In this document: positions 1 to 42,653 of the stretch, piece after piece
Position numbering within the stretch: position 1 is the stretch's first letter
How the letters are laid out: each line of letters begins with the position of its first letter
Origin: Desulfamplus sp.
Lineage (GTDB): Bacteria; Desulfobacterota; Desulfobacteria; Desulfobacterales; Desulfobacteraceae
NCBI GenBank assembly: GCA_015232935.1
Contig: JADFYT010000003.1
Span: 1 to 42,653 of the forward strand
DNA length: 42,653 bases
Reading direction: 5' to 3'
Notes under the pieces: model-generated
Told to the model about the DNA's origin: nothing
The model's database searches: none
Seen by the model: the letters and a program-made list of their open reading frames with translations, nothing else
Made by a program: the position numbers and the translations under genes

Positions 1-2
1 TA

Positions 3-116
3 ATGCAGAAGGGGTGTAACAGCTTCATTCAAAAACCATTCACTATTGATGAACTCTCACGACAGGTCAGAAAAGTTCTTGATAACGGCCATGCCCCCCC
101 TGATGGGCATAACTAA
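3..116 (+). CDS. C-terminal end of a response regulator receiver domain (5' truncated by window edge)
   Basis: Frame-3 translation ...QKGCNSFIQKPFTIDELSRQVRKVLDNGHAPPDGHN*; the KPF motif followed by an amphipathic helix is typical of the REC alpha5 region. Confidence 0.6.
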   Translation: MQKGCNSFIQKPFTIDELSRQVRKVLDNGHAPPDGHN

Positions 117-360
117 AAAAAATTAAAGCCTCATCAATACCTTTGCCAATTTTATTTTGGCTTGAATTTTTTGTCTATATATTGTGACTGAATGTTTTTA
201 ATCATACAATATATGGTGTTTAAAATGGTCATATTTCAGACCTATTTTGAATTTGGCGAAGGTATTGCTCATGATTACAGCTATAGTTCTACAGATAATC
301 AAGGAACCGGTAAAAACAGATTATTCAAAATCCTAAAACAAATCCATAAGGAGATTTTCC

Positions 361-1878
361 ATGAAAAAATATGTAGGTGCATTGGATCAGGGTACCACCA
401 GCACACGGTTTATAATTTTTGGCCATGATGGAAATATTGTTGGGGTGGATCAGAGGGAGCACCGTCAGATATTTGAAAAACCGGGCTGGGTAGAGCATGA
501 CCCCATGGAGGTCTGGGGGAATACAGCGGCAGTAATTCGCGGTGCCCTTGCAAAATCAGGAATTTCAGGGGACGAGCTTGCTGCAATTGGTATCACGAAT
601 CAGAGGGAAACCGTGCTTGTTTGGGACAGGCGTACAGGCAAACCCTTTCACAATGCCATTGTGTGGCAGTGCACCAGAACTGATGATATCTGTCAGCAAC
701 TTATAAAAGACGGGGGGCAGGATCGGTTCAGGGCAAAGACGGGTCTGCCTGTGGCTACATATTTTTCAGGACCCAAAATCAAATGGATACTGGACAATGT
801 TCCGGCAGCAAGGGAGGCATCAAAAAAAGGGGACGCTCTTTTTGGAACTATGGATACATGGATGATCTGGAATCTTACAGGTGGTGTAAAAGGAGGATCT
901 CATGTTACCGACGTAACCAACGCCAGTCGTACCATGCTTATGGATATTTCAACATTAAATTGGGACAGCCATATTCTTGATATCCTTGAAATACCTGCTT
1001 CAGGACTTCCTGCAATTACGCCTTCATCTGACAGCCGGACATGGGGCTTAACCAGAAATGAGGGACCTTTGGGTGCCGAGATTCCGGTATGTGGAAACCT
1101 CGGCGATCAGCAGGCCGCACTCTTTGGCCAGACATGTTTCGAGCCTGGAGAGGCTAAAAATACCTACGGAACAGGATGTTTTCTGCTGCTCAACACCGGA
1201 AATACCCCTGTTCAGTCAAAGCATGGACTGTTGACCACACTTGGGTACCAGATCGGTCAAAACAGACCTGTGTACGCACTTGAAGGGTCGGTAGCCATGG
1301 CCGGCGCGCTGGTTCAGTGGATACGGGACAATCTCCAGATGATCCGAGAGGCTCCCGAGATTGAGACCCTTGCCTCAGCAGTCACGGATAATGGCGGAGT
1401 TTACTGCGTTCCTGCCTTTTCAGGACTGTTTGCTCCTTACTGGCGATCTGATGCGAGAGGCGTCATTGTAGGATTGACCCGCTATGTTAACAGGCACCAC
1501 ATTGCAAGAGCTGTTCTTGAAGCCACGGCTTATCAGACCAAAGATATTGTGGATGCCATGAATCTTGATTCAGGTGTGGATCTTACCAGGCTGAAAGTGG
1601 ATGGGGGAATGGTTGAGAACAGGCTTCTTATGCAGTTTCAATCCGACATCCTGAGTGTACCGGTTATCCGTCCTAAAGTCGCAGAGACTACAGCTCTTGG
1701 TGCTGCCTATGCCGCAGGTCTTGCTGTAGGATTCTGGAGCAGTATTGAGGATCTTAAGCTTAACTGGTCAATCCACTCTACCTGGAACCCTGACATGGAT
1801 GAAAAAACAAGATCCGAGGGGTATGCAGGCTGGAAAAAGGCGGTTGAAAGGACTCTCAACTGGATGGATCATAAGTGA
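361..1878 (+). CDS. glpK: Glycerol kinase
   Basis: 505 aa; [19 protein letters not shown] start, [45 protein letters not shown]-kinase motifs; RBS aaggag upstream. Confidence 0.97.
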
Positions 1879-1944
1879 GCGTAAGGATGTATTGTCAAGT
1901 GTTTTATGACTGTGTCCTAATTTCAAGGAACCCTGTTAATTGCT

Positions 1945-1993
1945 GCGACATCAGCATGGCACTCTGAATTGCTGAGTGTTTTTTTAATACTTG
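1945..1993 (+). terminator. Possible terminator downstream of glpK
   Basis: cactc-tgaattgct-gagtg stem followed by ttttttt. Confidence 0.4.
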
Positions 1994-2030
1994 ACAAATA
2001 GAAGAGCGTGTATTAATCAGGATAAACACA

Positions 2031-2070
2031 AAAGTTGATATGTGAACAAAAAAGTTAGTATGCGAACATG
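2031..2070 (+). repeat. Tandem 20-bp direct repeat x2 upstream of the glycerol ABC operon; possible regulator operator
   Basis: aaagttgatatgtgaacaaa / aaagttagtatgcgaacatg, exact 20-bp period; half-sites TGTGAACA/TGCGAACA. Confidence 0.5.
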
Positions 2071-2268
2071 TATTTGATGCGTAACATGACCTATTATAGT
2101 TTTTCAGATAATTAACTTGGCTAAAATGCTGCATTAGGCTAATGTTCTTTAAACTTGAAGAAGCACTAACAGCAAAGGGTATATCTGACAAAAGACCTTT
2201 CTGGAAATCGATAATTCTGATATCAGAACAAACAGTAACTGATGAAGTAATGTAGAGGGAGACAATAC

Positions 2269-3342
2269 ATGGGATTATCCCTTAAGAACATGCAGAAAAA
2301 AGTGGATGGAGAAATTCACCTCACAAATATTAACCTGGACTTTGAATCTGGTTCACGCAATGTTATTCTGGGCAGGACTTTATCCGGCAAAACCTCCTTG
2401 CTGCGCCTCATGGCAGGTCTGGATCGCCCCACAAAAGGACAACTGCTGCTGGACGGCAAAGATATTACAGGTATGTCAGTCAGAAAACGAAGTATTGCAA
2501 TGGTGTATCAGCAGTTTATCAATTACCCTTCTTTTACCGTATATGATAATATCGCATCTCCGCTAAAAGTAAGCAAGATGGATAAAAAGGAGATTGACCG
2601 CAGGGTTCAGGAGGCGGCTCATATGCTGCATCTTGAAGAGATGCTCGACCGGCTGCCGTCAGAGCTTTCAGGGGGGCAACAGCAACGTACAGCGATAGCC
2701 AGAGCCATTGTACGGGACGCTGAACTTCTTCTTTTGGACGAACCATTGGTAAATCTTGACTACAAGCTCAGAGAAGAGCTTCAGATAGAACTCCAGGAGA
2801 TATTCAAAAAGCGTGAATCAATAGTGGTCTATACAACCACTGAGCCGGCAGAGGCACTGATGCTCGGAGGCAATATCGTAGTGCTTGATGAGGGCAGAGT
2901 TCTTCAGACCGGTTCTACGCCTGATGTCTATCACCACCCTGCTACCACAAAGGTGGCTGAGGTGTTCAGTGATCCTCCTATCAATTATATAAGTTGCGAT
3001 TTAAAAGAGAGCCAGATACAGCTTGGTGGAGGAGTTGCCTTCCCCCTTTCTGGCCGTTTGAAAACATTGAGCGATGCCAGTTACAAACTGGGTGTGCGTT
3101 CCAACCATTTTTATCTCAGAAGAAAAAATGACGAAGACATAAGACTGACTGTCAAAGTGGAGCTTGCCGAGATCAATGGCTCTGAAACCTTTATACATGC
3201 TGATTTTAACGGTGAAAGAATTGTGATCCAGGAAGTTGGGATCTATTCGAGAAAAATAGGGTCTGAGATTGAAGTCTATGTCAATCCCTCCCGCTTCTTT
3301 GTCTATTCTGATACAGGGCAGCTTGTAATGTCCCCTTCCTGA
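2269..3342 (+). CDS. glpS: Glycerol ABC transporter ATP-binding protein (GlpS-type)
   Basis: Walker A GRTLSGKT, signature LSGGQQQRTAIARA, Walker B LLLLDEP; first gene of the ATPase/ATPase/permease/permease/DUF2160/SBP order. Confidence 0.85.
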   Translation: MGLSLKNMQKKVDGEIHLTNINLDFESGSRNVILGRTLSGKTSLLRLMAGLDRPTKGQLLLDGKDITGMSVRKRSIAMVYQQFINYPSFTVYDNIASPLKVSKMDKKEIDRRVQEAAHMLHLEEMLDRLPSELSGGQQQRTAIARAIVRDAELLLLDEPLVNLDYKLREELQIELQEIFKKRESIVVYTTTEPAEALMLGGNIVVLDEGRVLQTGSTPDVYHHPATTKVAEVFSDPPINYISCDLKESQIQLGGGVAFPLSGRLKTLSDASYKLGVRSNHFYLRRKNDEDIRLTVKVELAEINGSETFIHADFNGERIVIQEVGIYSRKIGSEIEVYVNPSRFFVYSDTGQLVMSPS

Positions 3343-3368
3343 CAATTTCTCATCTTAAAAGGACGGTT

Positions 3369-4496
3369 ATGGCACAGATTAATTTAAATAAAATTGCACA
3401 TAGTTACATTAAACACCCGACAGGGGACTCGGATTACGCCCTGAAGCTCATTGACAATATATGGGATGATGGGGGGGCATACGCACTTCTTGGACCTTCG
3501 GGGTGTGGAAAAACCACACTGCTCAATATAATATCCGGACTTTTGGTGCCAAGCAAAGGCAGAATCCTGTTTGATGGCAAAGATGTTACTGATATGCCGC
3601 CTGAAAAACGCAATATTGCCCAGGTATTTCAGTTTCCGGTTCTATATGACACCATGAGCGTATTTGATAATCTGGCGTTTCCTTTGCGAAACCGTGGGTT
3701 TGATGAGGATTCAGTCAAGACAAGAGTTCTTGAAATTGCCGAGATTCTTGAACTGACGCCGTTTCTGTATAAAAAAGCAGCCGGTCTTGCAGCAGATGCC
3801 AAACAGAAGATATCCTTGGGCAGAGGGCTTGTCAGAAGCGACGTTGCAGCCATTTTGTTTGATGAACCACTCACCGTGATTGATCCCAACCTTAAATGGC
3901 AGCTTCGCTGCAAGCTCAAGGAGATTCATGAACAGCTAAAACTCACTCTCATCTATGTGACTCATGACCAGGTGGAAGCCTTGACTTTCGCGGACAAGGT
4001 GGTAGTGATGTACGAAGGAGAGATTGTCCAGATCGGTACCCCCCAGGAACTGTTTGAAAATCCGAGCCATAAGTTTGTTGGATATTTCATTGGCAGCCCG
4101 GGAATGAATTTCCTTCCATGCAAGGTTGATGGAAATATCGCAGTCATTCAGGATTCCCACGGAGTGATGATCAAAAACAACACAAGTGCACAAAGTCTTG
4201 GAATACCTCTGAATGACACCTTGACCTCGCTCGCGTCAAAAGCTTCCGGACAACTTGAACTCGGGATTCGCCCCCTGTATCTCAAGGTTCATCCAACTGA
4301 GGTCAAAGGAGCTCTCAAGGCAAAAGTAAAGGCGTTGCAGGATCACGGAAACTTCAAGATCATCACGGTTATCCTGGCTGGTCATACTCTCAGGGCAAGA
4401 CTTGATGAAGATGATTTTACCGGTACAGAAGATGTCTGGCTTGAGTTTCCGGTTGACTGGATCCGGCTGTTTGCAAAAGAGAGACTTTTAAAGTAA
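3369..4496 (+). CDS. glpT: Glycerol ABC transporter ATP-binding protein (GlpT-type) with degenerate signature motif
   Basis: Walker A GPSGCGKTT, Walker B AILFDEP, H-loop YVTHDQVEAL; LSGGQ replaced by LAADA. Confidence 0.85.
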   Translation: MAQINLNKIAHSYIKHPTGDSDYALKLIDNIWDDGGAYALLGPSGCGKTTLLNIISGLLVPSKGRILFDGKDVTDMPPEKRNIAQVFQFPVLYDTMSVFDNLAFPLRNRGFDEDSVKTRVLEIAEILELTPFLYKKAAGLAADAKQKISLGRGLVRSDVAAILFDEPLTVIDPNLKWQLRCKLKEIHEQLKLTLIYVTHDQVEALTFADKVVVMYEGEIVQIGTPQELFENPSHKFVGYFIGSPGMNFLPCKVDGNIAVIQDSHGVMIKNNTSAQSLGIPLNDTLTSLASKASGQLELGIRPLYLKVHPTEVKGALKAKVKALQDHGNFKIITVILAGHTLRARLDEDDFTGTEDVWLEFPVDWIRLFAKERLLK

Positions 4497-4553
4497 GAGA
4501 AGATTGTGAACATACAAGAAGATGGTGAGCATACAAAATAAGGAGTCTTTAAT

Positions 4554-5423
4554 ATGAACAAATGGGAAGATAACAAAGCCTGGTTTCTGGTGCTGCCGGT
4601 GTTTGTCATTGTCGCCTTTAGTGCCATCCTTCCTTTAATGACGGTTGTAAACTATTCCATTCAGGATATATTCGGGCCAGGCGAACGTGTGTTTGTGGGA
4701 CTTGAGTGGTTTGAGGAGGTGCTTGCAGATCCCCGACTGCATGAAGCTCTCATGCGCCAGTTTCTCTTTTCCGGACTTGTGCTTCTAATAGAGATTCCCC
4801 TTGGAATCGGCATTGCACTGCTTATGCCCAAAAAAGGCTGGGGAGCATCCTTGAGTCTTGTACTGATGGCATTGCCTCTTCTGATCCCATGGAATGTTAT
4901 TGGTACGATCTGGATTGTGTTTACAAGACCAGACATAGGGCTTTTCGGGTCATTTATAAATGGCATTGGAATTCCGTTTGACCATACTGCAAGTCCTATA
5001 CAGGCATGGATTACCCTGATACTGATGGAGGTCTGGCACTGGACTCCATTAGTGGTTCTTCTCGCATACGCGGGATTGAGGGCTATTCCTGAAGCCTATT
5101 TTCAGGCCGCAAAAATTGACGGGGCTTCTGCCTGGGCTGTATTCAAGTATATCCAGCTTCCCAAGATGCGGGGAGTTCTGACCATCGCACTGCTCCTGAG
5201 GTTCATGGACAGCTTTCTGATCTATGCGGAACCATTTGTTTTAACCGGTGGCGGACCTGGCAACACTACTACCTTTTTATCTATCTATCTTGTCAAGATT
5301 GCTGTCGGTCAGTTTGACTTGGGTCCTGCTGCCGCATTTTCCCTGATCTACTTTTTAATTATTCTGCTTTTGAGCTGGCTGTTTTATCAGGTACTTCAAA
5401 ACGCCGGTAAAGGAGATGCGTGA
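4554..5423 (+). CDS. glpP: Glycerol ABC transporter permease (GlpP-type)
   Basis: Six-TM MalF-like permease, EAA motif EAYFQAAKIDGASAWAVFKYIQLP. Confidence 0.85.
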   Translation: MNKWEDNKAWFLVLPVFVIVAFSAILPLMTVVNYSIQDIFGPGERVFVGLEWFEEVLADPRLHEALMRQFLFSGLVLLIEIPLGIGIALLMPKKGWGASLSLVLMALPLLIPWNVIGTIWIVFTRPDIGLFGSFINGIGIPFDHTASPIQAWITLILMEVWHWTPLVVLLAYAGLRAIPEAYFQAAKIDGASAWAVFKYIQLPKMRGVLTIALLLRFMDSFLIYAEPFVLTGGGPGNTTTFLSIYLVKIAVGQFDLGPAAAFSLIYFLIILLLSWLFYQVLQNAGKGDA

Positions 5424-6226
5424 TGAAAATTAAAAAAAGAACTATTGTCCTTACCTTCTATTTTGTGCTGCTTCTGCTTCCAATCTACTGGATGCTGAAC
5501 ATGTCCTTAAGAACCAATGCCGATATCCTCAGTACTTTTTCACTCTACCCCAAAGATATCACCTTTGCCAATTACGTCAAAATTTTCACCGACGCCTCAT
5601 GGTATTCGGGTTATATAAACTCCATTATCTATGTGAGCATAAATACTCTTATTTCCTTGTTCACTGCACTTCCGGCTGCCTATGCATTTTCACGTTACCG
5701 GTTTATCGGCGACAGCCAGATGTTTTTCTGGCTTCTGACCAACCGCATGGCTCCAGCAGCGGTATTTTTGCTCCCCTTTTTTCAGCTCTACTCAACCTTC
5801 GGCCTTATTGATACCCATATCGCAGTAGCCCTGGCCCATTGTCTTTTCAATGTTCCTCTGGCAGTCTGGATCCTTGAAGGGTTCATGTCTGGTATCCCAA
5901 GAGAGATTGATGAGACCGCCTACATTGATGGCTACTCTTTTCCCGGTTTTTTTGTCATGGTCTTCATGCCTCTTATTCGCTCAGGTGTCGGAGTTACTGC
6001 CTTTTTCTGCTTCATGTTCTCATGGGTTGAACTTCTTTTTGCAAGAACCCTGACCACAACGGCTGCCAAACCAATAGCTGCCACAATGACCCGTACAGTA
6101 AGTGCCACCGGCCTTGACTGGGGACTTTTATCCGCGGCAGGAATTTTAACGATTGTCCCCGGGGCTTTAGTGATCTGGTTTGTCAGAAACCACATGGCAA
6201 AAGGCTTTGCAATGGGCAGGGTTTAG
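5420..6226 (+). CDS. glpQ: Glycerol ABC transporter permease (GlpQ-type)
   Basis: MalG-like permease, EAA loop PREIDETAYIDGYSFPGFFVMVFMPLI; overlaps the previous gene. Confidence 0.85.
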   Translation: MMKIKKRTIVLTFYFVLLLLPIYWMLNMSLRTNADILSTFSLYPKDITFANYVKIFTDASWYSGYINSIIYVSINTLISLFTALPAAYAFSRYRFIGDSQMFFWLLTNRMAPAAVFLLPFFQLYSTFGLIDTHIAVALAHCLFNVPLAVWILEGFMSGIPREIDETAYIDGYSFPGFFVMVFMPLIRSGVGVTAFFCFMFSWVELLFARTLTTTAAKPIAATMTRTVSATGLDWGLLSAAGILTIVPGALVIWFVRNHMAKGFAMGRV

Positions 6227-6365
6227 GCTCCTGATTTCTGGTTTTTGTTTTATTCTTGCACAAAAATCAGAGAACTTTTTGGGTTTTGGTTTGTCTATGT
6301 TTTTTTGTTCCGGCTTGTACAAGTCAGTGGATGGAAAAAGCTAATTATAGAGGAAGGAGAGAGTT

Positions 6366-6644
6366 ATGAATCTTGAGTGGATGGCATGGACATTGCCCAC
6401 TGCAATTTTTTTTATTACTATTATCTGCATACTTATTGCCATGACCACATGGCAGATTATATCGCCATGCGTCAAAAGGCGTGGTTTTATCCCCCTGAGC
6501 ACAACTCGGGGAGACAGGCTTTTCATAGGGCTTCTTAGCAGTGCGTACATTCACCTGGCATGGCTTGGGTTAACCGATTTTACAATATGGATAGCTTTTG
6601 CCTTTTCTTTGGTTTGGATGGGAGTTGTCATGCGCTGGGGGTGA
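6366..6644 (+). CDS. glpU: DUF2160 small membrane protein of glycerol ABC operon (GlpU-type)
   Basis: 92 aa, MNLEWMAWTLPTAIFF...STTRGDRLFIGLLSSAYIHLAWLG; position between permeases and SBP. Confidence 0.75.
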   Translation: MNLEWMAWTLPTAIFFITIICILIAMTTWQIISPCVKRRGFIPLSTTRGDRLFIGLLSSAYIHLAWLGLTDFTIWIAFAFSLVWMGVVMRWG

Positions 6645-6841
6645 AATTGAATACTGCAAAAGATTTGGATTTTATGCAAAAAAAACTGTCTGTCCGCAGT
6701 GATGTCCAAGTAAAATCAACAATCGAAATGCCGGTTCTGCAAGAAGTCTGTTAAACAGAATTCTTGAACAGGCATTTTTTAGAGTCATAACTATTTGAAT
6801 TTATTTATGACGCATTTTTAAAAAATGACTTTTTACGAGAC

Positions 6842-6867
6842 CATCAATGTTTGATGATCCTTTTTTT
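6842..6867 (+). terminator. Hairpin plus T-run downstream of glpU
   Basis: catcaa-tgt-ttgatg then atcc ttttttt. Confidence 0.5.
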
Positions 6868-6882
6868 CTGATGATGAGGATT

Positions 6883-6917
6883 GTCTTAAGGTGTCAATGG
6901 CCTTTACACCTTAAGGC
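6883..6917 (+). promoter_or_regulatory. 12-bp stem-loop in glpU-glpV intergenic region
   Basis: gtcttaaggtgt - caatggccttt - acaccttaaggc (one G-U pair); no T-run. Confidence 0.6.
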
Positions 6918-7074
6918 AGAAGGTCAGGATTGGACAGCCGCTACAGCTCAACTTCCCTCTTGAATCAAGGATTTGGAAGGGGACTTCCTGGCGGGAATGT
7001 TAAATAACTGAACAACGGGAATAGTAGCTGTACAACTGAAACCTGTCACCTCTTTGATAATAAAAAACAGGGCC

Positions 7075-7102
7075 ATGTTAAGAAGACAATGTTAAGGAGA
7101 CA
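7075..7102 (+). repeat. 14-bp tandem repeat duplicating the ribosome-binding site of the SBP gene
   Basis: atgttaagaagaca / atgttaaggagaca directly upstream of ATG at 7105. Confidence 0.75.
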
Positions 7103-7104
7103 AC

Positions 7105-8847
7105 ATGATGAGAAATTGGTTTGGCAAAAGGCCTGCACAAGTTTTTCTTACAGGTGCAGCAGTATTTATTCTTGGCTTTGGTTCGGCTAATGCCGGTATT
7201 GAAGAGGCAAAAAAATGGATTGACGATGAGTTTCAGCCATCGACACTGACCAAGGAAGATCAGATCAAGGAGATGGAGTGGTTCATCAAGGCTGCAGAAC
7301 CATTCAAAGGTATGGAGATCAAGGTGGTTTCCGAGACAATTCCTACCCACGAGTATGAATCAAAAGTTCTGACCAAGGCATTTGAAGAGATCACCGGAAT
7401 CAAGGTTACTCATGATTTGATTCAGGAAGGGGATGTAATCGAGAAACTTCAGATCCAGATGCAGTCAGGCAAGAATGTTTTTGATGCATATATCAATGAC
7501 TCTGATCTGATTGGTACGCATTACCGGTATGGCCATGTTGTCAATCTGACTGACTGGATGGCTGGCGAAGGTAAGGATGCCACACTTCCTACTCTGGATG
7601 TTGATGACTTCATGGGCAAATCCTTTACTACCGCTCCTGATGGAAAGCTCTATCAGCTTCCTGATCAGCAGTTTGCAAATCTTTACTGGTTCCGTTATGA
7701 CTGGTTTAAAAGAGATGATCTCAAGAGCAAATTTAAAGAGATCTACGGTTATGAGCTGGGCGTTCCGGTCAACTGGTCTGCTTACGAGGATATTGCCGAG
7801 TTTTTTAGCAAGCACGTTAAAGAGATTGATGGACAAGCAGTTTACGGGCACAATGACTACGGCAAGAAATCACCGGATCTTGGCTGGAGATTTACAGATG
7901 CCTGGCTCTCTATGGCTGGTGCCGGTGACAAGGGCCTTCCAAATGGAAAACCTGTTGATGAGTGGGGAATCCGTGTTGACGAAAATAACCGTCCGGTAGG
8001 TTCAAGTGTCAGCCGTGGCGGCGACGCAAATGGCCCTGCGGCCAAGTATGCCTTGCAAAAATACATGGACTGGCTGCGTCTTTATGCCCCTCCGGGAGCA
8101 CTTGGAATGGATTTCTATCAGTATCTTCCATTTCTTGCAAAAGGCAATGTTGCCCAGCAGATTTTCTGGTACACTGCATTTGTCGGTGATATGGTAAAGC
8201 CTGGCCCAACAGTTAACGAAGACGGAACTCCAAAATGGCGTATGGCACCATCTCCTCACGGTTCATACTGGGAAGAGGGGATGAAACTCGGATATCAGGA
8301 TTGCGGTTCATGGACTCTTATGAACAGTACGCCTGTTGACAGAAGAAAAGCTGCCTGGCTCTTTGCCCAGTTTACTGTTTCTAAAACTGTATCCTTGAAA
8401 AAGGCACATGTTGGTCTGACCCCTGTTCGTGACAGCGATATTCGTCACCAATCCTTCACAGACAGAGCACCAAAACTTGGTGGTCTTGTTGAATTTTACA
8501 GAAGCCCTGCCAGAGTTGCCTGGACACCAACCGGAACCAATGTTCCTGACTATCCGAAACTTGCCCAGTTGTGGTGGCAGAATATTGGCGAGGCCGTTGC
8601 CGGCGAAGTTGATGTATCTACTGCCATGGACAACCTTGCCAAGGAACAGGATCGTATTCTTGAACGTATCGCACGCTCAGGGACCCAGGGAGACAAAGGT
8701 CCTCTGTTGAATCCGGAAAAAGATGAGGCTTATTGGTTAAGCCAGCCAGGTGCTCCAAAGCCTAAACTCGAGAACGAGAAGCCTAAAGGTGAAACTGTTG
8801 ATTATGACGCTTTGATTCAGGCATGGAAAGAGGGTCGGGTCAAATAA
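7105..8847 (+). CDS. glpV: Glycerol ABC transporter substrate-binding protein (GlpV-type)
   Basis: 580 aa, signal peptide MMRNWFGKRPAQVFLTGAAVFILGFGSANA, extracellular SBP family 1-like; operon context. Confidence 0.85.
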   Translation: MMRNWFGKRPAQVFLTGAAVFILGFGSANAGIEEAKKWIDDEFQPSTLTKEDQIKEMEWFIKAAEPFKGMEIKVVSETIPTHEYESKVLTKAFEEITGIKVTHDLIQEGDVIEKLQIQMQSGKNVFDAYINDSDLIGTHYRYGHVVNLTDWMAGEGKDATLPTLDVDDFMGKSFTTAPDGKLYQLPDQQFANLYWFRYDWFKRDDLKSKFKEIYGYELGVPVNWSAYEDIAEFFSKHVKEIDGQAVYGHNDYGKKSPDLGWRFTDAWLSMAGAGDKGLPNGKPVDEWGIRVDENNRPVGSSVSRGGDANGPAAKYALQKYMDWLRLYAPPGALGMDFYQYLPFLAKGNVAQQIFWYTAFVGDMVKPGPTVNEDGTPKWRMAPSPHGSYWEEGMKLGYQDCGSWTLMNSTPVDRRKAAWLFAQFTVSKTVSLKKAHVGLTPVRDSDIRHQSFTDRAPKLGGLVEFYRSPARVAWTPTGTNVPDYPKLAQLWWQNIGEAVAGEVDVSTAMDNLAKEQDRILERIARSGTQGDKGPLLNPEKDEAYWLSQPGAPKPKLENEKPKGETVDYDALIQAWKEGRVK

Positions 8848-9044
8848 TAAATTTTCATACTCAACACAACTTGGTTGAACCTGTTTCATAAAAACACAGG
8901 CGGCTTTGCTGCAATTGTTTATGGATTCAAATCATTGAACAAGAACAACATGATAACATGGTTGAACCTGAAGCGGAATCTGAGTTGAACATGCACGGGA
9001 TCTTAATTGAGTCGATTGCGTTCAACAGCTTCTGGAAAAAAAAG

Positions 9045-9095
9045 AGGTTCACTGGCCTCCCAGAACAACATAAGGCAGGCCAGCGAACCTTTTTT
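9045..9095. terminator. Bidirectional rho-independent terminator between glpV and the convergent PilJ/HAMP gene
   Basis: aaaaaaaag AGGTTCaCTGGCCT ... AGGCCAGcGAACCT tttttt: 13 bp stem with one mismatch, A-run before and T-run after. Confidence 0.85.
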
Positions 9096-9176
9096 AATAT
9101 TCTCATCAGTCAAAAACTATCTGGATTCTTCAAAACTTCTCTGGAGTCATTTTCTATTCAGGTACGAACTCGTTTG

Positions 9177-10010
9177 TTATAAACGTTCAACGTTGAGTCT
9201 CTCCATCATTTTTATTGTACTTATCCTGAGTCTGTTCATTGATCTGGAAAGCTCCGAAAGCTCTTTTAGCTTGTCCGCTGTTCTAAGTTCATGTTTGAGG
9301 TCTCCCATGCTCATTGATTCTGCGGCCTCTGTGAAGTATTTAATCGGATCAACGATATTTATTTTTGTCATAAACATGCTAAAGATGACTATCGCAACTC
9401 CAACCATGATTGAAGCTGCCTGAATCTTTGCCATAAGCCGTACTTTATCTTCAGCGTTGTATTGCATTAAAAGACCCGCGCTATCCATCTCTTCAAGTAG
9501 TTTCATGTTATTATTAATCACATAATTAATCGCACTTATATCAGTGAATTCAGAATAAATTATTCTATCAATGTTATTCTTGAGTGATATCCAGACAATA
9601 AAAACCTTTTCAAGCTGCGTATTGATAGCTCCCCTTACAGCAGGTGGGCACTCCCTAAATTGGGTCATTCCAATGTCAACAGGAACCTTGCCCCCATCTT
9701 TGAGAGCATACAGAGTTGATTCAAATACTTTAATAGATGAGAGAACCTGCTCTTTCCAAATCTTGACGTCATCATTTTTTTTATTAGCTTTTTGATTGCT
9801 GACCAGATTAAAACATATAAGAATATCTTTGACTATTTTTTGAACGAGCATTCTTTGGCGGCCTGATATATTCAAGATAAAACTATCATCTTTCTGTTGG
9901 TTGGTAATCTGAGTTGTTGAGAGAAAAATTGCTGTCATCAGGCATAAAAAAGCTATGAAACTTCTCATGGTATATCCGAGTATAGTCCTCATCGAAAATT
10001 CCTTTAACAA
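9177..10010 (-). CDS. Membrane sensor with PilJ-type (type IV pili MCP N-terminal-like) domain and HAMP, no output domain
   Basis: ISGRQRMLVQKIVKDIL motif, two TM segments, HAMP-like KINIVDPIKYFTEAAESMSMGDLKHEL; protein ends after HAMP. Confidence 0.7.
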   Translation of the reverse strand: MLKEFSMRTILGYTMRSFIAFLCLMTAIFLSTTQITNQQKDDSFILNISGRQRMLVQKIVKDILICFNLVSNQKANKKNDDVKIWKEQVLSSIKVFESTLYALKDGGKVPVDIGMTQFRECPPAVRGAINTQLEKVFIVWISLKNNIDRIIYSEFTDISAINYVINNNMKLLEEMDSAGLLMQYNAEDKVRLMAKIQAASIMVGVAIVIFSMFMTKINIVDPIKYFTEAAESMSMGDLKHELRTADKLKELSELSRSMNRLRISTIKMMERLNVERL

Positions 10011-10181
10011 GTCAAGATTTGATTTTAATGTTTGATATTGACTTTAGTGCCAAATAATGATGGAGTATTTAATAAATTGTCTTTTATTTGTCAAGAAAAT
10101 AACTTTAGTTATCAAATAGTCTATTTTTTAACACTTAATTTGCCAGTGTAGATCAATTGACCTGAATAAAGGAGTGGTAAG

Positions 10182-10385
10182 ATGTGCAAAAAAAGAGGTG
10201 TTCTCTCTATTGTTGCTGTAGTTTTGATTATGACGGGGTGTAATACCAGCCACGAGGTACAGTTAGCTCCGGTGGAGGTCAAACCCATACATATTACGAT
10301 TGATGTTAATGTTAAAGTGGACAGAGCGTTGGATAGCTATTTTGATGATATTGACAAAGCGGAAAAGAAAATTATTCAGAAATAA
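10182..10385 (+). CDS. ynbE: YnbE-family lipoprotein
   Basis: Lipobox VLIMTGC followed by HEVQLAPVEVKPIHITIDVNVKVDRALDSYF, which matches the E. coli YnbE pattern. Confidence 0.8.
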   Translation: MCKKRGVLSIVAVVLIMTGCNTSHEVQLAPVEVKPIHITIDVNVKVDRALDSYFDDIDKAEKKIIQK

Positions 10386-10440
10386 CGAGAATTGAAGAGA
10401 GAAAATCTGTAAAAAAATGGATTTAATTCAAGGAGGTGCC

Positions 10441-10815
10441 ATGATTTTAAAACGAGGTTTCTTTACACTGCTGTCTGTTATGTTGTTTTTTCTTTTAATT
10501 ATAGCTGATAATGGGCTGACAGATGATATAAAAGACAGGATGAGGCAACGTCTGCCAACCATTGTACAGATGAAACAGCAGGGTATTATTGGCGAAAACA
10601 CCTCAGGTTATCTTGAGTATGTGTCAGGAAACAGAGTCAATCAGGATATAGTGAACAGCGAAAACAGAGACAGAAAAGAGGTTTATTCAATAATTGCACA
10701 ACAGCAGGGGGTGCCTGTTGAAAAAGTCGAGCAGCTCAGAGCTCTTCAAATTGTCCAGAAAGCGGTAGCTGGTGAATTTCTTAAAAAAGAGGATGGCACC
10801 TGGTATCAAAAATAG
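10441..10815 (+). CDS. ydbL: YdbL-family (DUF1318) periplasmic protein
   Basis: Start at 10441 after ggagg; GIIGENTSGYLEYV...AIVQKAVAGEFLKKEDGTWYQK-type ending resembles E. coli YdbL GEYVQGINGQWLRK. Confidence 0.8.
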   Translation: MILKRGFFTLLSVMLFFLLIIADNGLTDDIKDRMRQRLPTIVQMKQQGIIGENTSGYLEYVSGNRVNQDIVNSENRDRKEVYSIIAQQQGVPVEKVEQLRALQIVQKAVAGEFLKKEDGTWYQK

Positions 10816-10975
10816 AAAGGAAATCTTGAAATCCACGCTAATTAGAACAACATACCTGGACAAGGCCTCTTTTTATATCAAACTGTCATGGCCGGTTATT
10901 TTTATGTGAAACTCCTTTAAAATATCCGTGATCATCAGACTTTCATTTTTCGTTGTGCCCGCCAGGGCATGATCG

Positions 10976-11869
10976 TTATATAAAAAGGATTGATATTTCA
11001 GCCCTGCGTTCAAGAATTTTTTTGTCAGACATAACCCTGCCATCAAGTCGGTATTCTCCTGTGGTTGCGATCTGGAATACAGATGGTTTTACGCCATTTT
11101 TGACAAGCTCATGGACAATATTTGCTGCTCGAGCTGCCCCCAGTTCCAGGTTGGACGGGTACTGTTTTGTGTGGATCCTGTCTGTATCTGCAAACCCGTC
11201 TATCCTGATTCTTACATTATATCCCTTGATCAATTGTGCAAGTCTTTTTAGAAAGACCTTGTACTCGCTTGCAATTCTTGCACTTCCCGAAGCGAACAGG
11301 ATCGGAAGCAGATTTTCCATTTTCAGGCCACTCCCGTCGCTTGAAATTTTAAGCCACTCATCCAGTCCCGCATCTCTTATCTCCTGTGAAATCCTATTTT
11401 TCAAGGCATCAATATCAAGGTCAGAATTTAGAGGATAGGATGACATGGGATTATAGGTATTTATCTTTGTGTGATCCGTGACCTTATATCTTTCTTGTCG
11501 TAGCAGCTCATTGAGCCTGCTGTTTTCCCTGAATGCTGCCTGAATCTTTTTTTCCTTGATACTGACAGACTTGTGCATATGCCATGGGACAGGCTCATCA
11601 AGATCCTGCAAATGATAAATCCTGTTCTGGAGCAAATCCTTTTCATTTACGAGAAATATGATCTGATCCTCATTTGCCCTTATCCTCTCCTGCATCTGCA
11701 TAATGTATCCTGTCTGCTGCATCTCTTTTGACAAAGACTTTTCTGAAGGCTCGGGAAACGGGAACTCTTCTGCTCCTACAAAAGTAATGGTGCAGCAACA
11801 TATGAAGAGCACAACAAACATATTTGAAATCACATTTGCTGACAATGGGGATTTGGGCATGGAATTCAT
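10976..11869 (-). CDS. OmpA/MotB-like C-terminal domain protein with signal peptide and coiled coil
   Basis: VRIRIDGFADTDRI...YPSNLELGAARAANIVHELVKNGV...RRAEISILF OmpA_C motif. Confidence 0.85.
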   Translation of the reverse strand: MNSMPKSPLSANVISNMFVVLFICCCTITFVGAEEFPFPEPSEKSLSKEMQQTGYIMQMQERIRANEDQIIFLVNEKDLLQNRIYHLQDLDEPVPWHMHKSVSIKEKKIQAAFRENSRLNELLRQERYKVTDHTKINTYNPMSSYPLNSDLDIDALKNRISQEIRDAGLDEWLKISSDGSGLKMENLLPILFASGSARIASEYKVFLKRLAQLIKGYNVRIRIDGFADTDRIHTKQYPSNLELGAARAANIVHELVKNGVKPSVFQIATTGEYRLDGRVMSDKKILERRAEISILFI

Positions 11870-11905
11870 TTTTTTCTCCTTTTCGGGACAAGATCAAGTA
11901 AACGA

Positions 11906-12583
11906 TTATTTTTGATTATAGTAATAATAATTACCACACCAAGGGTATGAATCACACCTGGTCGCATCGCCTGAGAAAACTCTTGCCAAAAAACTTTTGC
12001 GGCGTGGCGAAGCTGGCACCACTCCATTGCCGATTCCAGATGGCCACCAGATCATGTCAGATTCTGTAAAGTATATTCTGAGTTGCAGTTTTGCGTTAAA
12101 GATCCCATAACCTTCCTCTTTTACTTCAACTACCTGAACCCCACGTAGCCATGACTGTGTTTTGGTACGGATAACATCATAATCAATAATTCCGTTAGAA
12201 GTCTGTGAATAGGCATCAACATAAACACCTCTTATTTTTTCAACAAGCTGTCGATATCCATCATTTATGGCAGCTCGCTCTGCCATTAGCCGTCCCTGGC
12301 CTGTATTGATTGCAGTCTCAGGAATCAACCCCTTTCCAACCACGTCAAACGTCACTATTCTCTGTTGAGAGGTGCTGTCATTTTCAGAAAACTCGACCGT
12401 GCCGCCAGTTGAACTGAGATTGTGCTTGCCTGGCTGCTGTTCAACATAGAGACATCCGGTCAGTATAATGGTAATTATCAGAGTGGCTGTTGAAAATAGG
12501 AGTGCGACCTTGGAAAATAGCATTTTTTCTCTCATCTTATCCATCCTTTTAAAGATTAAAAAAATTGGCATAACTGTTGTCAA
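11906..12583 (-). CDS. LPP20-like/FlgT-N-like lipoprotein (hypothetical)
   Basis: Lipobox IITIILTGC; GQGRLMAERAAINDGYRQLVEKIRGVYVD pattern. Confidence 0.55.
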   Translation of the reverse strand: MTTVMPIFLIFKRMDKMREKMLFSKVALLFSTATLIITIILTGCLYVEQQPGKHNLSSTGGTVEFSENDSTSQQRIVTFDVVGKGLIPETAINTGQGRLMAERAAINDGYRQLVEKIRGVYVDAYSQTSNGIIDYDVIRTKTQSWLRGVQVVEVKEEGYGIFNAKLQLRIYFTESDMIWWPSGIGNGVVPASPRRKSFLARVFSGDATRCDSYPWCGNYYYYNQK

Positions 12584-12745
12584 ACGGTATATTATAAATA
12601 ATAATCACAATGACTCCACAATCGGTAGGAACTGTTGAAAACTGAAAATTTCAAGATTGAAATAGAGACTCAAAACTTGCGAGGTTGAACATAAAATATT
12701 GAAAAAAGATGTCTGCAATAAAAATACCAAATTTAACGATGTGCT

Positions 12746-13324
12746 ATGACAAAAATATTTTTTTGCCTGATAATTATGATTTTACCATCTCTGGAAGCAA
12801 TTTTTTGTCCATCTCTGCTTTACGGTAAAGATACTTTGCCTGTATATTATGTCAGATTTGATATAAAATCCGTGGATAACCGGATGGCAAGGTCTAACCT
12901 TTTGATCGTACCATCAGACAATGAGTTCAGGCAGGAAGGGTTTTTGGATTTTGTAATTTCAGGAAGTGCTGATTATTCAGCCACAGGAACCAAAGGGGTC
13001 GATATTCAGACAAGAGCTGCACATAATGCAATCAAAAATTTCCTTGAAGCCAATGGACTCCAATCCGTCAAAAGTCAGTCAACCACCGTTAATGGTTTGG
13101 CACATGGTCAGTCAATGGTAAATGGACAGACTGTGGTCAGTTTTGAAGGTGCTGTAAAATTACCCTATAAAGTTATACAAGGCTCTTTTAACAAGCAAAC
13201 CGGAATTTATTCTGTAACCATTGAGTTAAGTTTTGCCCCTCTGGCATTTCCGGATAAATGGAAGGATATGCTGTTTAGACATCAAATAAAAATGTTATTC
13301 AATGAATTCAAATCATTCTTTTGA
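12746..13324 (+). CDS. Secreted hypothetical protein
   Basis: 192 aa with N-terminal hydrophobic signal; no family recognised with confidence. Confidence 0.6.
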   Translation: MTKIFFCLIIMILPSLEAIFCPSLLYGKDTLPVYYVRFDIKSVDNRMARSNLLIVPSDNEFRQEGFLDFVISGSADYSATGTKGVDIQTRAAHNAIKNFLEANGLQSVKSQSTTVNGLAHGQSMVNGQTVVSFEGAVKLPYKVIQGSFNKQTGIYSVTIELSFAPLAFPDKWKDMLFRHQIKMLFNEFKSFF

Positions 13325-13438
13325 AATTACCATGGTCAAATTCAGGCTTCGCCATTTATACAAAAGCCTTTTTAAACAACTGTAATCATGAGATTTTCAT
13401 GGCAAACCCCAAAGAAATAAAATCACCCAAGGAAATAT

Positions 13439-14350
13439 ATGGATTTAAGTGTTGATATTAATGGACTCAGGCTTTCTAATCCTGTCATGACAGCATCCGG
13501 TACATTCGGATATGCATCTGAATATAAAAATCTGGTCAACCTTGACGGGCTGGGCGGCATTATTGTAAAAGGGCTTTCCTTGAACCCATCCGCCGGCAAC
13601 CCCTCCCCCAGGGTTGTGGAGACCGCCTGCGGACTTCTCAATGCTGTAGGGTTGGAGAATGTGGGGGTAAAAGCATTTATAAGGGACAAGCTGCCATTTT
13701 TGAGAACTCTTAAATCCCCTGTGTTTGTAAATATTTATGGCAAACAGATTGAGGAGTATGGAGAACTTGCCTCAATCATTGATACCCTTCAAGGGATTGC
13801 CGGTATCGAGGTGAACATCTCCTGTCCCAATGTCACGGCAGGTGGTGCAGCATTCGGGGTGGATCCTTTGGCGGCAGCTAAAGTGGTGCAACAGGTTCGT
13901 CAATGCACATCCAAACATGTTATGGTAAAATTATCTCCAAATGTGACAGACATTGTGGAGATTGCAAAAGCTGTTGAAGGGGCAGGGGCGGATTCCATAT
14001 CTCTTATAAATACTCTTACAGGGCTTGCCATTGACAGTGAAACCTTTAAACCCCTTCTTGCCAATGTGACAGGAGGGCTGTCCGGCCCTGCGATAAAGCC
14101 TGTTGCTTTGAGGATGGTGTGGCAGGTTGCCGGCAATGTCAAAATTCCGGTTATCGGAATAGGAGGAATTGCCACAGCCACAGACGCCATTGAATTTATT
14201 ATTGCTGGTGCTACTGCTGTTCAGGTTGGGACTGCCGTTCTGGTTGATCCTGACTGTCTTGGCAAAATAATAAGAGGAATAAGCACGTTTTTAAAAAGAA
14301 AAGGGTTCACATCCCCGGATCAGATAAGAGGAGTTCTTAAAGCCTCATAA
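13439..14350 (+). CDS. pyrD: Dihydroorotate dehydrogenase, class 1B-like
   Basis: NPVMTASGTFGY, NPSPRVVET, VNISCPNV, GGIATATDAIEFIIAGATAVQVGTA motifs. Confidence 0.93.
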   Translation: MDLSVDINGLRLSNPVMTASGTFGYASEYKNLVNLDGLGGIIVKGLSLNPSAGNPSPRVVETACGLLNAVGLENVGVKAFIRDKLPFLRTLKSPVFVNIYGKQIEEYGELASIIDTLQGIAGIEVNISCPNVTAGGAAFGVDPLAAAKVVQQVRQCTSKHVMVKLSPNVTDIVEIAKAVEGAGADSISLINTLTGLAIDSETFKPLLANVTGGLSGPAIKPVALRMVWQVAGNVKIPVIGIGGIATATDAIEFIIAGATAVQVGTAVLVDPDCLGKIIRGISTFLKRKGFTSPDQIRGVLKAS

Positions 14351-14351
14351 T

Positions 14352-14429
14352 ATGCAAATGAGTGTAGCCTTTTTAAGTTTGCAGGTCTATATACTATACA
14401 TAAAATGCAAAATGGCTGCACTCAATGCA
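14352..14429. terminator. Possible bidirectional terminator between convergent pyrD and lpdA
   Basis: tgcaaatgagtgtagcc ... ggctgcactcaatgca imperfect inverted repeat. Confidence 0.4.
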
Positions 14430-14431
14430 AA

Positions 14432-15985
14432 TCAACCATGCACAGCCATGCCAGTGCCTTTAAAAGCTGCTTCAGACATTATTTCAGCAAGCGTAGGATG
14501 AGCATGAATCGTATGAGCTATATCAGATACTGTCAGCCCAAGATTGACCGCAAGGGTTCCTTCTGCAATAAGATCTGTTGCATGAGGCCCTGTAATGTGG
14601 ACACCGAGCACCTTTCCGGTTGCCGTATCCGCCACAATTTTGGCCTCACCTGCAATCTCTCCCATGGCGTGAGCCTTGCCAAGGGCACGAAAGTTTACTG
14701 TTGAACATGTGACATCAAATCCTTGAGCCGCGGCTCCAGCCTCTGTCAATCCAACATTGCCTATTTCAGGCATGGTAAAAATAGCCCCTGGTACGGCATT
14801 GTAATTCATTTTCATAGCATCGGTTATTCCCGTATCCTTGTCAAAAGTTTCTCCCGTATTCTTGTCAGACATGGCATTTGTGGCTGCTATCATACCTTCG
14901 TGAGATGCCACATGTGCAAGCATGATGTGATTCGGCCCCAAAATATCTCCAATAGCATAAACCCCGGGAACTTTGGTTTGCATCTTCTTATTGACCTCGA
15001 TCCAGCCCTTTTCGTTGGTTTCAAGGCCTATATTTTCAAGTCCTAAATCTGCGGCAAGTGGAGATCGACCAATACATACAGCCATTTTATCTGCCTGAAG
15101 TACATGAGGCTGACTTCCAGATTTTACCATTTTTTCCATCCTGGCTTTATCGACAAACGGGGAAATTCCAAGCGTCACAACAAGTTTGCCATCCTTTTTT
15201 TCCGCTTTTTCGACAACCTGATCTGTAATCAATTTTATTTTTCTTTTTTTCATCTCTCTTTGAAGGATAACAGAGCAGGATTCATCCACACTCGGAAGGG
15301 GTAAAAGTCTTGACATTGCTTCAACCACGGTCACGCTTGAACCCAAAGCCGAAAGAATACAGGCAAACTCACATCCAATAACGCCTCCGCCTACAATTAC
15401 TATGGACTTTGGAATTTCATTTAAATTCAGCAGATCATTGCTTGATAGAATGGAGTCTCCGTCAAACGGGAACGCGGGAATATTGAGAGGAGCAGTACCA
15501 GTTGCTATGATAAGAGCATCAAATTGAATCTGTTTTTCATGTTCATCGCCATCCTTGTCGCTACTAATGACGGCTACGATACCCTTGTCCTTTATATATC
15601 CCCTGCCCTGTTCAAACGAGACTTTTGCATGTTGAAGCAAAGAGAGAATCCCTTTGCGCTGGGTTTCAACAATACGTTGTTTTCTGGCCATTATCGAAGT
15701 CATATCAGGTGTTGCCGTGCCATCAAATCTGATTCCAAATTCATTGGCTTCCTTTATCCTCATATAAGTATCGGCCGAAGTCTTCATGATTTTTGAGGGG
15801 ATACAGCCCCAGTTCAGGCAGGTGCCTCCAGGATGCTCCTTTTCTATGAGTGTGACCTCTCCACCAAGTGCTGCCACCCTTAATGCCGCCACATATCCGC
15901 CAGGGCCAGCCCCGATAACAACAACTCTTTTGCCTGTTCTGTTAAGCCCGCCTTGAATTTGCTGTCCGTCTGTTTTTCGTGTCAT
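14432..15985 (-). CDS. lpdA: Dihydrolipoyl dehydrogenase
   Basis: FAD motif VVIGAGPGGYVAALRVAALGG, redox motif GGTCLNWGCIPSK, C-terminal HAHPTLAE; start at ATG after aaggag. Confidence 0.95.
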   Translation of the reverse strand: MTRKTDGQQIQGGLNRTGKRVVVIGAGPGGYVAALRVAALGGEVTLIEKEHPGGTCLNWGCIPSKIMKTSADTYMRIKEANEFGIRFDGTATPDMTSIMARKQRIVETQRKGILSLLQHAKVSFEQGRGYIKDKGIVAVISSDKDGDEHEKQIQFDALIIATGTAPLNIPAFPFDGDSILSSNDLLNLNEIPKSIVIVGGGVIGCEFACILSALGSSVTVVEAMSRLLPLPSVDESCSVILQREMKKRKIKLITDQVVEKAEKKDGKLVVTLGISPFVDKARMEKMVKSGSQPHVLQADKMAVCIGRSPLAADLGLENIGLETNEKGWIEVNKKMQTKVPGVYAIGDILGPNHIMLAHVASHEGMIAATNAMSDKNTGETFDKDTGITDAMKMNYNAVPGAIFTMPEIGNVGLTEAGAAAQGFDVTCSTVNFRALGKAHAMGEIAGEAKIVADTATGKVLGVHITGPHATDLIAEGTLAVNLGLTVSDIAHTIHAHPTLAEIMSEAAFKGTGMAVHG

Positions 15986-16006
15986 GATATTATAAATCTC
16001 CTTTTT

Positions 16007-16056
16007 CAATGTTCAATTGCTTTCAATTCGGTTCGGTTCAATTCGATTCTGTTCAG
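16007..16056. repeat. Degenerate ttcaattc/ggttc microsatellite-like array upstream of lpdA
   Basis: ttcaatgttcaattgctttcaattcggttcggttcaattcgattctgttcag. Confidence 0.5.
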
Positions 16057-16355
16057 ATTTTTGATTTTTCAAAAAAATACTCCCCTCTATAATTGAATAG
16101 CTACAATAACAGCAAATTTGATGAAAAACAATTTTTTTCAATCTTGTTTTTGATGTTTTCATAAATTTATTTAATTTTTATTTGACATTTACACTACAAT
16201 ACATTAATTGATCAAATTATAACAAAGCCCATTGATTCTTATCTTTGCTCAAACCGGAATTTCCATTGTGTGGTCAGCGTGAATTATGGAAACAGCATGA
16301 CAAAATCCTGCGAAAACGGATCTAAACCCTTTACTATAACGGATCTCAACACCCT

Positions 16356-16799
16356 ATGAAAATTGATGATATTAATATTGAAATTATAAAGGAACTCAAA
16401 GACGGAAGAAAATCCTTCAAAAGCATTGCGGACAAATTAAATGTAACTGAAAATACTGTAAGGACAAGAGTAGCAAAACTCAAAGAGGAAAATGTGCTTG
16501 ATATCTGCGGCCTCTTTGATCCCTCATCTCTTCCTGGCCACAAAATAGTTATTATTGGCATAAAGCTTTCTGAAACAAACCTTGTGGAAAAAGGCGAAGA
16601 GATATCCAAGCTCAGAGGTGTCATTTCAGCCACTGTTGTTACAGGAAGATATGATCTTATTGTTCTGGTTCTGTTCAATGAGGGGTTTGGGCTTCTGGAA
16701 TTTTATACAGACGAGATATCCAGGGTAAAAGGAATACGTTCTGTTGAGACGTTTGTAGTTTATAAATCGTATAAACTTATGGTTCCTTATATCTTGTAG
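16356..16799 (+). CDS. Lrp/AsnC family transcriptional regulator
   Basis: AsnC-type HTH IIKELKDGRKSFKSIADKLNVTENTVRTRVAKLKEENVL plus RAM domain. Confidence 0.9.
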   Translation: MKIDDINIEIIKELKDGRKSFKSIADKLNVTENTVRTRVAKLKEENVLDICGLFDPSSLPGHKIVIIGIKLSETNLVEKGEEISKLRGVISATVVTGRYDLIVLVLFNEGFGLLEFYTDEISRVKGIRSVETFVVYKSYKLMVPYIL

Positions 16800-16927
16800 C
16801 TGACATTGGATATCTTATAGCTGACTTAGACTTCCTGCAAAACCTGATTTTATTCCTTTATTGTGCTGGATGAAAAGCGAGTTACGCAGGAGGGGTCTAT
16901 TGAATCTTACAGCCGACATTGAGCAGC

Positions 16928-16947
16928 GACTCTTTTACGAAAGAGTC
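16928..16947 (+). promoter_or_regulatory. Perfect 8-bp hairpin in the gcvT leader
   Basis: gactcttt-tacg-aaagagtc 38 bp before the gcvT ATG at 16985. Confidence 0.5.
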
Positions 16948-16984
16948 ATGCTTTAGGGTTTTTAAAAAAAACAGGAAATTAATT

Positions 16985-18283
16985 ATGGAAACTACACTGA
17001 AAACAACCCCGCTAAACAGTTGGCACAGAGCAAATGGTGCTAATATGGCAAATTTTGGCGGTTTTGATATGCCGCTCTGGTATGAAACCGGAGTAAAACT
17101 GGAACATCTCGCAGTGGTTGAATCTGCCGGAATTTTTGATACCAGTCATATGGCCTGCGTTATGGTTACAGGAAAAGATGCTTTTAATCTGCTTCAACTG
17201 TGCCACACCAGAGATCTTGACTCTCTTCAAAATGGAAGATGTGTTTATGGCACGATTCTCAACGAGAAAGGGCATGTGATTGACGATGCTATTGTTTACA
17301 GGTTTGATGAGACAAATTACATGGTCTGTGTAAATACCGGTATGGGCGGAACAGTTGCAGGCCATTTTCAAAACCATAAAAGCTCCCTGATTGCGGTTCA
17401 TGAAAGACCTGTAGAGGTAACAGTCACTGATTTGTCCGAAAAGGTATCAAAAATGGATATTCAGGGCAAAAATTCAGCAAAAATCCTGAAAAAAGTTCTT
17501 GAGAATCCCGAAGACCTGTTTGAGAAAATGCCCTATTTCTCTTTTAAGGGAGATTTGAGTGCTGATTCCAGGGCCAGACTTAAAAACGGAACTCCTCTGC
17601 TTCTATCAAGATCTGGTTATACAGGGGAATTTGGCTTTGAGATCTTTATCTCCCCTGATGCCATTGTGCAATTATGGCAAGACATACTTGAAGCTGGAAA
17701 GGAGCATAATCTTGTTGCCTGCGGACTTGGTGCAAGAGACTCCTTAAGAGCCGGTTCAGTTCTTCCCCTGTCTCATCAGGATGTGGGGAACTGGAAATTT
17801 GTCAATACACCGTGGAACTTTGCGTTGCCATACAATGCTGACAAAAGCGGTTTTACAAAGACATTTATTGGCTGCGAAGCACTTCTATGTTCGGAGAATC
17901 TCAAAAATAGAGAGAACATCAAACATGAAGAGAATACAAAGTACACATTTGCGTTTGTCGGGCAAGACTTAAGGAAAATTGGAGCAGGCTCTGACTCTCA
18001 GGTTATTGACGGCAACGGCAAAGCTATTGGAACTGTTCTTACCTGTGCCACTGATATGGCAATAGGCTGGCATAACAATAAAATCTACAGCATCGCTTCA
18101 CCAGATCTACCAGAAGGTTTCAAGGCAAAAGGGATAAGCTGCGGTTTTGTTCTGGTTGACCGAAATCTTGATATTGGTACAAAACTTGTTCTTCAGGAGA
18201 AAAATCGAAAAATCAATGTCACCATTGTAGATGACGTACGGCCACACAGAACAGCAAGAGAGAAGATATCCAACTTTATATAA
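16985..18283 (+). CDS. gcvT: Glycine cleavage system T protein (aminomethyltransferase)
   Basis: TPLNSWHRANGANMANFGGFDMPLWY, GILN/GTILNEKGHVIDD, SRSGYTGEFGFEI, GLGARDSLR motifs; ORF-track start 16919 is too early. Confidence 0.93.
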   Translation: METTLKTTPLNSWHRANGANMANFGGFDMPLWYETGVKLEHLAVVESAGIFDTSHMACVMVTGKDAFNLLQLCHTRDLDSLQNGRCVYGTILNEKGHVIDDAIVYRFDETNYMVCVNTGMGGTVAGHFQNHKSSLIAVHERPVEVTVTDLSEKVSKMDIQGKNSAKILKKVLENPEDLFEKMPYFSFKGDLSADSRARLKNGTPLLLSRSGYTGEFGFEIFISPDAIVQLWQDILEAGKEHNLVACGLGARDSLRAGSVLPLSHQDVGNWKFVNTPWNFALPYNADKSGFTKTFIGCEALLCSENLKNRENIKHEENTKYTFAFVGQDLRKIGAGSDSQVIDGNGKAIGTVLTCATDMAIGWHNNKIYSIASPDLPEGFKAKGISCGFVLVDRNLDIGTKLVLQEKNRKINVTIVDDVRPHRTAREKISNFI

Positions 18284-18303
18284 TTGAGTTCCCCATCTTC
18301 TTG

Positions 18304-18331
18304 CCATGAAAATAAATTTTTATTTTCATGG
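18304..18331. terminator. Inverted repeat immediately 3' of gcvT
   Basis: ccatgaaaata-aatttt-tattttcatgg, 11-bp perfect stem. Confidence 0.5.
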
Positions 18332-18500
18332 CTCGTAGTGAAAAGGAATTCGGCCATAAGCGTTTATCGATGGTATCCAGCGGGTGATTGTTTAAAGCAA
18401 GGTTAATTAATGGCCGCCTAAACAGACATGACCGGATGGGAGTCCGGTCACCCTCAAGCATGAAAACCATGATCTGTTTTCACGGTAAAAATTACAAATC
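18332..18500 (+). ncRNA. Candidate structured element in the gcvT-gcvH spacer (unclassified)
   Basis: ggccat (18352) pairs with atggcc (18410); tgaccgga-tgggag-tccggtca perfect hairpin 18429-18450. Confidence 0.35.
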
Positions 18501-18523
18501 AAAACAAACAAGGAGAAAATCAA

Positions 18524-18922
18524 ATGAAAGAGCTTAACGAACTTAATCTGCCGGAAGACTTAAAGTATTCTGATGACCATGAGTGGGCAAGAGTTGATGG
18601 AGATATAGTAACTATTGGAATCGATGATTATGCCCAGGATCAGTTGGGTGAAGTGGTTTTTGTTGAAGTACCTGAGGTTGGGGATACCTTCTCTAAAGGA
18701 GATCAGTTTGGAACAGTCGAGTCTGTAAAAGCGGTCTCGGAAATATATACGCCTGTTTCAGGTGAGGTAGTAGAGGCTAACGAAGCTCTTGCAGATGCAC
18801 CGGAACTTATCAACAACTCGCCTTATAAAGATGGATGGATTGTCAAGATAAAAGCTGACGATCTTTCTGAACTTGACAACCTTAAGGACAAAGCATCATA
18901 TTTCCAGATGCTGAAAGGATGA
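18524..18922 (+). CDS. gcvH: Glycine cleavage system H protein
   Basis: HEWARVDGD, lipoyl-lysine context GTVESVKAVSEIYTPVSGEV. Confidence 0.96.
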   Translation: MKELNELNLPEDLKYSDDHEWARVDGDIVTIGIDDYAQDQLGEVVFVEVPEVGDTFSKGDQFGTVESVKAVSEIYTPVSGEVVEANEALADAPELINNSPYKDGWIVKIKADDLSELDNLKDKASYFQMLKG

Positions 18923-20259
18923 TTGCCATGCGTTATCTTCCCCATACTGATCAAGATATCAAAGAGATGCTTGCAAAAACAGGCTACAATTCTCTTGATG
19001 ATCTTTTCCCGACAATCCCAAAGAGTTATCGCGTCAAAAAAGAGATGTGTCTGCCCAAGCCTTTGACTGAGTGGGAACTAAATGCACATATGGCAGAGTT
19101 ATCTTCAAAAAATGCGTCAACCTCATCACATAAGGTATTTATTGGTGCAGGGAGCTATCCACATCATATTCCGTCAATCATTCCCTATCTTATATCACGC
19201 TCCGAGTTTATGACAGCCTATACTCCGTACCAACCTGAAATAAGCCAGGGAACATTGCAGGGAATCTATGAATTTCAAACCATGATAACCGAACTGCTGG
19301 GAACAGAAGTTGCAACAGCTTCACACTATGACTGCGGAACAGCTCTTTCTGAAGCTCTTATGATAGCCCTTCGCAAAAAGAAAAAACAGAATAAAGTTGC
19401 GATATCATCTTTGGTTCATCCACACCACAGACAGATTGTTAAAACCTACCTTGAACCTGCCGGATACCAGATGGTCGAACTGCCGTCAAAACCGGACGGC
19501 ACAACTGATCTCTCCCCACTTGATACAATGGATGATATTGCGGCAGTTGCGGTGCAGTCTCCCAACTTTTTCGGATGCATCGAAAATCTTGGTAAAGTTA
19601 AAGAGATTGCAACAAAGAAAAATATATTCTTCATCACATCTTTTACAGAAGCACTTGCCTATGGCCTTTTAAAAAATCCTGGCCACTTTGGAGTAGATAT
19701 TGTTGCAGGCGAAGGCCAAAGCTTTGGTATTGCCCAGTCGTTTGGAGGCCCTGGACTTGGAATTATGACCAGCAGCAAACAGTATGTCAGAGATCTTCCA
19801 GGAAGACTTGTCGGACGGACAAAAGACAGGCGGGGAGAAGACGGTTTTGTTCTTACTCTCTCAACAAGAGAGCAGCATATCAAAAGAGAGAAGGCAAGCT
19901 CCAATATCTGTTCCAACAATGGGCTAAATGCCATGACTGCGGCAATGTATATGGCAACTTTGGGCAAAGTCGGGATCAGAAAAATTGCACAGATCAACCA
20001 TGACAAAGCAATGTTTCTCAAGACAAAACTGGAAGAGACAGGATTCAAGGTACCGTTTGCAACTCCGTTTTTCAATGAGTTTGTAGTCAAGGCACCGGAC
20101 GGATTTGAGGCAAAAAGAGAATCTGTCAAAAAAAGAGGCATTGTAGCAGGGCTTGCTATTGAAAAATATTATCCGACACTTAAAAATCACTACCTTTTCT
20201 GTGCCACCGAGGTCTTTTCCAAAGATGATATTGAGATGCTTGCAAGGGAGTTAAAATGA
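18919..20259 (+). CDS. gcvPA: Glycine dehydrogenase (decarboxylating) subunit 1
   Basis: RYLPHTDQDIKEML...FIGAGSYPHHIPSI...TAYTPYQPEISQGTLQ; 4-bp overlap with gcvH. Confidence 0.96.
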   Translation: MIAMRYLPHTDQDIKEMLAKTGYNSLDDLFPTIPKSYRVKKEMCLPKPLTEWELNAHMAELSSKNASTSSHKVFIGAGSYPHHIPSIIPYLISRSEFMTAYTPYQPEISQGTLQGIYEFQTMITELLGTEVATASHYDCGTALSEALMIALRKKKKQNKVAISSLVHPHHRQIVKTYLEPAGYQMVELPSKPDGTTDLSPLDTMDDIAAVAVQSPNFFGCIENLGKVKEIATKKNIFFITSFTEALAYGLLKNPGHFGVDIVAGEGQSFGIAQSFGGPGLGIMTSSKQYVRDLPGRLVGRTKDRRGEDGFVLTLSTREQHIKREKASSNICSNNGLNAMTAAMYMATLGKVGIRKIAQINHDKAMFLKTKLEETGFKVPFATPFFNEFVVKAPDGFEAKRESVKKRGIVAGLAIEKYYPTLKNHYLFCATEVFSKDDIEMLARELK

Positions 20260-20323
20260 TTAAAAAAAATATTGCAGCTTCTAAAACTTTTTACAGGTTA
20301 ATCAACTATCTTTTGGAGGTGAA

Positions 20324-21835
20324 GTGATGGAAGAACATATTGCCAACACATGCAGAGGCGGTGTCCAGAAGTGCCATAACACCCACCAGACCGCAACAAG
20401 CGGTCTTATATTTAAAGAGTCGTTTTTATGGGGAAAGAGTCGTGAAGGAAGATGTGCTGTCTCTATTCCGGCACAAGATGTTGAAGAGTCACTTCTTGAT
20501 CCGGAACTTACGGCAGATGCACCAGAACTTCCCCAGTTGAGCGAGATGGATGTTGTACGCCATTACACACGCCTCTCCCAGTGGAATTTTGGTGTGGATT
20601 CCGGCATGTATCCATTGGGTTCATGCACCATGAAGTACAATCCCAAGACCAATGAGGTTCAGGCTGCCCGTCCCGGATTTTCCGGTGCCCACCCTCTGCT
20701 TGATGAGGATCTGTGTCAGGGTGCCCTTGAGATGATATATAACCTTGAGCAGTATCTTGCTGAAATTACAGGCATGGAGGCGGTTACTCTCCAGCCTGCG
20801 GCAGGAGCTCACGGCGAGCTTGCAGGCATGCTTGCAATCCATGCGTATCATGCAAAAACAGGTCATCAAAGATCAAAAATAATTATCCCTGATACTGCCC
20901 ACGGTACAAACCCGGCCAGTGCAACCCTGTGCGGATATGAATCCATCAACATCCATTCCGGAGAAGATGGCATCCTTACGCCGGAAGCTGTGGCGGCTGT
21001 AATGGATGAAGAGACCGCCGGCATAATGATTACCAATCCCAATACTCTGGGGCTGTTTGAGGAGAGCATCAAAGAGATAGCAGATATTGTCCATGCCAAG
21101 GGGGGGCTTGTGTATGGAGATGGTGCAAACATGAACGCCATCATGGGCATTGTCAAACCTGGTGATCTTGGTATTGATGTCATCCATCTTAATCTTCATA
21201 AAACATTCAGCACGCCTCACGGTGGCGGCGGCCCGGGATCCGGCCCTATTGCTGTTGTCAAAGCCCTTGAACCGTTTTTACCCGTACCAAGAGTTGAAAA
21301 AAAGGATGACAGATACACCTTAGTATATGACAAACCGGATTCAATGGGCAGAATGCTTACATTTCACGGGCATTTTAGCATCCTGGTAAGAGCTTACTCC
21401 TATATTCTTACAATGGGTGCCAAAGGTCTTACCGACGTGAGCAAGCTTGCTGTTCTCAACGCGAACTACATCAAGGAGTCTCTAAGAGGCGATCTGCACC
21501 TGCCATATGACAGGCCATGTATGCATGAGTGCGTATTTACCGATAAATTTCAGGCTGACAATGGAGTCAGCACCCTGGATATGGCAAAACGAATTATGGA
21601 TTACGGGTTTCATCCCCCGACAGTCTATTTCCCGCTTGTTGTTCATGGGGCAATTATGATTGAGCCTACTGAAACAGAGTCAAAAGAGACTATTGATCAA
21701 TTCATTGGGGCATTTAAATCGATTGTTCAAGAGGCAAAAGAGAACCCTGAAATACTCAAGTCAGCTCCTCACCTTGCCAAGCTCTCACGGCTTGATGAGG
21801 TTTCAGCAGCCAGAAAACCGGTTCTCAGAGGATGA
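20324..21835 (+). CDS. gcvPB: Glycine dehydrogenase (decarboxylating) subunit 2
   Basis: PLGSCTMKYNPK, PLP motif DVIHLNLHKTFSTPHGGGGPGSGP. Confidence 0.96.
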   Translation: MMEEHIANTCRGGVQKCHNTHQTATSGLIFKESFLWGKSREGRCAVSIPAQDVEESLLDPELTADAPELPQLSEMDVVRHYTRLSQWNFGVDSGMYPLGSCTMKYNPKTNEVQAARPGFSGAHPLLDEDLCQGALEMIYNLEQYLAEITGMEAVTLQPAAGAHGELAGMLAIHAYHAKTGHQRSKIIIPDTAHGTNPASATLCGYESINIHSGEDGILTPEAVAAVMDEETAGIMITNPNTLGLFEESIKEIADIVHAKGGLVYGDGANMNAIMGIVKPGDLGIDVIHLNLHKTFSTPHGGGGPGSGPIAVVKALEPFLPVPRVEKKDDRYTLVYDKPDSMGRMLTFHGHFSILVRAYSYILTMGAKGLTDVSKLAVLNANYIKESLRGDLHLPYDRPCMHECVFTDKFQADNGVSTLDMAKRIMDYGFHPPTVYFPLVVHGAIMIEPTETESKETIDQFIGAFKSIVQEAKENPEILKSAPHLAKLSRLDEVSAARKPVLRG

Positions 21836-21936
21836 TCAAACATTCATGACCGTTGTATGGCCTGCTCAGAATCATGAAAATGGGGAATCTATTTTCACAT
21901 TAATCAAAATACTGGAGAGAATGATTCATCAAAACA

Positions 21937-22674
21937 GTGGAAATTATTGATTTAAATCTGGTCGATTACATTAAGGCATTTGAGCTTCAAAAGAAAATTG
22001 TCTCTGATAGAATCAATGGCGATATTGAACATGATGTAATTTTGATACTTGAACATCCGGCAGTCTTTACCCTTGGCAAACGTGGGGGAAGGGAAAATCT
22101 TGTAGTATCAGAAGAGTTCTTGAAATCAAGAAATATCGCCATTATCCAGACTGGGCGTGGCGGCAATATAACCTATCATGGCCCGGGACAGATTGTACTC
22201 TACCCGATTGTAAACCTTGAACGAAGGAAAACAGGAGTCTCGGACTTTGTTAATGCTCTTGAAGAGGTCATGATAAGAACTGCTTCAGACTTTGGGGTTA
22301 CTGCGGTAAGGGATGGAAGAAATCATGGTGTTTGGGTTAAAAAAAGGCAGATTGATGGTTCCAGCTTGCAACCGGACATCACTTTGGTTCCAAAGATCAA
22401 TTCAGATTTAGACAATAACATTGATATCTCAGGGATAAACAGCAATGCAAAACTTGGCAGCATTGGATTATCTGTAAAACGGGGAATATCTTTTCACGGT
22501 CTTGCCTTGAACGTAAATCTTGATCTTACCCCTTTTGGCTGGATAAATCCTTGTGGAATGGCGGGAATATCAATGACCTCTCTTGAAAATGAAAGTAAAA
22601 AAAATATTGATATTAAAAATGTAAAAGACAAGTTACTTCACCATTTTAAGAAAATTACAAGCAGCGACCTATGA
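21937..22674 (+). CDS. lipB: Octanoyltransferase
   Basis: LEHPAVFTLGKRGG, GRGGNITYHGPGQIVLYPI, GLALNVNLDLTPFGWINPCGM; GTG start. Confidence 0.93.
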   Translation: MEIIDLNLVDYIKAFELQKKIVSDRINGDIEHDVILILEHPAVFTLGKRGGRENLVVSEEFLKSRNIAIIQTGRGGNITYHGPGQIVLYPIVNLERRKTGVSDFVNALEEVMIRTASDFGVTAVRDGRNHGVWVKKRQIDGSSLQPDITLVPKINSDLDNNIDISGINSNAKLGSIGLSVKRGISFHGLALNVNLDLTPFGWINPCGMAGISMTSLENESKKNIDIKNVKDKLLHHFKKITSSDL

Positions 22675-23588
22675 AATCAACATTGCAAACAAAACAGCCG
22701 GGGCGAAAACCTTCGGGACAAAAACCTTCATGGCTCAAAAGAAACCTTCCGACCGGCTCTGAGTACGAAAAGGTAAGGCAGCTTCTGAGCAGATCTAATC
22801 TGCATACAGTATGCCAGGAGGCTAAATGCCCCAATATGTGGGAATGCTTCTCAAGACAGACTTCAACTTTCATGATCATGGGAGACCAATGCACAAGAAA
22901 CTGCAGATTCTGCAATGTCAAAACCGGCAATCCGTTAGCTCTTGATCCTGATGAGCCGGCAAGAGTTGCAAAAGCAGCCCTTGAGCTTGGATTAAAGTAT
23001 GTTGTGATAACATCAGTTACCCGTGACGATCTTGAGGATGGAGGAGCATCCCACTTTGCAGCAACAATAAACCAGATCAGAAATTTTATTCCACAAGGGA
23101 TAAAAATCGAGGTGCTGATACCGGATTTTCAAGGGAATCCAGAGGCTTTGAATACCGTAATGGAGGCATCGCCTGATGTACTTAACCACAATATAGAGAC
23201 AGTTCCATCTCTTTATTCAACAGTACGTCCAGAAGCTCGGTATGAAAGATCTCTTGAACTGATTCAAAGAGCCAGTAAATATGAAAAATCATCCTCTTTA
23301 CCTGAAGTATCCACAACAACCCCTGTAAAATCAGGGATAATGGTGGGGCTTGGAGAGACAAAAGAGGAGCTTCAAAAGACTATAAAAGATCTTTATCAAC
23401 ATGGGTGCAGAATTCTGACAATTGGCCAGTATCTTCAACCATCGGCAAAACATCTTCCTGTTGTTAAATACTATGAGCCACGGGAGTTTGATGAACTAAA
23501 GGGATTTGCAGAGTCAACAGGATTCACATCTGTGGCATCAGCTCCTTTTGTCAGAAGCTCTTATGAGGCGGACAAGTTGTGCGGATAA
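22671..23588 (+). CDS. lipA: Lipoyl synthase
   Basis: CQEAKCPNMWECF, radical SAM CTRNCRFCNV, C-terminal FVRSSYEAD. Confidence 0.96.
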   Translation: MKSTLQTKQPGRKPSGQKPSWLKRNLPTGSEYEKVRQLLSRSNLHTVCQEAKCPNMWECFSRQTSTFMIMGDQCTRNCRFCNVKTGNPLALDPDEPARVAKAALELGLKYVVITSVTRDDLEDGGASHFAATINQIRNFIPQGIKIEVLIPDFQGNPEALNTVMEASPDVLNHNIETVPSLYSTVRPEARYERSLELIQRASKYEKSSSLPEVSTTTPVKSGIMVGLGETKEELQKTIKDLYQHGCRILTIGQYLQPSAKHLPVVKYYEPREFDELKGFAESTGFTSVASAPFVRSSYEADKLCG

Positions 23589-23651
23589 TAGATTCTGAAA
23601 AGAAAGAGAGGCTACATGAAAGTTGAGGTCTGTTAACTCAAATATTACTGA

Positions 23652-24566
23652 CTATGCATCAATATTACATGTTTTTTCATAATATTTAGCATACTTATAA
23701 AATGTTTCCTCAAAATTGCCAAGAGCAATCACAAATCCTGGCCACCCATCCAGAAATCCCAGCTTGATAATATATGTTCTTGCAAATGACCAGAAGCCGT
23801 GCATAACTGCTGTTGACATACTGCAATCTATATTTTTTTTATTTGCATTTGCCCTGACATTCAGGATTTGCAAGGCTGTACCTTTCTCTCCTGAGCCATA
23901 TATTCCTGAATTACATTTTTCAGCAATAAGTTTTTCTGCCCCAAGGGTTGAGTAGCGGTTCTTCTTTGCAATCATCTCCTCAAGATTTTTATATGGAATC
24001 TGATGAATGGGTGATTTCAGATATCCAGCTCCTTTTTTGCTGACAATTTCATATCTTTCATGAACAGGATCTAATTTAAAAACAAGAGTCCCTTTTTTAA
24101 AAAGTTGTGGCTGCCTGTAATCAGGATAATATCCTGAATGTTGAATCCAGCGCCCCATAAAAAAGTTTTTTCTCGGCACATAATAAAGATCATATAGAGA
24201 ACCGCTATTTTTGTTCATCGGATATGAATCATTATCCTCGATTGAAGATAAACAGTCATTCTTGGCATGTGACTCCAATATAGAAATAATCTCGTTTTCA
24301 GCCTCAGGTGTGCACCTCTCATCCGAGTCCAGGCTGAATATCCATTCATGTGAACAGGCATCAATAGCACGATTTCGCAAGTCTCCAAATCCCTTGAAGG
24401 GAATCTGAACCACCCTTGCACCATATTTTTTTGCGATCAGGGCTGTTCTGTCGGTACTAAACGAGTCAGCAACCACAATCTCATCTGCCCATTGTACGCT
24501 TTTCAGAGCGGCTTCAATTTTATCTTCCTGGTTATACGCAATAATATAAACTGAAATTTTACCCAT
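23652..24566 (-). CDS. Glycosyltransferase family 2 (WaaE/KdtX-like)
   Basis: SVYIIAYNQEDKIEAALKSVQWADEIVVADSFSTDRT...FSLDSDER. Confidence 0.85.
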   Translation of the reverse strand: MGKISVYIIAYNQEDKIEAALKSVQWADEIVVADSFSTDRTALIAKKYGARVVQIPFKGFGDLRNRAIDACSHEWIFSLDSDERCTPEAENEIISILESHAKNDCLSSIEDNDSYPMNKNSGSLYDLYYVPRKNFFMGRWIQHSGYYPDYRQPQLFKKGTLVFKLDPVHERYEIVSKKGAGYLKSPIHQIPYKNLEEMIAKKNRYSTLGAEKLIAEKCNSGIYGSGEKGTALQILNVRANANKKNIDCSMSTAVMHGFWSFARTYIIKLGFLDGWPGFVIALGNFEETFYKYAKYYEKTCNIDA

Positions 24567-24673
24567 TTGATAAATACTTTTTCTATCTCCAAGAGTTATT
24601 GTTCATTGTCTGACAATCAGCTTGTTGGCTACGGATCTGGTAGTCAGGGCTGTTGGTTCTGGATGCGTTCCTC

Positions 24674-25891
24674 TTAATCTTTCATATGGTTGAGCAAACC
24701 ATATCCCAGTGCAAAAAAGAGAGCGGGTCCGGAATCAATTATCTGGGAATTAAAAAAACCGCTGATAAAGATGACCAACATTATGGAGAGGGCAAAATAC
24801 CCCTCAATATCCTCTCTGTGTTGCCATGATTTTTTGAACATCACCCAGCACAGCCACATATATGAAAAAAGTCCCACTATACCGAAACTTGCTCCCATGT
24901 AGAGAATATTGCTGTGAGGGTGGCTTTGGGGCATCCCCCCCGCTTTTTCAGTATAATAACGGTATCCGCCTGTTCCTGCTCCAATAACGGGGTGTTCCAT
25001 AAAAATATCCACGGCAGATCTGAGCAGGTAAAAACGCGGCAGAATATCAATAACCTTTTTACCCCATGGATGCTCCAATATTACCTGTTGATTCTCTCGA
25101 AGATTTGCAAAAGTACTGGCAACACGATTCTTAAGTACTGGTGACAATGACATGCAAACAAGAAAAACAAGACACATCAAGATAATCTTTTTCCATTCAA
25201 ACCGTCCAATGAGATTCATTGCAACCAAAGGGGAAAGAAAAAAGAAGGTAACATATCCGTTCCTGCCGTCCATGATGGATATATGAAATATAAAAACGAA
25301 TATTAACAGTACGTTAAATGATTTCATGCCGGCAGTTCTAGCTGATTTAAAGAAAAAGGATGCCATAAGGATCGCGGCTACAAGATACATGGACAGAGCA
25401 CTGTAAATCACACCAAACCCAAAATAACCCTGAATTCCGCTGGGTGCGGGCGGGGCAAAAAGACCTGCAAACTGTATGAACGCAAAGATGCTGTTAACAA
25501 GCAGGCCTGCGATAAAGGCTTTGGCTACCCATGATATTGCCTGTTTATCTACAGGGAGCAATGCAATAACAAGGGCATACAGCCAGTAATGTGTTTTTCT
25601 GGCGTAATCCATACTCACATCTGAAATCTCAGGCACATACAGCAAGCCTGTCCAGGGCAGGACGACAAATACAAACAGAGGCAAAACCCAGCTTTCCCGC
25701 CAGACCTTTCTTATACCAAAGAATTTACCAGAGGCGACTGACACTACGAATGCTGTAATAATCAATATCAACGGTGGTGCCGTCCCAATTGGAAAACTGA
25801 AAAAAGTCAAAACCACCAGGGTAAGTATTATCCTGTCTGATTTATCCAGATTACTATAAAGAGTTTTTAAATCGATCATGAATTGAGGCAA
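24674..25891 (-). CDS. O-antigen ligase (Wzy/WaaL-like)
   Basis: Polytopic membrane protein; VIGAGTGGYRYY and HPHSNILYMGASFGIVGLFSY motifs. Confidence 0.8.
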   Translation of the reverse strand: MPQFMIDLKTLYSNLDKSDRIILTLVVLTFFSFPIGTAPPLILIITAFVVSVASGKFFGIRKVWRESWVLPLFVFVVLPWTGLLYVPEISDVSMDYARKTHYWLYALVIALLPVDKQAISWVAKAFIAGLLVNSIFAFIQFAGLFAPPAPSGIQGYFGFGVIYSALSMYLVAAILMASFFFKSARTAGMKSFNVLLIFVFIFHISIMDGRNGYVTFFFLSPLVAMNLIGRFEWKKIILMCLVFLVCMSLSPVLKNRVASTFANLRENQQVILEHPWGKKVIDILPRFYLLRSAVDIFMEHPVIGAGTGGYRYYTEKAGGMPQSHPHSNILYMGASFGIVGLFSYMWLCWVMFKKSWQHREDIEGYFALSIMLVIFISGFFNSQIIDSGPALFFALGYGLLNHMKD

Positions 25892-25910
25892 TATTTTAAA
25901 CCTTTTTTGT

Positions 25911-27074
25911 TTAGCTCTCTTCTATTTCAACTGTTTTCAAGACCATATCTTTTGAACGTATAACACTAAATACATCCTGAACTGTCAGATCATTCATGCA
26001 TTTCCAGTGGCCACATGGTTTTTGTGCATAACATGGCGTGCAATCAAATCTATTTTGAATAATGGTGTGAATACCGTTATCTATGACAGTCAGGTATGGA
26101 TTAATGTTATGGAAACCACCATCTTTGATGCCACTATCTCTTATGGCCGGATCCGGATTATATATTCCTGTTTTCATGGCACTTTTCATTGTACTTCCCG
26201 CAGCGTTATACGGCCCTGTTCTTACAGGGTTGGCAGGGCCGAAAATTACAAATACCGGAACGTTCAATGCTGCTGCAACATGCATAGGCCCTGTGTCATT
26301 TGTAATAAAATATGAGGCTTTACGGATAACCGGAATCAAATCCTTTAAATTCGTTCTGCCTGCAATTGAGACTGCATTGCCGCCAGAGTGTTTGACCACC
26401 TCCTGAGCAATAGATGCATCTGAAGGGCTGCTTATTATAACAGACGGCAGGGAAAGCATTGAGGCAAGCTCTCCAAATCTTGGTGCATGCCACTGATTTG
26501 CACTCTTTCCGGCTGACGGAGATATGACTATATAGTTTTCTGGAAGCTCTTTCAGGATTTCAGGATTTTCATTTAAAGGTGAAAATGGATAAGCCACAAT
26601 ATCTGTTTGACACCCCAGAGCACGAGCTAACTCAAGATAGCGATCAATGGCATGAATATTCATATCTCCCCTGATTTTATGGGAATAAAAAAAAGAACTG
26701 CCCTCATCAGACTCTTCAAAGCCAAGTTTTAATCTTGCACCGGAAGCAAAGGTGATAAGGCCACTTCTGAGTATGCCGGAGAGATCCACCGCCACATCGT
26801 AGTTTTCTTGCCTGAGCTGCCTTGTCAGTGTTACAATATCGCTGAGTGTCTTTTTAAAATGCTTTAATTTTTTCCATTGATCTTTCCTGATAACCCAAAG
26901 CCTGTTAATCATTGGGTGTCCCTCAAGAAATGTATGAAGACCATGAGCAACAACCCAGTCAATTTGTGCATCTGGATAACCTGCTTTGAGTGCATTCAAA
27001 AAGGGGAGAGTATGTATAATATCGCCAAAAGCACTTGGTTTAATGATCAATATTTTCTTGATGAGTTTTAACAT
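25911..27074 (-). CDS. Glycosyltransferase family 9 (heptosyltransferase, WaaC-like)
   Basis: ILIIKPSAFGDIIHTLPFLNALK, SAGKSANQWHAPRFGELA, TNDTGPMHVAAALNVPVFVIFGPANPVRTGPY; start reassigned to 27074. Confidence 0.85.
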   Translation of the reverse strand: MLKLIKKILIIKPSAFGDIIHTLPFLNALKAGYPDAQIDWVVAHGLHTFLEGHPMINRLWVIRKDQWKKLKHFKKTLSDIVTLTRQLRQENYDVAVDLSGILRSGLITFASGARLKLGFEESDEGSSFFYSHKIRGDMNIHAIDRYLELARALGCQTDIVAYPFSPLNENPEILKELPENYIVISPSAGKSANQWHAPRFGELASMLSLPSVIISSPSDASIAQEVVKHSGGNAVSIAGRTNLKDLIPVIRKASYFITNDTGPMHVAAALNVPVFVIFGPANPVRTGPYNAAGSTMKSAMKTGIYNPDPAIRDSGIKDGGFHNINPYLTVIDNGIHTIIQNRFDCTPCYAQKPCGHWKCMNDLTVQDVFSVIRSKDMVLKTVEIEES

Positions 27075-27075
27075 T

Positions 27076-28155
27076 TTAATTTTTTGGATATCCTGCTTTT
27101 TGCATGATAGCTTCAGATTTTTTAAAAACCATTTCAACACTTACTTTATCCATACAGACATGGTGATTCAAATCAGATTGTTTTTTGGGGCAATGAGCTT
27201 CAAGACACGGACTGCACATAACCGGTACCCGTATAATAAAACTGTTCGGGCTTGATGGTGCTGTAGCTACAGGATCTGTAGAACCAATAATCGCGATCTG
27301 ATTTGTACCAAGTGCTGCGGCCGCATGCATGAGTCCTGAATCATTTGTGATAAAAAGGTTGCATTTTTCTATCATTGCAAATGCCTGACGAAGTGTGGTT
27401 TTTCCTGCAATATTTATGCATATCCCGCCAGACTCAGCGTTAATGGAATCTCCGAGCTCTTCATCTGACGGGCCTCCAAATATCAGTATTTTTGTTTTAA
27501 ATCTATCAGCTAATCTCTTTGCAAGCTCGGCATAACGGTGAGGAAACCATCGTTTTGCAGTTCCTCCGGTTGCCCCCGGGTTAATGCCAATAACAGGTTT
27601 TGAAAGATCAATGCCATAACTTGTAATAGCAGCCTCAGCCGCTCGTCTCTCCATGTCTGAAATGGGCAAATCAGGATCCCTGCCGTAATTAACACAAAGC
27701 CCCTGCCCTGCCCCTCTCAAAATGCCCCTGTAATAGTCAATCAGATGCCCTTTTTTAAGCTTTTTGTCCATTTTGACGGATGGATTCAAAAGCAGACTGC
27801 GTCCGTCTGTATTATATCCGATACGCACAGGGATTCCGGCCAGAAAACAGATAAGTGCGGCTTCAAAGGCATTTTGCATAAGTATTGCAATATCAAATCG
27901 TTGCAGGCGGATATCCCTTGCAAGCCTGAGTGTCCCCAATCCTTTAGTGTGACGAGAGCTGTTTTCGTAAACCATGATCTCATCAATATGGGGATTATGA
28001 TCAAAAACAGGAATTACCCAGGGCTTTGCAAGCAGCACTATGTGGGCATCCGGATAATTTTTTCTGATGGCCCTTATCACAGGGGTTGTCATAATGGCAT
28101 CCCCTATCCAATTGGCAGCCCTGATTAAAATTTTCACTTTTGAATTGTCACACAT
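27076..28155 (-). CDS. waaF: Lipopolysaccharide heptosyltransferase II (GT9)
   Basis: ILIRAANWIGDAIMTTPVIRAIRKNYP, GINPGATGGTAKRWFPHRYAELA, TNDSGLMHAAAALGTNQIAIIGSTDPVATAP. Confidence 0.9.
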   Translation of the reverse strand: MCDNSKVKILIRAANWIGDAIMTTPVIRAIRKNYPDAHIVLLAKPWVIPVFDHNPHIDEIMVYENSSRHTKGLGTLRLARDIRLQRFDIAILMQNAFEAALICFLAGIPVRIGYNTDGRSLLLNPSVKMDKKLKKGHLIDYYRGILRGAGQGLCVNYGRDPDLPISDMERRAAEAAITSYGIDLSKPVIGINPGATGGTAKRWFPHRYAELAKRLADRFKTKILIFGGPSDEELGDSINAESGGICINIAGKTTLRQAFAMIEKCNLFITNDSGLMHAAAALGTNQIAIIGSTDPVATAPSSPNSFIIRVPVMCSPCLEAHCPKKQSDLNHHVCMDKVSVEMVFKKSEAIMQKAGYPKN

Positions 28156-28225
28156 CGTTTGTTTGTCTGTTTACGTAAAAGTCTGTTCCATAAAATCAAC
28201 CCGACACTTTAAACTTGAAGAAGTG

Positions 28226-29209
28226 CTACTTACCTTGAGATAATACAGATGCTTGCGGTAATACAGAATAATTTTTGACTTTCCACCGGTTATGTACCCA
28301 GAACCATTGATCAGGGTAGCACCTGATAATGGATTCAATAGCTGAAGTGTAATTTTGTGTATTGATCTCAATATCTTTTATTCTGTCGCCTGTACTGACA
28401 AGAGGAATTTCAGGTTCAAAGTGCATAACATGCTTAAATCCTTCACGGACAATATATGCCGGTACAACAGCAGTTCTGGTTCTGAGCACTAATGATGCAA
28501 CTCCGCTGTTTGTACATGCAGGTCTGCCAAAAAACTCCACAAAAACCCCTTTATACCAATCCACATTCTGATCCATCAGTGTGCCGACAACCTCTCCTGC
28601 TGAAAGACGCTGCTCTATCTGCAGGCTGGCTCCTCTGAGAGGGATCAGCACAGTTCCATATTTCTGCCTCATCTCAAGAATGAGTCTCTCCAAAGGTGCG
28701 AAATCAAATTTTCTGTAGAGGATTGAAGTTTTGTAGCCTGTGGTAGCAACAGCAGCCGCCAGAAGTTCCCAGTTGCCCATGTGGCATATAATAACCAGAA
28801 CACCTTTTCCTCTTGCATGGGCTTTTTCTATATTTTCAACCCCTTTGATCGTAAAATATCTGGGAATCTCTTCTCTTTTAAGTAGGTATCCCCAACCAAG
28901 TTCAAACAGCATTCCGGCAATGTTTTTAAAGATATTTTTAGCCAACATTTGCTGATCAATATCTGACAGGACGAGGTTCTTCTCTGAACTGACCTTCAAA
29001 GACTTACCCTGTATAGCCATGTCTTGAACATGCGAAGTCCTGCCAAGAGACAGCCTTATATTTTCAAGAGTTATCTCTCTGTGGCGTCTGTCAACACGGA
29101 ACCATATAAGCCCCAGAATATCTCCCAGAAATTTTCCAGGTCTGCGGGGGACAAAGCCAAGCATGGTCATGAAAACTTTTAAAATCCGGTAAATTATCTC
29201 ATTTTTCAT
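28226..29209 (-). CDS. Lipid A biosynthesis acyltransferase (LpxL/HtrB family)
   Basis: HMGNWE catalytic motif, GTLMDQNVDWYKGVFVEFFGRPACTNSGVASL. Confidence 0.9.
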   Translation of the reverse strand: MKNEIIYRILKVFMTMLGFVPRRPGKFLGDILGLIWFRVDRRHREITLENIRLSLGRTSHVQDMAIQGKSLKVSSEKNLVLSDIDQQMLAKNIFKNIAGMLFELGWGYLLKREEIPRYFTIKGVENIEKAHARGKGVLVIICHMGNWELLAAAVATTGYKTSILYRKFDFAPLERLILEMRQKYGTVLIPLRGASLQIEQRLSAGEVVGTLMDQNVDWYKGVFVEFFGRPACTNSGVASLVLRTRTAVVPAYIVREGFKHVMHFEPEIPLVSTGDRIKDIEINTQNYTSAIESIIRCYPDQWFWVHNRWKVKNYSVLPQASVLSQGK

Positions 29210-30512
29210 TTTTTATCTTGATAGCTCGTGAAATTCTGCTTTTTATAATATTATTCAATTCTTCAGATTGATCCAAAAAGTCAATCTCCACGCCAATTAC
29301 ACCGAAATCCACTTCTTTCAGATTGTCCAACGCATCCACACTTAACCTTGCATGATCTTTTTCTGTTGTGACAATCATATCAGCACCTGAACTGTAATAT
29401 GTCTCAAGGATCATTGAAATTTCACCGTCCTTATACATGTGATGATCATTAAATTCAAGATGTGCTTTGACTGAAACACCCAAATTTTCCACAGTTTTCC
29501 TGAAAGACAGATTATCTGCAATGCCTGAAAACAGACATGCCCGCCTGCCCTTAAAGTCATCAAGAGTAATTACTGATCGAGTTCTGCTTCCAATAGAAGA
29601 GAGTTTTCTACTTTCAATAGAAGAGATTTGCTTGCTCCCTGTAACAAGATCCGACTCTTTTGTAGTTGAGTCAGCCCGAAAATGGTTGATCTTGAAGAAA
29701 AAATTGCCAAGAAAAGGACGATGAGATGTTGTAAAAAATACCTTGCCAGAATTTTTATGAATTTTTATGAATTTTTTATAATTCTCATCACCTGAATATC
29801 TGGTAAATATAATTATATCAGCTCGTTCCATAGCCCTGTCAGGATTTTCCCTAAGCCTTCCGGCAGGCAGCAGGCGACCATTTCCAAAGGGACGGGAGCA
29901 GTCCATAAGCACTATGTCCAGATCTCTTTCAAGGCGTATATGCTGAAATCCATCATCAAGAATGACTACATCAAGATTTTCAGATTGTTTATTAATAATT
30001 TGTGCGTTTGCATGAACACACTTTGATTTAATTTCAAATAGCTTGAATGCCATAGTTGCGGCTTTAAATCTGTCTTTTCCAACCACCACCGGAAAAGAGA
30101 GTCTTGATGCCATCATAAAAGGCTCATCTCCTACCGTTTCAGGATCAGACCATAACCTTTTTCCATCTCCTGCAACAACACAGCTATCCCCTTTTATAAA
30201 TCCGCCATAACCACGACTCACAACCACAGGGTTGAAGCCCATTGACTTGATCATTTCTGCCACATAAATGGCCATTGGTGTTTTGCCGCTGCCACCAGCC
30301 ACAATATTTCCGATGGAGATGACAAAACAGGGCACTTTCCTGGTTGTCATTATTTTTTTGCGATAAAGCCAGAGACGTACGGATATTGCCGCACCATAAA
30401 TGGCTGACAACACAACAAGAAAACGTTTAATAATATTAAACGGGAATGGCTGTTTAACACTGAAATCCTCATTAGACATCTGTATAAGCCGGTTTTTAAT
30501 TTGTTCGAGCAT
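29199..30512 (-). CDS. lpxK: Tetraacyldisaccharide 4'-kinase
   Basis: SIGNIVAGGSGKTPM P-loop, VVVSRGYGG, LDDGFQH. Confidence 0.94.
   Translation of the reverse strand: MLEQIKNRLIQMSNEDFSVKQPFPFNIIKRFLVVLSAIYGAAISVRLWLYRKKIMTTRKVPCFVISIGNIVAGGSGKTPMAIYVAEMIKSMGFNPVVVSRGYGGFIKGDSCVVAGDGKRLWSDPETVGDEPFMMASRLSFPVVVGKDRFKAATMAFKLFEIKSKCVHANAQIINKQSENLDVVILDDGFQHIRLERDLDIVLMDCSRPFGNGRLLPAGRLRENPDRAMERADIIIFTRYSGDENYKKFIKIHKNSGKVFFTTSHRPFLGNFFFKINHFRADSTTKESDLVTGSKQISSIESRKLSSIGSRTRSVITLDDFKGRRACLFSGIADNLSFRKTVENLGVSVKAHLEFNDHHMYKDGEISMILETYYSSGADMIVTTEKDHARLSVDALDNLKEVDFGVIGVEIDFLDQSEELNNIIKSRISRAIKIKNEK
29587..29634. repeat. 24-bp in-frame tandem repeat x2 inside lpxK
   Basis: cttccaatagaagagagttttcta / ctttcaatagaagagatttgcttg, encoding ISSIESRK LSSIGSRT. 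Confidence 0.75.
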
Positions 30513-30589
30513 TACTTTACCGTGAAAATGACTATCATTTTTATATTTGGGGGTGATTGATACATGTCAATCATGCCCGTTTAGCTTTA

Positions 30590-32110
30590 TTAGAGACCTT
30601 TTTCTGAAATAACAGACAATATCTTTTCAACCACACCTCTGCCATTCTCAATCAGTTCACCTGCATTATTGCCAGTTCTGCTAACCAGTTCCTCATCGTC
30701 AAGAAGCATGTTCAGGGTTTCAAGCAGGCCATCCCTGTCTTTCACCATAAAGGCGGCACCATTTGAAAGCAAGATATCTGCAACTTCCTTAAAATCATCC
30801 ATATAGGGGCCAAACAGGACGGGTTTTGAGAAAAATGCCGGCTCTAAAGGGTTGTGACCTCCAAAAGGAAGAAGAGAACCACCCACAAATGCAATATCGC
30901 ATATTGCATAGAGCCCTGCCAGAATACCCATACTGTCCACAACTACAACATTATTCATCGAATCACTCAGCCATTGAAAACTGTCCGGAAATCCACAAAT
31001 GCTTGCAAGCTGGCAGTTCACTCCTTTTGAAATAAACATTTTTTTTATTTTTACAGATCTTTGAGGGTCTCTTGGTACTACAATCAGTTTAAAACCATCA
31101 AATCCTGACGGTTTAATCTCATCAAATTCTGCCAGTTCAATTTCATCAAATCCAGATCTTTGCTTGAAGACGATATTTTCTTTTAATTTTTTGAAAACAG
31201 ATAAAAGAATTTCCTCTTCACCGGGATGGGTACTTCCGGCAATCAAAAACTTGCCGGAAAAATCAGCTTTAAGATTCTCAAGATTCTTAATCTGTTTTAT
31301 TTCCGGTATGGGCTGATCAAATTTCATGTTTCCTGTCACCTTGATCTTCTTCTCTGGTACGCCTATTTTCATAAATCCCGCTTTGTCATTTTCTGTTTGA
31401 ACCATGATTGTTTCAAAAAGATAAAATACAGAGGAGAACAGCCTTCCAAATAGTGCGTATCCCTCTAATGAAGATCTGGACAGCCTTCCGTTCACAAGAA
31501 AAACCGGGATCTTTTTTTTATGCATATGCCATAGAAAACAAGGCCACAAATCACTCTCCACAATAATAACCAGATCAGGATCTATTCTTGAAGATATGCT
31601 TGCAACTGAAAAAAGAATATCAAAAGGGAAGTATCCGATTTCAATGGGTTGCGACTGAATGGGTTGTGAAGCAGATTTGGTAAAAAGTTTCTGTGCCATA
31701 TTAAAACCGGTTCGAGTAGAAGCGGTCATGATTAATTCGTAATATGGTTGGCTGCCTGAATCAGTGTCTTGCCCTGAATCCGTGCCTTGTTCTGAACCTG
31801 CTTGTTGCTTTGGAGATGTCTGTTGTTTTGGAGATGTTTGTTGGCCTGATATCATTGATTCAAGTTTATTTTGAATGGAATTGACAAGAGGAAGTGCGGA
31901 TTTTACCTCGCCTACGGAAAGGGCATGTATCCATATACGCTTTGTTCCCGGGGCTTTGTTTGAAATAGAACTAATCAGACCAAGGCGTTGAAGCATGTTT
32001 GATCGTCTCTTTTCTGAAAACAAAAAGACAAAAGGAAGAAATGGAAGCAGAATTAAAAAAACACTTAGAATAATTGTATTATATAAAAAAATAATTGTTG
32101 AGAAAATCAT
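30590..32110 (-). CDS. waaA: 3-deoxy-D-manno-octulosonic acid transferase (Kdo transferase) with low-complexity insertions
   Basis: RIWIHALSVGEVKSALPLV, MTASTRTGFNMA, NGRLSRSS, LIAGSTHPGEEE, GSLLPFGGHNPLEPA. Confidence 0.93.
   Translation of the reverse strand: MIFSTIIFLYNTIILSVFLILLPFLPFVFLFSEKRRSNMLQRLGLISSISNKAPGTKRIWIHALSVGEVKSALPLVNSIQNKLESMISGQQTSPKQQTSPKQQAGSEQGTDSGQDTDSGSQPYYELIMTASTRTGFNMAQKLFTKSASQPIQSQPIEIGYFPFDILFSVASISSRIDPDLVIIVESDLWPCFLWHMHKKKIPVFLVNGRLSRSSLEGYALFGRLFSSVFYLFETIMVQTENDKAGFMKIGVPEKKIKVTGNMKFDQPIPEIKQIKNLENLKADFSGKFLIAGSTHPGEEEILLSVFKKLKENIVFKQRSGFDEIELAEFDEIKPSGFDGFKLIVVPRDPQRSVKIKKMFISKGVNCQLASICGFPDSFQWLSDSMNNVVVVDSMGILAGLYAICDIAFVGGSLLPFGGHNPLEPAFFSKPVLFGPYMDDFKEVADILLSNGAAFMVKDRDGLLETLNMLLDDEELVSRTGNNAGELIENGRGVVEKILSVISEKGL
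31097..31158. repeat. 24-bp in-frame tandem repeat x2.5 inside waaA
   Basis: atcaaatcctgacggtttaatctc / atcaaattctgccagttcaatttc / atcaaatccag..., encoding SGFDEIEL AEFDEIKP SGFDGFKL. Confidence 0.8.
31756..31845. repeat. 18-bp in-frame minisatellite x5 inside waaA
   Basis: Five 18-bp units in two subtypes (ctgaatcagtgtcttgcc; ttggagatgtctgttgtt) encoding GQQTSP KQQTSP KQQAGS EQGTDS GQDTDS. Confidence 0.85.
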
Positions 32111-32158
32111 CGTTGAGAAATTTTAGTCCAGCTATAAATAAACCTCCTGCAGAAGCAA

Positions 32159-32204
32159 CTGTTTATCCAGTAACATAAATGCTGTTTATCCAGCAACATA
32201 AATG
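32159..32204. repeat. 23-bp tandem repeat x2 in waaA-lptG intergenic region
   Basis: ctgtttatccagtaacataaatg / ctgtttatccagcaacataaatg, 22/23 identical. Confidence 0.9.
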
Positions 32205-32244
32205 GTCAAAAATAGAGTTCGGCAGAAAGTACAATTCTTTAATA

Positions 32245-33387
32245 TTATTCAGTATTTAAAAGGTAGATAATGGCAATGCACAAAAATATGAAATTGGTAG
32301 CCCAGGCACTTATAAAGGGAGGCAACATTCTGGCATAACCAAGAGATGTGGAAAATCCGTGAACGATCCAGTAGAAAAAAGAGGCTCCGATACCGATACC
32401 TATACCAGCAGCAAGATTCTCTTTCACAAACCTTCTCATGCCTGCTGCTGCTCCAATAATTGCCATAATTACACATATAAAAGGAAAGGCACTCTTGGCG
32501 AAAAGATCCACTTTGTATGTGGTGGGATCATACCCCTCATTATGGATCTTTTGAATATGAGCCGCAAGTTCCCTGAAATCCATCTCGTCTGATTTTTTTA
32601 CAACAGCCTTTAAATCTTCGGGCTTCAATTCCAGATCAATCTCTTTTTGATCATATTCCTTGATGACAAAATCTTCTGTTTTTTCGTCAAAAGTCTGTTC
32701 TACAACTCCTGACAATATCCATTTAACTCTTTTGGGATCACTCTTTATTTCAGGATTTTCATTATCCTCAGTTTTGTAATCAGATCTGTCATTATCCTTT
32801 AATTTACCATTCTCGGCATCCAGTCTTCTTGAAATTCTGAACTTATTATCAAGAAACGTGATTGTAATACCTGAAATGGTTTTATCTGTGGAATTAAAAT
32901 ATTTAAAGTGCGAGATGCTGTCCTCACCTTTTATCCAGATATTTTCACGCACTGCATGAATATTTCTGTTTTTCTTGATTACAGAGTATTTAATGTGGTT
33001 TGCTTTCGACATTGTTAATGGCACTATTGTCTCACCAAGAAAAAGCATCATAAAAGCAAGGCATATGCCGGTAACAACAGCAGGCGTAACTATATACCAG
33101 ATACTTATGCCACCGCTTTTTATGGCAAGAAGCTCATTGTTTCGGTTCATCAACCCAAAAACAGTTACAACGGCAAGGACGGTACCCGCGGGGGTAAGCT
33201 GTACAAACATAAACGGAGTCTTTAGAAGGACATAACCAAAAGCATTGACAAGAGTAATTCCTGATTTGAAGAACTTGTCCATATTCGTAAGATAGTCAAC
33301 AGCAACAAAAATAGATAATACAATGGTCTGGATAATTAAAAAAAACCTGAAAAACTCTTTGATCCAGTATTGAGTGAGAATTGACAT
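32245..33387 (-). CDS. lptG: LPS export ABC transporter permease LptG
   Basis: YjgP/YjgQ family; TPAGTVLAVVTVFGLMNRNNELLAIKSGGISIW; start reassigned to 33387. Confidence 0.9.
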   Translation of the reverse strand: MSILTQYWIKEFFRFFLIIQTIVLSIFVAVDYLTNMDKFFKSGITLVNAFGYVLLKTPFMFVQLTPAGTVLAVVTVFGLMNRNNELLAIKSGGISIWYIVTPAVVTGICLAFMMLFLGETIVPLTMSKANHIKYSVIKKNRNIHAVRENIWIKGEDSISHFKYFNSTDKTISGITITFLDNKFRISRRLDAENGKLKDNDRSDYKTEDNENPEIKSDPKRVKWILSGVVEQTFDEKTEDFVIKEYDQKEIDLELKPEDLKAVVKKSDEMDFRELAAHIQKIHNEGYDPTTYKVDLFAKSAFPFICVIMAIIGAAAGMRRFVKENLAAGIGIGIGASFFYWIVHGFSTSLGYARMLPPFISAWATNFIFLCIAIIYLLNTE

Positions 33388-33391
33388 GATA

Positions 33392-34591
33392 TCAGCGGCT
33401 TTTGGTTTCAGGAGAGTTGTTTTTGATCCTGAAAACAAGGTTCCTTGTTTTTGTGATTAGAATCAAAACAGAATCAGGAACCAACGGTTGCTCTTTTACC
33501 ACCCTTGAAAACATATATATCGCGGCTCCTCCCATTATTATATCAGGCAGCCACATTCCTATTGCAGGTGGATAATGGCCTGTAGTGCCAACAGACCACC
33601 CTGCCGCAAGAAGCAGGTAATAAAACAAAAAAAAACTCAAGGCAATGCCAAATCCTGACGAACGCCTTGAAGAGACTGACCTTACCCCAAGAGGAACAGA
33701 AAGCAGCCCCAGTGAAATGCATGCAAACGGAATCGCGAATTTTTCGTGAAGCTCCATGCTGGCAGATTTAACAACTTTTGGATCTCCATCCCATTTGTTT
33801 ATAAAATCCAGAAGTTCATTCAGGTACATCTCGTCAAAATCCTTTTCTTGCATACCTGTTTCTGATGTGGACAATCCAGTGTCAAAATTAATGTCATAGG
33901 TGTCAAAATTCACTGCATTGACAGATCGTCCTGCTATGTCAACCTGATTTATTATACCTTGAGCGAGACGAAGAGTATGGTTATCTCCCGAAGCATGTGA
34001 AACAAGAATTCCTTTTGAGGCGACCGTAATGTTAACGATTTGCGGATTGCGGCTATCTTCTATGAAGATATCTGAAAACTCGGATGTTTTTAAATCTATA
34101 GAAGTTATATAGATCATCACATTGTCAAAGGTATTGTTGAACTGCCGCTCCTTTAAGGCAACATTAATAGTTGCCCTGGCAAGTTCAACTCCTTTTGTAG
34201 AAAAGGAAAATCTTCCCCATGGCACACCCCAAAGAGTAATCCACAAAGAGATAATCATCCCGAGAATACAAAAGAGAATAACAGGCGGAATAAGCCGGTA
34301 AATACTTATACCGCTCCCTTTTAGTGCTATAATTTCATTATCATTTGACATTCTCATGACTGTCAGAAGGACGGAAATCATGACTGACATGGGAAGGGTA
34401 AACTCCATAAAACGGGGAACTGAATACAGAATCAACATAAATACAGAGGAGAGTCCGGCATTATAGTTGACAACCATATTTGTAATCTCGGGAATTCTTG
34501 TCATCAGAAACATGAAGGTCAAAAATGCAAGGCAAATAGCAAAAGGGAAGAGCAGCTCCCTGAAAATATATCTGTTTAATATGGTATTCAT
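33392..34591 (-). CDS. lptF: LPS export ABC transporter permease LptF
   Basis: YjgP/YjgQ family; MNTILNRYIFRELLFPF, LPMSVMISVLLTVMRMSNDNEIIALKGSGISIYRL. Confidence 0.9.
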   Translation of the reverse strand: MNTILNRYIFRELLFPFAICLAFLTFMFLMTRIPEITNMVVNYNAGLSSVFMLILYSVPRFMEFTLPMSVMISVLLTVMRMSNDNEIIALKGSGISIYRLIPPVILFCILGMIISLWITLWGVPWGRFSFSTKGVELARATINVALKERQFNNTFDNVMIYITSIDLKTSEFSDIFIEDSRNPQIVNITVASKGILVSHASGDNHTLRLAQGIINQVDIAGRSVNAVNFDTYDINFDTGLSTSETGMQEKDFDEMYLNELLDFINKWDGDPKVVKSASMELHEKFAIPFACISLGLLSVPLGVRSVSSRRSSGFGIALSFFLFYYLLLAAGWSVGTTGHYPPAIGMWLPDIIMGGAAIYMFSRVVKEQPLVPDSVLILITKTRNLVFRIKNNSPETKSR

Positions 34592-36066
34592 ACTTTTTTG
34601 GACAATCTTGACTTGTCTGTTTTAGACAATATGGTTTTATCCTCTCGATATGCCGCAAGTTTGGCAATATCAATGTCCCCAAGGGTAATTTTCAAACCCT
34701 CTTTTTTGTTCAAGGCAAGTTTAAACCAGTTTTCCAGCTCTTTTGACAGGATCTCCTCTCCAACCTGTTTTGTACCGTTTTTGCCTGCAACGTTGTTGTC
34801 CATATAGCCGGAATTGATAAATGTCCATATCCCGTCCTTTTTTGATATGACGCCAGTATGCCCTCTGGTACGGGTAGAGAAAGAGAGTATCTGCCCCTCT
34901 TTCAAGACTTTTTCCATCTCTTTCATTACATTTTCAGCCTGAGAAAGTGGATTCTTGACTCTCAAGAGAGTTTTGTTATAGACACTGTAACCGGTTGCTT
35001 CAAGAAGACCTTCACCAGTCAGATAATGATTTCTTGACAACCCTTTATCAATGGCTTTAGATACAAGATGCCTTCCAAGTCCACCTTGTCCCCTGTACTT
35101 TACCCCCATATTTGTCAAACCACCAACTACAAGCTCATAACAGTCCATTTTGCTGTAATCCTTTCCCATGAATTCCCGGACAGCCTCATTAAGGGCAGGT
35201 TCAGATTTTCCTGAAGATTTACGGGATGCAGCAGAGGATTGAGAAAAATCCTGTTCAGCATTATAAATATCTGGTTTGTATATTTTTCTGGAAAGGGCAG
35301 TTGTGCCAATGTCGGGATGATTGGCAATGGAGTCAGAATGACTGGCAACAGAAACGGCGGAAATGCCGCCAGAACCTGTACTGACAAAGCTGGCAGGACT
35401 CCCAAATTGAAGCTCAGGAGCATTAGATCTACGACTTGCAGAATCCTTATTCTGGAAAGATTTTGAGAGTATTTCAGATTCTGGTTTTGAGAATGTTTCA
35501 GATTTAGAATTACCAGTAGGCTCGGGTGAACCTTCAGAGCCTTTAGTACTACCTAAAGGGGTGCCAGTAATATTACCGGAAGAAATTCCAGATATTGTCC
35601 TCTTTTCTATATAATGGTCTTTGCCCCAGACAATTTCAGAAGTTTCCCTGTCTAAATAGATATCTGTACCAGCCGGAATCCGCTTGAAATGTTTGGAGGA
35701 GTTCACATCTTTCTCAAGCATTTCCCAGCAATCTTTTTTATATCGCGTAGAATAAAGAAGCTCTGAAACTGTAGGGGTATCACCTGAAATTGTGCCGAGA
35801 TGAATCTTTTGCGACTCATCATTTGCATTCCGAGGATTATTATCTGAATTCTGGTTCCGGCTGTTTGTACCCTGTAAAGAGAACAACGATGAACCATCAG
35901 GTTCAAAACCACTTCTTTGCACACCAACCATGCTTTGCAAAGCACTATTGCTGCTTTGTGAACTCTCCTTCATTATTGATTTGAAGCTTTTCTGCCCGGA
36001 AACAGACTTGTTATCAAAAGATGACGTTGGAGCATAAGTTCGTTTATCAAATGAATCTACCAGCAT
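34588..36066 (-). CDS. Hypothetical protein with long disordered N-terminus and C-terminal NlpC/P60-like (cysteine hydrolase-like) domain
   Basis: KMDCYELVVGGLTNMGVKYRGQGGLG ... RGHTGVISKKDGIWTFINSG Cys/His/Asn spacing; 4-bp overlap with lptF. Confidence 0.55.
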   Translation of the reverse strand: MLVDSFDKRTYAPTSSFDNKSVSGQKSFKSIMKESSQSSNSALQSMVGVQRSGFEPDGSSLFSLQGTNSRNQNSDNNPRNANDESQKIHLGTISGDTPTVSELLYSTRYKKDCWEMLEKDVNSSKHFKRIPAGTDIYLDRETSEIVWGKDHYIEKRTISGISSGNITGTPLGSTKGSEGSPEPTGNSKSETFSKPESEILSKSFQNKDSASRRSNAPELQFGSPASFVSTGSGGISAVSVASHSDSIANHPDIGTTALSRKIYKPDIYNAEQDFSQSSAASRKSSGKSEPALNEAVREFMGKDYSKMDCYELVVGGLTNMGVKYRGQGGLGRHLVSKAIDKGLSRNHYLTGEGLLEATGYSVYNKTLLRVKNPLSQAENVMKEMEKVLKEGQILSFSTRTRGHTGVISKKDGIWTFINSGYMDNNVAGKNGTKQVGEEILSKELENWFKLALNKKEGLKITLGDIDIAKLAAYREDKTILSKTDKSRLSKKV

Positions 36067-36163
36067 GTTTACCTCCATTTTGCACGGATATTGATTCAGT
36101 AATGGTATTCCTTAAATATGCTTTCAATCCTGAATCAACAAACAAGCAAAAAACACGCCATCT

Positions 36164-37102
36164 TTATTTTGCTCCGGCAGCTATAGCAAAGCTCGTATCA
36201 ACAAACTTTTCAAGATCAATAAGAGTGGTCATTATTTTCATCTTGTCCATCATATATTTTTGAATAGTAGCAAGATCCTCAAGAACAGGAAAAAGCTCGC
36301 TTGTTGTTATGCGATCAGGCGGATAAGTTAAAACCCTTCTTACAACCTCTACATCCTGGGACAAAAACTTGCTGCCAATCACAGCCGCGGGGTCTGGCTG
36401 GGCATCAATTGCCTTTCCGGATTTCACAAAACTTGTTGTCAACTCCTGTACCGCATCAGGATATTTTGCAATAATTTCATCTCTCATCACAAAAACACAG
36501 CATGGATGGCCTGGCCACAGATCCTTGGAAAGATAAAACTCTTCGCCAAGTCCGGAAGCAATAACCTGGGAACCAATGGGTTCTGCAACAATAAATCCGC
36601 CTATTTCACCATCTTCATCATACTGGAGTGCTTCTGGCATCTGAAACGGTGCCACAACTTCAAGAGTAACATCAATATTAGGCTCAACAGATCTTCCTGG
36701 TTTCAACCCTTTTTCTGAAAGCAATTTGTGAAAAAGCATATTATGGATTGACAACTGATATGGAATCAAAACAGTCTTGCCCGCAAAGTCTTCAATTTTT
36801 TCAATATGAGCCCTTTTATTTTTTACAAGGATACTCCCATTTCTATGGGTTAGCAGGAGAAGCTTGATAGCAACCCCTGATTTAAAAAGATCCATTGCTG
36901 TGGGGGCAAGGATAAAGGCACCGTCAAGGGACTTTACAGACAAAGAGTCAGCAACTTCATTCCACCCGTTTTTTAAAACAGTCTGAAGAGTACAATGTTC
37001 AAATTTTTCCGCCCCTTTTTTAAGTTTTAAATCAGTAACTCCCAGAATCAGATGATCGGTAATAGATAGATGACCAATCTTTAATGTTGGTTTTTCCGCC
37101 AT
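36164..37102 (-). CDS. ABC-type nitrate/sulfonate/NMT1-like substrate-binding protein lacking a signal peptide
   Basis: KIGHLSITDHLILGV...LDGAFILAPTAMDLFKSGV...GFIVAEPIGSQVIASG...HPCCVFVMRDEII CmpA/NrtA-like pattern; starts MAEKPTLKIGHL. Confidence 0.75.
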   Translation of the reverse strand: MAEKPTLKIGHLSITDHLILGVTDLKLKKGAEKFEHCTLQTVLKNGWNEVADSLSVKSLDGAFILAPTAMDLFKSGVAIKLLLLTHRNGSILVKNKRAHIEKIEDFAGKTVLIPYQLSIHNMLFHKLLSEKGLKPGRSVEPNIDVTLEVVAPFQMPEALQYDEDGEIGGFIVAEPIGSQVIASGLGEEFYLSKDLWPGHPCCVFVMRDEIIAKYPDAVQELTTSFVKSGKAIDAQPDPAAVIGSKFLSQDVEVVRRVLTYPPDRITTSELFPVLEDLATIQKYMMDKMKIMTTLIDLEKFVDTSFAIAAGAK

Positions 37103-37300
37103 TATATTCTCCTTGTTTCATGCAGTTAATTTGCAGACATTTGCGGACACTTTTTTATGCAATCAATCTGTTGACAATTTCAAAACATCTGACTTTTTTA
37201 TGAAAGTCCTTTCAAGTATCTGTAATTCTCGAGGCTCTCATTTTTAGTCGTGGCAAACCTGTCTGCCGTTTATGTTTATAAGATATGCCACTTTACCATG

Positions 37301-38218
37301 TCAACAAGAATAACCCTTGACACCCATTGAGACCACATATTCCGCGAACAGCAAATCCTCTTTTGTGGTAATTTTGATGTTCCTTGCCAGGCCGGACGTC
37401 ATAAATACCCTTGCACCGGTTTTTTCAACAAGAGAAGCATCATCAGTAGCCGATATACCCGAAATCAGGGCTTGTTCATGAGCCTTGATTACAAGATCAA
37501 GATCAAATGCCTGAGGAGTCTGCACCTGATATAGATTTTCTCTGTCCACAACCTCAGAGACAAAACCGTCAGAGTCTTTTCGTTTAAGCGTGTCTGCCAC
37601 GGGTACTGCCGGTATGCATGCCCCATGTTCAAGTACACCTGCAATGCAACGGGATATCAAACCATGGTCAACAAAGGGACGCACACCATCATGTATAAGG
37701 ACTATCTTTAATTTTTTTTTGTTTGCTGCATATTTATTTGCTGCATATGGGATTGAACTCTTGTTCGCTGCATATGAAATCGAATTCTTGTTTGTTGTAT
37801 ATGAAACTGAACTATCATCAATAGTACTATGGCCACAGGAGGATTGAGTTGTTTTTTTTTGATGACAGGAGTCATTTATATTTCCAACTGGAGTTTTTGA
37901 ACAAGAGAGTTCCTTTACCTTTTCAAGACCATTCATGACAGAGTGTTGCCGCTCTGATCCGCCTGATACCATGCATACTTTTCCATTAAGGCTATGTGAT
38001 GAAACTATATTGTCAAAACAATACTGCATGTCATCTTTGGGTATGACAAGAACAATCTTGCCAATCGATTCAAAACTGCTGAAGATATCAAGTGTGCGGG
38101 CAAGAACAGGAATCCCTGAAATTTTAATATACTGCTTGCGTATCTCGGACCCCATTCTAAGTCCCTTGCCACCGGCCACAATCACAGCGTATATTTCACA
38201 GTCTTTCATGTGTTTCAT
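37301..38218 (-). CDS. ispD: 2-C-methyl-D-erythritol 4-phosphate cytidylyltransferase with about 65-aa repeat-bearing insertion
   Basis: AVIVAGGKGLRMGSEIRKQYIKISGIPVLARTLDIF, HDGVRPFV, PVADTLK, QTPQAF, TDDASLVEKTGARV. Confidence 0.93.
   Translation of the reverse strand: MKHMKDCEIYAVIVAGGKGLRMGSEIRKQYIKISGIPVLARTLDIFSSFESIGKIVLVIPKDDMQYCFDNIVSSHSLNGKVCMVSGGSERQHSVMNGLEKVKELSCSKTPVGNINDSCHQKKTTQSSCGHSTIDDSSVSYTTNKNSISYAANKSSIPYAANKYAANKKKLKIVLIHDGVRPFVDHGLISRCIAGVLEHGACIPAVPVADTLKRKDSDGFVSEVVDRENLYQVQTPQAFDLDLVIKAHEQALISGISATDDASLVEKTGARVFMTSGLARNIKITTKEDLLFAEYVVSMGVKGYSC
37722..37817. repeat. 27-bp in-frame minisatellite x3 plus a 15-bp truncated unit inside ispD
   Basis: tttgctgcatatggg attgaactcttg / ttcgctgcatatgaaatcgaattcttg / tttgttgtatatgaaactgaactatca; encodes YTTNKNSIS YAANKSSIP YAANK YAANK. 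Confidence 0.88.
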
Positions 38219-38221
38219 GGG

Positions 38222-39529
38222 TTATCTCAGATAGGATAATTGCTTTGGAAGAGGGATTCCCTTGCCCATTGAGTCTTCAGCATAATTCACGCCTGCAAGA
38301 ACCTCAAGATCCTCAAGAGCTCTTGTGTCTCCCTCAAAAACAACCTGTTCCAGCTCTTCTTTTTTTATTTTGCCGCCTGCCCATTGCAGATCAAGAACAC
38401 TTGACGCATCAAACCTGTCATCTCCCAGAACCATCTGGACATCTCCGCCATAGTGCTGAACAATTTTTGCTACCAGAAGGCATGGTCTGGTGTGAAACCC
38501 GCGCTCTTTTGGAATGCCTACGGTAATGGAAGATCTGTCAATATTTTCGTTCAGGATTTCCAGGGCAATACGTTGTCCTGACGACAAAAACTGCCAGGCG
38601 TAAAAAAGAGAGTAGTTTACACAGCGATCAAGCAGTACATCCGGATCAATCAACTCTGCAAGGGATTCACTGACGTTTTTATAAAAATCCTTGTAATCAA
38701 CATCAAGAAGATGACGTTCATAGAAGTGGAGAAGTCTTCCCATGACCTGCAGTATATGAAATACAATGGAAAAGTGACTTCTGAGCTGCTTGAGTTTTCT
38801 GTTTCCATGGAAAAAACCACCATGAATCACATATGAGTCAAAGGATGACTGGAGATTGTGCAGAAGCATTTCAAAACGGCGAATCCCGACTTCATTGACC
38901 TTTGAAGGTATAATCTCGCGTATCTGATCGCTACTATAGCGTTCATAAAAGGAAAAAGGTTCAAAAGCCTTTATAAGATCAAGAAATTCGCTGGCAATAA
39001 TAATGAGATTTTTACGCTGATCCGTTCTGTTTTCAAAATCATCAATATCATGTTCAAGCTGCTCTGTTGTGGCAATATCAGGAAAAAACTCAGGATCATA
39101 CCCTTTTACAGGAATCTCTATTCCAAGACGCTCAGCCTCAGCAATAATTACCGGAGCGGCAAGTTCAATTGATCCTTGAATCATCATCAGGGTATCTCTT
39201 GATTCATCAATAAAGGCTTCATCCTTTTTTTCAAAATCGTAAAAAACAATGCGGTTAAAAATATGCTTCTGGGAATATCCGGCCAGGGAGAGATGCCTTA
39301 TAGCAGCACTTAACTCTCTGTAGAAAATCCATTTTTTGTTATTTTTAGCACCATGAAAATCGAGAAAGTCTTCCAGCAGGTGAGACGATGTAATGAGTTT
39401 GGAATAGACTTTCTTGTTAAGCAGATAAGGTTCATCCTTAAACTCCAGAATATATAGAATGCATTTTAAATACTCAAAGGAGAAGTGATTAACCTTTCCC
39501 TTAAAAGAGATATCACATGAAATATGCAT
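38222..39529 (-). CDS. Unknown about 340-aa domain fused to C-terminal HPr (PTS phosphocarrier-like) domain
   Basis: C-terminal SSITVGIPKERGFHTRPCLLVAKIVQHYGGDVQMVLGDDRFDASSVLDLQWAGGKIKKEE... aligns by eye with HPr GLHTRPA and SAKSLFKL regions; His codon at 38492-38494. Confidence 0.8.
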   Translation of the reverse strand: MHISCDISFKGKVNHFSFEYLKCILYILEFKDEPYLLNKKVYSKLITSSHLLEDFLDFHGAKNNKKWIFYRELSAAIRHLSLAGYSQKHIFNRIVFYDFEKKDEAFIDESRDTLMMIQGSIELAAPVIIAEAERLGIEIPVKGYDPEFFPDIATTEQLEHDIDDFENRTDQRKNLIIIASEFLDLIKAFEPFSFYERYSSDQIREIIPSKVNEVGIRRFEMLLHNLQSSFDSYVIHGGFFHGNRKLKQLRSHFSIVFHILQVMGRLLHFYERHLLDVDYKDFYKNVSESLAELIDPDVLLDRCVNYSLFYAWQFLSSGQRIALEILNENIDRSSITVGIPKERGFHTRPCLLVAKIVQHYGGDVQMVLGDDRFDASSVLDLQWAGGKIKKEELEQVVFEGDTRALEDLEVLAGVNYAEDSMGKGIPLPKQLSYLR

Positions 39530-39535
39530 GGCTAT

Positions 39536-40840
39536 TTACATCATATCCTTTTCAGTCTCTTTAACAGCCTCATCAATTCTGGTTTCAAGATCTGCCGGGA
39601 GTCCTTCAATCTCGACATTCAAAAAGCCCCTGACAATAGTTGAAATTGCCTCTTCTTCATCCAGGCCTCTTGCCATGAGATACTCAATCTCACGCTTGTC
39701 AATCTTGCCGACAGCGGCTTCATGAGACATCTCAACCCCGGGAGTATGGCCTGAAAGTTCAGGAATGGCATGTAAAAGCCCTTCCTTTAAAATCAGACCT
39801 TTACATTCAAGATGACCTTTTACTCCAGGCTCTTTTCCCATAAGGTGACCGCGTGAAATAATGGTACCTCCCGCAACGATGGCTCTGGATATTATCTCTG
39901 CTCTTGCACCGGTACCGTTTAGTTCCACAACAGACCCCATATCCATATAAGTGCCCTTCCCTGCCACTAAAATACTGTTTATTCTGGCGGTGGCATTTTT
40001 TTCAAGCATGGTCACGGGATTTGAAACAATTGAACCCACAGGCCGCAAAGAGATGTAATTTGAGATAAAAACACCACCTTCATCCACATGAACCGCTGTT
40101 TTAGGACGAACATAGACATTTTCACCCCAATCATGGATCATGGTATATTTAAGAGTTGCCCCTTTTTTGATATAAAACTCGGAAAGTCCTATATGCAGGC
40201 CGGATTCAAGGTGCTCAGATGTTGAACATCCTGCAATGATATGAAGTTCGGAATCCTCCTCTACCACAACAATATTGTGCACCTTTTGAGAAAATTTTTC
40301 CTTTGCAATATGCAGACATGTCTGAAGAGGCTTTTGTGCCTTGACTCCCTTTTTGATCCAGATAAAAAATCCCTGATCCGGTTTGATATTGACAGATCTG
40401 GTGATCTCGTCCTGTTCAGGCGAAAGAAGCCTCCACAAATATTTTTCCCCAAGCCAGTCATGCTGTTCAAGGGCATTTGCGATACCCTTGATTTCAACAC
40501 CTTCAATACTTTTACTGCAATGGACAATTGTGCTGTCCTTCTGGATGAAAGTCCCGGCTCTTAGCGTGCTGTCAGTATCAATTCCTACTTTGACAAACTC
40601 CTTTACATCGTCCTGGCCAATTGTCTCAAGAATTTCGACATAATCATGATTTTCTGCCGCATCAATAAAGTCTGACAAACTTATATTTTTCACTTTATCA
40701 AGAGTCTTTGGCCTGTTATTTATATTGTCTGCCTTTTTTGCATGAACATAAGCAGCTTCGTTGCAATTTTGGCCGGATTGAAATTCCTGATTAATCAAAC
40801 AGGTCTCTTCTTCACCTTTCAGGCTGTACATTCCACACAC
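39536..40840 (-). CDS. SufB/SufD-family Fe-S assembly scaffold (SmsB-like)
   Basis: SufBD core: IVVVEEDSELHIIAGCS, KGATLKYTMIHDWGENVYVRP, HLECKGLILKEG, PELSGHTPGVEMSHEAAVGKI. Confidence 0.9.
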   Translation of the reverse strand: MCGMYSLKGEEETCLINQEFQSGQNCNEAAYVHAKKADNINNRPKTLDKVKNISLSDFIDAAENHDYVEILETIGQDDVKEFVKVGIDTDSTLRAGTFIQKDSTIVHCSKSIEGVEIKGIANALEQHDWLGEKYLWRLLSPEQDEITRSVNIKPDQGFFIWIKKGVKAQKPLQTCLHIAKEKFSQKVHNIVVVEEDSELHIIAGCSTSEHLESGLHIGLSEFYIKKGATLKYTMIHDWGENVYVRPKTAVHVDEGGVFISNYISLRPVGSIVSNPVTMLEKNATARINSILVAGKGTYMDMGSVVELNGTGARAEIISRAIVAGGTIISRGHLMGKEPGVKGHLECKGLILKEGLLHAIPELSGHTPGVEMSHEAAVGKIDKREIEYLMARGLDEEEAISTIVRGFLNVEIEGLPADLETRIDEAVKETEKDMM

Positions 40841-41577
40841 TCCTCATATCCGTATTCTCTGATCCACTTCAATATTTCCCTTGCATTTCTGGAACAGCGT
40901 AACTGCCCTTTATACAAAACCTGTCCTCTGTCAGCCGTAATATAATCCAGAATATGGCCGGTATGGGTGATTACCAGAGCTGATTTGGGAGTGCCTGACA
41001 TGATAGTATTTTTGTGGCATGGAGATGCCTTTTGTATGCCTCTGTCAAGAAGGTTGTTTATGCTGTCTCCAAGAAGTGCTATAGACTCAAGATCGACTCC
41101 GGATTCCGGCTCGTCCAGCAAAAGCAGATCCGGCTGCTGGGCAGAAAGTTGAAGAAGTTCTGATCGTTTGATCTCCCCTCCTGAAAGATTATGATTTACA
41201 TCCCGTTCTATAAAGTCATCAAACTTAAGTTTTTTTGACAATGCCTCCACGTTCACACTTTTTCCACCCGCGCAAATTTCTACCATCCGGCGAGTTGACA
41301 GACCATTTATTGTGGGTGGGCGTTGAAACAACACTCCTACGCCAAGGCGAGCCCTCTCATGAATTGGCATATAGGTTATATCTTCACCCTTGAAGATTAT
41401 CTTTCCCCGTGTAACCTTATATCCAGAAAACCCCATTATAGTCATCATAAGAGATGTTTTGCCAGATCCATTAGGGCCAAACAGAATATGTGTCTCTCCA
41501 GGAGGTACATGCAGATTTACATTCTGCAGAATCTCTCTGTCACCGATCTCCACCTTAAGTTCTTCTATTATCAGCAT
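40819..41577 (-). CDS. sufC: SufC-family Fe-S assembly ATPase (SmsC-like)
   Basis: LFGPNGSGKTSLMMTIMGFSGY, LSGGEIKRSELLQLSAQQPDLLLLDEPESGVDLESI, VITHTGHILDYI. Confidence 0.92.
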   Translation of the reverse strand: MLIIEELKVEIGDREILQNVNLHVPPGETHILFGPNGSGKTSLMMTIMGFSGYKVTRGKIIFKGEDITYMPIHERARLGVGVLFQRPPTINGLSTRRMVEICAGGKSVNVEALSKKLKFDDFIERDVNHNLSGGEIKRSELLQLSAQQPDLLLLDEPESGVDLESIALLGDSINNLLDRGIQKASPCHKNTIMSGTPKSALVITHTGHILDYITADRGQVLYKGQLRCSRNAREILKWIREYGYEECVECTA

Positions 41578-41656
41578 TACTTGAATCCTTTGCCTGAATC
41601 TTTGCTCCTGCTTTACCGTGGAAATTAATTACCAACTTTTCTGATTATATTTTGAT

Positions 41657-42111
<455 letters not shown>

Positions 42112-42197
42112 ATTTTTTTACACAACAAGATATTAATTGCAGCGAAGCTGCGTATGTTCTAAAATAGTTTTCTTGTAAAACAGTTTTCTTTATTTAC

Positions 42198-42653
42198 TTA
42201 AGACAGTGCATCAACATGGTATAAAATTTTATTACAGTGTGGGCACTGAATCAAAGAAGTACATCTGCGAATTTCAATGTAAAGCTGAGGAGGTATATTC
42301 ATGAAACATCCTCGACAAACCTCATTTTTGACCTCTGCAACCGCGACTCCTGAGCTTGCCTGAGAAATTTCGTTGAAACGGCTTAAAATATGAGGACTTA
42401 GAGTTTCAGCAATTTCTTGACGATGAAGCCTGTGCTCTTCAAGACGCTCCCTGTCTGACTGGCTTTTACTGTCAATATCTTCCTGTTGTGCTCTTATCTG
42501 CTGGGTCAACTGAAGACCCAACTGCTCTTGCTCCATGATCATTTTTTCCTGAGACTCTTTTTCTTCGAGATTTTTCAAATAAATATTTTCAAGGGTGTCC
42601 CTTCGTTTCTTGTTATTATCAATCTCACGGAGAAGTACTGCATAGTCTTTGCT
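42198..42653 (-). CDS. C4-type zinc-ribbon, coiled-coil protein (5' end beyond the window)
   Basis: CRGCFMNIPPQLYIEIRR...LIQCPHCNKILY; reading frame stays open through 42653 (SKDYAVLLREIDNNKKRRDTLENIY), so the track start (TTG) is probably not the real start. Confidence 0.8.
   Translation of the reverse strand, partial: SKDYAVLLREIDNNKKRRDTLENIYLKNLEEKESQEKMIMEQEQLGLQLTQQIRAQQEDIDSKSQSDRERLEEHRLHRQEIAETLSPHILSRFNEISQASSGVAVAEVKNEVCRGCFMNIPPQLYIEIRRCTSLIQCPHCNKILYHVDALS

Follow-up and report, generated by a model that had tools for sequence, protein, structure and literature searches.

An obligate fusion of HPr to a novel helical domain as a candidate output of the regulatory PTS in Desulfamplus sp. 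and its class

What does an HPr domain do when it is carried not by a small PTS protein but at the end of a large domain of no recognized family, with iron-sulfur assembly genes on one side and ispD on the other? This question is raised by a gene in the window, by which we mean the whole analyzed stretch of 42,653 nucleotides from Desulfamplus sp. The gene belongs to a tight minus-strand run in the order rnpB, smsC/sufC-like, smsB/sufB-like, fusion gene and ispD (Table 1; gene names other than those of Pfam-tested proteins were assigned by eye). The open reading frame reported in the first-pass annotation of this DNA is reproduced exactly here (435 aa, Table 1). The same annotation had noted 3 nt between the stop of the fusion gene and the start of ispD; we measured the same distance to the ispD ATG, and found that the SmsB stop and the ATG of the fusion gene are separated by 6 nt.

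Table 1. Features of the fusion gene and its neighbours (window coordinates)
Feature	Position	Strand	Basis or remark
Fusion gene (435 aa) with novel helical domain, HPr and conserved tail	38222..39529	-	Full length retained across 70 aligned homologues
N-terminal domain (residues 1-331), all helix, one four-helix unit after another	38537..39529	-	AF2
HPr domain, residues 332-415	38285..38536	-	Pfam family matches, AF2/Foldseek, profile-profile
His346 codon, equivalent of phosphorylated His15 of HPr	38492..38494	-	Invariant 70/70
Arg348 codon, equivalent of HPr Arg17	38486..38488	-	Invariant 70/70
Ser377 codon, equivalent of HPr Ser46	38399..38401	-	S in 68/70, N in 2/70
Conserved C-terminal tail, residues 416-435 (YxEDxMGKGxPLPxxLSYL)	38225..38284	-	Low pLDDT, then short helix
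ispD	37301..38218	-	3 nt downstream of fusion-gene stop
SmsB/SufB-like gene	39536..40840	-	6 nt upstream of fusion gene
SmsC/SufC-like ATPase gene	40819..41577	-	22-nt overlap with smsB
RNase P RNA (rnpB)	41659..42105	-	Rfam RF00010, 315 bits; part of conserved upstream gene context

Several other features of the window were recorded. The rnpB gene lies directly upstream of the operon, and a size-matched gap is present at that place in many loci of the class. In ispD some 50-65 aa of low complexity have been inserted (37718-37813), in part as in-frame tandem repeats (YAANKxSIPY-like); IspD is 305 aa long in the window, 279 in a sister genome and about 230-250 in most others. Short in-frame tandem repeats are also found in the KdtA-like glycosyltransferase gene (31096-31153 and 31755-31843), and this Desulfamplus sp. 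genome may be prone to short repeat insertions within core enzymes. A gene at 34588-36078 (-), flanked by a substrate-binding-protein gene and LptF, encodes a protein of 496 aa whose long N-terminal half is rich in Ser and whose C-terminal half looks conserved.

Residues 332-415 are confirmed as a genuine HPr domain, as had been proposed for the C-terminal part of the protein; the boundaries are now refined, and a 20-residue tail, conserved in the fusion family and absent from HPr, follows the domain. A profile of the domain matched one built from 14 stand-alone HPrs of this phylum with E=3.5e-15 over 87 columns, and in a Foldseek search with the full-length AlphaFold2 model (mean pLDDT 88, pTM 0.86) solved HPrs ranked at the top (3lfg, TM by target 0.79, prob 1.00). 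The single fusion protein scores 17.7 bits against PF00381, under the Pfam cut-off of 23, and PF00381 is matched by each of the 52 sequences in the first alignment of the family, with a best E of 9.6e-5. Judged by profile-profile comparison, the domain is a divergent relative of HPr. The divergence is found around the EI-facing helix, where the family has an AGG loop insertion and a Trp383 that is nearly invariant. The active site is strictly kept: G344, F345, H346, R348 and P349 of the GFHxRP motif are invariant in 70/70 homologues, so that the phosphorylatable His noted at first pass is present in every one of them, and the Ser46-helix region is likewise retained (Table 1). Chance is excluded as the source of this arrangement, because the whole architecture is conserved down to 21% identity in the N-terminal domain. 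In the stand-alone HPrs of some genomes (L074, L077, L078 and L080) the motif reads GLHARAAA, with Ala in place of Pro after the equivalent of Arg17.

The N-terminal part, described earlier as helix-rich and outside known families, bears out both descriptions. Modelled alone (AF2, 64 sequences), it is all helix with pLDDT 93 and pTM 0.92; the predicted helices span residues 9-29, 39-58, 68-96 and 104-134 in the first unit and 168-192, 213-233, 244-274 and 296-329 in the second. Residues 1-331 have no family match in Pfam, NCBIfam, PHROGs or PADLOC and contain no PTS domain in Pfam searches, and in Foldseek neither solved structures nor viral models came up at E<=0.001. Scattered weak Pfam matches, and PDB profile matches to mosquito salivary proteins (E 0.01-0.04), were judged to be chance. 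The domain is thus new to the libraries and adds a domain family to annotate. Thirteen of its residues are invariant among the 64 sequences (E53, L56, D57, A61, W67, P208, H224, S228, D231, R250, H268, R272 and H273), and these hold down to 21% identity. Most are Glu, Asp, His or Arg, and such polar invariants suggest a ligand-binding or active site. A twofold internal repeat is also suggested: an offset of 179 residues, first among 160 offsets, pairs S49/R71/H89/R93 with S228/R250/H268/R272, and the helices of the two halves line up; hhalign of the two halves is not significant (P 0.07-0.09).

The fusion gene is near-universal in its class and patchy elsewhere in the phylum. In the first set of genomes, which includes the source genome, 53 of 58 contain a family match; named relatives come from Desulfamplus, Desulfobacula and other Desulfobacterales/Desulfobacteraceae MAGs. 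Within the class the family was found in 282/292 genomes and in 199/202 good genomes, almost always as one full-length copy per genome. The survey covered genomes of the same phylum, and the family occurs in 39 of the 396 genomes sampled there, 17 of them in the same order and the rest in a limited set of other families. In these 396 genomes the N-terminal domain always stands in one full-length frame with HPr, save for one fragment at a contig edge. A defence or phage origin was rejected: PADLOC and PHROGs gave no match, and the viral contigs and plasmids searched hold no relative of the fusion gene.

Are there proteins that could phosphorylate this domain? No PTS gene had been seen around the fusion gene, and this is correct for the window; the same assembly, which is 64% complete, nevertheless encodes a GAF-type EI (PtsP, 823 aa), EIIA-Ntr (ptsN), EIIA-Man and RapZ, all beyond the window, with the cluster hpf-ptsN-rapZ-EIIA-Man-tpiA located on contig C66 (L158, 726-3272). 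Among relatives, EI is present in 54/58 genomes and EIIA-Man in 29/30, and in sister genomes a stand-alone HPr gene lies immediately upstream of EI. No EIIB or EIIC genes were recognized in the PTS clusters examined, as in a purely regulatory PTS. EI and EIIA partners are present in the genome; hprK was not found.

We propose that the fusion acts in the cytoplasm as an output, or integrating, component of a regulatory PTS, in which EI phosphorylates His346 and thereby controls the helical domain, a reading that we hold with somewhat more confidence than doubt. His346 would receive its phosphate from an EI that depends on PEP (ptsI, or PtsP of the GAF type), either directly or through the EI/HPr/EIIA pool, so that the phosphorylation state of this residue would report the supply of PEP. 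This state would in turn change how active the helical domain is or how it binds partners; the conserved His/Arg/Asp/Glu set of that domain may be suited to an anionic ligand or to catalysis. We infer the phosphorylation step by EI, its coupling to the helical domain, and a ligand or target of whatever kind. We counted in favour of the proposal the HPr domain with its invariant GFHxRP, the obligate fusion, the distribution in the class, the frequency of EI in relatives, the invariant polar residues of the N-terminal domain, the EI, ptsN, rapZ and EIIA-Man genes of the source genome, and the PTS clusters in which neither EIIB nor EIIC was recognized. Counted against it were the lack of a family-wide conserved neighbour, the coexistence of stand-alone HPr in many genomes, which EI may prefer, and the divergence near the EI-facing helix. 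There is precedent for such outputs: E. coli NPr binds and inhibits LpxD, according to a citation in PMC13104625, and PTS-HPr domains occur in the regulatory regions of sigma54 activators (PMC6615313). A more specific version, which we offer only tentatively, is that the N-terminal domain represents a new fold family with an enzymatic or sensory activity of its own, switched by the phospho-His of the attached HPr; if so, the class would possess a hitherto undescribed type of core PTS output.

Could the HPr domain be present without being phosphorylated? It might be a degenerate scaffold or decoy that docks EI or EIIA, and the helical domain an enzyme or binding module that works independently of His346. 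The Pfam score under threshold, the additional AGG loop together with Trp383 beside the EI-facing helix, and the stand-alone HPr in sister genomes are all consistent with this. However, a scaffold would not need the His, and the 70 sequences, whose N-domain identity falls to 21%, keep the active-site Gly, Phe, His, Arg and Pro without exception; we therefore consider a non-phosphorylated scaffold unlikely.

Does the gene neighbourhood name a target? The fusion gene had been linked to the adjacent ispD, and within the class this arrangement is kept: ispD directly follows on the same strand in 51/54 loci, often within a few bases. Outside the class, none of the 14 loci (tblastn) adjoins ispD. 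The ispD link is lineage-specific, and because it is confined in this way it may reflect a common operon rather than a common function. Class-wide, the order is that of a housekeeping block: two large conserved genes, taken by eye for dnaG and rpoD, come first, a Nif3-like gene and one for a zinc-ribbon protein follow, and rnpB is last. In loci from other classes one finds instead pheST-ihfA-merR type genes, ffh, kdsB and uppP. Since the neighbours differ outside the class, no single neighbour names the target, and none is conserved across the whole family when class and outside loci are compared. The earlier suggestion of a phosphorelay-type regulator linking metabolic state to Fe-S assembly or envelope precursors thus stands in part: a regulator is plausible, but the tie to Fe-S assembly is not supported, because SufB precedes the fusion gene in 27/51 class loci and in 0/14 loci outside the class (tblastn). 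We reject a Fe-S regulator on this ground.

The neighbourhood also bears on a further alternative, namely that the fusion is dedicated to regulating ispD (isoprenoid precursors that go into quinones and the cell wall) or envelope precursors, through contact between proteins as with NPr and LpxD. The close ispD pairing in the class argues for it, as does one distant genome (L128, 6373-9490) in which the fusion gene lies 26 nt before rapZ (RapZ confirmed) and a hexapeptide-repeat protein gene. The E. coli homologue of RapZ controls GlmS. Yet none of the 14 loci outside the class has ispD beside the gene, the other neighbours are unrelated, and a second genome of the same family as L128 (L190) has no rapZ link, so that the RapZ link was rejected; we regard a dedicated regulator of ispD or the envelope as rather improbable.

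Control through the Ser46 equivalent, with a Crh- or HPr(Ser)-like domain acting after an HPr kinase phosphorylates Ser377, is very unlikely. The conservation of Ser377 in 68/70 homologues is what would be expected of it, but Asn takes its place in the other two, and Ser46, which caps helix B, is also retained in the HPrs of bacteria that lack the kinase. Moreover, HPr kinase, named at first as a possible partner, was not found: its N-domain (PF02603) is matched in 0/58 related genomes, a search in which the one positive control genome was matched and which a very divergent kinase could escape, and its C-domain (PF07475) gives partial matches only, mostly sub-threshold. The kinase route is accordingly disfavoured. 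Finally, the helical domain might have diverged from CHAD and, under PTS control, bind polyphosphate. Suggestive of this are one weak Foldseek match of the full-length model to the CHAD protein 6rn5 (prob 0.75, E 0.12) and the two four-helix units with conserved His/Arg, but the better N-domain model has no CHAD match among the matches listed, profile-profile comparison with eight CHAD proteins from relatives gave P=0.58, and there is no Pfam CHAD match, and we reject this weak lead as extremely improbable.

Regulatory PTSs without transporters are widespread, but the outputs of such systems have been identified in few bacteria. In the open-access literature we found no description of this fusion family. 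An intact HPr active site on an unnamed domain, encoded by a single-copy gene in about 98% of good class genomes, is thus a direct, testable candidate for such an output, relevant to sulfate reducers and their relatives.

It is instructive to compare the fusion with known systems that use HPr. With stand-alone HPr and NPr (PF00381, TIGR01003) it has in common the fold, the His15/Arg17 motif and the Ser46 helix, at the profile similarity given above, and EI is present in the genome; unlike them, it falls under the family cut-offs, including the curated one of Pfam, lies outside pts or rpoN clusters, and carries 331 extra residues, Trp383, the AGG insertion and the C-terminal tail. Stand-alone HPr and NPr are single domains of about 85-95 aa, whereas this protein has 435 aa and is always fused. 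In the multiphosphoryl transfer proteins (FPr, DhaM, FruB), as here, HPr is a module of a larger protein; reviewed multidomain HPr proteins join it to IIA and/or EI domains (PMC2405797), whereas in the fusion the partner is a non-PTS domain. By the searches above, the fusion is classed neither with these proteins nor with hprK-controlled HPr or CHAD proteins. A further likeness is to sigma54 activators of Clostridiales in which PTS-HPr forms a regulatory domain (PMC6615313): there too HPr is joined to a module from outside the PTS, presumably as a means of PTS control, although the fusion has no AAA+ or DNA-binding domain and its helical domain is unrelated. With the PTS-Ntr of Pseudomonadota this genome has in common EI-Ntr, EIIA-Ntr, EIIA-Man and RapZ, and an rpoN-type cluster contains three of the four. 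In the E. coli rpoN cluster npr follows rapZ; in Desulfamplus sp. EIIA-Man occupies that place, and the fused HPr is encoded elsewhere.
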